From positions 62,001 to 126,000 of the forward strand of contig JAECQY010000004.1 in assembly GCA_016000045.1 (NCBI GenBank): a stretch of 64,000 nucleotides of DNA, read 5' to 3'. The notes below the pieces were generated by a model that ran no database searches, was not told where the DNA came from, and worked only from the letters and a program-made list of their open reading frames with translations. This document shows, one piece after another, positions 1 through 64,000 of this stretch; position 1 is the stretch's first letter; the number at the start of each line of letters is the position of its first letter. The position numbers and the translations under genes were made by a program. Source of the stretch: Myxococcaceae bacterium (GTDB lineage Bacteria > Myxococcota > UBA727 > JABDBI01).

Positions 1-75
1 CGAACCAGGCCTCAACCAAACACGGGCTGAAGCAACTTTTCGACGACCTGTGGCATAAAATTGGATATTTGACAT
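1..75 (-). CDS. rpsI: 30S ribosomal protein S9, N-terminal part (cut by window edge)
   Basis: Only the first 25 codons lie in the window. Read on the minus strand from an ATG at 75 they give MSNIQFYATGRRKVASARVW and onward, and the Y-A-T-G-R-R-K-x-A-x-A-R-V block is the S9 N-terminal signature. S9 is a small-subunit protein whose C-terminal tail reaches the ribosomal P site. The start lies 3 bp after the rplM stop, the usual L13-S9 operon order. The frame is open to the edge of the window, so nothing suggests truncation beyond the cut. Confidence 0.93.
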   Translation of the reverse strand, partial: MSNIQFYATGRRKVASARVWLRPGS

Positions 76-78
76 CGT

Positions 79-525
79 TTAGGCTCCCTTGTTGGCTAAT
101 ACAGTTAAGGGTTTAGGCTGTTGAGCAGCATGCGGATGTTCAGCATCTGCGTAAACTTTTAGCTTGGTCAACATTTGACGACCCAATGGCCCCTTGGGCA
201 ACATGCCCTTAATGGCAGCAAACATGATCCGTTCAGGGGCACGTTCACGCTGTTCCGTAGGGGTACGGGAGCGTTCTCCGCCGGGAAAACCAGTGTAACG
301 CCAATATTGTTTATTGACCTCTTTGGTGCCTGTAAAGCGAGCTTTTCCTGCATTCACAACCACGACGAAATCACCTGTATCAAGGTGCGGCGTAAATATT
401 GGTTTATGCTTGCCTCTTAGTACAGAAGCAACTTGGGTGGCTAAACGACCCACAACAGCGTTTGTTGCGTCGACCACAAACCACTCACGGTTTATGGATT
501 TTTCCGATAGATTCGGTGTTTTCAT
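79..525 (-). CDS. rplM: 50S ribosomal protein L13
   Basis: 148-residue L13, an early-assembling 50S protein. Recognised by W-x-V-V-D-A-x-x-x-V-V-G-R-L-A-T near the N-terminus, the 'K-Y-W/R-Y-T-G-x-P-G-G' loop (here QYWRYTGFPGG) and the 'A-I-K-G-M-L-P-K-G-P-L-G-R' block. The frame is open upstream to 642, but the ATG at 525 is chosen because AAGGA lies just before it and the resulting length matches the family (about 142). It is co-transcribed with rpsI, 3 bp downstream. A separate promoter and about 80 nt of leader precede it, so ribosomal control independent of aroE is likely. Confidence 0.95.
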   Translation of the reverse strand: MKTPNLSEKSINREWFVVDATNAVVGRLATQVASVLRGKHKPIFTPHLDTGDFVVVVNAGKARFTGTKEVNKQYWRYTGFPGGERSRTPTEQRERAPERIMFAAIKGMLPKGPLGRQMLTKLKVYADAEHPHAAQQPKPLTVLANKGA

Positions 526-613
526 TTCATTCCTTATCGCGCCATCGCAGCGCACTACGGAGAAGCCGATCAAGCGCCATCGCCTGTTCGGATTCCTCAG
601 TTTTGTTTGGCGG

Positions 614-642
614 AATATGTCTATTGAGAAGCCAAATGTCAA
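614..642 (-). promoter_or_regulatory. Predicted promoter of rplM-rpsI with ~80-nt leader
   Basis: On the minus strand TTGACA (637-642) is followed after 17 nt by CATATT (614-619). The -35 box overlaps the aroE stop codon. Transcription would start near 607, leaving a leader of about 80 nt before the rplM ATG at 525. The leader carries the 10-mer GCGATGGCGC twice (539-548 and 574-583 on the minus strand). L13-S9 operons are known to be autoregulated in some bacteria; whether this leader is a control element is inference. Confidence 0.55.
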
Positions 643-1352
643 GGTGCTACTGGTTTAAACAAAATCGCTGATTTCCAGATATCAAAGCTTAAGCGAGCTT
701 GCTCCTGAAGCATCCCCAAGCCACCGTAGGCCACTGCTCCCGATTTGATGGCCAAACGCATGAGATCCGTTTGCTCGGGAGTATAACGCAAATCATAGAA
801 TACCTGTCCAGGCCTCCATTTTAATTGTGCCATCGCTCGTTCATCCAAACCCGGGGTGCAATGAACTGTTATTTCAAGAGCTTCGAGAGCTTTCAGAGAT
901 TGACGCGTCCAAGTATCGACATGAGAAACCCCTGCTTGTCTCAAAGCATATTGGACAGCCTTGGCCGCCCCTCCTGCCCCTAGAACTAAAAAGCTTCGGT
1001 CTTTGAATCCAGGCTCTTTGGCTCGGAGATCTCGAATAAAACCCTCCGCGTCGGTATTGGCTCCCCAAAGCAATCCATCCACACAGTAAAGCGTATTGAC
1101 CGCACCAATGGCTTGAGCCGCAGGGCTCAGCCGATCCAAATACGGAATAATCGCTTCTTTATAGGGGGTAGTCACATTGGCTCCCTGAATGCGACCCAAA
1201 CGAAGCTCGTTGACCGCAGAACCCAACTCAGCTTCTAAAACCGGCATTAAGCCATAGCTCCAGTCCAAACCCGCTTCCTTAAACGCTTCACGATGAATCG
1301 CGGGACTCAAGCTGTGATCAATGAATTTACCCAGTAAAACAAATCGTTTCAT
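639..1352 (-). CDS. aroE: Shikimate 5-dehydrogenase
   Basis: Reduces 3-dehydroshikimate to shikimate with NADPH in the chorismate pathway. Visible motifs: shikimate-binding SLSP (14-17), N-V-T-T-P-Y-K with catalytic Lys65, N-T-D with Asp101, the Rossmann GAGGAAKA loop from about 125, Y-D-L-R-Y-T-P, and a C-terminal G-L-G-M-L-x-x-Q-A. The ATG at 1352 lies 1 bp past the pgpA stop; a TTG at 1370 would add six unconserved residues. At 237 residues it is shorter than usual (about 270). The shortening falls in the NADP domain after the glycine loop, where the usual N-R-T motif reads W-T-R. The key catalytic residues remain, so it is probably active. Confidence 0.9.
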   Translation of the reverse strand: MKRFVLLGKFIDHSLSPAIHREAFKEAGLDWSYGLMPVLEAELGSAVNELRLGRIQGANVTTPYKEAIIPYLDRLSPAAQAIGAVNTLYCVDGLLWGANTDAEGFIRDLRAKEPGFKDRSFLVLGAGGAAKAVQYALRQAGVSHVDTWTRQSLKALEALEITVHCTPGLDERAMAQLKWRPGQVFYDLRYTPEQTDLMRLAIKSGAVAYGGLGMLQEQARLSFDIWKSAILFKPVAP

Positions 1353-1353
1353 C

Positions 1354-1794
1354 TTAAGAAATAAAAGCAATTACTAAAGCGGAGAAAATTCCCGCCATCA
1401 AATCATCCAATAAAACACCTGATGGAGTCTTGAGCGAACGATCAATCCAAGAAATTGGCCAAGGCTTTAGAATGTCGAAAAGCCTAAAAAGCCCGACAGC
1501 AAGCAGAATAAATGCCCAATGATCCGGACAAGCCCACAAAGCCAATCCTTGCCCTAAGACTTCATCGATGACAATTTCAGAAGCATCGTGCTTTTTAGTT
1601 TTCTGCTGATAAGTTCCAATGGCCCAAAACCCCAAAGCAAACAGAAGGAACCAAACTGCTGCCCAAAGCCCGAAGGAGCCCCATTTCATTAAGGGAATCC
1701 AAAGAAGAAGAGACACCAAAGAAGCCATCGTTCCCGGTGCAATAGGTGAAAAGCCAACCCCTCCCCAGGTTGAAATCCACTTAGAATTCAGCAT
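1354..1794 (-). CDS. pgpA: Phosphatidylglycerophosphatase A
   Basis: Integral membrane phosphatase that converts phosphatidylglycerophosphate to phosphatidylglycerol. The 146-residue protein shows the family hallmarks: [11 protein letters not shown] near the N-terminus, a central acidic [23 protein letters not shown], and the C-terminal L-L-D-D-L-M-A-G. Three to four hydrophobic segments fit an inner-membrane protein. Its start overlaps the 3' end of ftsZ by 14 bp, so translation is probably coupled. This places phospholipid synthesis beside the division operon. Confidence 0.93.
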
Positions 1795-3112
1795 TATTGC
1801 GTCGCAAGAAAGCCGGAATATCGTATTCGTCTTCTTTCGTTTTTTGCATAGGCGACTCGTGTACGGTCAAAGAGGCATCTTCTTCCATCGGCGCTAAAAC
1901 GGGCACCTTAACTTCATGGCGCAGCAACGGAGCCAAAGCAGGAGGAGGATAACTCATCGTTTGAGCTCCCACAGGCTGCGAAGGCGTTGGAGCCGGCAGC
2001 GGCGGAGCCATTGGAATCGGTGTTGGTATGGAGGCCGCCGGTACTGCATACGAAGAAAGCGCAGCAGGAACATGCGCAGGAGAGGCCCGATAAACAGGCA
2101 CTGCAGCAGGAGGTACCGCCGTGAAAGTATGCCCCAATTTTGCTGCCTGGCGTTTCGCCGTCTCAAAACCCGTAGCAATCACTGTAATGGTCACATCATC
2201 TTCCAGAGATTCATCGACCACATAACCAAAAATGATGTTCGCATCTTCGTGAGCCGCTTTGGTAATAAGCTCGATCGCGTCATTCACTTCGTGCAAAGTA
2301 AGCGATTTCCCTCCGGTCACATTGACCAGAATACCCATTGCTCCATCCACGGAGATATCTTCCAGCAAGGGACTGGATATCGCTTTTTGAGCTGCCTCAA
2401 TCGCTCGATTTTCACCTTTTCCGGTTCCAATCCCCATCAAAGCCATGCCTTGGTCACTCATGACAGAAATCGCATCTGCAAAGTCGACGTTGACAATACC
2501 CTGCTGCGTGATGATGTCGCTGATCCCCTTGACCGCGTTCAGCAGAACTTGGTCTGCCATTTTAAACGCATCGAGCATCGATGTACTTGAATCCGCTAAT
2601 TGCAAAAGGCGATTATTGGGAACCACAATCAGGGTATCCACAGATTGCTTGAGAGCTTCTACGCCAGACTCCGCTGATTTTTTACGACGATTTCCTTCAA
2701 AAAGAAAAGGCTTCGTCACAACCCCTACGGTCAGGGCACCTAATCGTTGAGCCACATCTGCAATAATCGGAGCAGCCCCGGTTCCAGTACCACCGCCCAT
2801 TCCAGCGGCAATAAAAACCATATCGGCTCCTTGTAGAAGTTCCTCGATCCGGTCGATGCTCTCACGAGCAGCATTGGCTCCCACTTCCGGTTTCGCTCCG
2901 GCCCCCAAGCCCTTCGTACAGCTCTGTCCAAGCTGGAGTTTAACATCGGCCATGCTCATATTAATGGCCTGGCAATCGGTGTTCGCGACGATGAACTCCA
3001 CGCCGGCTATCCCGTGCTGAATCATATTGTTCACCGCGTTTCCGCCACCGCCGCCAACCCCTACTACTTTTATCCGCGGACCTTTTTGCTGCATTTCATC
3101 AAATTCAATCAT
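1781..3112 (-). CDS. ftsZ: Cell division protein FtsZ
   Basis: Tubulin-like GTPase that polymerises into the Z-ring. The 443-residue product has the N-terminal [11 protein letters not shown] loop, the tubulin signature [10 protein letters not shown] near residue 105, and the N-x-D-F-A-D synergy-loop region. A Pro/Ala-rich disordered linker of roughly 90 residues follows. The conserved C-terminal peptide [11 protein letters not shown] binds FtsA and other tethers. The ATG at 3112 is 16 bp below ftsA. It is the last division gene of the dcw-type segment and overlaps pgpA. Confidence 0.98.
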
Positions 3113-3128
3113 AAACCGCCTCCCTCCC

Positions 3129-4328
3129 TTAAATCATATCTTGAATCCAGGCACCGATTCTATTTTTCAACCTGAAATAAACATTCTCTTGTCGACTCAA
3201 ATTCTTGGCCCCGTACAGAACCAATCCAACACCCGTAGCATAGATTGGACTCTTTATGACATCCAACAATCCACCGACCCCTTGAGGAACCCCTCTGCGA
3301 ACAGGAAGCCCTAAGATGCTTTCACCCACCTCAATCAGCCCTGGCAACAAAGCAGATCCTCCGGTTATAACCACCCCAGAAGCCAGTAGCTCACGCAAGC
3401 CAACTTTTTGAATCTCATGCCCAATCAACTCAAAAATCTCTTCGACACGAGGCTCCAGGATATCTCCTAAAATCTGCCTTCGCAAGATACGGTCTGGTCT
3501 TGCACCGATACTTGGGACCTCTATGACTTCGTCTTTTCCTATCATCTTTGCGCTGGCAGAGCCATACGTTTTTTTGATTTCCTCAGCACTCTCTTGCAGT
3601 GTTCGAAGACCAACTGCAATATCATTTGTCAGATGCTGGCCACCAATTGGTATCACCGAAGTATGCTGTATAGAACCATGAGAAAATATTGCAACATCGG
3701 TTGTTCCACCCCCAATATCAATTAAAGCAACCCCTAACTCACGCTCATCGTCACTCAAAACAGCATAAGCGGAAGCAAGCTGCTCCAGAACGATATCTGA
3801 CACTTCCAAAGAGCATCTTTCCGCGCACTTGATAATATTTTGAGCTGAACTAATTTGACCGGTTACAATGTGAATTTTAGCTTCCAGGCGACGACCTGAC
3901 ATCCCCAAAGGCTCGCGAATGCCATCTTGACCGTCGATGATAAATTCTTGGGGAAGCGTATGTAAAATTTCTCGATCACTCGGGATTGAAACAGACTTAG
4001 CCGCTTCAATCACACGTTCAATATCGGATTTTTTAACCTCTCCGTCTTTGATGGCAACCACAGCATGGCTATTGACACCCTGAATATGAGCTCCCGCAAT
4101 ACCAGCAACGACTCGTTTAATCGAGACTTTTGTGGTTCTTTGAGCTTCTGCAATCGCTCTTTGCATCGCAGCGACGGTTGCCTCAATATTGACAACAACG
4201 CCCTTACGGAGTCCTTTAGAAGGGCTCGTGCCGACCCCAACAATCTGAACACCGCTCGGTGATAATTCGCCTACCACCGCGACAATTTTCGTTGTTCCAA
4301 TATCCAAACCAACAATCAAGGAAGTCAC
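3129..4328 (-). CDS. ftsA: Cell division protein FtsA
   Basis: Actin-fold ATPase that tethers FtsZ to the membrane and recruits late divisome proteins. Evidence: the N-terminal phosphate-1 motif G-L-D-I-G-T-T-K, phosphate-2 motif D-I-G-G-G-T-T-D, the 1C domain between them, the adenosine-binding G-G-S-A-L-L-P-G, and a C-terminal amphipathic helix ([13 protein letters not shown]). The 399-residue length is typical. The start is GTG at 4328 overlapping the ftsQ stop (GTGA), with an A/G-rich stretch just upstream, so translation is likely coupled. Confidence 0.97.
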
Positions 4329-5005
4329 CTCTTTTTAAAGCGTACCGCAATTTGATTACTTTTAGGCGTATCGTCAAGGTAGACAAAAGCAAGTAATTCT
4401 CGTTTATTCCCTAACTGATTCAAAACTCGAACTAATTTTTTCCACTGTTCATCCCAATTTTGACTTCCAAGCAGAACCTCTAAACCCGAAGCAAAGAGCA
4501 CTCGAAATTGATTCGCACCGCTGGACTCAATTTGAACAATCGTGCCACCCGGCTGACTCACCCGTCGATGAGCCTCTAAAACCCCCACACACTCTGGGCT
4601 TGAAACTTGGGGCAAAGAAAATTCTTCTTCGGTTTCAGCTGCTTTAAAAGCAACTCCATGGAGATCCAATACCCAAAGCTTATGATTCTTCAGCAACGCA
4701 GTCGCTTCTCGTTCGACCACAATTACATCGAGTGCCTGTGGAGGCTGCCTTCTGACACGAACCGATCGGACCCAAGGATGCTGTCCCGCTACCTTTTGAA
4801 CCCGTTTCAAGTCTGTCCCATAAAGAGATTTTCCGATAAATTCACTCAAATAGAGCTGAAGCTCCTCATCACGAGCATGAACGCCTCCTTGAATGTGAAT
4901 GGTTCGGATCGTCAGACCGCTGTCACTGGTTACCCAAACATAGATCAAAGGAATGAAAGAGCCTGTCACTAAGAAAATAATGCCTAATATTCCAATTCGA
5001 ATCAT
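4325..5005 (-). CDS. ftsQ: Cell division protein FtsQ/DivIB
   Basis: Bitopic divisome protein: a short cytoplasmic N-terminus, one hydrophobic segment (about residues 3-26), then a periplasmic POTRA domain ('I-R-T-I-H-I-Q-G-G' ... 'R-R-Q-P-P-Q-A-L-D-V-I-V-V-E-R-E-A') and the FtsQ beta domain. It links FtsB/FtsL to the ring. The ATG at 5005 is chosen over a GTG at 5017 because GGTGGGG sits six bases before it; it shares one base with the murB stop. Its place between murB and ftsA is canonical, although ddl, often found here, is missing. Confidence 0.93.
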   Translation of the reverse strand: MIRIGILGIIFLVTGSFIPLIYVWVTSDSGLTIRTIHIQGGVHARDEELQLYLSEFIGKSLYGTDLKRVQKVAGQHPWVRSVRVRRQPPQALDVIVVEREATALLKNHKLWVLDLHGVAFKAAETEEEFSLPQVSSPECVGVLEAHRRVSQPGGTIVQIESSGANQFRVLFASGLEVLLGSQNWDEQWKKLVRVLNQLGNKRELLAFVYLDDTPKSNQIAVRFKKR

Positions 5006-5886
5006 TAAAATCCCCACCTTCTGACTTCGTATTCCAATTTAATATCAAATTTTTGTTCAACTCTTTCTCGAACGTACTCCGAGAGTCTCAGAATCTCGAA
5101 GGCTGTTGCCTTTCCTTCATTGACGATAAAATTAGCATGCACGGACGAAACAGCGGCGCCTCCCATTTTAAGCCCTTTCAGATCACAAGATTCTATTAAG
5201 CGACCCGCGTAGTCACCGGGAGGGTTCTTAAACATGGAGCCTGCCGAACGCTCTTTAGGCTGAGTTGCCTTGCGCTGCAAAGCCAATAAACGTGCTTTTT
5301 CAAGAAGCTCTTGCTTGCGAAGCGGGTCTGCCCCTGGAAACCGTAGCAGAGCCTCGCATAAAATAGTACCGCTCGGAAAAGACGTGGAGCGATACGCAAA
5401 GCCCATCTGCTCTTGAGTTAACACACGCATGCCTTCCAGGGTAGAAACCTCAACCGATAAGACTACTTCCCCAATTTCACCCAATCGAGTTCCAGCATTC
5501 ATCTTAAGAGCGCCACCGACCGAACCGGGGACCCCACCCCACCCCAAAGCAACTTCCCATCCTAATTCAAGACAGCGGCGTGTTAATTTGGGAAAAGAAG
5601 CCCCTGCACCCACGCGTATTTCATTTTTTTCAAGGCTTAGTTCCAGATGAGAAAAACCTTTTTCAAGCGATACAACAAGGCCTCGAAGCCCTGAATCATG
5701 AATGAGTAAGTTGCTGCCACCGCCTAATAAATGGATTGGAATCCGATTCGTAGTCGCCTCATCCAACAGCCTCTGAAGTTCGGCAACATTCTTTGGAAAA
5801 GCCAAGTAATCCGCTGGGCCACCTAATTTAAACGTTGTATAAGGGGCAAGAACTTCGTTTTCTCGAACATCGATTCCTTCAAACAC
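5005..5886 (-). CDS. murB: UDP-N-acetylenolpyruvoylglucosamine reductase
   Basis: FAD enzyme completing UDP-MurNAc synthesis. Visible are the N-terminal T-T-F-K-L-G-G-P-A, the FAD-binding L-G-G-G-S-N-L-L-I, the G-x-P-G-S-V-G-G-A-L-K-M-N-A-G block, the A-Y-R-S-T-S-F motif, the catalytic-serine region R-S-A-G-S-M-F-K-N-P-P-G and a C-terminal H-A-N-F-I-V-N. The 293-residue length and the Y-R-S-T-S-F arrangement suggest the type II (shorter) form. It starts with GTG at 5886, 4 bp after murC. Confidence 0.96.
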   Translation of the reverse strand: MFEGIDVRENEVLAPYTTFKLGGPADYLAFPKNVAELQRLLDEATTNRIPIHLLGGGSNLLIHDSGLRGLVVSLEKGFSHLELSLEKNEIRVGAGASFPKLTRRCLELGWEVALGWGGVPGSVGGALKMNAGTRLGEIGEVVLSVEVSTLEGMRVLTQEQMGFAYRSTSFPSGTILCEALLRFPGADPLRKQELLEKARLLALQRKATQPKERSAGSMFKNPPGDYAGRLIESCDLKGLKMGGAAVSSVHANFIVNEGKATAFEILRLSEYVRERVEQKFDIKLEYEVRRWGF

Positions 5887-5890
5887 CTGC

Positions 5891-7252
5891 TTACAACCGC
5901 TCTAAAATGCGAGGAGCACATTGAGCAATAGACCCTGCCCCTAGCGTAATTAAAACATCTCCGGATCTCGCTAAATGGATCAGCTGACTCGTTGCATCCT
6001 GAAGAGAACCACCCCAATAAGCCTCTGGGTGCTGCCGTTCCTGGATCAGCGTCACAAGGCAAGAAGAATCAACCCCTGCAATGGGGGGCTCGCTAGCAGG
6101 ATAGATATCGCTGATCACCACATAGTCCGTATTCATCAACGCATCCGCAAACTCGTTCAGATGATCCCGTGTTCGAGTATAACGATGCGGTTCGAATAAA
6201 ACTCCAACGCGCCGGCCTGGAAAGGTTTGCCGAGCCGCTTTCAAAACCATCGAAATTTCAATCGGGTGATGCCCGTAGTCGTCAATCACCAGGATTCCAT
6301 TTTTTTCCCCTACTTGCGTAAATCGACGTTGAACTCCGGAAAAGCGCTGCAAAGTACGCTTCATGGATTCCAAATCAACTCCTAATTCATCCCCCACTGC
6401 AATCGCTGCCAAAGAATTTTGCACATTATGATCGCCTAATAAATTCAGCCGGATCAACCCTAAATCTTCTCCATAACGAAAAAGACGATACTGGGTCGCA
6501 TGGCGTTCATGTTGAATTTCTTTCGCTTGATAGTCAGCCAAATGAACGAGCCCATAAGTGACCACACGACGTTTCACCGATTGTAACACCTCACGGACTG
6601 AAAGCGCATCGACGCAAGCAACGGCCAATCCAAAAAAAGGCAAACCATTCAAGAATTTCTCAAAAGCGTTTTTTATCTCTTGCAATCCGCCTTTCCAAAA
6701 ATCGAGATGATCCGAGTCAATATTCGTCACAACCGCAATGTTAGGAAGCAACATCAAAAAAGAGCCATCGGATTCATCTGCTTCCGCCACCATGAACCGA
6801 CCTTTTCCATGTTTGGCATTCGAACCCAAATGATTCACTTTGCCGCCGATGACAACGGTTGGATCCAGTGCTGCTTCTTCCAGAATTGCCGCCACCAAGC
6901 TTGTCGTGGTGGTCTTGCCGTGTGAACCCGCGATCGCAATGCCTTGCTGCAGCCTCATTAACTCTGCCAACATGCGCGCTCTGGGTATGACCGGTATTTC
7001 TCTTCGCTCTGCCTCCACAAACTCGGGATTATCCGATCGAATTGCTGAGGAGATGACGATGATGTCGGCACCCTCAATCTGTTCGGCCCGGTGCCCTTGA
7101 AAAACCTTGGCTCCCAAATCTTGAAGACGGCGAGAACTTTCGTTCGAGCTTAAATCCGAACCTTGAACTTCTATTCCAAGGCTTAACAGCACTTCTGCAA
7201 TGCCGCTCATGCCAATTCCAGCGATTCCGATAAAATGAACTTTTTTTAACAT
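5891..7252 (-). CDS. murC: UDP-N-acetylmuramate--L-alanine ligase
   Basis: ATP-dependent Mur ligase adding L-Ala to UDP-MurNAc. The N-terminal Rossmann domain starts with H-F-I-G-I-A-G-I-G-M-S-G, the P-loop is G-S-H-G-K-T-T-T-T near residue 110, the central domain holds E-A-D-E-S-D-G-S-F and N-I-D-x-D-H-L-D, and the C-terminal domain has D-D-Y-G-H-H-P and F-E-P-H-R-Y-T-R-T. The length of 453 is normal. Its start overlaps the murG 3' end by 7 bp. Confidence 0.97.
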   Translation of the reverse strand: MLKKVHFIGIAGIGMSGIAEVLLSLGIEVQGSDLSSNESSRRLQDLGAKVFQGHRAEQIEGADIIVISSAIRSDNPEFVEAERREIPVIPRARMLAELMRLQQGIAIAGSHGKTTTTSLVAAILEEAALDPTVVIGGKVNHLGSNAKHGKGRFMVAEADESDGSFLMLLPNIAVVTNIDSDHLDFWKGGLQEIKNAFEKFLNGLPFFGLAVACVDALSVREVLQSVKRRVVTYGLVHLADYQAKEIQHERHATQYRLFRYGEDLGLIRLNLLGDHNVQNSLAAIAVGDELGVDLESMKRTLQRFSGVQRRFTQVGEKNGILVIDDYGHHPIEISMVLKAARQTFPGRRVGVLFEPHRYTRTRDHLNEFADALMNTDYVVISDIYPASEPPIAGVDSSCLVTLIQERQHPEAYWGGSLQDATSQLIHLARSGDVLITLGAGSIAQCAPRILERL

Positions 7253-8292
7253 ATTTCAATAACTTTCTTTGCGATTGCGTCTGCCGCGTTCGGCTTCCCC
7301 AATTGCCGAGATTTATGTGCCATAGTTTCAAGTGTTTGTGTATTTAAAAATAGATGCTTAATTAAGCCTGCCAAAGTTTCTGGATTTAAACTGTTTTGCT
7401 CCATGACAATGGCAGCTCCAGCCTGAGCAAGTTCTTGAGCGTTGTAAAGCTGATGCTGGTCAGCAGCCTGCGGAAAAGGAATGAGGATGGCTGGAACTCC
7501 CATCGCAGTCAATTCGGAACAAGTCATCGCGCCCGATCGCGCAATCACCAGTTTGGCTCGAGCATACGCCAGTGGCATGTCCGAAATAAACGAAACGACT
7601 TCTGCGGCAACTCCGAGTTCTCGATACGCTTGTTCTACTTTCTCTCGCTCTAAAGCGCCGGTTTGGTGAATAACCTGGATAGACCCTACCTGAGCCATTG
7701 CCGGTGGCAACAGAACATTGAGGGGTCTTGCTCCCAGGCTTCCCCCTAAAATGAGTATCGAATCAGGATCTTCACGGCCTTGGAATCGAAAACTGTCTCG
7801 AAGTGGATTCCCAAGCAATTGCAATTTTCGAGCAGGAAAATGAGCCCGCAAACACTCAAAAGCTCCAAAAATATGCGAAACGAAGTGGGCAAGCATGCGA
7901 TTCGTAAAACCTGGAATGCTGTTTTGCTCTAATATCGCTCGAGGAATACCCAGCAACCAAGCCGCCAGAAGGACGGGACCAGATGCGTATCCTCCAACCC
8001 CAACGACTCCATCGGCACGAAATTGACGAAGAATTCGAATGGACTCGAACAGCGAAAACGGGAGTCTCAAAAAAACAACGAAAGCCTTGAGCAGACCTTT
8101 TTCTTTAAAGCCTGAAATCTCAATCGTCTGCAGGCGAAACCCAGAGGCTGGCACCGTGCGTGCTTCAATGCCCTTTTCGGTCCCCACAAATAAGACCTCA
8201 TGCTGCGCACTAAGGCGCTTGATACCCTGAGCAAGAGCAATCGCCGGAAAAACATGGCCCCCAGTACCGCCGCCTGCAATCACAATCTTCAT
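7246..8292 (-). CDS. murG: UDP-GlcNAc:lipid I N-acetylglucosaminyltransferase
   Basis: Peripheral membrane GT-B glycosyltransferase converting lipid I to lipid II. The first G-loop is I-A-G-G-G-T-G-G-H-V-F-P-A at the N-terminus, followed by V-G-V-G-G-Y-A-S-G-P and E-Q-N-S-I-P-G. The C-terminal domain has G-G-S-L-G-A-R and the UDP-binding R-S-G-A-M-T-C-S-E. Its 348 residues fit the family. It is the most upstream dcw gene seen; ftsW and murD, usual neighbours, are absent, and a SNF2 helicase lies 45 bp upstream instead. Confidence 0.97.
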   Translation of the reverse strand: MKIVIAGGGTGGHVFPAIALAQGIKRLSAQHEVLFVGTEKGIEARTVPASGFRLQTIEISGFKEKGLLKAFVVFLRLPFSLFESIRILRQFRADGVVGVGGYASGPVLLAAWLLGIPRAILEQNSIPGFTNRMLAHFVSHIFGAFECLRAHFPARKLQLLGNPLRDSFRFQGREDPDSILILGGSLGARPLNVLLPPAMAQVGSIQVIHQTGALEREKVEQAYRELGVAAEVVSFISDMPLAYARAKLVIARSGAMTCSELTAMGVPAILIPFPQAADQHQLYNAQELAQAGAAIVMEQNSLNPETLAGLIKHLFLNTQTLETMAHKSRQLGKPNAADAIAKKVIEIC

Positions 8293-8337
8293 GCAGCCAG
8301 CATACGATAGAACAGACCATCGCGCAGCTGTTTTCTA

Positions 8338-26610: not shown

Positions 26611-27204
26611 AAGCGGATTAAAGGTCTCATTGGCAAGCACTGGCGAGCCTCTCAGATCAAAATCGATGCCTTCATTAAACAAAATCAGCTCTTGCTCACT
26701 ATAAGAGACAGCGGCATCGGATTTGATCCAAATCAGGTTCCGCCAAATCATTTCGGACTTCGAAGCATTCGAGAGAGGGTGAGACTCATGGGTGGAAAGC
26801 TAAAAATAACGTCTAGAAACAAAGAAGGCACTGAAATTCGAATTGAGGCTCCCGCAGATATGAGTGGGATCGATCTCTGTCGTTGGTGCAAAACAAAGTA
26901 TCCTGAAATTGAAATCTTGATGCTGACCGTATCGGATGACAAGACTCACGTACTTGAAACGATTCAAAAAGGAGCGGTTGGCTACCTTGTCAAAGGGATT
27001 TCTGAAGCTAAACTCAGCGAACGAGAACAGGAATGTTTGCAGATGGTCGCCAAAGGCCTGAGCAATCATGAGGCAGCCAGCGTGATGGGACTCTCCAGAG
27101 CCACGATCCGAACTCATTTAGAACACATTTACCAAAAGCTTGATGTCTGCAACCGAGTTGAAGCGGTCACCGAAGGACTTCGTCAAGGCATTATCGCTAT
27201 CTAG
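26611..27204 (+). pseudogene. Collapsed NarX/NarL-type kinase-regulator relic
   Basis: A single open frame fuses fragments of two proteins. From 26611 it reads a histidine-kinase ATPase tail: K-H-W-R-A-S-Q-I-K-I in place of the N-box, I-R-D-S-G-I-G-F-D-P (G1), F-G-L-R-S-I-R-E-R-V (G2), and G-T-E-I-R-I-E-A-P. It then jumps into the middle of a response-regulator receiver (D-M-S-G-I-D-L-C-R ... G-A-V-G-Y-L-V-K-G), lacking the first ~50 residues and the phospho-acceptor Asp. It ends in a LuxR/NarL HTH (L-S-E-R-E-Q-E-C-L, T-I-R-T-H-L-E-H-I-Y). No sensor, no phosphorylatable His. An internal TTG at 26692 is the only plausible start. Probably a remnant left by deletion; a truncated DNA-binding product is possible. 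Confidence 0.75.
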
Positions 27205-27222
27205 ATCACAATAGCCGGATAC

Positions 27223-27245
27223 GAGAGTGCTAGGATTGAACTCTT
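27223..27245 (+). terminator. Weak terminator-like hairpin before rplY
   Basis: GAGAGT (27223-27228) can pair with ACTCTT (27240-27245) across an 11-nt loop and is followed by GTTTTTG. The stem is short, and its downstream arm overlaps the predicted rplY -35 box. Confidence 0.3.
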
Positions 27246-27271
27246 GTTTTTGCCTATAAAACTGATATAAG
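27244..27271 (+). promoter_or_regulatory. Predicted rplY promoter abutting the start codon
   Basis: TTGTTT (27244-27249), 16 nt, TATAAG (27266-27271); the rplY ATG is at 27279, seven bases on. There is no Shine-Dalgarno between. An alternative -10, TATAAA at 27255-27260, has no matching -35. Confidence 0.45.
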
Positions 27272-27278
27272 CGGCCTC

Positions 27279-27887
27279 ATGTCCAATCCGATCAATGAAC
27301 TTTCAGGAACTGTCCGTGATTCTTTTGGTAAAGGCCCTTCCCGCGTTCTGCGCAAAGCTGGGATGGTCCCGGGCGTTGTTTATGGAAAGGGCAGCCTGGC
27401 TCTTAGTGTCGCAATCGATCCGAAGCCCGCTTCGAAGATGCTGCTTTCTCCCTTGAGACGCAACATTCTGATTCACTTGAATTTGGATGGCCAGGCTCAA
27501 AAGACCGTGATGGTCAAAGATCTTCAGATTGATCCGGTACGCAGAAACTTGACACACATTGATTTTATCGAGATTGATCCTTCGATCCCGGTTGAAGTAG
27601 AAGTCCCTTTTTCGACTTTTGGTAAAAGCAAATCGGTCGTGGCAGGCGGAAAACTGGAGCAAGTGAATCACACCATCCGAGTCAAAGTGTTGCCTTCCGA
27701 AATCCCTGTCAAACTTGAACTTGATATAACCGATCTGGAATTTGGCTCGACGCCTGCACGCGCTATTCCACTCCCCGCTGGAGTTGCGTTAGCTTGTGCT
27801 CCTGAAGCTCCTGTTGTCACCATCAAAATACCGCGTGCAGAAAAAGAAGATGCTACCTCAGGCCCAGGCGCTGCTAAATCTGCATGA
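27279..27887 (+). CDS. rplY: 50S ribosomal protein L25/general stress protein Ctc
   Basis: 202-residue two-domain (TL5/Ctc-type) 5S rRNA-binding protein. The N-terminal L25 domain has R-K-A-G-M-V-P-G-V-V-Y-G and the motif V-M-V-K-D-L-Q-I-D-P-V-R-R-N-L-T-H-I-D-F. The C-terminal beta domain contains V-E-V-E-V-P and an Ala/Pro-rich tail. ATG at 27279. Its stop overlaps the pth start (ATGA); the ctc-pth pairing is widespread. Confidence 0.95.
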   Translation: MSNPINELSGTVRDSFGKGPSRVLRKAGMVPGVVYGKGSLALSVAIDPKPASKMLLSPLRRNILIHLNLDGQAQKTVMVKDLQIDPVRRNLTHIDFIEIDPSIPVEVEVPFSTFGKSKSVVAGGKLEQVNHTIRVKVLPSEIPVKLELDITDLEFGSTPARAIPLPAGVALACAPEAPVVTIKIPRAEKEDATSGPGAAKSA

Positions 27888-28381
27888 AGCTCATCGTTGG
27901 ACTGGGAAACCCGGGCGAGCGCTATGCCAACACCAGGCATAATGCTGGATTCCGGGTTTTAGACTTTCTAGGCTTGTCATTTCAAAAAGGATTCTCTGGT
28001 TTACAGGCTAAAAAAGGCGATTGGGTTTATCTCAAACCCCTGACCTACATGAACCGTTCTGGAGATTCCGTACTCGCCTGTTCTCAGTTTTATCGAATCC
28101 AACCCGATCAAATTTTTGTGATCCACGACGAGTTAGACCTGCCTTTTGAAAGCATTCGCTATAAAAAGGGAGGTGGACACGCTGGACACAACGGTCTTCG
28201 AGATATAGGGCGCGTCTTAGGCCTTGAGTTTCATCGAATTCGTTTCGGCATTGGGCGCCCAGAACAAAAAATGCAGGTAGCAGACTACGTTCTTTCAAAC
28301 TTCTCAACCGAAGAACAGCAAAAGCTACCCACCTTAATAGAACAATCGATTGAGCTTTTAAACGAGCATGTCCACGCTTAA
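27884..28381 (+). CDS. pth: Peptidyl-tRNA hydrolase
   Basis: Releases peptides from tRNAs dropped by ribosomes. 165 residues with G-L-G-N-P-G-E-R-Y, N-T-R-H-N-A-G-F (catalytic His), L-K-P-L-T-Y-M-N-R-S-G, D-E-L-D-L-P and the G-G-G-H-A-G-H-N-G-L-R-D block. It is 20 or so residues shorter than E. coli Pth, mostly between the first and second motifs and at the C-terminus. Coupled to rplY and overlapped by yggS (14 bp). Confidence 0.95.
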   Translation: MKLIVGLGNPGERYANTRHNAGFRVLDFLGLSFQKGFSGLQAKKGDWVYLKPLTYMNRSGDSVLACSQFYRIQPDQIFVIHDELDLPFESIRYKKGGGHAGHNGLRDIGRVLGLEFHRIRFGIGRPEQKMQVADYVLSNFSTEEQQKLPTLIEQSIELLNEHVHA

Positions 28382-29009
28382 AGTCGTTCAAAGCGAGATT
28401 CATACCGCTTGCCAAAAAGCCCAGCGCAATCTCCAAAGCGTCCAATGGATTGCAGTCTCAAAAAATCGATCGATCGAAGCGATTGAAGCCCTTTATCAAG
28501 AAGGCCAGCGCCACTTTGGTGAAAATTATGCCATCGAGTTTGCTGAAAAGCGCAAGGCATTGCAAGAACGTTGCCCAGAAATTTGCTGGCACTATATTGG
28601 GCAAATCCAGTCTAACAAAATCAACTTGATTGCCCAAGCCGACTACATCCACAGTCTGTGCAACTTGAAACACGCAGAGGCTCTTTCAATCCAAGCCACC
28701 AAAGCCATTCGAGTCTTCATCCAAGTAAAATTAAATCCAGAAGAGCATCGTGGAGGTTTAGTCCCTGCTGAGCTCGATTCTTTCATGGAATCTCTGAAGA
28801 GCCACAAGCAGCTCATGGTAGAAGGCCTCATGACAATCCTGCCTTTGCAACCTGAAATGCCAGCGAGTTATTGGTTTCAAACCATGAAAGCCCTTACACG
28901 CCCCGATACGCCAGGCTTGTCGATGGGAATGAGCGAAGATTTTCGAGAAGCCATCGCTCATGGAGCCACTTGGCTCCGAATCGGCCGAGCGATTTTTGAA
29001 GGTCTTTAA
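28368..29009 (+). CDS. yggS: YggS-type pyridoxal-phosphate homeostasis protein
   Basis: 213-residue single-domain PLP-binding barrel of the YggS/PROSC family, which buffers PLP and affects amino-acid metabolism. PLP lysine in I-A-V-S-K-N-R; F-G-E-N-Y; W-H-Y-I-G-x-I-Q-S-N-K; V-K-L-N-P-E-E-H-R-G-G; L-S-M-G-M-S-E-D-F; and the C-terminal R-I-G-R-A-I-F-E-G. The M-S-T-L start overlaps pth. Convergent with tyrS, 4-bp overlap. Confidence 0.93.
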   Translation: MSTLKVVQSEIHTACQKAQRNLQSVQWIAVSKNRSIEAIEALYQEGQRHFGENYAIEFAEKRKALQERCPEICWHYIGQIQSNKINLIAQADYIHSLCNLKHAEALSIQATKAIRVFIQVKLNPEEHRGGLVPAELDSFMESLKSHKQLMVEGLMTILPLQPEMPASYWFQTMKALTRPDTPGLSMGMSEDFREAIAHGATWLRIGRAIFEGL

Positions 29010-30148
29010 ACGATCGAAGCCTTTAACCAACGCGTCTTGCCCACTCGAATCGCATATTCGCCCTGCCCCATCGTTTTCTGCCCATCGCTCTCACGTTCGC
29101 CATTGATCAAAACGGCTCCTTGTTTCAAAAGACGCTTGGTTTCGGCATTGGTGGGACTCAGGCCAGATTCGGCCATCAGTTGCATCAAGGTCAGTCCCGA
29201 TTTAAAATTCTGGCTCGGAGCATCGGCAGGAACTTCCGAGCGCTTGCCCACGCCAAACAATTGGTTAAAACGCTGCAATGCGGCATCGGCAGCCTTCGCA
29301 TCGTGAAAACGTTCTACAATTTCAAGGGCCAAAGCGATTTTTGCTTCTTTCGGGTGTCCCGCTTTTAACGCCTCAATTTCGATTTTCGTCTTCAGAGATA
29401 AGAGATCATAATATCGCCACATGAGCTCATCGGACACACTCATCAGCTTACCAAACTGGGTATGCGCATCTTCTTCAACGCCCACATAGTTTCCCAGGGA
29501 TTTGGACATTTTATCGTGCCCGTCCAAACCCTCCAGCAGAGGCACCGTCCCCACACATTGAGGCTCTAGGTCAAAATGCCGCATGAGATCTCGCCCTACC
29601 AGCAGATTAAAAAGCTGATCTTGGCCACCCATCTCTAAATCTGCTTTTAAAACCACCGAATCGTAGCCTTGCAAGAGCGGGTAAAGAATCTCATGCATGC
29701 TGATGGTGCGTCCTTCGGATAAACGCTTCTTGAAATCATCGCGTTCAATCATTCGAGCCACCGAATACTTCGCCGCAATGCGAATGAATTCCGCAAGATT
29801 CATATTCTGAAACCACTCGGAATTAAACCGAATCTGAGTTTTATTCGGGTCTAAAACTTTAAAAACCTGCCTTCGATAAGTCTCTGCATTGGCTCGAATC
29901 TCTTCTTCTGAGAGAGCTGGGCGTGTCACGTTCTTACCGGTAGGATCTCCAATACGAGCCGTAAAATCTCCAATGATAAAAACGATTTGATGCCCTTCAT
30001 CTTGCAACTTTCGAAGCTGGGTCAAAACAACCACATGACCCAAATGGATATCTGGAGCAGTTGGATCAAAACCAATTTTAATCACCAAAGGCCGATTTTT
30101 CTCTAATTTCTTCTGAAATTCTGCTTTTATCTCAGGACTGATGAACAT
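29006..30148 (-). CDS. tyrS: Tyrosyl-tRNA synthetase
   Basis: Class I synthetase charging tRNA-Tyr. 380 residues: the HIGH-type motif reads P-D-I-H-L-G-H, tyrosine pocket G-G-x-D-Q (G-G-Q-D-Q-L-F-N-L), K-M-S-K-S near residue 225 and a C-terminal S4-like domain (L-L-K-Q-G-A-V-L-I-N-G-E). The P-T-A-P-D-I-H-L-G-H-V-V sequence is that of the TyrZ-like subgroup. ATG at 30148. Confidence 0.96.
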   Translation of the reverse strand: MFISPEIKAEFQKKLEKNRPLVIKIGFDPTAPDIHLGHVVVLTQLRKLQDEGHQIVFIIGDFTARIGDPTGKNVTRPALSEEEIRANAETYRRQVFKVLDPNKTQIRFNSEWFQNMNLAEFIRIAAKYSVARMIERDDFKKRLSEGRTISMHEILYPLLQGYDSVVLKADLEMGGQDQLFNLLVGRDLMRHFDLEPQCVGTVPLLEGLDGHDKMSKSLGNYVGVEEDAHTQFGKLMSVSDELMWRYYDLLSLKTKIEIEALKAGHPKEAKIALALEIVERFHDAKAADAALQRFNQLFGVGKRSEVPADAPSQNFKSGLTLMQLMAESGLSPTNAETKRLLKQGAVLINGERESDGQKTMGQGEYAIRVGKTRWLKASIV

Positions 30149-30291
30149 AGAGCTGGTTTCTAGCCCTTCGAGCTTGGAGAATCAAGCCAGTTCTCCAGGG
30201 CGCTCACAAAGTCCGGATTTAACATGGATTGACATCCTAGCTAGCAAGGTCGAGTTCTAGATATAAAGCATTCTTACAAAAGGAGTAAATA

Positions 30292-31131
30292 ATGAAGAAG
30301 TTCAAAGGTGTCATCTTGTTATCCTTTATTTGGGTAATTGTTGCTTGGGCAGATGCACATAAAAACCCACCAGAAAATCGAGAACCCATTGGTTGCGGTA
30401 TGAGTCAGGGGTACAACATAAGCTCGGCCGATCTGGTTCCCTCGAAATTTGCCAGCTCTGTAGAAGATTGTTGTGCGTACTGCAAAGACACCCCCGGTTG
30501 TGTTGCTGCAGTATTTTTGAATTACTATTGCTATTTAAAAAATAAAACGACCCCTCTGATAGAGTCAGAAGGTTGCACAGCGATCTACCTACCTACGCCG
30601 GCCCCAGCAACTCCCGCTCCTACATCAATTTGCAATACAATCGTATCGCAAGAAGTTTGTGTTGGGTTTGGAGAATGTTCTTGGTGCGGCCCTGAAAATG
30701 TTAGTACGCTTTGCGCATTGGGAGGATCACGTTCATTTTGCTACGACCTCAAGGAGGGGGCTTGTTGCCCGGCGACTATGAGTGATATGGATTGGGCTTG
30801 TTCGTGGCTATGTAATACGAGTGCTCAATGCATACTTGACCAACAGATGGGTGGTAATGACACCTGTTGTCCACAAGGACAATCCTCCTGTTATGGTTTT
30901 TATGACACTTGGCCGATTTGTTGTTCTGATGATCATGTATGTTGCGGGGATCACAGCTCTAACTCGCAGATTTGTTGTCCACCAGATACAACGTGTTGTT
31001 ACGGTGATACCTTCTCAATCTGTTGTCCTCTTGGACAAGTGTGCTGCACAGATAACAGCGATCCTCAGTGCTGCCCGGAGGGCCAGCATTGCAACGTGTC
31101 TTGGCAATGTACAGCAAAGTCTTTCGACTAG
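30292..31131 (+). CDS. Secreted cysteine-rich protein with PAN-like and granulin-like regions
   Basis: 279 residues. Signal peptide about 1-21 (K-K-F-K then a long hydrophobic core, A-W-A-D-A). Residues about 32-105 have a PAN/Apple-like layout (G-Y-N-I-S-S-A-D-L ... D-C-C-A-Y-C ... G-C-V-A-A-V-F ... C-Y-L-K). A T-P-A-P-rich linker follows, then C-S-W-C (PSI-like), then from about 165 dense C-C pairs (T-C-C-P-Q-G-Q, P-I-C-C-S-D-D-H-V-C-C, C-C-P-L-G-Q-V-C-C-T, C-C-P-E-G-Q-H-C) like granulins. Such architecture is mainly known in eukaryotes. Excellent Shine-Dalgarno AAAGGAG. Monocistronic. Disulfide-rich extracellular role is likely; function unknown. Confidence 0.75.
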   Translation: MKKFKGVILLSFIWVIVAWADAHKNPPENREPIGCGMSQGYNISSADLVPSKFASSVEDCCAYCKDTPGCVAAVFLNYYCYLKNKTTPLIESEGCTAIYLPTPAPATPAPTSICNTIVSQEVCVGFGECSWCGPENVSTLCALGGSRSFCYDLKEGACCPATMSDMDWACSWLCNTSAQCILDQQMGGNDTCCPQGQSSCYGFYDTWPICCSDDHVCCGDHSSNSQICCPPDTTCCYGDTFSICCPLGQVCCTDNSDPQCCPEGQHCNVSWQCTAKSFD

Positions 31132-31455
31132 AGCGTGTCGCCATTTCATTTTCCTAACTTCAACCAGGTGAGTAGCCCAAGAGAATCTGACCCTCAGGCT
31201 CTCACAGAACCAGACTTAGACCTCTCGACCCATCCGACTACCATCGTCCATATCCGGCCCATGAAGACCCAAGCGCTAATGAACATACATTAATGGAAGC
31301 AACCGAACCCATCGAAAATCTGATTATGCGTCTTCAATTTTACAGGATTCTCGCGGCTCCAGTGACCTGAGGCATGTTAAGCGGGCTTTGCGATTGCCCT
31401 AGCCAGTTCTCTCCTGTCTTTACCTGCGCGAAAGATTCTTATAAACTCAAAACCC
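31132..31455 (+). other. 324-bp intergenic region
   Basis: No recognisable gene, RNA or repeat. A stretch from 31191 to 31370 is open without a good start before codon 35 and resembles nothing I know; it may be gene debris or chance. The last 20 bases carry the def -10 element. Confidence 0.5.
31440..31445 (+). promoter_or_regulatory. Predicted def -10 element
   Basis: TATAAA ten bases before the def ATG (31456), with only a poor -35 (TCTTTA at 31417-31422, 17-nt spacer). The leader would be about four bases and has no Shine-Dalgarno. Confidence 0.35.
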
Positions 31456-31977
31456 ATGGCTGTTCGCAAGGTTCTTATTTGGCCGGATCCGGCTCTTCAG
31501 AAAAAATCGGAACTCGTTACTGAGTTTGACACCTCTTTAAAAATGTTGGTGCAGGACATGATTCAAACCATGGAGGCCATTGGAAATTCAGCCGGTCTTG
31601 CAGCTCCCCAAATCGGAGTTCATAAGCGTTTGTTCATAGCCGATATTCCGCCGGAGCATAACGACGGCAATGGAACGGATGGTCCTGAGCTTTTTATCAA
31701 CCCAGAATTTATTCTCAAAGAAGGTCAGTTTGAGTGGGAAGAAGGTTGCTTATCCATACCCGGCGAGCGAGGAAAAGTGCAAAGAGCTTATCGAGTCATC
31801 ATGCGCTACCAAGACTTAGAGGGCAATACGCACCAACGTGAAGCGTTTGACTATCTATCCGGCTGTTTTCAACACGAAGCCGATCATTTAGACGGCAAGC
31901 TCTGGATTGATTATCAAAGCTCCTTCAAAAAAGAGCTGGTCCGTAAAAAAATGCTCAAGCTCAAGGCTAGCTTATGA
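31456..31977 (+). CDS. def: Peptide deformylase
   Basis: Metal enzyme removing N-formyl from nascent chains. 173 residues with motif 1 S-A-G-L-A-A-P-Q-I-G, motif 2 E-G-C-L-S-I-P-G and motif 3 Q-H-E-A-D-H-L-D-G holding the metal ligands. Motif 1 reads N-S-A-G-L where most have G-x-G-L. First gene of a def-lipoprotein-uvrB run; 4-bp overlap with the next. Confidence 0.95.
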   Translation: MAVRKVLIWPDPALQKKSELVTEFDTSLKMLVQDMIQTMEAIGNSAGLAAPQIGVHKRLFIADIPPEHNDGNGTDGPELFINPEFILKEGQFEWEEGCLSIPGERGKVQRAYRVIMRYQDLEGNTHQREAFDYLSGCFQHEADHLDGKLWIDYQSSFKKELVRKKMLKLKASL

Positions 31978-32363
31978 AAATTGCTTCTTTGATTGGCCTC
32001 CTGCTCCTCATGGCCTGCAATCCATCCACGAAACAAGAACCGCATATCCAGTACTTGTTGGATTCCGAACGAAGCGAACTTAAAGTTCTGGTCACGCTCC
32101 CAAGTGGGCTGCACGCTTACGCTCCCGGGGAGCGCATTGGAAAATCCATCGAACTTGAGATCAGAGCTCACAATGGATGGAAGTTAAGATCCAAACCGAA
32201 GCTCCCGGCCGGAGATAAAAATCATCTTTTAAGCGGTCAATTTGAAATTTTGGCTCAGATCACTGCAGGACAAGGTCCGCTCTCAGGCGTCCTACGGATG
32301 CAAACTTGCTCGCACTCTTCTTGTGGACGTCCTCATGAATACCCGTTTACCCTCGACCTTTAA
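31974..32363 (+). CDS. Lipoprotein with DsbD-alpha-like domain
   Basis: 129 residues: lipoprotein signal with lipobox L-L-M-A-C at residue 15, then a small beta domain ([11 protein letters not shown]) ending [12 protein letters not shown]. The C-x4-C spacing and context resemble the N-terminal (alpha) domain of thiol:disulfide interchange protein DsbD, here alone, without the membrane and thioredoxin domains. Possibly a periplasmic thiol reductase partner. Its last 29 bp overlap uvrB. Confidence 0.6.
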
Positions 32364-34341
32364 ACTAGAGTCCTCGTACGCGCCGACGGGAGATCAGCCT
32401 CAGGCGATTGCTCGACTTTCGCAAGGCATTGCTGCGGGCTTGCGACATCAAACTCTGCTCGGAGTCACCGGTTCGGGAAAAACCTTCACCATGGCCAACG
32501 TGATTCAAAAAGTCCAAAAGCCGACTCTCATACTAGCCCATAATAAAACCCTAGTGGCTCAGCTGTATGAAGAATTCAAATCTTTCTTTCCCAACAATGC
32601 GGTCGAATATTTTGTCAGTTATTACGACTACTACCAACCAGAAGCCTATGTCCCTTCCACAGATACCTACATCGAAAAAGATAGCGCCATCAACGAAACC
32701 ATTGATCGCATGCGCCATCGAGCCACCACATCCTTACTCACTCGAGAGGATGTGATCATTGTTGCCTCCGTCAGCTGTATTTACGGCATTGGAAGCAAAG
32801 ACAGCTATCAAGAAATGACGGTGTATGCAGCGGTTGGACGAAAACAAAAACGCGATTCTTTCCTAAGACAACTGATCGAAAGCCAGTATGAACGCAATGA
32901 CCTAGCTCTGGCCCGTGGCACTTTTCGAGTTCGAGGAGACGTCATTGAAGTATTTCCACCACACATTGAAGATACCGCTTATCGGATCAGCTTTTTTGAC
33001 AATGAAATTGAGTCCATTCAAATTGTCGATCCCCTGCGTGGAAAAGTCTTGGAAAATATTCAAGAAGTCACTTTTTGGCCTGCCAGTCATTATGCCACCA
33101 CTTCGGAACGAACTCAAAAAGCCATGAAATCGATTCGTGAAGAACTCCATGAGCGGCTACAAGCCCTGCGCTCAGAGAATCGACTTCTGGAAGCGCAACG
33201 TCTCGAGCAAAGAACTCTTTTCGACTTAGAAATGCTCGAGACTGTCGGTATCTGCAAAGGAATCGAAAACTATTCCCGCCACTTAACAGGGCGGCTGAAA
33301 GGAGAGGCTCCCCCCACCTTATTAGACTACTTCCCCCAAGATTACTTACTCTTAGTCGATGAATCTCATCAAACCATCCCCCAAGTTGGCGGAATGTATC
33401 ATGGCGATCGCGTTCGCAAGACAACTCTCTCTGAGCATGGCTTTCGGCTTCCCTCTGCCTTGGATAATCGTCCGTTGAAATTTCAAGAGTTTGAAGAACT
33501 AACGCATCAAGTGATTTATGTTTCAGCAACCCCAGGTCCATACGAACTCGATCACAGTGCGTCGAACGTAATCGAGCAATTGATTCGGCCCACCGGCCTT
33601 GTGGATCCTTTGGTAGAAGTTCGGCCCGTTTCAAACCAAGTCGAAGATGTTGTTCGCGAGTGCCAGCAAAGACAAAAAGTGAGTGAACGAGTGTTGATCA
33701 CAACACTCACCAAAAGGCTTGCAGAAGACCTGTCCGATTATTTCAAAGATGCTGGAATTCGATCCAAGTACCTGCACAGCGATATCGACACCATGGAGCG
33801 AACCGAAATCTTGAAGCAACTGCGTGCCGGAGTATTTGACGTACTGGTGGGTATTAACCTGCTCCGAGAAGGCCTTGATCTTCCAGAAGTATCGCTGGTG
33901 GCCATCTTAGATGCAGACAAAGAAGGTTTTTTGCGCTCCACTACTGGGTTGATTCAGACAATCGGCCGCGCCGCTCGAAATATTCACGGACACGCGATTC
34001 TTTACGCAGACCGAATGACCGATTCTATGCAACGAGCGATAGATGAAACACACCGTCGACGCGTTCTTCAAGAGCAATATAATTCAGAGCATGGCATCAC
34101 TCCTCAAGGAATCCAGAAGCCCATCGCTGCACTATCCGAATACTTTTTAGTCGAAGAACCGAAGAAGAAACAAAAACTTCAAAAGGAAGTGAAGAAACTT
34201 TCGGTTAGCCAAATAGAAAAGCGCATTCAAAACACGCGCAAAGAAATGCAAAAAGCAGCTACCGAACTGAATTTTGAACAGGCAGCCATTTTAAGAGATG
34301 AAGCGAAACTGCTCGAACAATTACTTCAAAGCAGCTTGTGA
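32335..34341 (+). CDS. uvrB: Excinuclease ABC subunit B
   Basis: Damage-verifying helicase-like subunit of nucleotide excision repair. 668 residues: Walker [10 protein letters not shown], the beta-hairpin [16 protein letters not shown]-like L-L-V-D-E-S-H, motifs V and VI ([16 protein letters not shown]) and a C-terminal UVR motif ([12 protein letters not shown]) that contacts UvrC. The ATG at 32335 gives the family N-terminus and lies inside the preceding lipoprotein gene; a longer frame upstream is unconserved. Confidence 0.97.
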
Positions 34342-34977
34342 AGGATCGGTGACCATCGGGTAGTAAAGCCCTGTAAATGGTACGTTTGCTTTTGCCAGCG
34401 ATTCTCCAACACTTTCCAGATTCTTTTTCAAGTCGTCGACCATCACGACCCGACTGTAAGTTTTAGATTGAGCCTTGAGAAAATCGATCAACTGTTCGCC
34501 CTTGGATTTATAAACAGAAACAAACAAAATACCGGAATCGTAGTTCTCCCAATCGATATTAGGCGCTGTTAGGGCCAAGTCCACGCCAATCGATTGCAAT
34601 TGTCGTTTAGTCGTCTCAAGGGCCGTAAATCCTCGGCTGGTCAATCCCATCACCTGGATTCCACGTTTCTGAAAACTTCGGATCCAATCCGGCGTAGATG
34701 CCTCCACCGCACTGACTGGACAGTTCTCCTGTGCATTCTCCCACAACGAATAAGCCTCAACAGGGTCGGTTCCTGTTTTCACTTGATCGTAGAAAACATT
34801 GGCATGGCAATGAGCGACAGCAGCCTGAAAAACAGTGTTATCCAGATCAAAAACCAAAAGAGAAGTTTCGTTTACGTGTTTCTTGACTTCTACAATGGAG
34901 TTGATCTGGCTGAATTCGCTCTTGGAAAGCGAGACCGATGAAGCCAAACAGAAAATCAATATTGAGATCAGAATCAT
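34321..34977 (-). CDS. Secreted HAD-superfamily protein (DUF2608-like)
   Basis: 218 residues with a signal peptide ([13 protein letters not shown]) and HAD phosphatase motif [11 protein letters not shown], motif II L-T-S-R-G (G-L-T-S-R-G), a lysine in S-K-G-E-Q and motif IV V-M-V-D-D. This fits the DUF2608 family found in intracellular and predatory bacteria. Probable periplasmic or secreted phosphatase. ATG at 34977 chosen to start with the signal peptide. Overlaps the uvrB 3' end by 21 bp, convergent. Confidence 0.75.
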
Positions 34978-35068
34978 GCACCCCGGTTCTTGCATTAACC
35001 AAGCCTAAGATCAAGTCCACAGACAAGGCATCTTGCCTATCCCTCAAAATACGCTTATAGCCTCGCCG

Positions 35069-35998
35069 ATGAGCACTCAAAACGTCGTTATCATTGGCTC
35101 AGGCCCTGCAGGTTGGACGGCAGCTCTTTATGCCGCTCGAGCGACCCTTCAACCCCTTGTTTTCGAAGGCTCCGCTCCCAATCTGCCCGGTGGACAATTA
35201 ATGATTACATCTGAGGTCGAAAATTTTCCCGGTTTTCCGGAAGGCATCTTGGGCCCAAAGCTGATGGCTCAGTTTAAAGAACAGGCTTTGCGTTTTGGCG
35301 CCATGGCTCGAACCGAGAATGTCGTTAAGCTCGATCTCAGCGTTCAGCCCTTTCGAGTGACTTCAGAAAATGGCGAAACGATCACCACTCGAACCGTTAT
35401 CTTAGCCATGGGAGCCAATGCGAAATTGCTGGGTCTCCCTTTGGAAAAAGAGCTGATGGCGAAAGGGGCTGGCGTATCTGCGTGTGCGACGTGCGATGGG
35501 GCTTTTTATCGAGGCATGGATGTCGCGGTTGTGGGAGGGGGAGATACCGCTTTCGAGGAAGCGCAATTTCTCACCCGATTTGCGAACTCTGTCACTCTTA
35601 TTCATCGCAGAGATGATTTTAGAGCCAGCAAAATTATGGTCCAACGTGCGCAGAAAAATCCTAAAATTCGCTTTGAACTGAACGAAGAAGTTCAGGAAAT
35701 TATGACGGAAAATCAGCAAGTCAGCGGAGTGCGTCTAAAAAACAAATCCTTGAAAATTCAAGGCCTGTTTATCGCCATTGGACATCAACCCAACAGCTCA
35801 CTCATTCGCGGGCAGCTCGCTCTGGAATCGACGGGTTATTTAAAAACACAGGCTAAAAGCTCTCAAACTGCCATCGAAGGCGTCTTCGCTTGCGGAGATT
35901 TGCAAGACCCGGTGTACCGACAAGCCATTACCGCTGCAGGCTCCGGATGCCAAGCTGCTATCGATTGCGAACGCTATCTCGAATCGCTCGGACATTGA
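35069..35998 (+). CDS. trxB: Thioredoxin reductase
   Basis: FAD/NADPH enzyme reducing thioredoxin. 309 residues: I-G-S-G-P-A-G-W-T-A-A at the N-terminus, redox C-A-T-C-D-G at about 136-139, NADPH loop V-G-G-G-D-T-A-F-E-E-A, the H-R-R-D region and C-terminal F-A-C-G-D-L-Q-D. The ATG at 35069 is preferred; a TTG at 35033 would add 12 residues. Divergent from the HAD gene. Its thiols may feed the nearby Dsb-like lipoproteins, an inference from position. Confidence 0.95.
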   Translation: MSTQNVVIIGSGPAGWTAALYAARATLQPLVFEGSAPNLPGGQLMITSEVENFPGFPEGILGPKLMAQFKEQALRFGAMARTENVVKLDLSVQPFRVTSENGETITTRTVILAMGANAKLLGLPLEKELMAKGAGVSACATCDGAFYRGMDVAVVGGGDTAFEEAQFLTRFANSVTLIHRRDDFRASKIMVQRAQKNPKIRFELNEEVQEIMTENQQVSGVRLKNKSLKIQGLFIAIGHQPNSSLIRGQLALESTGYLKTQAKSSQTAIEGVFACGDLQDPVYRQAITAAGSGCQAAIDCERYLESLGH

Positions 35999-36100
35999 TG
36001 CAAACTTCGCACGCGCGTTTCAGCCAGAAGCTCATGGGACCCGCCTCAATGTTCTAACGATTCAACGATTTGTGTTAATTTCACTTCCTCATGTAAAAAC

Positions 36101-36129
36101 TTGACACAAACTTCGCAATTTTGATAACC
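36101..36129 (+). promoter_or_regulatory. Predicted promoter of the thioredoxin-fold lipoprotein gene
   Basis: TTGACA (36101-36106), 17 nt, ATAACC (36124-36129). The gene has AAGGAG at 36140-36145 before the ATG at 36155, so unlike lon and clpB this message has a normal leader. Confidence 0.5.
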
Positions 36130-36154
36130 GTTAAGCCACAAGGAGTGACTACTC

Positions 36155-36865
36155 ATGAAGAATTTGACTCGAATTTCTCTCGCAACCCTGCTGATTTCAT
36201 CCATTGCTCTGGTGGGTTGCAATAACAAAAAAATAGAAGAACGCCTGGGTTCTTTGGAAAAACGCCTTGAGGAATTGGAGAAGAAGCCAGCCCTCGCAGC
36301 TCGGCCTCCAGCGCCAGCAGCCCAAGAGAAAGCCTACCAACTCCCCGTGGCCCACAGCCCCGTCTTAGGAAAGAAAGACGCAAACGTGAGCGTGGTGGTG
36401 TTTAGCGATGGCCAGTGCCCTTTCTGCGCAGGAACCGATACTTTACTCCGTGAAGTGGTCAAAGATCCGGAATTAAAGGAAAAAGTAAACGTTGTTTTTA
36501 AGAATTTCCCTCTTTCTTTCCATCCAAACGCCAAACCCGCTGCGAAGGCTGCCCTCGCCGCCAGCGAACAAGGTGGGGATAAATTTTGGAAAATGATGGA
36601 GAAGATTTTTGCGAACCAGCAGAATCTGAACGAAGAGAATTTTAAAAAATGGGCCAAAGAACTTGGTCTCAATCTAACAAAGTTTGAAAAATCTTTGAAA
36701 GATAACGATGGAAAATACGAGGAAATGATCAAAGCGGATATGGATCTTGGTACAAACCAGGCCCAAGTACGAGGGACACCGTCGATTTATGTGGGAGGCT
36801 GGGAGTTGCGTGAACGATCGGTCCAAGGTATTAAGAATCTGATCAAAGAAAAGAACTTGATGTAG
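36155..36865 (+). CDS. DsbA-like thioredoxin-fold lipoprotein
   Basis: 236 residues. Lipobox A-L-V-G-C at residue 22, a coiled coil (E-E-R-L-G-S-L-E-K-R-L-E-E-L), a Pro/Ala linker, then a thioredoxin-like domain with C-P-F-C (about residues 90-93) and cis-Pro loop V-R-G-T-P-S-I-Y-V-G-G. The helical insert between them marks the DsbA family. Probable thiol oxidase or isomerase tethered to a membrane. Own promoter and strong ribosome site. Confidence 0.85.
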   Translation: MKNLTRISLATLLISSIALVGCNNKKIEERLGSLEKRLEELEKKPALAARPPAPAAQEKAYQLPVAHSPVLGKKDANVSVVVFSDGQCPFCAGTDTLLREVVKDPELKEKVNVVFKNFPLSFHPNAKPAAKAALAASEQGGDKFWKMMEKIFANQQNLNEENFKKWAKELGLNLTKFEKSLKDNDGKYEEMIKADMDLGTNQAQVRGTPSIYVGGWELRERSVQGIKNLIKEKNLM

Positions 36866-36906
36866 CTTTACCTACGACATAGGTAGGAGCAGAAGGAGAT
36901 CCACCT

Positions 36907-38742
36907 ATGTGCGGAATTGTTGGATACATTGGCAACCAACCAGCTGAAGGCATACTCATCGAAGGGCTTCGTCGCCTAGAGTATCGGGGATATGACTCTG
37001 CTGGTATTGCTACATTGTGGAACCATCAAACGCACATTCAAAAAGCGGTTGGTAAACTCTCCGCTCTGTCTCAAGTTTTGAAAGATTCTCCGGTTCCTGG
37101 ACAAATCGGAATCGCTCACACGCGTTGGGCTTCTCATGGCAAACCCAACGAAGTGAACGCTCATCCTCACCGATTCGGCTCGATTACGCTCGTCCATAAT
37201 GGGATTATCGAAAACCACGCCAAGCTCCGAAAAGAACTGCAAAATCAAGGTCATGTGTTTCTTTCCGATACAGATACGGAAATTATTGCACACCTCATTG
37301 CGCAGCATCAAAAAAAGCATCCCAAAGATTTTCCTTTGGCCGTTTCACGCGCCCTCAAATTGATCGAAGGCGCTTATGCCCTCGCGATTATAGACGAAGA
37401 ACATCCAGATACAATCATTGGAGTCCGGCAAGCCTGCCCTCTGGTCATCGGCCTGGGTGAAAATGAAAATTTTCTGGCCTCTGACTTTCCTGCTGCGCTA
37501 AGCCATACTCGACATTTTATCGTTTTGGACGACGGCGATATGGCGATTGTTCGTGCAGATTCTGTGCAGATTACAGATCTCAACGGAGTGCCGCAAACCC
37601 GCAACCCAATCAAGCTTGATTGGTCCCCCGCTGCAGCCGAAAAAGGCGGATACAAGCATTTTATGCTCAAGGAAATTTTTGAGCAACCCCAAGCTGTTAT
37701 AGACACCTTACGAGGACGCTTCTCGGAAGGAGAACTCAATTTAGCCCTGGACGGTATTCGAACCGAAGATCTCGCATCCGTTAACCAAATCACCATCGTA
37801 GCCTGTGGTACTTCGTTTCATGCGGGACTCATCGCCAAACGCTATTTTGAAGAACTTGCGAAAATTCCTGTTGAAGTCGATTTAGCCAGTGAATTTCGTT
37901 ATCGAAATCCTCTCATTCAGCCAGGGAGCCTGGTTCTCGGGATTTCGCAATCTGGCGAAACTGCGGATACCCTCGCTGCTTTGCAACTAGCCAAATCCAG
38001 AGGTGCTCGAATTATGGCACTGTGTAATGTGATGGACTCTGCTATCGCACGCCTGAGCAACGCCAGTACAGGCACCTTCTACACGCGTGCCGGGCCTGAG
38101 ATCAGCGTGGCCAGTACCAAAGCCCTTCTCACTCAGATCATTAGCCTGTACTTGCTCGCCCTTTTGATGGCTCAACAACGCCATGCTCTGAGCACCCAAG
38201 AGATTCATGAACACTTGGAGCAAATTTTTACTCTGCCCATGTTACTGGAATCAGCCCTCAAACAAGAGCCACAGATTAAAGAAACCGCTCGCAGCTTAGT
38301 CAACTCCAATCACATGCTTTTGATGGGGCGAGGTCTCCTGTATCCAACCGTGCTAGAAGGAGCTCTTAAAATTAAGGAACTCTCGTACATCCACGCAGAA
38401 GGATACGCAGCGGGTGAGATGAAGCATGGTCCCATCGCTTTGATTGATGACAAGATGCCAGTCTTGGTACTAGCCGTCCAAGGCATGAACTACGAAAAGA
38501 CTTTATCCAACCTGGAAGAGGTAAAGTCACGCGGGGCACGGGTACTGGTCTTGTGCAATGAGAACGATTTAGAACTTCGAGCAGATTACCCAGATGCTTT
38601 GATCATTCCACCTTCCCCGCATTATCTTGTTCCTGCTTTAGCGATACTCCCTTTGCAGCTATTGGCTTATCACCTCGCTGTCTTGAGAGGCCAGGACGTT
38701 GATCAACCTCGTAACCTAGCCAAGAGCGTCACCATTGAATGA
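36907..38742 (+). CDS. glmS: Glucosamine-fructose-6-phosphate aminotransferase
   Basis: Makes GlcN6P from Fru6P and glutamine, entry to amino-sugar and murein synthesis. 611 residues: catalytic Cys2 (M-C-G-I-V-G-Y-I-G), A-H-T-R-W-A-S-H-G, the glutaminase channel, and two SIS domains with A-C-G-T-S-F-H-A and S-Q-S-G-E-T-A-D-T. C-terminal L-A-K-S-V-T-I-E is diagnostic. AAGGAG precedes the ATG. A 6-bp inverted repeat TACCTA/TAGGTA (36869-36885) lies upstream, too short to call. No glmS ribozyme is visible. Confidence 0.97.
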   Translation: MCGIVGYIGNQPAEGILIEGLRRLEYRGYDSAGIATLWNHQTHIQKAVGKLSALSQVLKDSPVPGQIGIAHTRWASHGKPNEVNAHPHRFGSITLVHNGIIENHAKLRKELQNQGHVFLSDTDTEIIAHLIAQHQKKHPKDFPLAVSRALKLIEGAYALAIIDEEHPDTIIGVRQACPLVIGLGENENFLASDFPAALSHTRHFIVLDDGDMAIVRADSVQITDLNGVPQTRNPIKLDWSPAAAEKGGYKHFMLKEIFEQPQAVIDTLRGRFSEGELNLALDGIRTEDLASVNQITIVACGTSFHAGLIAKRYFEELAKIPVEVDLASEFRYRNPLIQPGSLVLGISQSGETADTLAALQLAKSRGARIMALCNVMDSAIARLSNASTGTFYTRAGPEISVASTKALLTQIISLYLLALLMAQQRHALSTQEIHEHLEQIFTLPMLLESALKQEPQIKETARSLVNSNHMLLMGRGLLYPTVLEGALKIKELSYIHAEGYAAGEMKHGPIALIDDKMPVLVLAVQGMNYEKTLSNLEEVKSRGARVLVLCNENDLELRADYPDALIIPPSPHYLVPALAILPLQLLAYHLAVLRGQDVDQPRNLAKSVTIE

Positions 38743-40045
38743 AGATCTAAAAACTTATTTGGCATCTTTGCCTCATCCAGCCGATATTAAGGAATATCTG
38801 GAACAGTCTCCTGTCGCCGAATGGCCTCAGTTGCTCAGGCTCATTGATGACCCAGATAAACGGGCTCGAGTGGTCGCTGAAATCGATGAAGGCAACTGGC
38901 AAGACTTGCTCACTCAGTTAGGCCCAGAAGAGATTGCGAATATCATCCGTGAGATGGAATCGGATGATGCTGTGGATATCATAGCAAAGCTTCCACTCAA
39001 TCTGCGTTACGAAACACTGTATCGGCTCCCCAATCAAGAAAGACAGCAAGTACTGGAATTATTAGGATATCCCGAAGACTCGGCCGGCGGTATCATGCAG
39101 CTGGAATTGGCTCGTGTGCGAGCAGACGCGCCTGTCTCAGAAGCAATCCAAAGAGTGCGAGAACTCGTAGAAGACGATGTCCAAGTCTTGGCTGTCTGGG
39201 TCGTTGATAAAAGCGATTGCTTAGTGGGTTCGGTTGAACTGGCTGATCTATTGATTCACAAATCGACTCGCCTGATCAAAACCTTGATGGATACGGATAT
39301 CATTTGCGTGCGACCCTTGGTCGATCAAAAGGAAGTTGCCGAACTATTTCAGAAATACGATTTACTAACCCTGCCCGTTGTAGACGATGAAAACCATTTG
39401 ATTGGCCGGATTTCAGTCGATGACGTTGTGGATGTTCTGACCGAAGAAGCCGAAGAAGAAGCACTTCGAATGGCGGGTACCAGCGTTCAAGAATTACGAC
39501 ATCCAGAGCAAGTGTTCTCCACGGCCCGTATTCGCTTGCCTTGGCTAGCGGTCGCTTTGGGCTGTTCCTTAGTCTCGGCTTCACTGCTTCGTTTCTTTCA
39601 ACCTCTTTTGGAGCAGATGGTGGTGATCTATGCGTTTTTGCCGGTCATCATGGCCATGGGCGGAAACGTAGGGACTCAATCTTCAACAATCCTGATTCGC
39701 GGTTTAGCGACGGGCAAATCTGATCTCAGTGACATCCCTCGAATGCTCTATAAAGAGATTCGAGTCGGGCTTATCATGGGCATTTTCTACGGAATATGCG
39801 CGGGATTGGTAGCAACATTTTTATTGAGTGATTTTAATCATTCTCTTGGCATTCTTGTATTTTTCTCGATGGTATTTGCCATGATTACAGCTGCAGGGCT
39901 CGGAGTCTTAGCTCCAGCTCTCTTAAAGCGCCTGGGAGTGGATCCGGCAATCGCTGCAGGGCCTTTCGTAACAACCCTAAACGACATCACAGGGATTTTA
40001 ATTTATATTTTAATTTCTCAATTATTCAAATCTTTCACTGTTTAA
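38735..40045 (+). CDS. mgtE: MgtE-type magnesium transporter
   Basis: 436 residues: N-terminal MgtE superhelical domain (E-M-E-S-D-D-A-V-D-I-I), two CBS domains (L-L-I-H-K-S-T and P-V-V-D-D-E-N-H-L-I-G) and five C-terminal membrane helices with the G-G-N-V-G-T-Q-S-S pore motif and A-A-G-P-F-V-T-T-L-N-D. Mg2+ channel gated by cytosolic Mg2+. The start is TTG at 38735 inside the last codons of glmS; no ATG gives this frame nearby. Confidence 0.93.
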   Translation: MNEDLKTYLASLPHPADIKEYLEQSPVAEWPQLLRLIDDPDKRARVVAEIDEGNWQDLLTQLGPEEIANIIREMESDDAVDIIAKLPLNLRYETLYRLPNQERQQVLELLGYPEDSAGGIMQLELARVRADAPVSEAIQRVRELVEDDVQVLAVWVVDKSDCLVGSVELADLLIHKSTRLIKTLMDTDIICVRPLVDQKEVAELFQKYDLLTLPVVDDENHLIGRISVDDVVDVLTEEAEEEALRMAGTSVQELRHPEQVFSTARIRLPWLAVALGCSLVSASLLRFFQPLLEQMVVIYAFLPVIMAMGGNVGTQSSTILIRGLATGKSDLSDIPRMLYKEIRVGLIMGIFYGICAGLVATFLLSDFNHSLGILVFFSMVFAMITAAGLGVLAPALLKRLGVDPAIAAGPFVTTLNDITGILIYILISQLFKSFTV

Positions 40046-40092
40046 TTTATTTATTTCTGTTATTTTGCATTCACATTTAATACACTCGTAGA

Positions 40093-41019
40093 ATGCCAGA
40101 TCCTATTGAGAGCATTTATCCTCCAATCGAAAGAACAGAAGAGATCTTGCTGGAAACTCCCAGTCGATTTGAACTCAGCAAGCAAGCCCTTCAGCAAAAG
40201 CTTAGGGACGTTTTCAAAAATCCGAAAGAAGCTGGGGTGGAAGCCGTTCATCGAAGTGCCGAAATCGCTCAAGATCACGGTGCAACCTTTCTCCATCACA
40301 TCCCCTTTTTAGGTGGCTTTTTTGCACTTTTTGCCAAGAGAAGAGTTCAGCAAGACCAAGCAGAAACGTTGAGGCAATTTCAGGTCTTTGATCGCGTTCG
40401 GCTTCAATCCTTATCAACCTCAAAGCAAAGTATCGTCAACTTGAAAAGAGGCATCGATCCGATTCAATATTCGGAAAATCTTGGCATAGAAAGCAAAGAC
40501 TTACTCGCTAATTCGTGTGAGTACGCTCAATTACAGTTTCAAAAACGAATCAAAAAACTAAACATGAAAGCTTTTGCGACCGACTTACAAATAATCGGTG
40601 CCAGTGCGACGACCAGCGTCGTAGCAGCTCCTGCTGGGCTCGGATTTTCGTTCATGGGTTCTATAATGAAAGGTTTCAGCGCTCTCAAATCCTTAGGAAC
40701 CTTTATTCAGAAAGTATGGCTTCGGACACTCGGCATCGAACGAACACGGCACGCTCAAATCCTATTTGGGCTCGCGCTCTTAAAATTTAAAGATCGTTGG
40801 CCAGAAGCTCTTGCGCTGCTTCCAACCGTTCAAGGCAGCATCGAAACGCTTCAGAACTGCGGAATACATTTAGATAGCCAACAAGACGGTGTTACGAAAG
40901 CATTGGATCTGATCAAGAATATTGGCGTTCGAGTTCCCGATTCAGATGCCACCAACGCAGAGATCATCGAATTTGCTCAAAGTTCGCTGCTCAAAATTAA
41001 AAACATCTTAAGGAGCTGA
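40093..41019 (+). CDS. Uncharacterised 308-residue protein with a Gly/Ala hydrophobic core
   Basis: I do not recognise this family. Mostly helical; two hydrophobic stretches, one about residues 67-81 (L-H-H-I-P-F-L-G-G-F-F-A-L-F) followed by K-R-R, and one about 168-195 rich in Gly/Ala (I-I-G-A-S-A-T-T-S-V-V-A-A-P-A-G-L-G-F-S-F-M-G), then many Lys/Arg. No signal peptide, no enzyme motif. The upstream 50 bp are AT-rich, with TACACT six bases before the ATG, and no Shine-Dalgarno. Convergent with rarA. Confidence 0.7.
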   Translation: MPDPIESIYPPIERTEEILLETPSRFELSKQALQQKLRDVFKNPKEAGVEAVHRSAEIAQDHGATFLHHIPFLGGFFALFAKRRVQQDQAETLRQFQVFDRVRLQSLSTSKQSIVNLKRGIDPIQYSENLGIESKDLLANSCEYAQLQFQKRIKKLNMKAFATDLQIIGASATTSVVAAPAGLGFSFMGSIMKGFSALKSLGTFIQKVWLRTLGIERTRHAQILFGLALLKFKDRWPEALALLPTVQGSIETLQNCGIHLDSQQDGVTKALDLIKNIGVRVPDSDATNAEIIEFAQSSLLKIKNILRS

Positions 41020-41023
41020 GATC

Positions 41024-42154
41024 TCAAATGTAGCGCTTGGACCCAAGCTTTTCAGGTAAATTGCTCAAAGCCTTCTCACGGGTTCCATAGCCCAGTTCTC
41101 GCATCAGCTGAGTTGAGGCATTGCGCAAATGCATTGGTACCGGAAGGCTGCCGTGTTTTTGGACGTCTTGTTTAGCAGCAAAATAGGCATTGATCACAGT
41201 TCGCGACTTGGAAGCCTTCGATAGATAAATCGCTGCCTGAGAAAGGGGCAAAACGCCCTCTGGAAGACCCATGGACTCGTAAGCCTGAAACGCCGCCAGT
41301 GCCACTTGCAGGGCTCTCGGATCGGAGTTTCCGATATCTTCACTCGCAAAAATCATCATTCGCCGTGCCACAAATCTTGGATCTTCTCCCGATTCCAACA
41401 TTCGAGCCAAATAATAGATGGCAGCATCTGGATCCCCTGCACGCATGCTCTTGATAAACGCACTGATGGTATTGTAGTGCTCTTCGCTTTGCCGATCGTA
41501 GTGAAGATGGCGTCGACCCACTGCTTGTTGAATCTCTTGAGCTCGAATGGATTCCTTCTCTCGAAGACCCAATGCAACTTCCAGGGTGGAGAGAAGAACC
41601 CTGGCATCGCCAGTTGCTGCCCGAATAAGCATCTCTGCGGCATCTTCATCGATCGAAGATCCCGATTGCTGAAGAGCACGCTTTAGCAATTGATCTAAGT
41701 CTGAATCCGAATGAGGCTTTAAAACAAAGACCCGGCATCGAGAAAGTAAAGCCGAATTGATCGAAAAAGAAGGATTCTCAGTAGTTGCTCCCAGCAAAGT
41801 CAGCTGGCCTTCTTCTACATAGGGCAGCAAAACATCTTGTTGAGCTTTGTTGAATCGATGGATCTCATCGACAAATAAAAAGACAGAAATCTTTTTACCC
41901 AAAGCCACGGCTTCACGGATTTCCTTCACTCCTGCGGATACTGCAGATAATTTCACAAGCTGACGCTGGCAAGCCCTCGCTAAATTCTCAGCTAATGTGG
42001 TCTTTCCTGAACCAGGAGGCCCCCACAAAATCAAGGAAGGCAAACTCTTTTGCTCAACAAGACGCGTGAGCACCCCTTGAGGACCAATTAAATGACTCTG
42101 CCCGACCATGTCGGCAAGCGACTTGGGTCTCATCAAAGCCGCTAAAGGCATCAT
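41024..42154 (-). CDS. rarA: Replication-associated recombination protein RarA/MgsA
   Basis: AAA+ ATPase acting at stalled forks, related to the clamp loader. 376 residues: R-P-K-S-L-A-D-M-V-G-Q, Walker A W-G-P-P-G-S-G-K-T-T, Walker B F-V-D-E-I-H-R-F-N-K, sensor G-A-T-T-E-N-P-S-F, and C-terminal tetramerisation region (S-E-D-I-G-N-S-D-P-R, P-E-G-x-L-P-L-S-Q-A-A-I-Y-L). Shorter than E. coli (447), mostly at the C-terminus. Overlaps the protease gene (ATGA). Confidence 0.94.
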   Translation of the reverse strand: MMPLAALMRPKSLADMVGQSHLIGPQGVLTRLVEQKSLPSLILWGPPGSGKTTLAENLARACQRQLVKLSAVSAGVKEIREAVALGKKISVFLFVDEIHRFNKAQQDVLLPYVEEGQLTLLGATTENPSFSINSALLSRCRVFVLKPHSDSDLDQLLKRALQQSGSSIDEDAAEMLIRAATGDARVLLSTLEVALGLREKESIRAQEIQQAVGRRHLHYDRQSEEHYNTISAFIKSMRAGDPDAAIYYLARMLESGEDPRFVARRMMIFASEDIGNSDPRALQVALAAFQAYESMGLPEGVLPLSQAAIYLSKASKSRTVINAYFAAKQDVQKHGSLPVPMHLRNASTQLMRELGYGTREKALSNLPEKLGSKRYI

Positions 42155-44724
42155 GGATTTTTCGCCAAAGAATCTCCAACACGGGAGTAGATCACTTGAC
42201 TCTCCCTTTGGCCAAAAGATTCTCCATCGCGAGCAAACAGAGTCACGGTGTTGGCTCCTGGCTTCAACTTGACCATCTGATCAATCACAATCTCTTTTTT
42301 GCCTTCTGAAGCTTTGTAGAGTATCTTTTGGTCTCCAACGTAAACATACACATCTTTCAGATTTGGTTTCCCTTGAACTTGGGCTCGAAGCCGGTAGATA
42401 TCTTGACTCGTTGTTCGCACCGAATCGAGCCATCGCACCTGAGGGGGTGTCTTTTTGACCCATTGAGTCGATTCTAGATTCAAATCCTCAAGCCAATACT
42501 CGCCGCTTGCAGCATCAAATATTTGAAGCTGTAAAGCCGATCTGGCATCAGCAGATGCCTCAGAATGAAAAGCAAGAACCACTTCTTTCATTTGTCCTGG
42601 CTTTAAAACTCCTAATTTGGCACGACCTTCTTCGATAAAGAGATCCGATTTCTTTTTATTTTTCAGCAAAACCATGGGTTCCATCGAAGCTCCTAAACCC
42701 GTGTTGCGAACCAGGACCTTGACTTTCGATCTGGAGTTCTCTTTCGTCGGTTGAATCTGATAACTAAAAGCCAAGATGGGTTTTGGCAATCCTTGGATAT
42801 CGATTGGAACATTCGTGCAACGGTGGGTCTGCACATGATTCGTATGAAGGCAGACTTTCATCGCATCATGCCTAGGTAAAACATCTTTAGGGATCGAAAT
42901 TTCAGATTGCCACCTTTTACTCTGCCCCACATCAAGCTTTCCAAAAATAAACTCCCTCTCTGCAAACAAAGAGGTTGATGACTTCGAGATTCCATAAACT
43001 TGATACGCAGGCTCTTTTCCAAGATTTTTAGCCTCTAAGGTAATCCGCAATACCGAACCTGCTTTGGCTTTGGAGGCGCCGATGACTCGCAGCATCACAT
43101 TCGCGGACGAAGGAACAGAAGGCGGCTCCCAATTCACGCCTAATTTCGCAAGGTCGGATTGGATGCGCTTACTCTCCTCCAATTGAACTTCGGCTACGAC
43201 AGATTTTGCAGAACTTAAAAGAGACGTTCGGCTAGCTCCTTCCGCACTCAAAAGCAAACGTTTTGCCAGCGATATCTCAAAATCTTCATGAAACTGGGAA
43301 GAAACGGCGCGCCTTTGTGCCTCTTCAAGCCCAAGTCTTTGTGTCAAATAAGTCAAAGTATAGGCGGGTTGACTCTGACGAACACGAGTTTTGTTGTCCA
43401 AGTGAGAATCGAGATCCTCCTCTCGTATCCTCGCCAATGGGAACAGAATCACGTGACGCTTGTTTTCGAGATAAGCCGGTTGGAGCAGAATATCGGGTGT
43501 AATCCCAACCGATTGAATGCTTTCATCACCGGGTGTCAAGTACTGAGCAATCGTCAACTTTAGAGATGATTGATCCGGAAAATCATACAGCATCTGAACA
43601 GAGCCTTTTCCGAAAGTTTGCTCTCCTAAAATAAGAGCTCGATTGCGATTTTTTAAAGCTCCCGCGACAATTTCGGATGCAGACGCAGAACCAGAATTAA
43701 CCAAAACAACCATTGGAAATTCCGTTTTAGAAGAACCAGAGCTCGCTTTTTCTTCCTGCCGTTGAAACGCTTTCGAGCCCTGCGTGACCACAACCACGCC
43801 GCCATCTAAAAACAGATCCGATACCGCAACCGACTCATTCAATAAGCCACCCGGATTATTGCGAAAATCCAGAATGAGCCCTTTGATCGATCCCAATGCG
43901 TCAATGGCGGATTTTAGATCCGAAGCCGTATTGCTATGAAAGGCTTTGATCTTCACGTACCCAATCTTCTTGTCTATTTTATGAGAGGATATCGAATCGA
44001 CTTTGATCCTATCTCGAATGATCGTGACTCTGCGATGGCTAGACTCTCCATGCCCTTGTACCAGCAAAGTGACCGCCGTTCCTGGTTGGCCTCTGAGTTT
44101 ATCAACCGCTTCATCCAGGGCAAGATTTACCGTTGAACTTTCATCGATTCGCAAGATGCGATCCAATGCTTTAAGTCCGGCTCGATCGGCCGGAGTTCCC
44201 TCCAGAGGACTAATGACAGAAAGCACACCGTCTCGAAGACCAACAACAATTCCCAAACCTCCAAACTCACCTTTGGTGGAGAGCTTCATTTCTTTGGAAA
44301 ATTTGGGTTCCAGAAGCACCGAATGCGGATCGAGTCGGCTTAAACTTCCGTTGACGGCTGCATACTCGACCTCTGCTCGATCCACTGATTTCGGAAGGCT
44401 CGGCTCAATAAATCGAAAAATATCTCGCATGAAGAAACTGAGATCCCAAAGCGATTGAATCAAATCCGTCTTCCATGTTTCTGTCCGATCCACGATCTGA
44501 ATTTCGATTTCATTCAAAGAAAGTTCTCGATACATGAATTCAGGAATCTCGCGTTGCATGGCTTCCAGCGCACCCAGCAGCATTTTTTTAGGTTCAATGC
44601 GCGTCGGCTGTACGTATTGTTCCTTAATCTGCAGCATCGCTCGGTTAAAGATAGGCAACTCGGTGTGAGAATCGTGGGCGGGGCCCGCAAGAAACAAAAG
44701 AGCCCACAAAAAGAGGGACTGCAT
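42151..44724 (-). CDS. S41-family C-terminal processing protease with long C-terminal extension
   Basis: 857 residues. Signal peptide (L-F-L-W-A-L-L-F-L-A-G), a PDZ domain (about 130-215, G-G-L-G-I-V-V-G), S41 domain with N-N-P-G-G-L-L, catalytic Ser in N-S-G-S-A-S-A-S-E and Lys in F-G-K-G-S-V-Q. Beyond about 480 lies an extension with Ig-like, CARDB-type repeats (V-L-R-I-T-L-E-A-K-N-L-G-K-E, S-K-V-K-V-L-V-R-N-T-G-L) absent from standard CtpA/Prc. Periplasmic processing enzyme; substrate unknown. ATG at 44724 overlaps the mlaD stop; GTG at 44727 possible. Confidence 0.9.
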   Translation of the reverse strand: MQSLFLWALLFLAGPAHDSHTELPIFNRAMLQIKEQYVQPTRIEPKKMLLGALEAMQREIPEFMYRELSLNEIEIQIVDRTETWKTDLIQSLWDLSFFMRDIFRFIEPSLPKSVDRAEVEYAAVNGSLSRLDPHSVLLEPKFSKEMKLSTKGEFGGLGIVVGLRDGVLSVISPLEGTPADRAGLKALDRILRIDESSTVNLALDEAVDKLRGQPGTAVTLLVQGHGESSHRRVTIIRDRIKVDSISSHKIDKKIGYVKIKAFHSNTASDLKSAIDALGSIKGLILDFRNNPGGLLNESVAVSDLFLDGGVVVVTQGSKAFQRQEEKASSGSSKTEFPMVVLVNSGSASASEIVAGALKNRNRALILGEQTFGKGSVQMLYDFPDQSSLKLTIAQYLTPGDESIQSVGITPDILLQPAYLENKRHVILFPLARIREEDLDSHLDNKTRVRQSQPAYTLTYLTQRLGLEEAQRRAVSSQFHEDFEISLAKRLLLSAEGASRTSLLSSAKSVVAEVQLEESKRIQSDLAKLGVNWEPPSVPSSANVMLRVIGASKAKAGSVLRITLEAKNLGKEPAYQVYGISKSSTSLFAEREFIFGKLDVGQSKRWQSEISIPKDVLPRHDAMKVCLHTNHVQTHRCTNVPIDIQGLPKPILAFSYQIQPTKENSRSKVKVLVRNTGLGASMEPMVLLKNKKKSDLFIEEGRAKLGVLKPGQMKEVVLAFHSEASADARSALQLQIFDAASGEYWLEDLNLESTQWVKKTPPQVRWLDSVRTTSQDIYRLRAQVQGKPNLKDVYVYVGDQKILYKASEGKKEIVIDQMVKLKPGANTVTLFARDGESFGQRESQVIYSRVGDSLAKNP

Positions 44725-45683
44725 CACGGCTGACGCTCCACCATCAATTCTTTCTGACGAAGCGAGTAGCGAATTAAACCTTTCAATATCTCATTTCGTC
44801 GAACGTTTCCAAGAAGCAGTTTCATTTCGTCGTAGAGAGAAGGATCATTCAGCAAACGACCCATCGTTCCTTGCCCTTCTTTGGTACCCTGAGCCATCGC
44901 ACTCAGATTATCTAGAAGCTCAGCACCTTTGGGATCGAAAGCCAAAGAGTGAATCAAGCTAGGACCTCTTTGTACCGAGCGTAAGATTTGATCGATCCCC
45001 GCAATCGAGTTTTCAAAATCGTCCGCCGCTTGCTTGCTGAAGATAAGACGATTGAGCAAACCGGGTCCCGTTTCAACGGCTTTCATGATGCTCTCAAGCG
45101 ATTTAGCAATCGCCACAAGCGATTGGTCACCTCCTTGGGCCGTAAAGCTCTTCATGAAGTCTTGGACCAGCTGAACGGCTTCCGTGACATGCTGGAGGAC
45201 ATCTTCGGCTTTTTCCATCGCTGTACTCAAGTCTAAGGATTCCATCGTCTTGACCGTATCTTGGTCCACCAGCTCAGGCCTACCAGGACTTCCCAAGCTC
45301 ATGTTGATTATTTTATCACCCAACAAACCCTTGCTATCAATTCGAGCGATTGAATCGGTTCGAAGCCATGGAAGTTTGTTGTAGGGAAGTCGTATCACGA
45401 CCTTGATCTTGCCAAAGCTCTGCGCCGATTGTTTGTAGAAACCTGGAAATCCGATTTGATCGACGTACCCGACCAAGACCCCTGCAATCATGACGTCCGC
45501 TCCCACCCCAAGCCCAGAAACATTCTCAAAATAGGCATTGATGTGCGCAGACCGATCAAACAAGTGATTTTCTTTTCCAATCAAGAAGATGGCCACCATG
45601 GTGATAACGATGCCCATACAAACAAAGGCCCCGAGCAGCACATCATTATTTCGACGTTTTGTAACAGCCATATTTTTGCTCAC
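44724..45683 (-). CDS. MlaD/MCE-family lipid transport protein
   Basis: 319 residues: an N-terminal membrane helix (V-L-L-G-A-F-V-C-M-G-I-V-I-T-M-V), an MCE domain (N-V-S-G-L-G-V-G-A-D-V-M-I-A-G-V-L-V-G in pieces), then a long helical tail. MCE proteins form rings that carry lipids across the periplasm with an MlaFE ABC unit. GTG at 45683 overlaps the mlaF stop (GTGA); an ATG lies four codons on. The permease MlaE is not in the cluster. Confidence 0.87.
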   Translation of the reverse strand: MSKNMAVTKRRNNDVLLGAFVCMGIVITMVAIFLIGKENHLFDRSAHINAYFENVSGLGVGADVMIAGVLVGYVDQIGFPGFYKQSAQSFGKIKVVIRLPYNKLPWLRTDSIARIDSKGLLGDKIINMSLGSPGRPELVDQDTVKTMESLDLSTAMEKAEDVLQHVTEAVQLVQDFMKSFTAQGGDQSLVAIAKSLESIMKAVETGPGLLNRLIFSKQAADDFENSIAGIDQILRSVQRGPSLIHSLAFDPKGAELLDNLSAMAQGTKEGQGTMGRLLNDPSLYDEMKLLLGNVRRNEILKGLIRYSLRQKELMVERQP

Positions 45684-46453
45684 GAAGCCAATATATCAGT
45701 TAAAGCTGGGTTCGCAGTTAAAAATCCACGAACAAAAGAATCCTCGTGCCGCAGAAGCTCTGGATAGGTTCCATGAGCAAAAACACGTCCTCGATAAAAG
45801 AATGCGACTCGTGTGGCTAAACGTTGAACCGCTGGCATATCGTGCGTCACCATCAACACAGTGGATTTTAGTTTTTCTTGCAGATCGATAATCAGATCAA
45901 CAATCCGAACTGTGTTGATCGGATCTAAGCCTGCGGTAGGTTCATCGTAGAGAACGACTTCGGGATCGGTGGCAATCGCTCGAGCAAGACCTACGCGCTT
46001 TTTCATCCCTCCTGAAAGTTCCGAAGGCATTTTATCCATCGATTCTTGTAAACCAACCAGCTCCAACTTATGCTGTACCCGATCTCGAATCTCGCCAGCG
46101 GATAAGCCGTGCCCATGAAGCCCGTAAGCCACGTTTTCAAATACCGACATAGAGTCAAAAAGTGCCGCTCCTTGAAAAACCATCGCGATTCGCTTGCGGA
46201 CCGGCAAGAACTGCTCATCTCGAGTGAACGATGCCAAATCGATCCCATCAAAAAAAATGGATCCGGCATCCGGCTCAATCAAGCCAATCAACATCTTGAT
46301 CGTGACGGTTTTTCCTGTTCCAGATGGGCCGATAATGCAGAGACGATCCTCTCGCTGAATATCCAGCGAGAAATTCTGGCAAACTACTTGCTGCCCAAAG
46401 GCCTTATCAACGTGTTGGTAGGAAATATAGCTCACGGCTACTTTTCCTGCCAT
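45680..46453 (-). CDS. MlaF-type ABC transporter ATPase
   Basis: 257-residue ATP-binding subunit: Walker A G-P-S-G-T-G-K-T, Q-loop V-F-Q-G-A-A-L-F-D-S-M (the L-F-D-S-M-S-V form is typical of the Mla/Mkl subfamily), signature L-S-G-G-M-K-K-R-V, Walker B V-V-L-Y-D-E-P-T and H-loop V-T-H-D-M. Powers phospholipid transport with MlaE and MlaD. ATG at 46453; it overlaps sspB by 16 bp. TTG at 46459 is an alternative. Confidence 0.92.
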   Translation of the reverse strand: MAGKVAVSYISYQHVDKAFGQQVVCQNFSLDIQREDRLCIIGPSGTGKTVTIKMLIGLIEPDAGSIFFDGIDLASFTRDEQFLPVRKRIAMVFQGAALFDSMSVFENVAYGLHGHGLSAGEIRDRVQHKLELVGLQESMDKMPSELSGGMKKRVGLARAIATDPEVVLYDEPTAGLDPINTVRIVDLIIDLQEKLKSTVLMVTHDMPAVQRLATRVAFFYRGRVFAHGTYPELLRHEDSFVRGFLTANPALTDILAS

Positions 46454-46767
46454 ACGCAATCACCGACCCTAAAGACAGAGATCCATGGTACCATGCAGTA
46501 AAAGAAACCTTCATCAAACGACAAAGTTGCACTAACGCCTGCTTCATCGTAACCGAAATCAGGTAGATTGTAGCGATGCGAATAGTTGAGACTAACGCAC
46601 TCAAGATTCATCAAACGCGAAGGCAGCGATACTCCAGGCTGCGTCGTATCCAAGGAAATCATGACAACTCCCCCCTCTTCAAGACCTTTTCGAAAAGCGT
46701 CCAGTTTTTGCAAACTCGGCCTTTGCTTTTTACCCTGGTCTTTGAACAAGGGAATGACATTCGACAT
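46438..46767 (-). CDS. sspB: SspB-like ClpXP adaptor
   Basis: 109 residues with the SspB pattern V-V-M-I-S-L-D-T-T-Q-P-G-V-S-L-P, then G-V-S-A-T-L-S-F and the conserved F-Y-C-M-V-P-W-I-S-V-F. SspB binds ssrA-tagged proteins and delivers them to ClpXP. Shorter than E. coli SspB (165), lacking the long C-terminal ClpX-binding tail, as in several delta-like bacteria. Next to rpoZ and mlaF. Confidence 0.75.
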   Translation of the reverse strand: MSNVIPLFKDQGKKQRPSLQKLDAFRKGLEEGGVVMISLDTTQPGVSLPSRLMNLECVSLNYSHRYNLPDFGYDEAGVSATLSFDEGFFYCMVPWISVFRVGDCVWQEK

Positions 46768-46770
46768 GTT

Positions 46771-47034
46771 TCAAACCTGAACGCTACGGAATTCTTCGTG
46801 CTGCCGATCGAGCTCACACAGCGAAGTTTCTAAAACCTCCCGAATCGACCGATCGAAACGGACCTTTTCAGCGGCCACTTCACGAAGCGCTGTAACCTGT
46901 TCGTTGTTTTTGGAAGCATCCACCAAAGAATGGCTCCCTTTCATCAGCTGGCGAGCCCGAGCCGAAGCCAACAAAACAAGTGCAAAACGATTTTCTACGA
47001 CTTTAAGACAATCTTCAACGGTTACACGGGCCAT
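46771..47034 (-). CDS. rpoZ: RNA polymerase omega subunit
   Basis: 87 residues: [10 protein letters not shown] at the N-terminus, [16 protein letters not shown], and V-T-A-L-R-E-V-A-A. Omega stabilises beta-prime in the holoenzyme. ATG at 47034, 3 bp before sspB. Confidence 0.95.
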
Positions 47035-47055
47035 AAAGACCTCTTGTAGAGGATC

Positions 47056-47718
47056 TTAACGAACCAGTCTAGGCCTTAAAGCAACTTCCCCGCTTTCTAA
47101 AACGACCTCGAAACGAACCGACTTGACCTGATGTTGTTTCATCAGCTCTTCTCGAGCACGATCGAGAGTCTCTGCAAATGTTTCAAAGTCACTGGGTTCG
47201 TTTCCAAATTTTTTATGAGCTTCTCGAAATTCTTCGTACAAAGCTCTTAAATTTCTTCCCTCAAAAGCACGCGGTAAGGGTTGAACTTGCCCCAACTCTG
47301 GGTGAAAACTATGTGCTTCATGAACCATTTGTCTAGCTACCACGGGTTCGTATCTCAAAGAACGAAAAGACTTGAGACGGTGAATACCAGGGTCAGCATT
47401 GTCAGACAAAGTTCCAGCCAATTCATTGAAAGCCTGGATCACCCCAGATAGCGGATCATTCTCTTTCGATGCAAGCCTTCTCTCATACTTGCCGCGAGCT
47501 AAATCTCGCAAAGCATCTGTCACCTCATCCGATCGCAGCTCCTGTGTCTTTGGGACAGCCACAACAATCGCGACCAATGCTAACAATGCCCCTAAGTCAA
47601 CACAAAACCGAGCGATTGCTGCTTGAGGAGCAACTTGAAAAACAATCAAAAAGCCCACACAAGCCGCCAGCATCGAAACGGCTGAAACCCAACCTGTAAA
47701 GACTTTTAGATTTTTCAT
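47056..47718 (-). CDS. HAMP-domain membrane protein with MXAN_5187-type C-terminus
   Basis: 220 residues: two membrane helices (about 8-30 and 34-54), a HAMP-like segment (L-R-D-L-A-R-G-K-Y-E ... D-P-L-S-G-V-I-Q-A-F-N-E-L), and a C-terminal domain (L-Y-E-E-F-R-E-A-H-K-K ... V-K-S-V-R-F-E-V-V-L-E-S-G-E-V-A-L) like the family named after M. xanthus MXAN_5187. No kinase, methyl-acceptor or cyclase output domain follows. It sits 8 bp below the sigma factor gene. Function unknown. Confidence 0.65.
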   Translation of the reverse strand: MKNLKVFTGWVSAVSMLAACVGFLIVFQVAPQAAIARFCVDLGALLALVAIVVAVPKTQELRSDEVTDALRDLARGKYERRLASKENDPLSGVIQAFNELAGTLSDNADPGIHRLKSFRSLRYEPVVARQMVHEAHSFHPELGQVQPLPRAFEGRNLRALYEEFREAHKKFGNEPSDFETFAETLDRAREELMKQHQVKSVRFEVVLESGEVALRPRLVR

Positions 47719-47726
47719 CTTAGCCC

Positions 47727-48674
47727 CTACTGTACTGAATCTTCGCTAAATAGCCAAGACAGTTGTGTATTTGGGCCTAAGGTATCGATGACGTGCCTGC
47801 GAAAAGCCTTCTTGAGTCGATCAGCCAGTTGCCCCATTCTCTGCTTTGAAACGCCAAATCGCTTGCCCAATTCAACCAGATTGAAGGGCTCATGAGCGAT
47901 CAAATGTTCTTGCCAAATCGCTAAGTCTCTTGGATCACTCAAGCTACGTTCAAAGGTTTCAATCAGCTGATGAATGGTCTTCTGGATTTCTCTTCGCGCA
48001 GTCTGTGATTCAGGATTTTCTTCCTGTGAGAAAAGCACTTCATCTTGGATCGCCGAAAGGCTGGTCTCTTTGCTTTCCAGTCGTGCTAATACCGACTCAA
48101 CTTCAGCCAAATCTTCATTCAGGCGCTCTGCAATTCGTTCCGGCGTGGGCTCTAAGCCTTTCGCAACCAACTCTCTGCGTACCTCCGGGAGTGCAAAATA
48201 GATTCTTCTCCCCGAACGCGTATTGCCCGTATGAATCAAGCGAGAGTTGGTCAGCAAAAAACGACTTAATTGCGCCTTCATCCAAAAAACAGCGTAGGTC
48301 CCAAATCGAGTATTTTGATCCGGATCCCACTTTGTTGCAGCAATGCTCATCCCGGCTAAAGCTTCCTGAATCAAATCCATTCGACTCGTCCAAGAGCGCC
48401 GATATTGATGAGCAATTTTGATCGCAAGGCGCATATTGTGTGAAACAAGCTTCTTGGCTGCTTCTTGATCGCGAACATCTCGCACTCTCAAGCCTAAGGT
48501 ACGTTCTTCTTCGTCAGAAAGCCTGGAAATACGAGTCGCTTGGCGAACAAAAGTGGCGTAGAGATCACCGCCAGATTCGGCCCCTCGGACCCATTCTCCT
48601 TGAGCATTTGGAAGCGCTACGCTAGAACGCTTGATTAATTGATTGGGCTCGTTCTTGGTCTTTGGGTGCGACAT
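47727..48674 (-). CDS. RNA polymerase sigma-32-like factor
   Basis: 315 residues: region 1.2-like L-S-D-E-E-E-R-T-L, region 2 (M-D-L-I-Q-E-A-L-A-G-M, F-G-T-Y-A-V-F-W-M-K-A-Q), an RpoH-box-like S-G-R-R-I-Y-F-A-L after region 2, and region 4 (F-N-L-V-E-L-G-K-R-F-G-V-S-K-Q-R-M-G-Q-L). This suits the heat-shock group, so control of clpB or lon is plausible but not shown. ATG at 48674; the frame continues upstream to 48722 inside the HD gene, overlapping it by 53 bp. Confidence 0.85.
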   Translation of the reverse strand: MSHPKTKNEPNQLIKRSSVALPNAQGEWVRGAESGGDLYATFVRQATRISRLSDEEERTLGLRVRDVRDQEAAKKLVSHNMRLAIKIAHQYRRSWTSRMDLIQEALAGMSIAATKWDPDQNTRFGTYAVFWMKAQLSRFLLTNSRLIHTGNTRSGRRIYFALPEVRRELVAKGLEPTPERIAERLNEDLAEVESVLARLESKETSLSAIQDEVLFSQEENPESQTARREIQKTIHQLIETFERSLSDPRDLAIWQEHLIAHEPFNLVELGKRFGVSKQRMGQLADRLKKAFRRHVIDTLGPNTQLSWLFSEDSVQ

Positions 48675-49800
48675 AAATTCGGTTAAAGTGTACTGGTTTT
48701 TGGTAACGTTGATACAGCTCACTATACTGGTTCAGAGGAACTAAATCTCCGCGCTTGGTTTGAACGTAAAGCGGCTGACTGGAGCCTTCGAAATACTTCG
48801 AAATGGCATTTTTGGATTCAGACGCTATAAAGTCAATTGATTGGGAAGCTAATTGATGGCAGATCGCCTGATGTTCTTCCGGGGTTCGTTCGTCTGAGAT
48901 CAACCGATAGGGCTTTCTTTGCACGATTCGTTCAGCCCATACGTTTTGACTGCTTTTCAAATGCATCCATACGTCGGTATCATCGATCTGAATGAATTTT
49001 TCAAGGTCAACCGGAATCACAAACTCATCTGGGCAGTCTTCGAAATAGCGCACAAGCATTTTCTCGAAAATCACAGGCGTATGATGCAGGTAAACACTGG
49101 CAAACATATGATAACGAGACAATAGAAAGTCCTCAAAACTATACAATGCTTTTGAGCGAATCCCTAAATAAACCTGATTTTCTTGATAAACGGGTACGAG
49201 ATTGCTGATCAGCCAATCTGCGTCAAATTTTCCGTAATTCACTCCGCAGTAAAAGCTGTCTCTTTGCAGATAATCCATGCGATCGGCATCGCATTCCGAA
49301 CTCACCATCTGCTGCAAGATGGGTTGAAAATCGATGCCTCCGATTTTAAAATCGAGCGAAATAATCTCATCCGGGCCGATTTCAGCACACTCAAACTCTT
49401 TCCTGAGACAAAGGCTAAAGGAAGAATTTTGAATCAACTGCCGAGTGATGTCTTCGTGATTGTTCCCCGAAGACAAGCGCGATTCCAATGAATGCGAGAG
49501 AGGAGTATGCCCCAAGTCGTGCAGCAATACGGCAAGGCGTAGGGCTTGCCGCATCCGCGCTCGTTCTTGAATTTCTACTTCAATCTGAGAAAAAACGTGA
49601 TCAAAAATACGAGTGGCTAAATGCATCGCGCCCAAGCTATGGCTGTAGCGGGAATGCGTTGCTCCTGGAAAAGCCAAATCAGCAAAGCCTAACTGGCGAA
49701 TATTTCTCAATCGTTGAAAAGCCGGGTGATCGATCAGGCGAAGTTCACAGGGCTCGATTGGAATAGATCCATGGATGGAGTCGCGAATTTGTACGGACAT
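48622..49800 (-). CDS. HD-domain phosphohydrolase (dNTPase-like)
   Basis: 392 residues. N-terminal I-R-D-S-I-H-G-S-I-P, L-R-N-I-R-Q-L-G, T-H-S-R-Y-S-H-S-L-G, the HD metal site L-L-H-D-L-G-H-T-P-L-S-H, and later S-E-C-D-A-D-R-M-D-Y-L with a second Asp. This matches the COG1078/SAMHD1-like group of dNTP triphosphohydrolases. ATG at 49800. Probably forms one transcript with the sigma factor downstream, whose start it overlaps. Confidence 0.88.
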   Translation of the reverse strand: MSVQIRDSIHGSIPIEPCELRLIDHPAFQRLRNIRQLGFADLAFPGATHSRYSHSLGAMHLATRIFDHVFSQIEVEIQERARMRQALRLAVLLHDLGHTPLSHSLESRLSSGNNHEDITRQLIQNSSFSLCLRKEFECAEIGPDEIISLDFKIGGIDFQPILQQMVSSECDADRMDYLQRDSFYCGVNYGKFDADWLISNLVPVYQENQVYLGIRSKALYSFEDFLLSRYHMFASVYLHHTPVIFEKMLVRYFEDCPDEFVIPVDLEKFIQIDDTDVWMHLKSSQNVWAERIVQRKPYRLISDERTPEEHQAICHQLASQSIDFIASESKNAISKYFEGSSQPLYVQTKRGDLVPLNQYSELYQRYQKPVHFNRIYVAPKDQERAQSINQAF

Positions 49801-49803
49801 AGG

Positions 49804-50208
49804 CTATAGGATCGAACGTCCTTCCTTTTGAGCACGAACACACTCCAGCAACCATTCTCTGAGCCGCTTCTGGTCTCCGGGTGCAAATTTACGAAATGCC
49901 GCTCCCATCATCCAAGAGCCCTGCTGGTCTTCTACCCAAACAACTTCAGAAGCCGCTTTAAGAAGCTCAAGTTCTTTTTTGACGGGAATGTACAGGAGAA
50001 TATTAATCAGGCTCCCCACTTCAAACTCAGTGACGGATTCAAAACTCACGCCTCCAAGAGCTAAATTCCTGGAAGTAGACGTAAAAGATTGCAAGCCCTG
50101 CGTAATCTCGACTCGAATCTCAATCGGCGCTCTCAAATGCCGGGTTTTCTTGGTAAGCGCTAATTTAGGTTCGCCAGGAGTCGGGATATCTTTTTTAATA
50201 GAAGGCAT
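49804..50208 (-). CDS. PilZ-domain protein
   Basis: 134 residues: R-A-P-I-E-I-R-V-E-I, then T-S-R-N-L-A-L-G-G-V-S-F, matching the PilZ c-di-GMP consensus N-x-S-x-x-G with an R nearby, and G-A-A-F. Single PilZ domain, the kind found often in myxobacteria. The R-x-x-x-R motif is reduced, so c-di-GMP binding is uncertain. ATG at 50208 preferred over TTG at 50265. 3 bp from the HD gene. Confidence 0.78.
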   Translation of the reverse strand: MPSIKKDIPTPGEPKLALTKKTRHLRAPIEIRVEITQGLQSFTSTSRNLALGGVSFESVTEFEVGSLINILLYIPVKKELELLKAASEVVWVEDQQGSWMMGAAFRKFAPGDQKRLREWLLECVRAQKEGRSIL

Positions 50209-50511
50209 AGGTTCGTTTAGATTACACCAAATCCTGCCAATACTCAACCTCCTGTCCGGGTTCAAGACATTTAGAGTAACCTACCAAGTCATTCAACAAG
50301 CCCGAGCTCCTAATCTAGGGGCTGAGCCGATCTAAAACAGCTCGCGACTCCAAACTTGAAGGCTTTTTTAGCATTCTTTGGAATCATAGTCGGCAAATTT
50401 ACCGGAAATATGCCGCAATAGTAAACAAGAAACTAAGCTTCTGGTTCTGTTGGCCTCACCAGCTCCGTTCTAAACAAGTCTTTGGAGTTTTCAAGTCCAT
50501 TCAACGAGCTC
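50209..50511 (-). other. 303-bp intergenic region before pilZ
   Basis: No gene. A near-palindrome, CGGCAAATTTACCG, lies at 50391-50404, followed by another CCGGAAATATGCCG. No tRNA or clear terminator is visible. Confidence 0.4.
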
Positions 50512-52947
50512 TCAGCGATTGATCTCCTCCAGGCTTACAGTGGGCAGACTAGCTCCTGGACATTGCTCCGCTAAGAAATCCAAATACCAATCATGCTCCG
50601 ATTGTGGATCCAAGATCACTTGCTTCACGCGGTATCGGTAGTCGGATACTTTCTCAAAACGCGTATAAATTGGGAAGCGCGCTTGATGATTGCTCAGAAT
50701 CCGTTCATGCTGTTCAAAGTATGCGTGCAAAGCTTTCTCATAATCGTATGGGATAATGCTTGCTGCTTCCTCGAAATCTTTACGGCCAAGAGCTCCAACA
50801 AGCTGAAGCACAATCGCCCGAACCTCTGCACGGAACTGTTTTTCATTGAACACCCACTGTGGGCGAAGCTCAATCTCAGAAGAGGGCGTTTGTGGGCGAA
50901 GCAAATTCTCCCATTCGTTCAGCAAACTGGAATCGGTTTTCAGCACCACGGCTTTTAACAGCGAGGCCACTTCGTTAAAAGAGTCATTCTGATAGGGCTC
51001 TGGTATCGTTTGAGTATACGCTTTATAAACCATCGATAAATAGCGTAAGAACACACCCTCACTCCGCTCAAGCCCATACTCTTTGACGTATTCGTTGAAT
51101 GCGCTTAAATTTTCGATCATCTCGCGCGCAACGGATTTAGGCTGAATGTTGTCACCTTTTAACCAGGGATGCTGATCTTCAAAGGCATTGTAAGTATTAT
51201 AAATAAAATCTCTCAACGGTTTTGGATGTTCCATTTTTTCAAGTTCGGCCATTCGTTCTTCGTATTCCAATCCTTGCTGCCGCATTTCAGCCAATTTAGC
51301 GGATTTAAGCTTATCAACTTGCTTGGTCAAAATGATACGAGGATTCTCGAGGATCGCTTCCGTTAAGCTCAATACGTCTAGGGCATATTCCGGACTATCC
51401 GCATCCATCTGTTTCAAAGTATCCAGAAGATAAAGAGACAGGGTGTGATGCAAAGAAAAATCGTGCTGAAGCGTTTCGTTTACCACCAGCCTTCTTCCCG
51501 TAAGCCGATTATTCACGAAGGAGACAAGTTTTGCATGAACGAGAGATTTCAGCAAAATCGCGGACTGCTTTCGGAGCTTCGATTTTGATTTCGATGTTTC
51601 GTGACACTGAGCAATCATTCGAACCAGCTCACGATAACCGGGATTCGCATTGGATGGATGCCCTTGAAGCAAGGTCATGATCAGTCCATGCGTCACCTGA
51701 AAACGAGAAATAAGCGCTTCGGGAGGCTGCTCGATCAATCGCTCAAAGGTCTTTGAGTCCCAATGAACGTAGTTTGCAGTCGGTGCAGACTTCCTAACGA
51801 TCTTCTTTTTTTGCTTCGCATCCGCACTGAATCGCATTTCTTGTCGCTTATTCTCAATGACGTGCTCAGGAGCTTGGCAAAGCACGCTGCCTTGCTCATC
51901 AAAACCTTTGCGTCCAGCTCGACCTGCTATTTGCTTAAAGTCTCGAACACTCAAGATACCTGTCTTGAAGCCATCAAATTTACATAGTTTCGTAAATAGA
52001 ACGCTTCGTATCGGGATATTTACACCGACCCCAAGAGTATCGGTGCCCATGATAATCTTGAGCAAACCGGTCTGAGCCAGCTTCTCAACGAGAAGTCGGT
52101 ATTTGGGCAAAATACCCGCGTGATGCAAACCAATGCCATGACTGAGATAGCGCCTCATTTCTTTTCCAAAGGGGGTATCAAAGCGAAATCCCTCAAAGTA
52201 TGCTTCGATTTGCTTCTTCTCTTCCCGGGAAGAAATGTTGACACTCATCGCGTTTTGCGCCTCGATGGCACATTCGCGCTGAGTAAAATTAACCACGTAA
52301 ATCGGGTATTTTTTTGAATGGATTAAGTCAGATAAAGTCTCATGAATCGGAGTTTCACGATAAGCATAATCCAATGGAACCGGCCGATCGCTGCTTTTTA
52401 CAACGATCGTCGGAACCCCATTCAATTCTTCAAGCTCTTGTTGAATCGTTTCAGAATCTCCCAACGTTGCTGACATCAGAAGAAATTTTGTCTTTGACAG
52501 GGTTAATAGAGGAATTTGCCAAGCCATTCCTCGTTCTGGATCGGAATAATAGTGAAACTCATCCATCACGACAAAATCCACTCCACAATCGGAACCGAGT
52601 CTTAGAGCGAGGTTCGCCAAAATTTCAGCCGTACAGCAAATGATGGGAGCTTCCGAATTCACCGAAGCATCACCGGTCATCATCCCCACACACTCTGGAC
52701 CAAAAAAATCGCAAAGAGCAAAGAATTTCTCGCTCACGAGTGCTTTGATTGGGCAGGTATAAAAAGATCTCTTTCCTTCTTGCAGCGCTTTGTAATGCGC
52801 GGCAAGAGCCACGGTCGACTTCCCAGAACCCGTTGGGGTGCTTAGGATGACATTATGCCCCAAAAATATTTCTAAGATGGCTTCTTCTTGGGCCGGATAA
52901 AGTTCGAATCCTGGCTTTTGAATTTTTTCCAAAAAAACATCTAACAT
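50512..52947 (-). CDS. Ski2-like DEAD/DEAH-box helicase
   Basis: 811 residues: Q-like region F-E-L-Y-P-A-Q-E-E-A, Walker A S-T-P-T-G-S-G-K-S-T, Walker B V-V-M-D-E-F-H-Y-Y, L-M-S-A-T-L, motif V M-G-T-D-T-L-G-V-G-V-N, motif VI Q-I-A-G-R-A-G-R-K-G. A long C-terminal half of helical content follows, probably DUF3516, as in bacterial Ski2/Mtr4-like enzymes. Likely RNA helicase. ATG at 52947; divergent from the SurA-like gene by 31 bp. Confidence 0.9.
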   Translation of the reverse strand: MLDVFLEKIQKPGFELYPAQEEAILEIFLGHNVILSTPTGSGKSTVALAAHYKALQEGKRSFYTCPIKALVSEKFFALCDFFGPECVGMMTGDASVNSEAPIICCTAEILANLALRLGSDCGVDFVVMDEFHYYSDPERGMAWQIPLLTLSKTKFLLMSATLGDSETIQQELEELNGVPTIVVKSSDRPVPLDYAYRETPIHETLSDLIHSKKYPIYVVNFTQRECAIEAQNAMSVNISSREEKKQIEAYFEGFRFDTPFGKEMRRYLSHGIGLHHAGILPKYRLLVEKLAQTGLLKIIMGTDTLGVGVNIPIRSVLFTKLCKFDGFKTGILSVRDFKQIAGRAGRKGFDEQGSVLCQAPEHVIENKRQEMRFSADAKQKKKIVRKSAPTANYVHWDSKTFERLIEQPPEALISRFQVTHGLIMTLLQGHPSNANPGYRELVRMIAQCHETSKSKSKLRKQSAILLKSLVHAKLVSFVNNRLTGRRLVVNETLQHDFSLHHTLSLYLLDTLKQMDADSPEYALDVLSLTEAILENPRIILTKQVDKLKSAKLAEMRQQGLEYEERMAELEKMEHPKPLRDFIYNTYNAFEDQHPWLKGDNIQPKSVAREMIENLSAFNEYVKEYGLERSEGVFLRYLSMVYKAYTQTIPEPYQNDSFNEVASLLKAVVLKTDSSLLNEWENLLRPQTPSSEIELRPQWVFNEKQFRAEVRAIVLQLVGALGRKDFEEAASIIPYDYEKALHAYFEQHERILSNHQARFPIYTRFEKVSDYRYRVKQVILDPQSEHDWYLDFLAEQCPGASLPTVSLEEINR

Positions 52948-52978
52948 AAGCGCGCAAAATAGCATAAAGAGTTAATCC

Positions 52979-53680
52979 GTGCGCTTTCTATTTTTCGCCA
53001 TCTTGACTTCAGCTCACGCGGAAATCTTGGACCGTCCTTTGGCCATGGTCAACGGCGAGCCTATCTTGCAGAGCGAAGTGAGCGAGCCAAGTGATCTTGA
53101 CTCTGCCATTGATTCTGTTTTGATGAACCAAGAACTCAAGAAATCAAGACTAGAGCCGAGTGAACGCGAAATTGAATCTGCGGTTCAAAGTATTCTGAGT
53201 CAAAACCGCATAACATTTAGCCATTTTGAGCAAATGTTAAAAGAGAATGGTATGACTTTGCTTCAGTACCGAGAAGTTATCCGAAACTCTCTTAAAAAGC
53301 GCAATTTAATTCAAAGTAAAATTAAACCCCGCTTAAGACTGCCCCCTGAAATCCGCGTGGATGCTGATCAGGCAACCTTTTCCTCTCTTGCTGAGGCGAA
53401 CTTTGCTATTTCCACAAATTCTGTCTTGTTTAGGTCCATTGGAGAAATTAGCCGAAAAGATCTGAAACCAACCTTGGCTCGTGTTGTCTTTGGTTTAAAA
53501 GTAGGCCAAATTTCCAGACCTTTACCCACAGAAAATGGATTTGTGGTTTATAAAGTCAGCAAAAGAATCGAAATCCCTCTTGAGAAAATAAACCCTGGAC
53601 GATACGAACAGGAGATCGAGATGGCTTTTAAGCGACATTTAAAAGAATTACGGGCATCCGCCTATATTGAGAGAAAGTGA
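52979..53680 (+). CDS. SurA/PpiC-like periplasmic protein with incomplete parvulin domain
   Basis: 233 residues. Short signal peptide (R-F-L-F-F-A-I-L-T-S-A-H-A), I-L-D-R-P-L-A-M-V-N-G-E-P-I-L-Q-S-E-V (SurA N-terminal), a chaperone helix region, then only the second half of a parvulin domain (L-K-V-G-Q-I-S-R-P, N-G-F-V-V-Y-K-V). The first half with the catalytic H/C is missing, so it may be a chaperone without isomerase activity. GTG start. Confidence 0.72.
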   Translation: MRFLFFAILTSAHAEILDRPLAMVNGEPILQSEVSEPSDLDSAIDSVLMNQELKKSRLEPSEREIESAVQSILSQNRITFSHFEQMLKENGMTLLQYREVIRNSLKKRNLIQSKIKPRLRLPPEIRVDADQATFSSLAEANFAISTNSVLFRSIGEISRKDLKPTLARVVFGLKVGQISRPLPTENGFVVYKVSKRIEIPLEKINPGRYEQEIEMAFKRHLKELRASAYIERK

Positions 53681-53686
53681 GAAGAA

Positions 53687-54556
53687 ATGCGCGTTGCACT
53701 CTTTTTTGATGGAAAAAACTTTTACTCAGGCTGGCGAGAAGCCGCACGAGGAAGAAGAATCGATTTTGTTAAACTAGCAGAATGGCTCGTTGAGAAAGCG
53801 AAAGGAACCTCTCTTTGGGGAGCGTACTATTACACAGCTATCGACGAAAATGGCTTGACGCTTAATGATGCTCAGAACAAGTTATCCGGTTTCTTGGATA
53901 TGCTAGAGACCCAACCGGGATTCTTTGTTCACACTTTCAAACGCAAAATCGGTTCTCTCTCTTGCCAAAGTTGCAGCGCAGAGAATCGGTACTTTGTTGA
54001 GAAAGAAGTGGATACGAGCATGGTAGCTCATATGGTTCGTTTAGCCGCTACTGATTCTTACGATGTTTTGATTTTGATGTCGGGCGATGCCGACTACGCC
54101 CCTGCGATTGATGCGGTCAGAGCCCTTGGGAAACAGGCTTACATCGCTAGCTGGGGAGGAGCGGGTGTCAGCAAGCGCATCCGGAATGTTGCATTTGATC
54201 ACATCGACATGTTGAATGGAATCTCTCAGTTTGAGCGAGAAGCAAACGAAGACGACCTTTACGCAGACTATTTGGACGCAGACGAGTTCACTACAGAGAT
54301 TGAGGTCATTACGGGAGACGAATCCATGGATGCGTTTCTAGCAGAGCTCGAACAAGCCCAAAGTAAATTCAGCGGCGGTTATGTTGGACTTGGCTATTTC
54401 TTAACTCGATGGCGTTCGACGCATCTGGATACGACTCCTGATGTACGCAGACGCGTACTGGACAAACTCTTGGCAGAAGGTTTTGTTGAAACCTATAATG
54501 CACCCGATGGAGCCTTGGCTATTCGAGTTTCGGACCATCTGGAACATGAAGTCTAA
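53687..54556 (+). CDS. NYN-domain (LabA/DUF88) predicted nuclease
   Basis: 289 residues: F-F-D-G-K-N-F-Y with acidic Asp8, L-M-S-G-D-A-D-Y-A-P and D-T-S-M-V, the NYN acidic triad of PIN-like RNases. A four-Cys patch (C-Q-S-C plus neighbours) is not repeated. The C-terminus has a winged-helix-like tail (Y-V-G-L-G-Y-F-L-T-R, L-L-A-E-G-F-V). Probable RNA-binding nuclease. 6 bp after the SurA-like gene. Confidence 0.85.
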   Translation: MRVALFFDGKNFYSGWREAARGRRIDFVKLAEWLVEKAKGTSLWGAYYYTAIDENGLTLNDAQNKLSGFLDMLETQPGFFVHTFKRKIGSLSCQSCSAENRYFVEKEVDTSMVAHMVRLAATDSYDVLILMSGDADYAPAIDAVRALGKQAYIASWGGAGVSKRIRNVAFDHIDMLNGISQFEREANEDDLYADYLDADEFTTEIEVITGDESMDAFLAELEQAQSKFSGGYVGLGYFLTRWRSTHLDTTPDVRRRVLDKLLAEGFVETYNAPDGALAIRVSDHLEHEV

Positions 54557-54610
54557 GCTCCATCAAACCCATTTGCCATTTAGGGATCCTCCGTCTAAAG
54601 TCTCGCTCTT

Positions 54611-55702
54611 ATGCATCGAAAATGGGTATTGTTAGCCTTATGTACCTGGCCGATTTGGGCTGAAACACTCGAAGAACGGGTGGACAGACTCGAAGATAGA
54701 ATAAACGCTCCTCAAATTCGACAAAACTTATTCAATCCCGGACTCACCGCGTTTGGAAATTTTTTGACTTGCATCGGGTGCCAGAAGCCTTTTGAGCTTC
54801 GTGAAATTGAACTCGATATTCGAGCCAGCATTGACCCTTGGGCAGACGGAGTCGCGATCATTGCCTTTGAACCACACGGTTCTCATGAAGCGGTACACAT
54901 TGAAGAAGGCTATGCCTTACTCAAAAAGCTGCCTGGTCTTGACGAAGCTCCTTGGGGCTTGACTCTCAAAATGGGAAAATACCTCCTTCCATTTGGACGT
55001 TTCAATCAGATCCATTTGCACGATCTTCCTCAAATGACTCAACCCAAACCAGTTCAAGCTTTTTTAGGCGATCACGGCTTTTCTCGCCCAGGCATCTCGG
55101 CTGAGTTTTTCATACCCACGCCAGGAGAAAACAACTCTCTGCGTCTCAATCTGAATATTTTGGCCAGCAACGGCCTTCCATTCGCTCGCATCAAAAACCA
55201 AACCTATCCAGCAGGTTCAGCCAGGCTTGCCTGGTTTTGGGATCTCGCGGCTGAACACGACTTCGAAGTAGGCGCCTCTGCTTACCTCCAGGGACATCCT
55301 GAATTCAATCTGCAACCGCTTCAGCTCTACGGGGCAGATGCCTATTATAAGTGGAGGCCCTATCTTCAAGGAGAAAAACGTTCCTTCTTAATCGGCTCCG
55401 AGCTCTTCGTTGCGAACGGCGTTCAAGGGAGAAACGGTTACTGGCCTTGGGGAATGTTTATCTGGTCTCAGATGCAAATCAATCAATGGCTGTATCCAGG
55501 CATTCGATATAGTTACTTGCAAGGAGCTCAGGTTGACACTCCATCGCACTCTGTGGGCGCTTTTCTCACTTACTACACAACGGAATTTTTGAGACTGCGT
55601 GCTGGCTATGAATGGGATAACCATCAACAACACAAAGCTTTATTGGAAATTAATTTTATTTTCGGTTCACATCCCGTAGAACCGTACTGGGTCAATCGAT
55701 GA
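54611..55702 (+). CDS. Outer-membrane beta-barrel porin-like protein
   Basis: 363 residues: signal peptide (V-L-L-A-L-C-T-W-P-I-W-A), a short coiled coil (L-E-E-R-V-D-R-L-E-D-R), then alternating-residue strands typical of a porin and a G-S-H-P-V-E-P end. Overlaps the zinc-binding-protein gene (ATGA), so it is probably a metal-uptake or metal-stress channel. The family cannot be named securely. Confidence 0.7.
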   Translation: MHRKWVLLALCTWPIWAETLEERVDRLEDRINAPQIRQNLFNPGLTAFGNFLTCIGCQKPFELREIELDIRASIDPWADGVAIIAFEPHGSHEAVHIEEGYALLKKLPGLDEAPWGLTLKMGKYLLPFGRFNQIHLHDLPQMTQPKPVQAFLGDHGFSRPGISAEFFIPTPGENNSLRLNLNILASNGLPFARIKNQTYPAGSARLAWFWDLAAEHDFEVGASAYLQGHPEFNLQPLQLYGADAYYKWRPYLQGEKRSFLIGSELFVANGVQGRNGYWPWGMFIWSQMQINQWLYPGIRYSYLQGAQVDTPSHSVGAFLTYYTTEFLRLRAGYEWDNHQQHKALLEINFIFGSHPVEPYWVNR

Positions 55703-56574
55703 AATTTTTTCTTCTTCCTTTTTTAGCGCTGACTTCCATCGCTGCTCCGATGAAAGTTGTAACGACTCTTCCGATACTCAAAAATATGGTGGAAGCCGTT
55801 GGCGGCAACCGTGTCACCGTACAAAGCCTCGCAGAGCCAAACCAGGATGCACACTTTGTTCAACCCAAGCCAACGTTCATGAAGAAAGTTCGTCATGCAG
55901 ACGCTTTCGTTGAAGTGGGTCTTGAGCTCGAACTTTGGGCTCAAAAAGTGATCGATAGCGCTGGGAATCCCAAGCTTCAAATGAGTCAACCAGGCCGAAT
56001 CATCGCTTCGGCAGGAATCGCTACGCTCGAAATTCCGAGCGTGCTAACAAGACAAATGGGAGATGTACACCCGTATGGAAATCCTCATATCTGGCTAGAC
56101 CCGATTCGAGTCAAAAAAATGGCCAAGAATATTGCGAACGGTCTTGCTTTGGTAGACCCATCTGGAAAAGCAACCTACGAAGCCAATCTAAAGTTATTCG
56201 AGACAAAAATCGATCAATCGATGATCGGCTGGGAGAAAACCGCTCAATCCATCCAAAACAAGAAATTGGTCACTTATCATAGCAGCTGGATTTATTTCGC
56301 AAAAAGATTTGGATTCGAAATCGTCGGTCAAATTGAAGATAAGCCCGGCATTCCCCCTTCTCCTAAACACCGTGATGAAATCATCACTTTGATGAACGAA
56401 ACAGGAACCCGCATTGTTTTGGCAGAATTGTTTTACGATCAAATCCCGAGCCAATACATTGCCAAACGAACGAACGCGAAGCTTGTCCGCGTACCCATCG
56501 ATGTAGGAGCGATTCCAGAAGCCAAAGACTACTTTGCCCTCATCAGCTACTTGCTTCAGCGGCTTAGTGAGTAG
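55699..56574 (+). CDS. ZnuA-like metal-binding protein
   Basis: 291 residues: signal peptide, V-V-T-T-L-P-I-L-K-N-M-V, histidine ligands D-A-H-F-V-Q-P, G-N-P-H-I-W-L-D-P, Y-H-S-S-W, and final Asp region V-R-V-P-I-D-V-G. Cluster A-1 solute-binding protein for Zn or Mn. The usual His-rich loop is missing. No permease or ATPase is downstream; the next gene points the other way. Confidence 0.9.
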   Translation: MKFFLLPFLALTSIAAPMKVVTTLPILKNMVEAVGGNRVTVQSLAEPNQDAHFVQPKPTFMKKVRHADAFVEVGLELELWAQKVIDSAGNPKLQMSQPGRIIASAGIATLEIPSVLTRQMGDVHPYGNPHIWLDPIRVKKMAKNIANGLALVDPSGKATYEANLKLFETKIDQSMIGWEKTAQSIQNKKLVTYHSSWIYFAKRFGFEIVGQIEDKPGIPPSPKHRDEIITLMNETGTRIVLAELFYDQIPSQYIAKRTNAKLVRVPIDVGAIPEAKDYFALISYLLQRLSE

Positions 56575-57530
56575 TTGAAGGCAAGTGTCAACGTTGTCAT
56601 GAACTGAATCTGATCGAAGATTGCCGGATTCAAGATTGCCTTAAGATTCCAATCTAAAGACAGCCAAGGCAGGAATGTCCATTTCAAATCCATGCCGCTG
56701 TCAAAGCTTTGCCCATGAGTAGCGGCAAGAGCGTTTTTGGGGGTCTGCCAAACCGAAAACAGATAGTCGAAAGAGAACTCATAAGAGAGCTTCTTCTCCA
56801 AGAGATTTCCTCTCAATCGAATCCCGAAGGAGGGACCTATCTCGAAAATAGTATCCAGTTCTCGAACCGGCGTGTTTCCATAGACCACCCCCACTGCCGT
56901 TAAGATTTTTTGGCTTTTCGCAAGATTCTCGCGGCTGCTAAAACCGGCTCGAAGCTCTGAATTGGGTGCAAAATGAGGATGGAAACGGTAATAGAAGCCG
57001 ATATCTTGCTCCAAAATGAGCGGCAAGAACGCTTGTGTCAGAGGAAACGAAAAGGTCCCGGTAGAGGCATTTCCGGTGCTTGTCATGACCTGACTAGGCC
57101 TTCCATCAGCATAGACAACCGTATAATCGGTTGCCGTGGTTTCAACATCGTAGCCGGGCAGTAAGCTGGTTCGTAGCTTTGCCGCCACGTAATTCCCTCC
57201 CCATGGAGCATAAGCAAATTGATAAGCCGATCGCAACTGCAACAAATCGTTTGACTTGATAAACATCGTTTGAGGTGTGCTTAAAACCCACGCTTCCATC
57301 AACGAGAATTCGAAGATCCATTCTTGAGTCCCCTCTTTCCAGAAAACTTGCGTACTTGCTTGGAAACCAGGATGAAACATATTGCCATTCTGCAAACCTA
57401 AAAAATTTTGATTGTAATGGTGACTTAAATGAATCCCTAAAGCGAGGTCAAGCTTCCAAGGTATCTGTTTTTCTTCCGCTAAGATGACGCCGGATAGAAA
57501 CAAAGAAAGAATGAAGAGCTTCCAGTGCAT
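56556..57530 (-). CDS. Predicted outer-membrane beta-barrel protein
   Basis: 324 residues: signal peptide (L-F-I-L-S-L-F-L-S-G-V-I-L-A), then amphipathic strands with aromatic girdles and a C-terminal alternating strand ending Y-S-L-S-R. No named family recognised. Overlaps the znuA-like gene by 19 bp at its 3' end (convergent). Confidence 0.65.
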   Translation of the reverse strand: MHWKLFILSLFLSGVILAEEKQIPWKLDLALGIHLSHHYNQNFLGLQNGNMFHPGFQASTQVFWKEGTQEWIFEFSLMEAWVLSTPQTMFIKSNDLLQLRSAYQFAYAPWGGNYVAAKLRTSLLPGYDVETTATDYTVVYADGRPSQVMTSTGNASTGTFSFPLTQAFLPLILEQDIGFYYRFHPHFAPNSELRAGFSSRENLAKSQKILTAVGVVYGNTPVRELDTIFEIGPSFGIRLRGNLLEKKLSYEFSFDYLFSVWQTPKNALAATHGQSFDSGMDLKWTFLPWLSLDWNLKAILNPAIFDQIQFMTTLTLAFNYSLSR

Positions 57531-57585
57531 CGCATTAAAAGCATCTTAAAACCCGTTTCTATTTCCCACAAAGAAGCCTAAAACT

Positions 57586-57956
57586 TGGTGGAGGCGGCGG
57601 GAATTGAACCCGCGTCCGAAAAATCGCCCCAAAAAACTTCTACACGCTTAGTCTTTACTTGTTATCACTCCGAACTTAGCCTAAAGACCGGCGGTTCATC
57701 GCGCTCTTGGTTATCTCCTCGCCATTCTTTAAACCCCAAGAAAAAAAGAAAGGCCAGCCTGATCGGTGCATCGACCCTCACCGCTCAGACGAGGCAGCAA
57801 GGCGATGGAGCTTCCTATCGGTTATTAAGCGAAGGCAGCTACGGATGCAACATTATTGTTGGCATTTTTGTTTTTTTGAGCCTTTTTGACGCGGTGACTC
57901 AAACCCACGGCGTGCTATTTTTCGTTCTTATCCTCCGTCGAAACCATATCGCCCCC
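57586..57956 (-). ncRNA. ssrA: tmRNA (ssrA)
   Basis: Transfer-messenger RNA that frees stalled ribosomes. The 5' end GGGGGCG (57956 down) pairs with CGCCTCC before the 3' ACCA at 57586, with the G-U pair at position 3 that directs alanine charging. The T-arm GCGGGTTCAATTCCCGC, the upstream TTTCGACGG and the GACTAAGCGTGTAGAA match the tmRNA consensus. The tag frame (57822-57863) reads A-N-N-N-V-A-S-V-A-A-F-A then TAATAA. 371 nt. The 5' 42 nt overlap bamD. No clear terminator follows. Confidence 0.95.
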
Positions 57957-58631
57957 AAGAGGCTCCACTTCCCCAAGGTACCTCAATCGCTCTGCTTTAG
58001 CAAGCTTCGACGCTTCCGTATCTGGATAAGATTCGACAATGTTCTTTAATCGGGCTCGCACCGCATTCCATTTTTGACGCTTGGCATAATGACGCGCAAT
58101 GGCCAAGTCACGCTGAGCCAATTGTTCTCGAATACCCATTTGCATACGCTCAGCCTCACCCGCGTATTGACCTTCAGGATATTGGCTTAGGTAGCGTCGA
58201 ATCGCGTCCAGCGCTTCTTGCGTGGCAGTTTGATCTTTGAGATAGCTCTTTGGAAAAAGAAAGAAATTCTTAGGAACGGCTTTGTAATAGCACTGTGCCA
58301 CTTGGAACCAAGCGTAAGGATTCATTTCATGACGTGGATGAAATCGAAGATAGAAATCGTAAGCATCGGCCGCTTCCAGCCATTTCTCCTGTGAAAAATA
58401 GGTATCCGCTAGGCGCAGATCACTCAGTGCCGCGTATTGGGAATAAGGGTACTTGCTGCGAACTTCTTCAAAGCCTCGAATCGCTTCTTCGTAGGATTCG
58501 TTTGCCAGGGCCTTCTCAGCTTGCTCATAGCAGATCTTGGCATTATCCAGATAAACATCGGATTTTTGAGCCAGCTTACCGGTGGCACAAGACATCAAAA
58601 GCAGCGGTAAAAAAAGACGAAAAACAAACAT
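57915..58631 (-). CDS. bamD: Outer-membrane assembly lipoprotein BamD
   Basis: TPR lipoprotein of the Bam complex. 238 residues: lipobox L-L-L-M-S-C near residue 15, TPR repeats (E-A-I-R-G-F-E-E-V, Y-P-Y-S-Q-Y-A), P-Y-A-W-F-Q-V-A-Q-C-Y-Y, and the usual middle and C-terminal helices. The last 13 codons, D-M-V-S-T-E-D-K-N-E-K after G-G, are the 5' end of tmRNA, and the stop TAG lies inside that RNA. ATG at 58631 chosen; a TTG at 58670 is possible. Confidence 0.9.
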   Translation of the reverse strand: MFVFRLFLPLLLMSCATGKLAQKSDVYLDNAKICYEQAEKALANESYEEAIRGFEEVRSKYPYSQYAALSDLRLADTYFSQEKWLEAADAYDFYLRFHPRHEMNPYAWFQVAQCYYKAVPKNFFLFPKSYLKDQTATQEALDAIRRYLSQYPEGQYAGEAERMQMGIREQLAQRDLAIARHYAKRQKWNAVRARLKNIVESYPDTEASKLAKAERLRYLGEVEPLGGDMVSTEDKNEK

Positions 58632-58644
58632 GAGAATCGAATTC

Positions 58645-59052
58645 TTAAAGACGAAACCAACCTTGGTCAATGGCCAAGCAGCTCAAGAGCACTCCTAAGC
58701 CCAAGCAAGCCAATAAAGCATCCATCAAAATCGCTATCAGGAAAGGCCAAAAAAACCGCTTTGCAGTGACGATAATTGTTTCAATTTGAGCAAAATAAAT
58801 ACGATAAAATCGATATGTAATCGTTTCTAAATATCGATTAATCAAAAAGAATAAAAAAATTGAGCCAGCGCAAGAAAAGACACTGATTGCAATTCCAAGA
58901 TTGATTGGGTAAGGTAGCTGATCATCTAATATGCCCACTGCCACTGAAATTGCAACCGCGTTGATACAGAGCATTAAAGTTAGCATTCCACTTAAGAAAC
59001 TCGAACGAATTTTTCCAACCTCTGAAGCCGTAACATTATGCAAATATTCCAT
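58645..59052 (-). CDS. Four-helix membrane protein, unknown
   Basis: 135 residues with four hydrophobic helices (near 20-40, 48-73, 95-110 and 112-128). No family recognised. AT-rich compared with its neighbours. Ends 14 bp before bamD. Its ATG at 59052 is only 16 bp from the divergent AAA gene. Confidence 0.65.
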   Translation of the reverse strand: MEYLHNVTASEVGKIRSSFLSGMLTLMLCINAVAISVAVGILDDQLPYPINLGIAISVFSCAGSIFLFFLINRYLETITYRFYRIYFAQIETIIVTAKRFFWPFLIAILMDALLACLGLGVLLSCLAIDQGWFRL

Positions 59053-59068
59053 ATTAATAAAATATCAT

Positions 59069-60526
59069 ATGAATAATTTAAAATTACATACAATAACATT
59101 TCTTTTATTAGCCACCGCATCCCGTGCTCAATATTACGACTATGCTTACAGCCAATACGCTCAGGATATTTTGTCCGCTAATACCACCGAAAGTTATCAT
59201 TCAGAGCGCTTAAAAGCGTATCAAAGAGTCGTTTTTCAAGGTCTTCTGCCCCTGGCCATTGGCTACGGCACCTATCGATTGCATAAGACCCTCTTTTGCC
59301 GAAACCCCTTGCCGCCTCAAGCACCGCTCAGAAATCCCCTACCCATCGGAGGCTTTGCCTTCTTCTTGACGAGTGTTTTCTCGGGCCTCATCCAACGCAC
59401 GCTAGAGCCTTATGCGCAAGAGCTTCAGGAACCCGTTTCTGGGTTCATGCAATGCATTCGGAATCTCATCCTAAGACCCTCTGATCAAACCTTAACGAGT
59501 CTTGAACTTCGGTATATTGAAAAAAAACCATTTCTCACCCCCGAAGCCCAAAACACCCTTATTTCTCATTTTCTAAGCCTCCGAACCAACTATCGTCCCG
59601 TATTCTCTGCTGGCTTGGAAGCAAACAAAGATCGCGAAATCAAAACCATCGAGCAACTCTTAGACTTACCCACTCAAACGCGATCTATTTCAATCAACGA
59701 ATCTGAGTTTCAAAACACATTCCAAGACTACGAACCCATGGGAACAGGGATTGCCTTTTCAGAATTGAAGCGATTTTGCAGAATGATGGAACTCTCAAGT
59801 CATCATCAAAATCCTCGATTAAAGAATGCGCTTTACCTTCACGGGCCACCTGGCGTTGGGAAAACCGAAGTGGCTCGAAAACTGGCTGCAACGCTCAAGA
59901 TGCCGCTCATCAAAGTAAACTTAGGCGAAATAAGAGAGATTGGCGATTTCAAGGGAGTCGCTTGTGAATTTGCCTCTGACACACGATGCCATCCGGGCTT
60001 GCTTGCGCATCAAATAATCCGCCAAGCTCGGGAAGGATATCCTTACCAAAACATGCTTCTTTTCTTTGATGAAGCGGATCACACTTTAAATCGAATTCGA
60101 GAAGAAGAATCCCACGAACTGGTCTCACTGATGCTGAACCTCCTGGAAGGAAAGACCAGCTCCTTAGAAAATCCATTTTTTAGAGCCTCCATCGATGTAG
60201 GACATCTTGGCTTTATCTTGGCCGGTAATCGGCTGTTAAGAAGCAGCGCCTTGAACAATAGGCTCAATCTCATTGAGTTTGGAAACTACAGCCTACAATA
60301 CCGAATAAAGGCAGGGAGAGACATCTTCCTCTTGGAGGCATTAAAGCCCTATCAAAATTTAATCAACTTGGACAATTTTACGTCGTCGGACTTTGAGAAC
60401 ATTGACAACATTGCGAAGAGGGAGCATAAGCTACTCGAAATGTCCGGGACCGATCCGGGTTTTCGAGGACAAAGACAGCAAATTGAGCGCTATGTTTATA
60501 CGAAGGCACAAAATATATGTGACTAG
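59069..60526 (+). CDS. Membrane-associated AAA ATPase with signal-like N-terminus
   Basis: 485 residues. Signal-like segment about 5-20 (T-I-T-F-L-L-L-A-T-A-S-R-A), further hydrophobic stretches near 55-70 and 90-105, then AAA: Walker [10 protein letters not shown] near 257-264, Walker B L-L-F-F-D-E-A-D near 330, sensor-like I-L-A-G-N-R, D-P-G-F-R-G-Q-R. Core matches CDC48/Lon-like AAA modules but no known family. Whether the ATPase faces the cytoplasm is unclear. ATG at 59069. Confidence 0.75.
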   Translation: MNNLKLHTITFLLLATASRAQYYDYAYSQYAQDILSANTTESYHSERLKAYQRVVFQGLLPLAIGYGTYRLHKTLFCRNPLPPQAPLRNPLPIGGFAFFLTSVFSGLIQRTLEPYAQELQEPVSGFMQCIRNLILRPSDQTLTSLELRYIEKKPFLTPEAQNTLISHFLSLRTNYRPVFSAGLEANKDREIKTIEQLLDLPTQTRSISINESEFQNTFQDYEPMGTGIAFSELKRFCRMMELSSHHQNPRLKNALYLHGPPGVGKTEVARKLAATLKMPLIKVNLGEIREIGDFKGVACEFASDTRCHPGLLAHQIIRQAREGYPYQNMLLFFDEADHTLNRIREEESHELVSLMLNLLEGKTSSLENPFFRASIDVGHLGFILAGNRLLRSSALNNRLNLIEFGNYSLQYRIKAGRDIFLLEALKPYQNLINLDNFTSSDFENIDNIAKREHKLLEMSGTDPGFRGQRQQIERYVYTKAQNICD

Positions 60527-60578
60527 ACCAGCCGGGTGCCTGAGTTGAGTTTCTTTATTGCACAACGGGTATTTTTCG

Positions 60579-61160
60579 ATGTCTCTATTTTCACTTTCTC
60601 TTACGTTTGCACTCATTCTTCATCCGACGGGGCATCAACTTCTCACTCTCAATAAAATATTCGAATCGTACTTGAAGTCAAAAAGGTTGAGGTATTTTGC
60701 TCAAGAGATGGCTCTGACGCTCATCATGCTGATTATTTTTCATTACATCGGCGTCCTGCTTCAGAATAGTCTCCACATCGGATTGCCGACCATTCGGATC
60801 GCCGCAGGCGTGATCTTGTTTGTGATTTCGTTGAAAATGATTTTTCCGGATACTTTTCGTCGAACGGCTCACGAATTGGAAGCACCTCATTTCCTTGTTC
60901 CTGTAGCGTCTCCTATCTTAGCTGGCCCCATGATTCTAACAACGATCATGGTTTATTCAAGCGGCGAAGCGCCAATTCTCGTCATCCCAGCGATTCTAGT
61001 CGCTTGGACCATCGTTTCTCTTTCTCTGGTCTTATGTTGGAAAAATCGCTCCCTAATCCATCCCAAACTTGTGACGGCTTATGAACAACTCATCGGTCTG
61101 GTGATCATGATGCTTTCTGTTGAAATGTTTCTGAAGGGAATCAGGCTTTTATGGAATTGA
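60579..61160 (+). CDS. MarC-family membrane protein, copy 1
   Basis: 193 residues, about six membrane helices. MarC-type pattern: R-I-A-A-G-V-I-L-F-V-I-S-L-K-M-I-F, V-A-S-P-I-L-A-G-P-M-I-L-T-T. ATG at 60579; TTG at 60558 possible. Function of the family is not known. Overlaps copy 2 by 10 bp. Confidence 0.85.
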   Translation: MSLFSLSLTFALILHPTGHQLLTLNKIFESYLKSKRLRYFAQEMALTLIMLIIFHYIGVLLQNSLHIGLPTIRIAAGVILFVISLKMIFPDTFRRTAHELEAPHFLVPVASPILAGPMILTTIMVYSSGEAPILVIPAILVAWTIVSLSLVLCWKNRSLIHPKLVTAYEQLIGLVIMMLSVEMFLKGIRLLWN

Positions 61161-61750
61161 TCAGCGATATTTTCATGTACGCTCTTCCTTTGTTTATCTT
61201 GCTGGATCCTTTTGGGACCGTCGGCATTCTCAGTTCTTTCTTAAAAAATTACCAGCATCGCACTCAGCTTCGCATTATCTTTTTTGAGTCGATCATCGCG
61301 CTCATCATTATGCTTGGAGCCTTGTTGTGCGGCGAATACATCTTGAGAATACTGCATATCTCACATGCCGCCCTTCAGCTGTCTGGAGGAGTCGTATTTT
61401 CACTCTTCGCCCTGCAATTGCTATTTCCTCACTTCAAACTCATTACACTCAATCCGACGGAACGTCCTTTTATTAGCCCGATAGCCGTTCCTTTGATCGC
61501 GAGCCCTTCTTTGCTGGCTACCATCACCATTTTTTCGCAAAAAGAGATCAGCTTTGGGATTCTTGTGGGAGCGATCGTGTTGGCTTGGGGAGCTGGGACG
61601 CTGATTCTTCTTCAAGCTCCTCTGCTGGTTCGCCTGTTGAAGAATTCCGGCCTTCGGTTTTTGGAAGAAATGTCCGGCATCCTTTGCTTGCTGGTCGCCG
61701 TGCAAATGTTCATCGATGGAATACTGTCTTTCTTAGGGCACTCGCACTAG
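61151..61750 (+). CDS. MarC-family membrane protein, copy 2
   Basis: 199 residues with I-L-L-D-P-F-G-T-V-G-I-L, L-Q-L-S-G-G-V-V-F-S-L-F-A-L-Q-L-L-F, I-A-V-P-L-I-A-S-P-S-L-L-A-T. Paralogue of the gene before it, probably a pair acting together. Overlaps metG by 4 bp, convergent. Confidence 0.87.
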   Translation: MELISDIFMYALPLFILLDPFGTVGILSSFLKNYQHRTQLRIIFFESIIALIIMLGALLCGEYILRILHISHAALQLSGGVVFSLFALQLLFPHFKLITLNPTERPFISPIAVPLIASPSLLATITIFSQKEISFGILVGAIVLAWGAGTLILLQAPLLVRLLKNSGLRFLEEMSGILCLLVAVQMFIDGILSFLGHSH

Positions 61751-63690
61751 CGAACGCGATCGCCGGGTTCTGCATCGGGAGCGAGAACCAGCCGAGGTAC
61801 GCCTTCCCCTGCGGCACAAATCATTCCCTCGCTGAGGCCAAATTTCATTTTCCGAGGTGCAAGGTTGGCAACCAGCAGCACTTTTTGCCCAATCAAGTCT
61901 TCCGGTTGAACGCTGGGTCTCAGGCCCGAAAAAACATGCCGTTGACCAAGAGGGCCCACATCCAAAGTCACCGAAATCAATTTATCAGAGCCTTCAACGG
62001 ACTTTGCTTTGAGGACTCGAGCCACACGAAGATCAATCTTCATGAAGTCATCGATCCCAATCGGAGTATTTTCAGGAATTTTCGGAGCTTGTTCTTCTAT
62101 CATAGCATTCACCTTTTTCAAATCCAAGCGCTCAAAAAGGCGTTCATATTCACCGATCGGCTTCAAAGCAAGCGGTAAACAGACGTTCTTAAAGTCGAAT
62201 GGTTCGAGTCCTAGAATCGCTTCGGTCTTTTGGGCCAGCTTGGGTAAGATGGGTTTTAGAAGACCGACGCATACCTTGCCGGCCCACAACGCTGTCGTCA
62301 AGGCTTCATGGGCTTCTTGAACACCACACTTTTGAGTATCCCAGGGACTACGGTCTTGAAGGTATCGATTGGCTCGATCTGCGATGCTAACCACTGTTCG
62401 GACCACTTGCGCTGTATCTCGAGCTCGATAAGAGTTCTCAATGCCGGCCACCAAAGGCAAGACCTCTGCAACAAAATCTTGATTCAGAGACCCTGGAATT
62501 CCTTGAAATCCACGATGCAAAAGAGGCACTGTTCGACTCAGTAAATTCACGATTTTATTGACTAAATCGGCATTGACTCGAGCCACAAAATCTTCGAGAT
62601 GAAAGTCGATGTCTTCCACTCGATCCGATAGCTTGCAAGCAAAGTAGTAACGCAAAGCCTCGGGTTCCACGGCTTCAGCGAATTTATCGGCCAAAATAAA
62701 AGTCCCTCTGGACTTAGACATTTTTTCCCCATTCACGGTCAGCATACCATGCACCGCAATTTGAGAAGGCAGCTGGTACCCTGCTCCCATCAGCAATGCA
62801 GGCCAAAACAGAGTGTGAAAATAGACAATGTCTTTACCAATGAAATGAATGATCTGAGCGTCTTCACCGGGATGCGTCCAACAGCTCAGCTCGCCTGCTG
62901 ATTCGGCTAAACTCACATAACCAATCGGTGCGTCAAGCCAAACATAAAAATATTTTTCTGCTTCACCAGGGATCTGAAACCCAAAATAAGGAGCATCTCT
63001 GGAAATATCCCAGTCTCTGAGGCCTTCATCAAACCAAAGTTTAAGCGAATTCTGAATTTCGGGTTGCAAAACACCAGGTCGAGAAATCCAAGCCTTCAAC
63101 AAGTCTGCGTATCGCCCAAGCTCGAAAAAAAAGTGCCGACTCGTCTTAAGAATAGGCGTCTCTTTTGTCAGAACACTCTTGGGACGAATTAGTTCCGTGG
63201 GTCGATAGGTTGCCCCACAGCGCTCACACGAGTCGCCATATTGATCGGGAGACGAACACTTAGGGCACTCGCCTCGAATGAATCGATCCGGCAAAAACCG
63301 GTTTGCTTGAGGGTCAAAAAGCTGATCCACGTCACGGACTGCAATATCTCCCCTCGCCACAAGAGCTTCGTAAATTCGAATGGCATGTTGTTCATTCAAA
63401 GCCGTATGAGTCGAACCATAACCTGCATCGAAAATAACTCCAAAACGCTCTAAGGTTTTTTCTTGAATTTCTTGCCATTCTCGGACATAGACTTCGGGAC
63501 TTTTGCCCGCTTTCTGGGCGTTGATCTCAATCGGAGTACCGTGTGAGTCGGCACCACACACGCAGCTCACATCTTCTCCCGCCATCTTCAAAGCTCGCAC
63601 AAAAACACTGACTTGAATGTGTTCCAGTAAATGCCCCAAATGCAGAGGCCCATTCGCGTAGGGAAGAGCTGGAGTAACCAGGTATTTCAT
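61747..63690 (-). CDS. metG: Methionyl-tRNA synthetase
   Basis: 647 residues: P-A-L-P-Y-A-N-G-P-L-H-L-G-H (HIGH), a zinc knuckle C-x2-C ... C-x2-C (E-C-P-K-C, C-E-R-C), W-L-D-A-P-I-G-Y, K-M-S-K-S, and a C-terminal tRNA-binding OB domain (D-L-R-V-A-R-V-L-K-A). ATG at 63690, the first base after the tRNA 3' end, gives M-K-Y-L-V-T as in the family; no Shine-Dalgarno. TTG at 63702 lies inside the tRNA. Confidence 0.96.
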   Translation of the reverse strand: MKYLVTPALPYANGPLHLGHLLEHIQVSVFVRALKMAGEDVSCVCGADSHGTPIEINAQKAGKSPEVYVREWQEIQEKTLERFGVIFDAGYGSTHTALNEQHAIRIYEALVARGDIAVRDVDQLFDPQANRFLPDRFIRGECPKCSSPDQYGDSCERCGATYRPTELIRPKSVLTKETPILKTSRHFFFELGRYADLLKAWISRPGVLQPEIQNSLKLWFDEGLRDWDISRDAPYFGFQIPGEAEKYFYVWLDAPIGYVSLAESAGELSCWTHPGEDAQIIHFIGKDIVYFHTLFWPALLMGAGYQLPSQIAVHGMLTVNGEKMSKSRGTFILADKFAEAVEPEALRYYFACKLSDRVEDIDFHLEDFVARVNADLVNKIVNLLSRTVPLLHRGFQGIPGSLNQDFVAEVLPLVAGIENSYRARDTAQVVRTVVSIADRANRYLQDRSPWDTQKCGVQEAHEALTTALWAGKVCVGLLKPILPKLAQKTEAILGLEPFDFKNVCLPLALKPIGEYERLFERLDLKKVNAMIEEQAPKIPENTPIGIDDFMKIDLRVARVLKAKSVEGSDKLISVTLDVGPLGQRHVFSGLRPSVQPEDLIGQKVLLVANLAPRKMKFGLSEGMICAAGEGVPRLVLAPDAEPGDRVR

Positions 63691-63765
63691 TGGTGGGCGC
63701 AACAGGATTCGAACCTGTGACTTCTACCGTGTGAAGGTAACACTCTACCGCTGAGTTATGCGCCC
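63691..63765 (-). tRNA. tRNA-Val (CAC)
   Basis: 75-nt cloverleaf: acceptor GGGCGCA/TGCGCCC with encoded ACCA, D-arm ACTC-AGCGGTA-GAGT, anticodon stem TTACC/GGTAG with loop TTCACAC (CAC), T-arm ACAGG-TTCGAAT-CCTGT. CAC reads GUG valine codons. Its 5' 21 nt overlap the pgeF 3' end, and its 3' end abuts metG. Confidence 0.95.
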
Positions 63766-64000
63766 CAAATCGCCAGATGCTTGTCTGCAAAACAGGCGAC
63801 TTTCTGTCAATACGGGTTGGCTTAGACAGATCCAGGAAATTTGCCGGCCTTTGTCTCCCCGCCGAGCCGAAAAGTAAGTCTCTGGATTTGAAAAAGTACA
63901 CCTGTTGACAATCGAATCAACCCGAATACCCAAATCTTGCATTTGGAGCAGGAGCCATTGCTGAAGATCCAAATAGTTGCGATTATCCAGTCCTGTTTTC
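63745..64000 (-). CDS. pgeF: Peptidoglycan-editing factor / polyphenol oxidase (PgeF-like), C-terminal part
   Basis: The window holds the last 85 codons. L-Q-M-Q-D-L-G-I-R-V, then R-C-T-F-S-N-P-E-T-Y-F-S-A-R-R-G-D-K-G-R-Q-I-S matches the C-terminus of the YfiH/PgeF family (a Cys-His metal site with F-F-S-x-R-R and G-R-Q). These clean mismatched murein precursors. About 22 residues follow beyond the usual end, and the frame closes at a TAG in the tRNA D-loop. The 5' part is outside the window. Confidence 0.75.
   Translation of the reverse strand, partial: KTGLDNRNYLDLQQWLLLQMQDLGIRVDSIVNRCTFSNPETYFSARRGDKGRQISWICLSQPVLTESRLFCRQASGDLGRITQR
63782..63810 (-). promoter_or_regulatory. Possible tRNA-Val promoter
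   Basis: On the minus strand TTGACA (63805-63810), 17 nt, CAGACA (63782-63787, poor -10). Transcription would start near 63775, ten bases before the tRNA. It lies within pgeF coding sequence. Confidence 0.35.

Follow-up and report, generated by a model that had tools for sequence, protein, structure and literature searches.

A bamD reading frame that terminates inside the tmRNA gene in two species of a small-genome Myxococcota genus

The 3' end of bamD and the 5' end of the tmRNA gene (ssrA) were found to share nucleotides on the minus strand of the window (the whole 64,000-nt stretch of DNA analyzed). The bamD frame contained no stop codon before tmRNA and terminated at a TAG 42 nt inside the tmRNA 5' end, so that the shared 42 nt comprised 13 sense codons (GGDMVSTEDKNEK) followed by TAG (Table 1). 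The overlap is real and conserved in the genus, and it is most likely tolerated rather than designed. The initial annotation had described bamD as running into tmRNA and stopping within it, and ARAGORN, Rfam and the end of the open reading frame at 57915 reproduced its coordinates exactly. Its assignment of the final 14 bamD codons (including the stop) to the tmRNA acceptor and D-domain was likewise borne out, and Rfam alignment added the first strand of helix 2.

Table 1. Coordinates of the bamD-tmRNA locus in the window.
Feature	Position	Strand	Details
bamD	57915..58631	-	238 aa from ATG at 58631; longest ORF from TTG at 58670
tmRNA gene (ssrA)	57586..57956	-	One-piece, CCA encoded; ARAGORN; Rfam RF00023, 190.4 bits, E 4e-77, model 1-374
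Overlap	57915..57956	-	bamD side: 13 final sense codons plus stop; tmRNA side: 5' strand of the acceptor stem, D-domain and initial part of helix 2
bamD TAG stop inside tmRNA	57915..57917	-	tmRNAs of G004 and G007 (sister genera) read TGG at this site
Junction linker GEVEPL	57957..57974	-	Separates the conserved end of BamD from tmRNA; no alignment with relatives possible
tmRNA tag frame	57822..57863	-	ANNNVASVAAFA and two stops; ARAGORN, coding part at 94-135 of gene
Candidate -10 box TACCTT	57975..57980	-	Putative tmRNA promoter inside bamD (weak); position-weight scan
Candidate -35 box TTGCTA	57998..58003	-	Spacer 17; position-weight scan; congener TTGCCA, spacer 17

The protein was identified as BamD by TIGR03302 (E 1.6e-50, 171.9 bits against a cut-off of 81.4) and Pfam YfiO, and an LMSC lipobox (lipoprotein signal with Cys) was read in its sequence. 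The RNA matched RF00023 over its full length above the gathering score, carried a tRNA-like domain with acceptor stem, T-arm and CCA end, and encoded a tag frame with a hydrophobic end; the tag of the congener was ANNNVASEAAYA. A recognized protein family thus passes the mature 5' end of a tmRNA on the same strand. Assembly error was ruled out by the identical arrangement in the separately assembled congener, and a chance open frame was ruled out in the case of bamD, whose own coding frame is the one that runs in. Selection of the stop codon at a cost to tmRNA was unsupported: the site lies opposite A/A in the internal region of helix 2, and no Rfam alignment penalty mark fell on it in either species of the genus. 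A candidate bamD terminator at 57963-57951 was rejected; the terminator-like hairpin falls within the acceptor strand, and its T run is poor.

The source genome (1.32 Mb in 11 contigs, estimated 99.6% complete) belongs to a small-genome family within Myxococcota, a phylum that also includes genomes of 9-13 Mb. In the congener (G001, a separately assembled MAG; contig JAHFEF010000001), the overlap was found with the same frame and the same stop at +42, and with the tail GGDLGSTEDENKK; BamD was 61% identical between the two species. G001 was the sole congener available for comparison, and evidence at the level of the genus comprises two genomes. Among the 16 genomes of the order examined, bamD adjoined tmRNA in no other. 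When 57 Myxococcota tmRNA loci flanked upstream by 400 nt or more of sequence were compared, the window and G001 were the only ones in which a sense frame entering tmRNA looked convincingly coding; the other long frames entering tmRNAs of the phylum occurred mostly in high-GC genomes, and most looked antisense by GC phase. A frame-0 stop at +42 was confined to the two overlap species among 54 tmRNAs. The overlap is one evolutionary event (one genus, two genomes), and with one event only, maintenance by selection is inseparable from inheritance.

In two sister genera (G004 and G006), BamD ended in ...QEDT and ...LSHS, respectively, about 15-20 codons earlier. The initial annotation had held that a conserved upstream bamD stop in relatives, together with a promoter inside bamD and no read-through, would count against its reading; stops do lie earlier in other genera, but in bamD genes that do not adjoin tmRNA, and the comparison therefore tells against that reading only by half. 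In G004, bamD and tmRNA lay 1.9 kb apart, with a gene for a 620-aa protein between them (L073:7313-9172, minus strand) that matched no Pfam family and was not seen at the other loci examined. Deletion of this gene was considered as the origin of the overlap; given its restriction to G004 among those loci, it may instead be an insertion in that genome. A murI-like gene (Asp/Glu racemase family) directly preceded bamD in G001 and G004 and was missing upstream of bamD in the window (58631-59052). Viral contigs were also scanned for relatives, and none was found.

The part of BamD encoded within tmRNA (residues 226-238) lies beyond the recognizable fold. Solved BamD structures matched residues 7-210 of the window protein and none further C-terminal; in a predicted model (3-sequence alignment, mean pLDDT 79.7), the last helix ended at 219 and residues 222-238 had pLDDT <50, so the 13 tmRNA-encoded residues are predicted to be disordered. 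Between the window species and G001, third codon positions differed in 0 of 13 tail codons versus 130 of 224 (58%) in the rest of bamD (P ~1e-5). All four substitutions in the tail were nonsynonymous, and in the Rfam alignment each fell in the D-loop or an internal loop or, within helix 2, turned a G-U pair into A-U; none of the four conflicts with the fold of tmRNA. Because the tail is predicted to be disordered, shows no third-position differences and changes its amino acid at every substitution, it reads as a passenger for which RNA structure sets the sequence and the protein follows. The earlier proposal that tmRNA structure constrains the BamD tail is supported by the lack of third-position differences, by the nonsynonymous nature of all four changes and by their agreement with the tmRNA fold.

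Since the bamD stop lies inside tmRNA, a complete bamD mRNA must enter tmRNA. The tmRNA 5' end is made by RNase P (PMC3985003), and in both species the cleavage site falls exactly between two bamD codons. RNase P cutting of a bamD-tmRNA co-transcript would consequently leave a non-stop bamD mRNA encoding an otherwise complete BamD; how frequent and how important such cutting is we infer rather than observe. The initial annotation had reasoned that tmRNA must either be released by RNase P from a bamD transcript or have its own promoter in bamD. That was reasonable, but the two options are not exclusive, and its main consequence, the non-stop message, was missed.

A promoter of its own, located within bamD, is probable for tmRNA, and more firmly so for G001 than for the window. 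In both species, the top-scoring sigma70-like match immediately before the tmRNA 5' end occupied homologous bamD codons (TTGCYA-17-TAC(A/C)(C/T)T). The window site (TTGCTA-17-TACCTT) scored 5.9, a value reached by 12.5% of shuffles, and the G001 site (TTGCCA-17-TACACT) scored 10.9, reached by 0 of 200 shuffles. No promoter-like site was present at the homologous codons of outgroup bamD (G004, G006). For scale, approximately 42% of the tmRNA loci examined had a sigma70-like site just upstream at shuffle p ≤0.05. In Pseudomonas aeruginosa, the ssrA transcription start lies 60 nt 5' of the RNase P cleavage site (PMC5870498). Of the two options in the initial annotation, an own promoter is thus favored, short of proof, by a promoter-like site that is strong in G001 and weak in the window.

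Production of tmRNA only by excision from the bamD transcript, with no promoter of its own, would fit the weak score in the window species, the generic promoter scan, which returned no sigma70 site upstream of the window tmRNA (the candidate fell below threshold), and a 9/12 promoter-like site found by that scan just upstream of bamD (58670-58641). It is nonetheless considered unlikely. The strong site in G001 stands at homologous codons and is absent from outgroup bamD, and tmRNAs are as a rule abundant and transcribed from a promoter of their own.

SmpB was not found in the source genome by TIGR00086, by an SmpB protein from the family or by a four-member alignment, the assembly being in 11 contigs, such that a gap is possible. 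It was present in G001 and most of the family. ArfB was also not found in the source genome, where only two weak matches occurred, in longer open frames that were taken as release factors; sucD was not found there either. The sucC-sucD-smpB genes of G001 and G004 were replaced by other genes at the syntenic place in the source genome (G000:C4 ~44000-49000, L135), where the adjacent ribBA-ribH-nusB-dnaJ-S1 block was kept (gene names in both blocks are our own, read from the sequences). G001 has both SmpB and ArfB as well as the overlap, so the overlap is older than the loss of these proteins. Sixteen bacteria have been listed as apparently without SmpB (PMC4131195), so that its apparent lack is itself a known kind of anomaly. 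The apparent absence of SmpB and ArfB here adds a candidate tmRNA without its usual partner.

These absences could be taken to mean that, with SmpB gone, tmRNA is a relic in decay and has lost its importance, so that an overlap with it is tolerated. The disappearance of the sucCD-smpB block from its conserved place, together with the absence of ArfB, would suit such a history. Against it, the window tmRNA scores like those of relatives (190 vs 194 bits), its tag frame is intact, and the overlap in G001 predates the loss; decay of this kind is judged very unlikely. A programmed feedback was also weighed, in which RNase P maturation of tmRNA makes bamD non-stop, trans-translation tags BamD for degradation as a matter of routine, and saturation of rescue raises the BamD level, as for ArfA. 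Cleavage exactly between codons in both species would serve it, as would the predicted retention of the whole folded domain in truncated BamD; ArfA offers a precedent (PMC3985003), and the same logic has been proposed for Carsonella smpB/ssrA (PMC4131195). However, trans-translation may fail in the window genome, apparently without SmpB and ArfB, and the overlap persists there; the arrangement reflects a single event, and nothing seen in the protein tail suggests selection. Such feedback is accordingly regarded as improbable. Improbable, too, is the proposition that tmRNA maturation forms a built-in BamD switch. Each transcript would then give BamD ended at its stop codon, or else tmRNA together with a non-stop bamD mRNA that tmRNA itself resolves; in the window species, with no detectable SmpB or ArfB, tmRNA would do so by an unknown route. 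If the switch were true, outer-membrane assembly would be tied to ribosome-rescue load.

The account we prefer, and hold to be reasonably probable as a whole, combines ancestral stop loss, an own tmRNA promoter, finishing by RNase P and a tolerated overlap. In the ancestor of the genus, bamD would have lost its own stop next to ssrA, and the frame would then have crossed ~7 junction codons and 13 tmRNA codons to the TAG, with no visible cost to the RNA. The tmRNA would be transcribed mainly, and probably, from a promoter in the last bamD codons, its 5' end being finished by RNase P. Each complete bamD mRNA would include the tmRNA 5' portion at a minimum and, probably, the entire tmRNA. A ribosome that reached the stop of this co-transcript would release BamD with a disordered 13-residue tail; if RNase P cut before that, the message would end in a complete codon without a stop and become a substrate for trans-translation. 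We infer that the overlap arose by accident during genome reduction and is tolerated, and that it is not a dedicated switch. The genome size of 1.32 Mb and the loss of murI, sucCD and smpB from the conserved gene order are consistent with reduction, and the case shows how, under genome reduction, a protein's tail can come to be written by an RNA structure.

The arrangement is a rare one of an already reported kind; the gene and the lineage are new. A survey of 115,660 t(m)RNA genes counted 250 overlaps by upstream same-strand protein genes (Table 4 of PMC4131195), and the leading overlap families represent few evolutionary events in close genome groups (PMC4131195). In half of the strains of Carsonella ruddii, smpB/ssrA has the same geometry, and the feedback it implies has been pointed out (Hudson, Lau and Williams 2014, PMC4131195); that paper cites Mao et al. 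2009 for the overlap. As in Carsonella, an upstream same-strand coding sequence enters the tmRNA 5' end in a reduced genome, maturation is expected to yield a non-stop mRNA, and the RNA dictates the C-terminal residues. The cases differ in the gene, which here is bamD in place of smpB, in the host, here from a Myxococcota lineage with genomes of 1.3-1.8 Mb, and in the extent of overlap, which is identical in both bamD species and variable in Carsonella. Overlaps of coding sequences with tRNA genes, such as the FtsW/RodA family gene running into tRNA-Ile-CAT (44 Helicobacter cases; PMC4131195), share the geometry, the expected RNase P outcome and the single event per close group. Those leading cases involve tRNA, whereas the RNA here is itself responsible for rescue of the message that its maturation would sever. 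Escherichia coli arfA is similar in that a processed stop-less mRNA gives a functional truncated protein subject to trans-translation (PMC3985003), and it differs in its RNase III hairpin and demonstrated regulation, the step predicted here being a cut by RNase P. A search of the available literature for further cases of genes overlapping tmRNA, bamD included, returned no paper other than on Carsonella.

At this locus, a conserved protein gene and a ribosome-rescue RNA share nucleotides, and one transcript cannot obviously serve both. The genus provides a second lineage, outside Carsonella, in which to ask whether tmRNA maturation creates non-stop mRNA in cells. Two further observations were made on tmRNA among the relatives. 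Very small genomes occur in the same family (G003, 0.3 Mb in one contig, and G005, 0.5 Mb); G003 had no BamD or SmpB above threshold, and its tmRNA was shortened (301 nt). A second, weaker tmRNA match (51 bits; G008:C46:218636-218922) lay 5 kb downstream of the main tmRNA in G008 and is possibly a fragment left by an integrated element.
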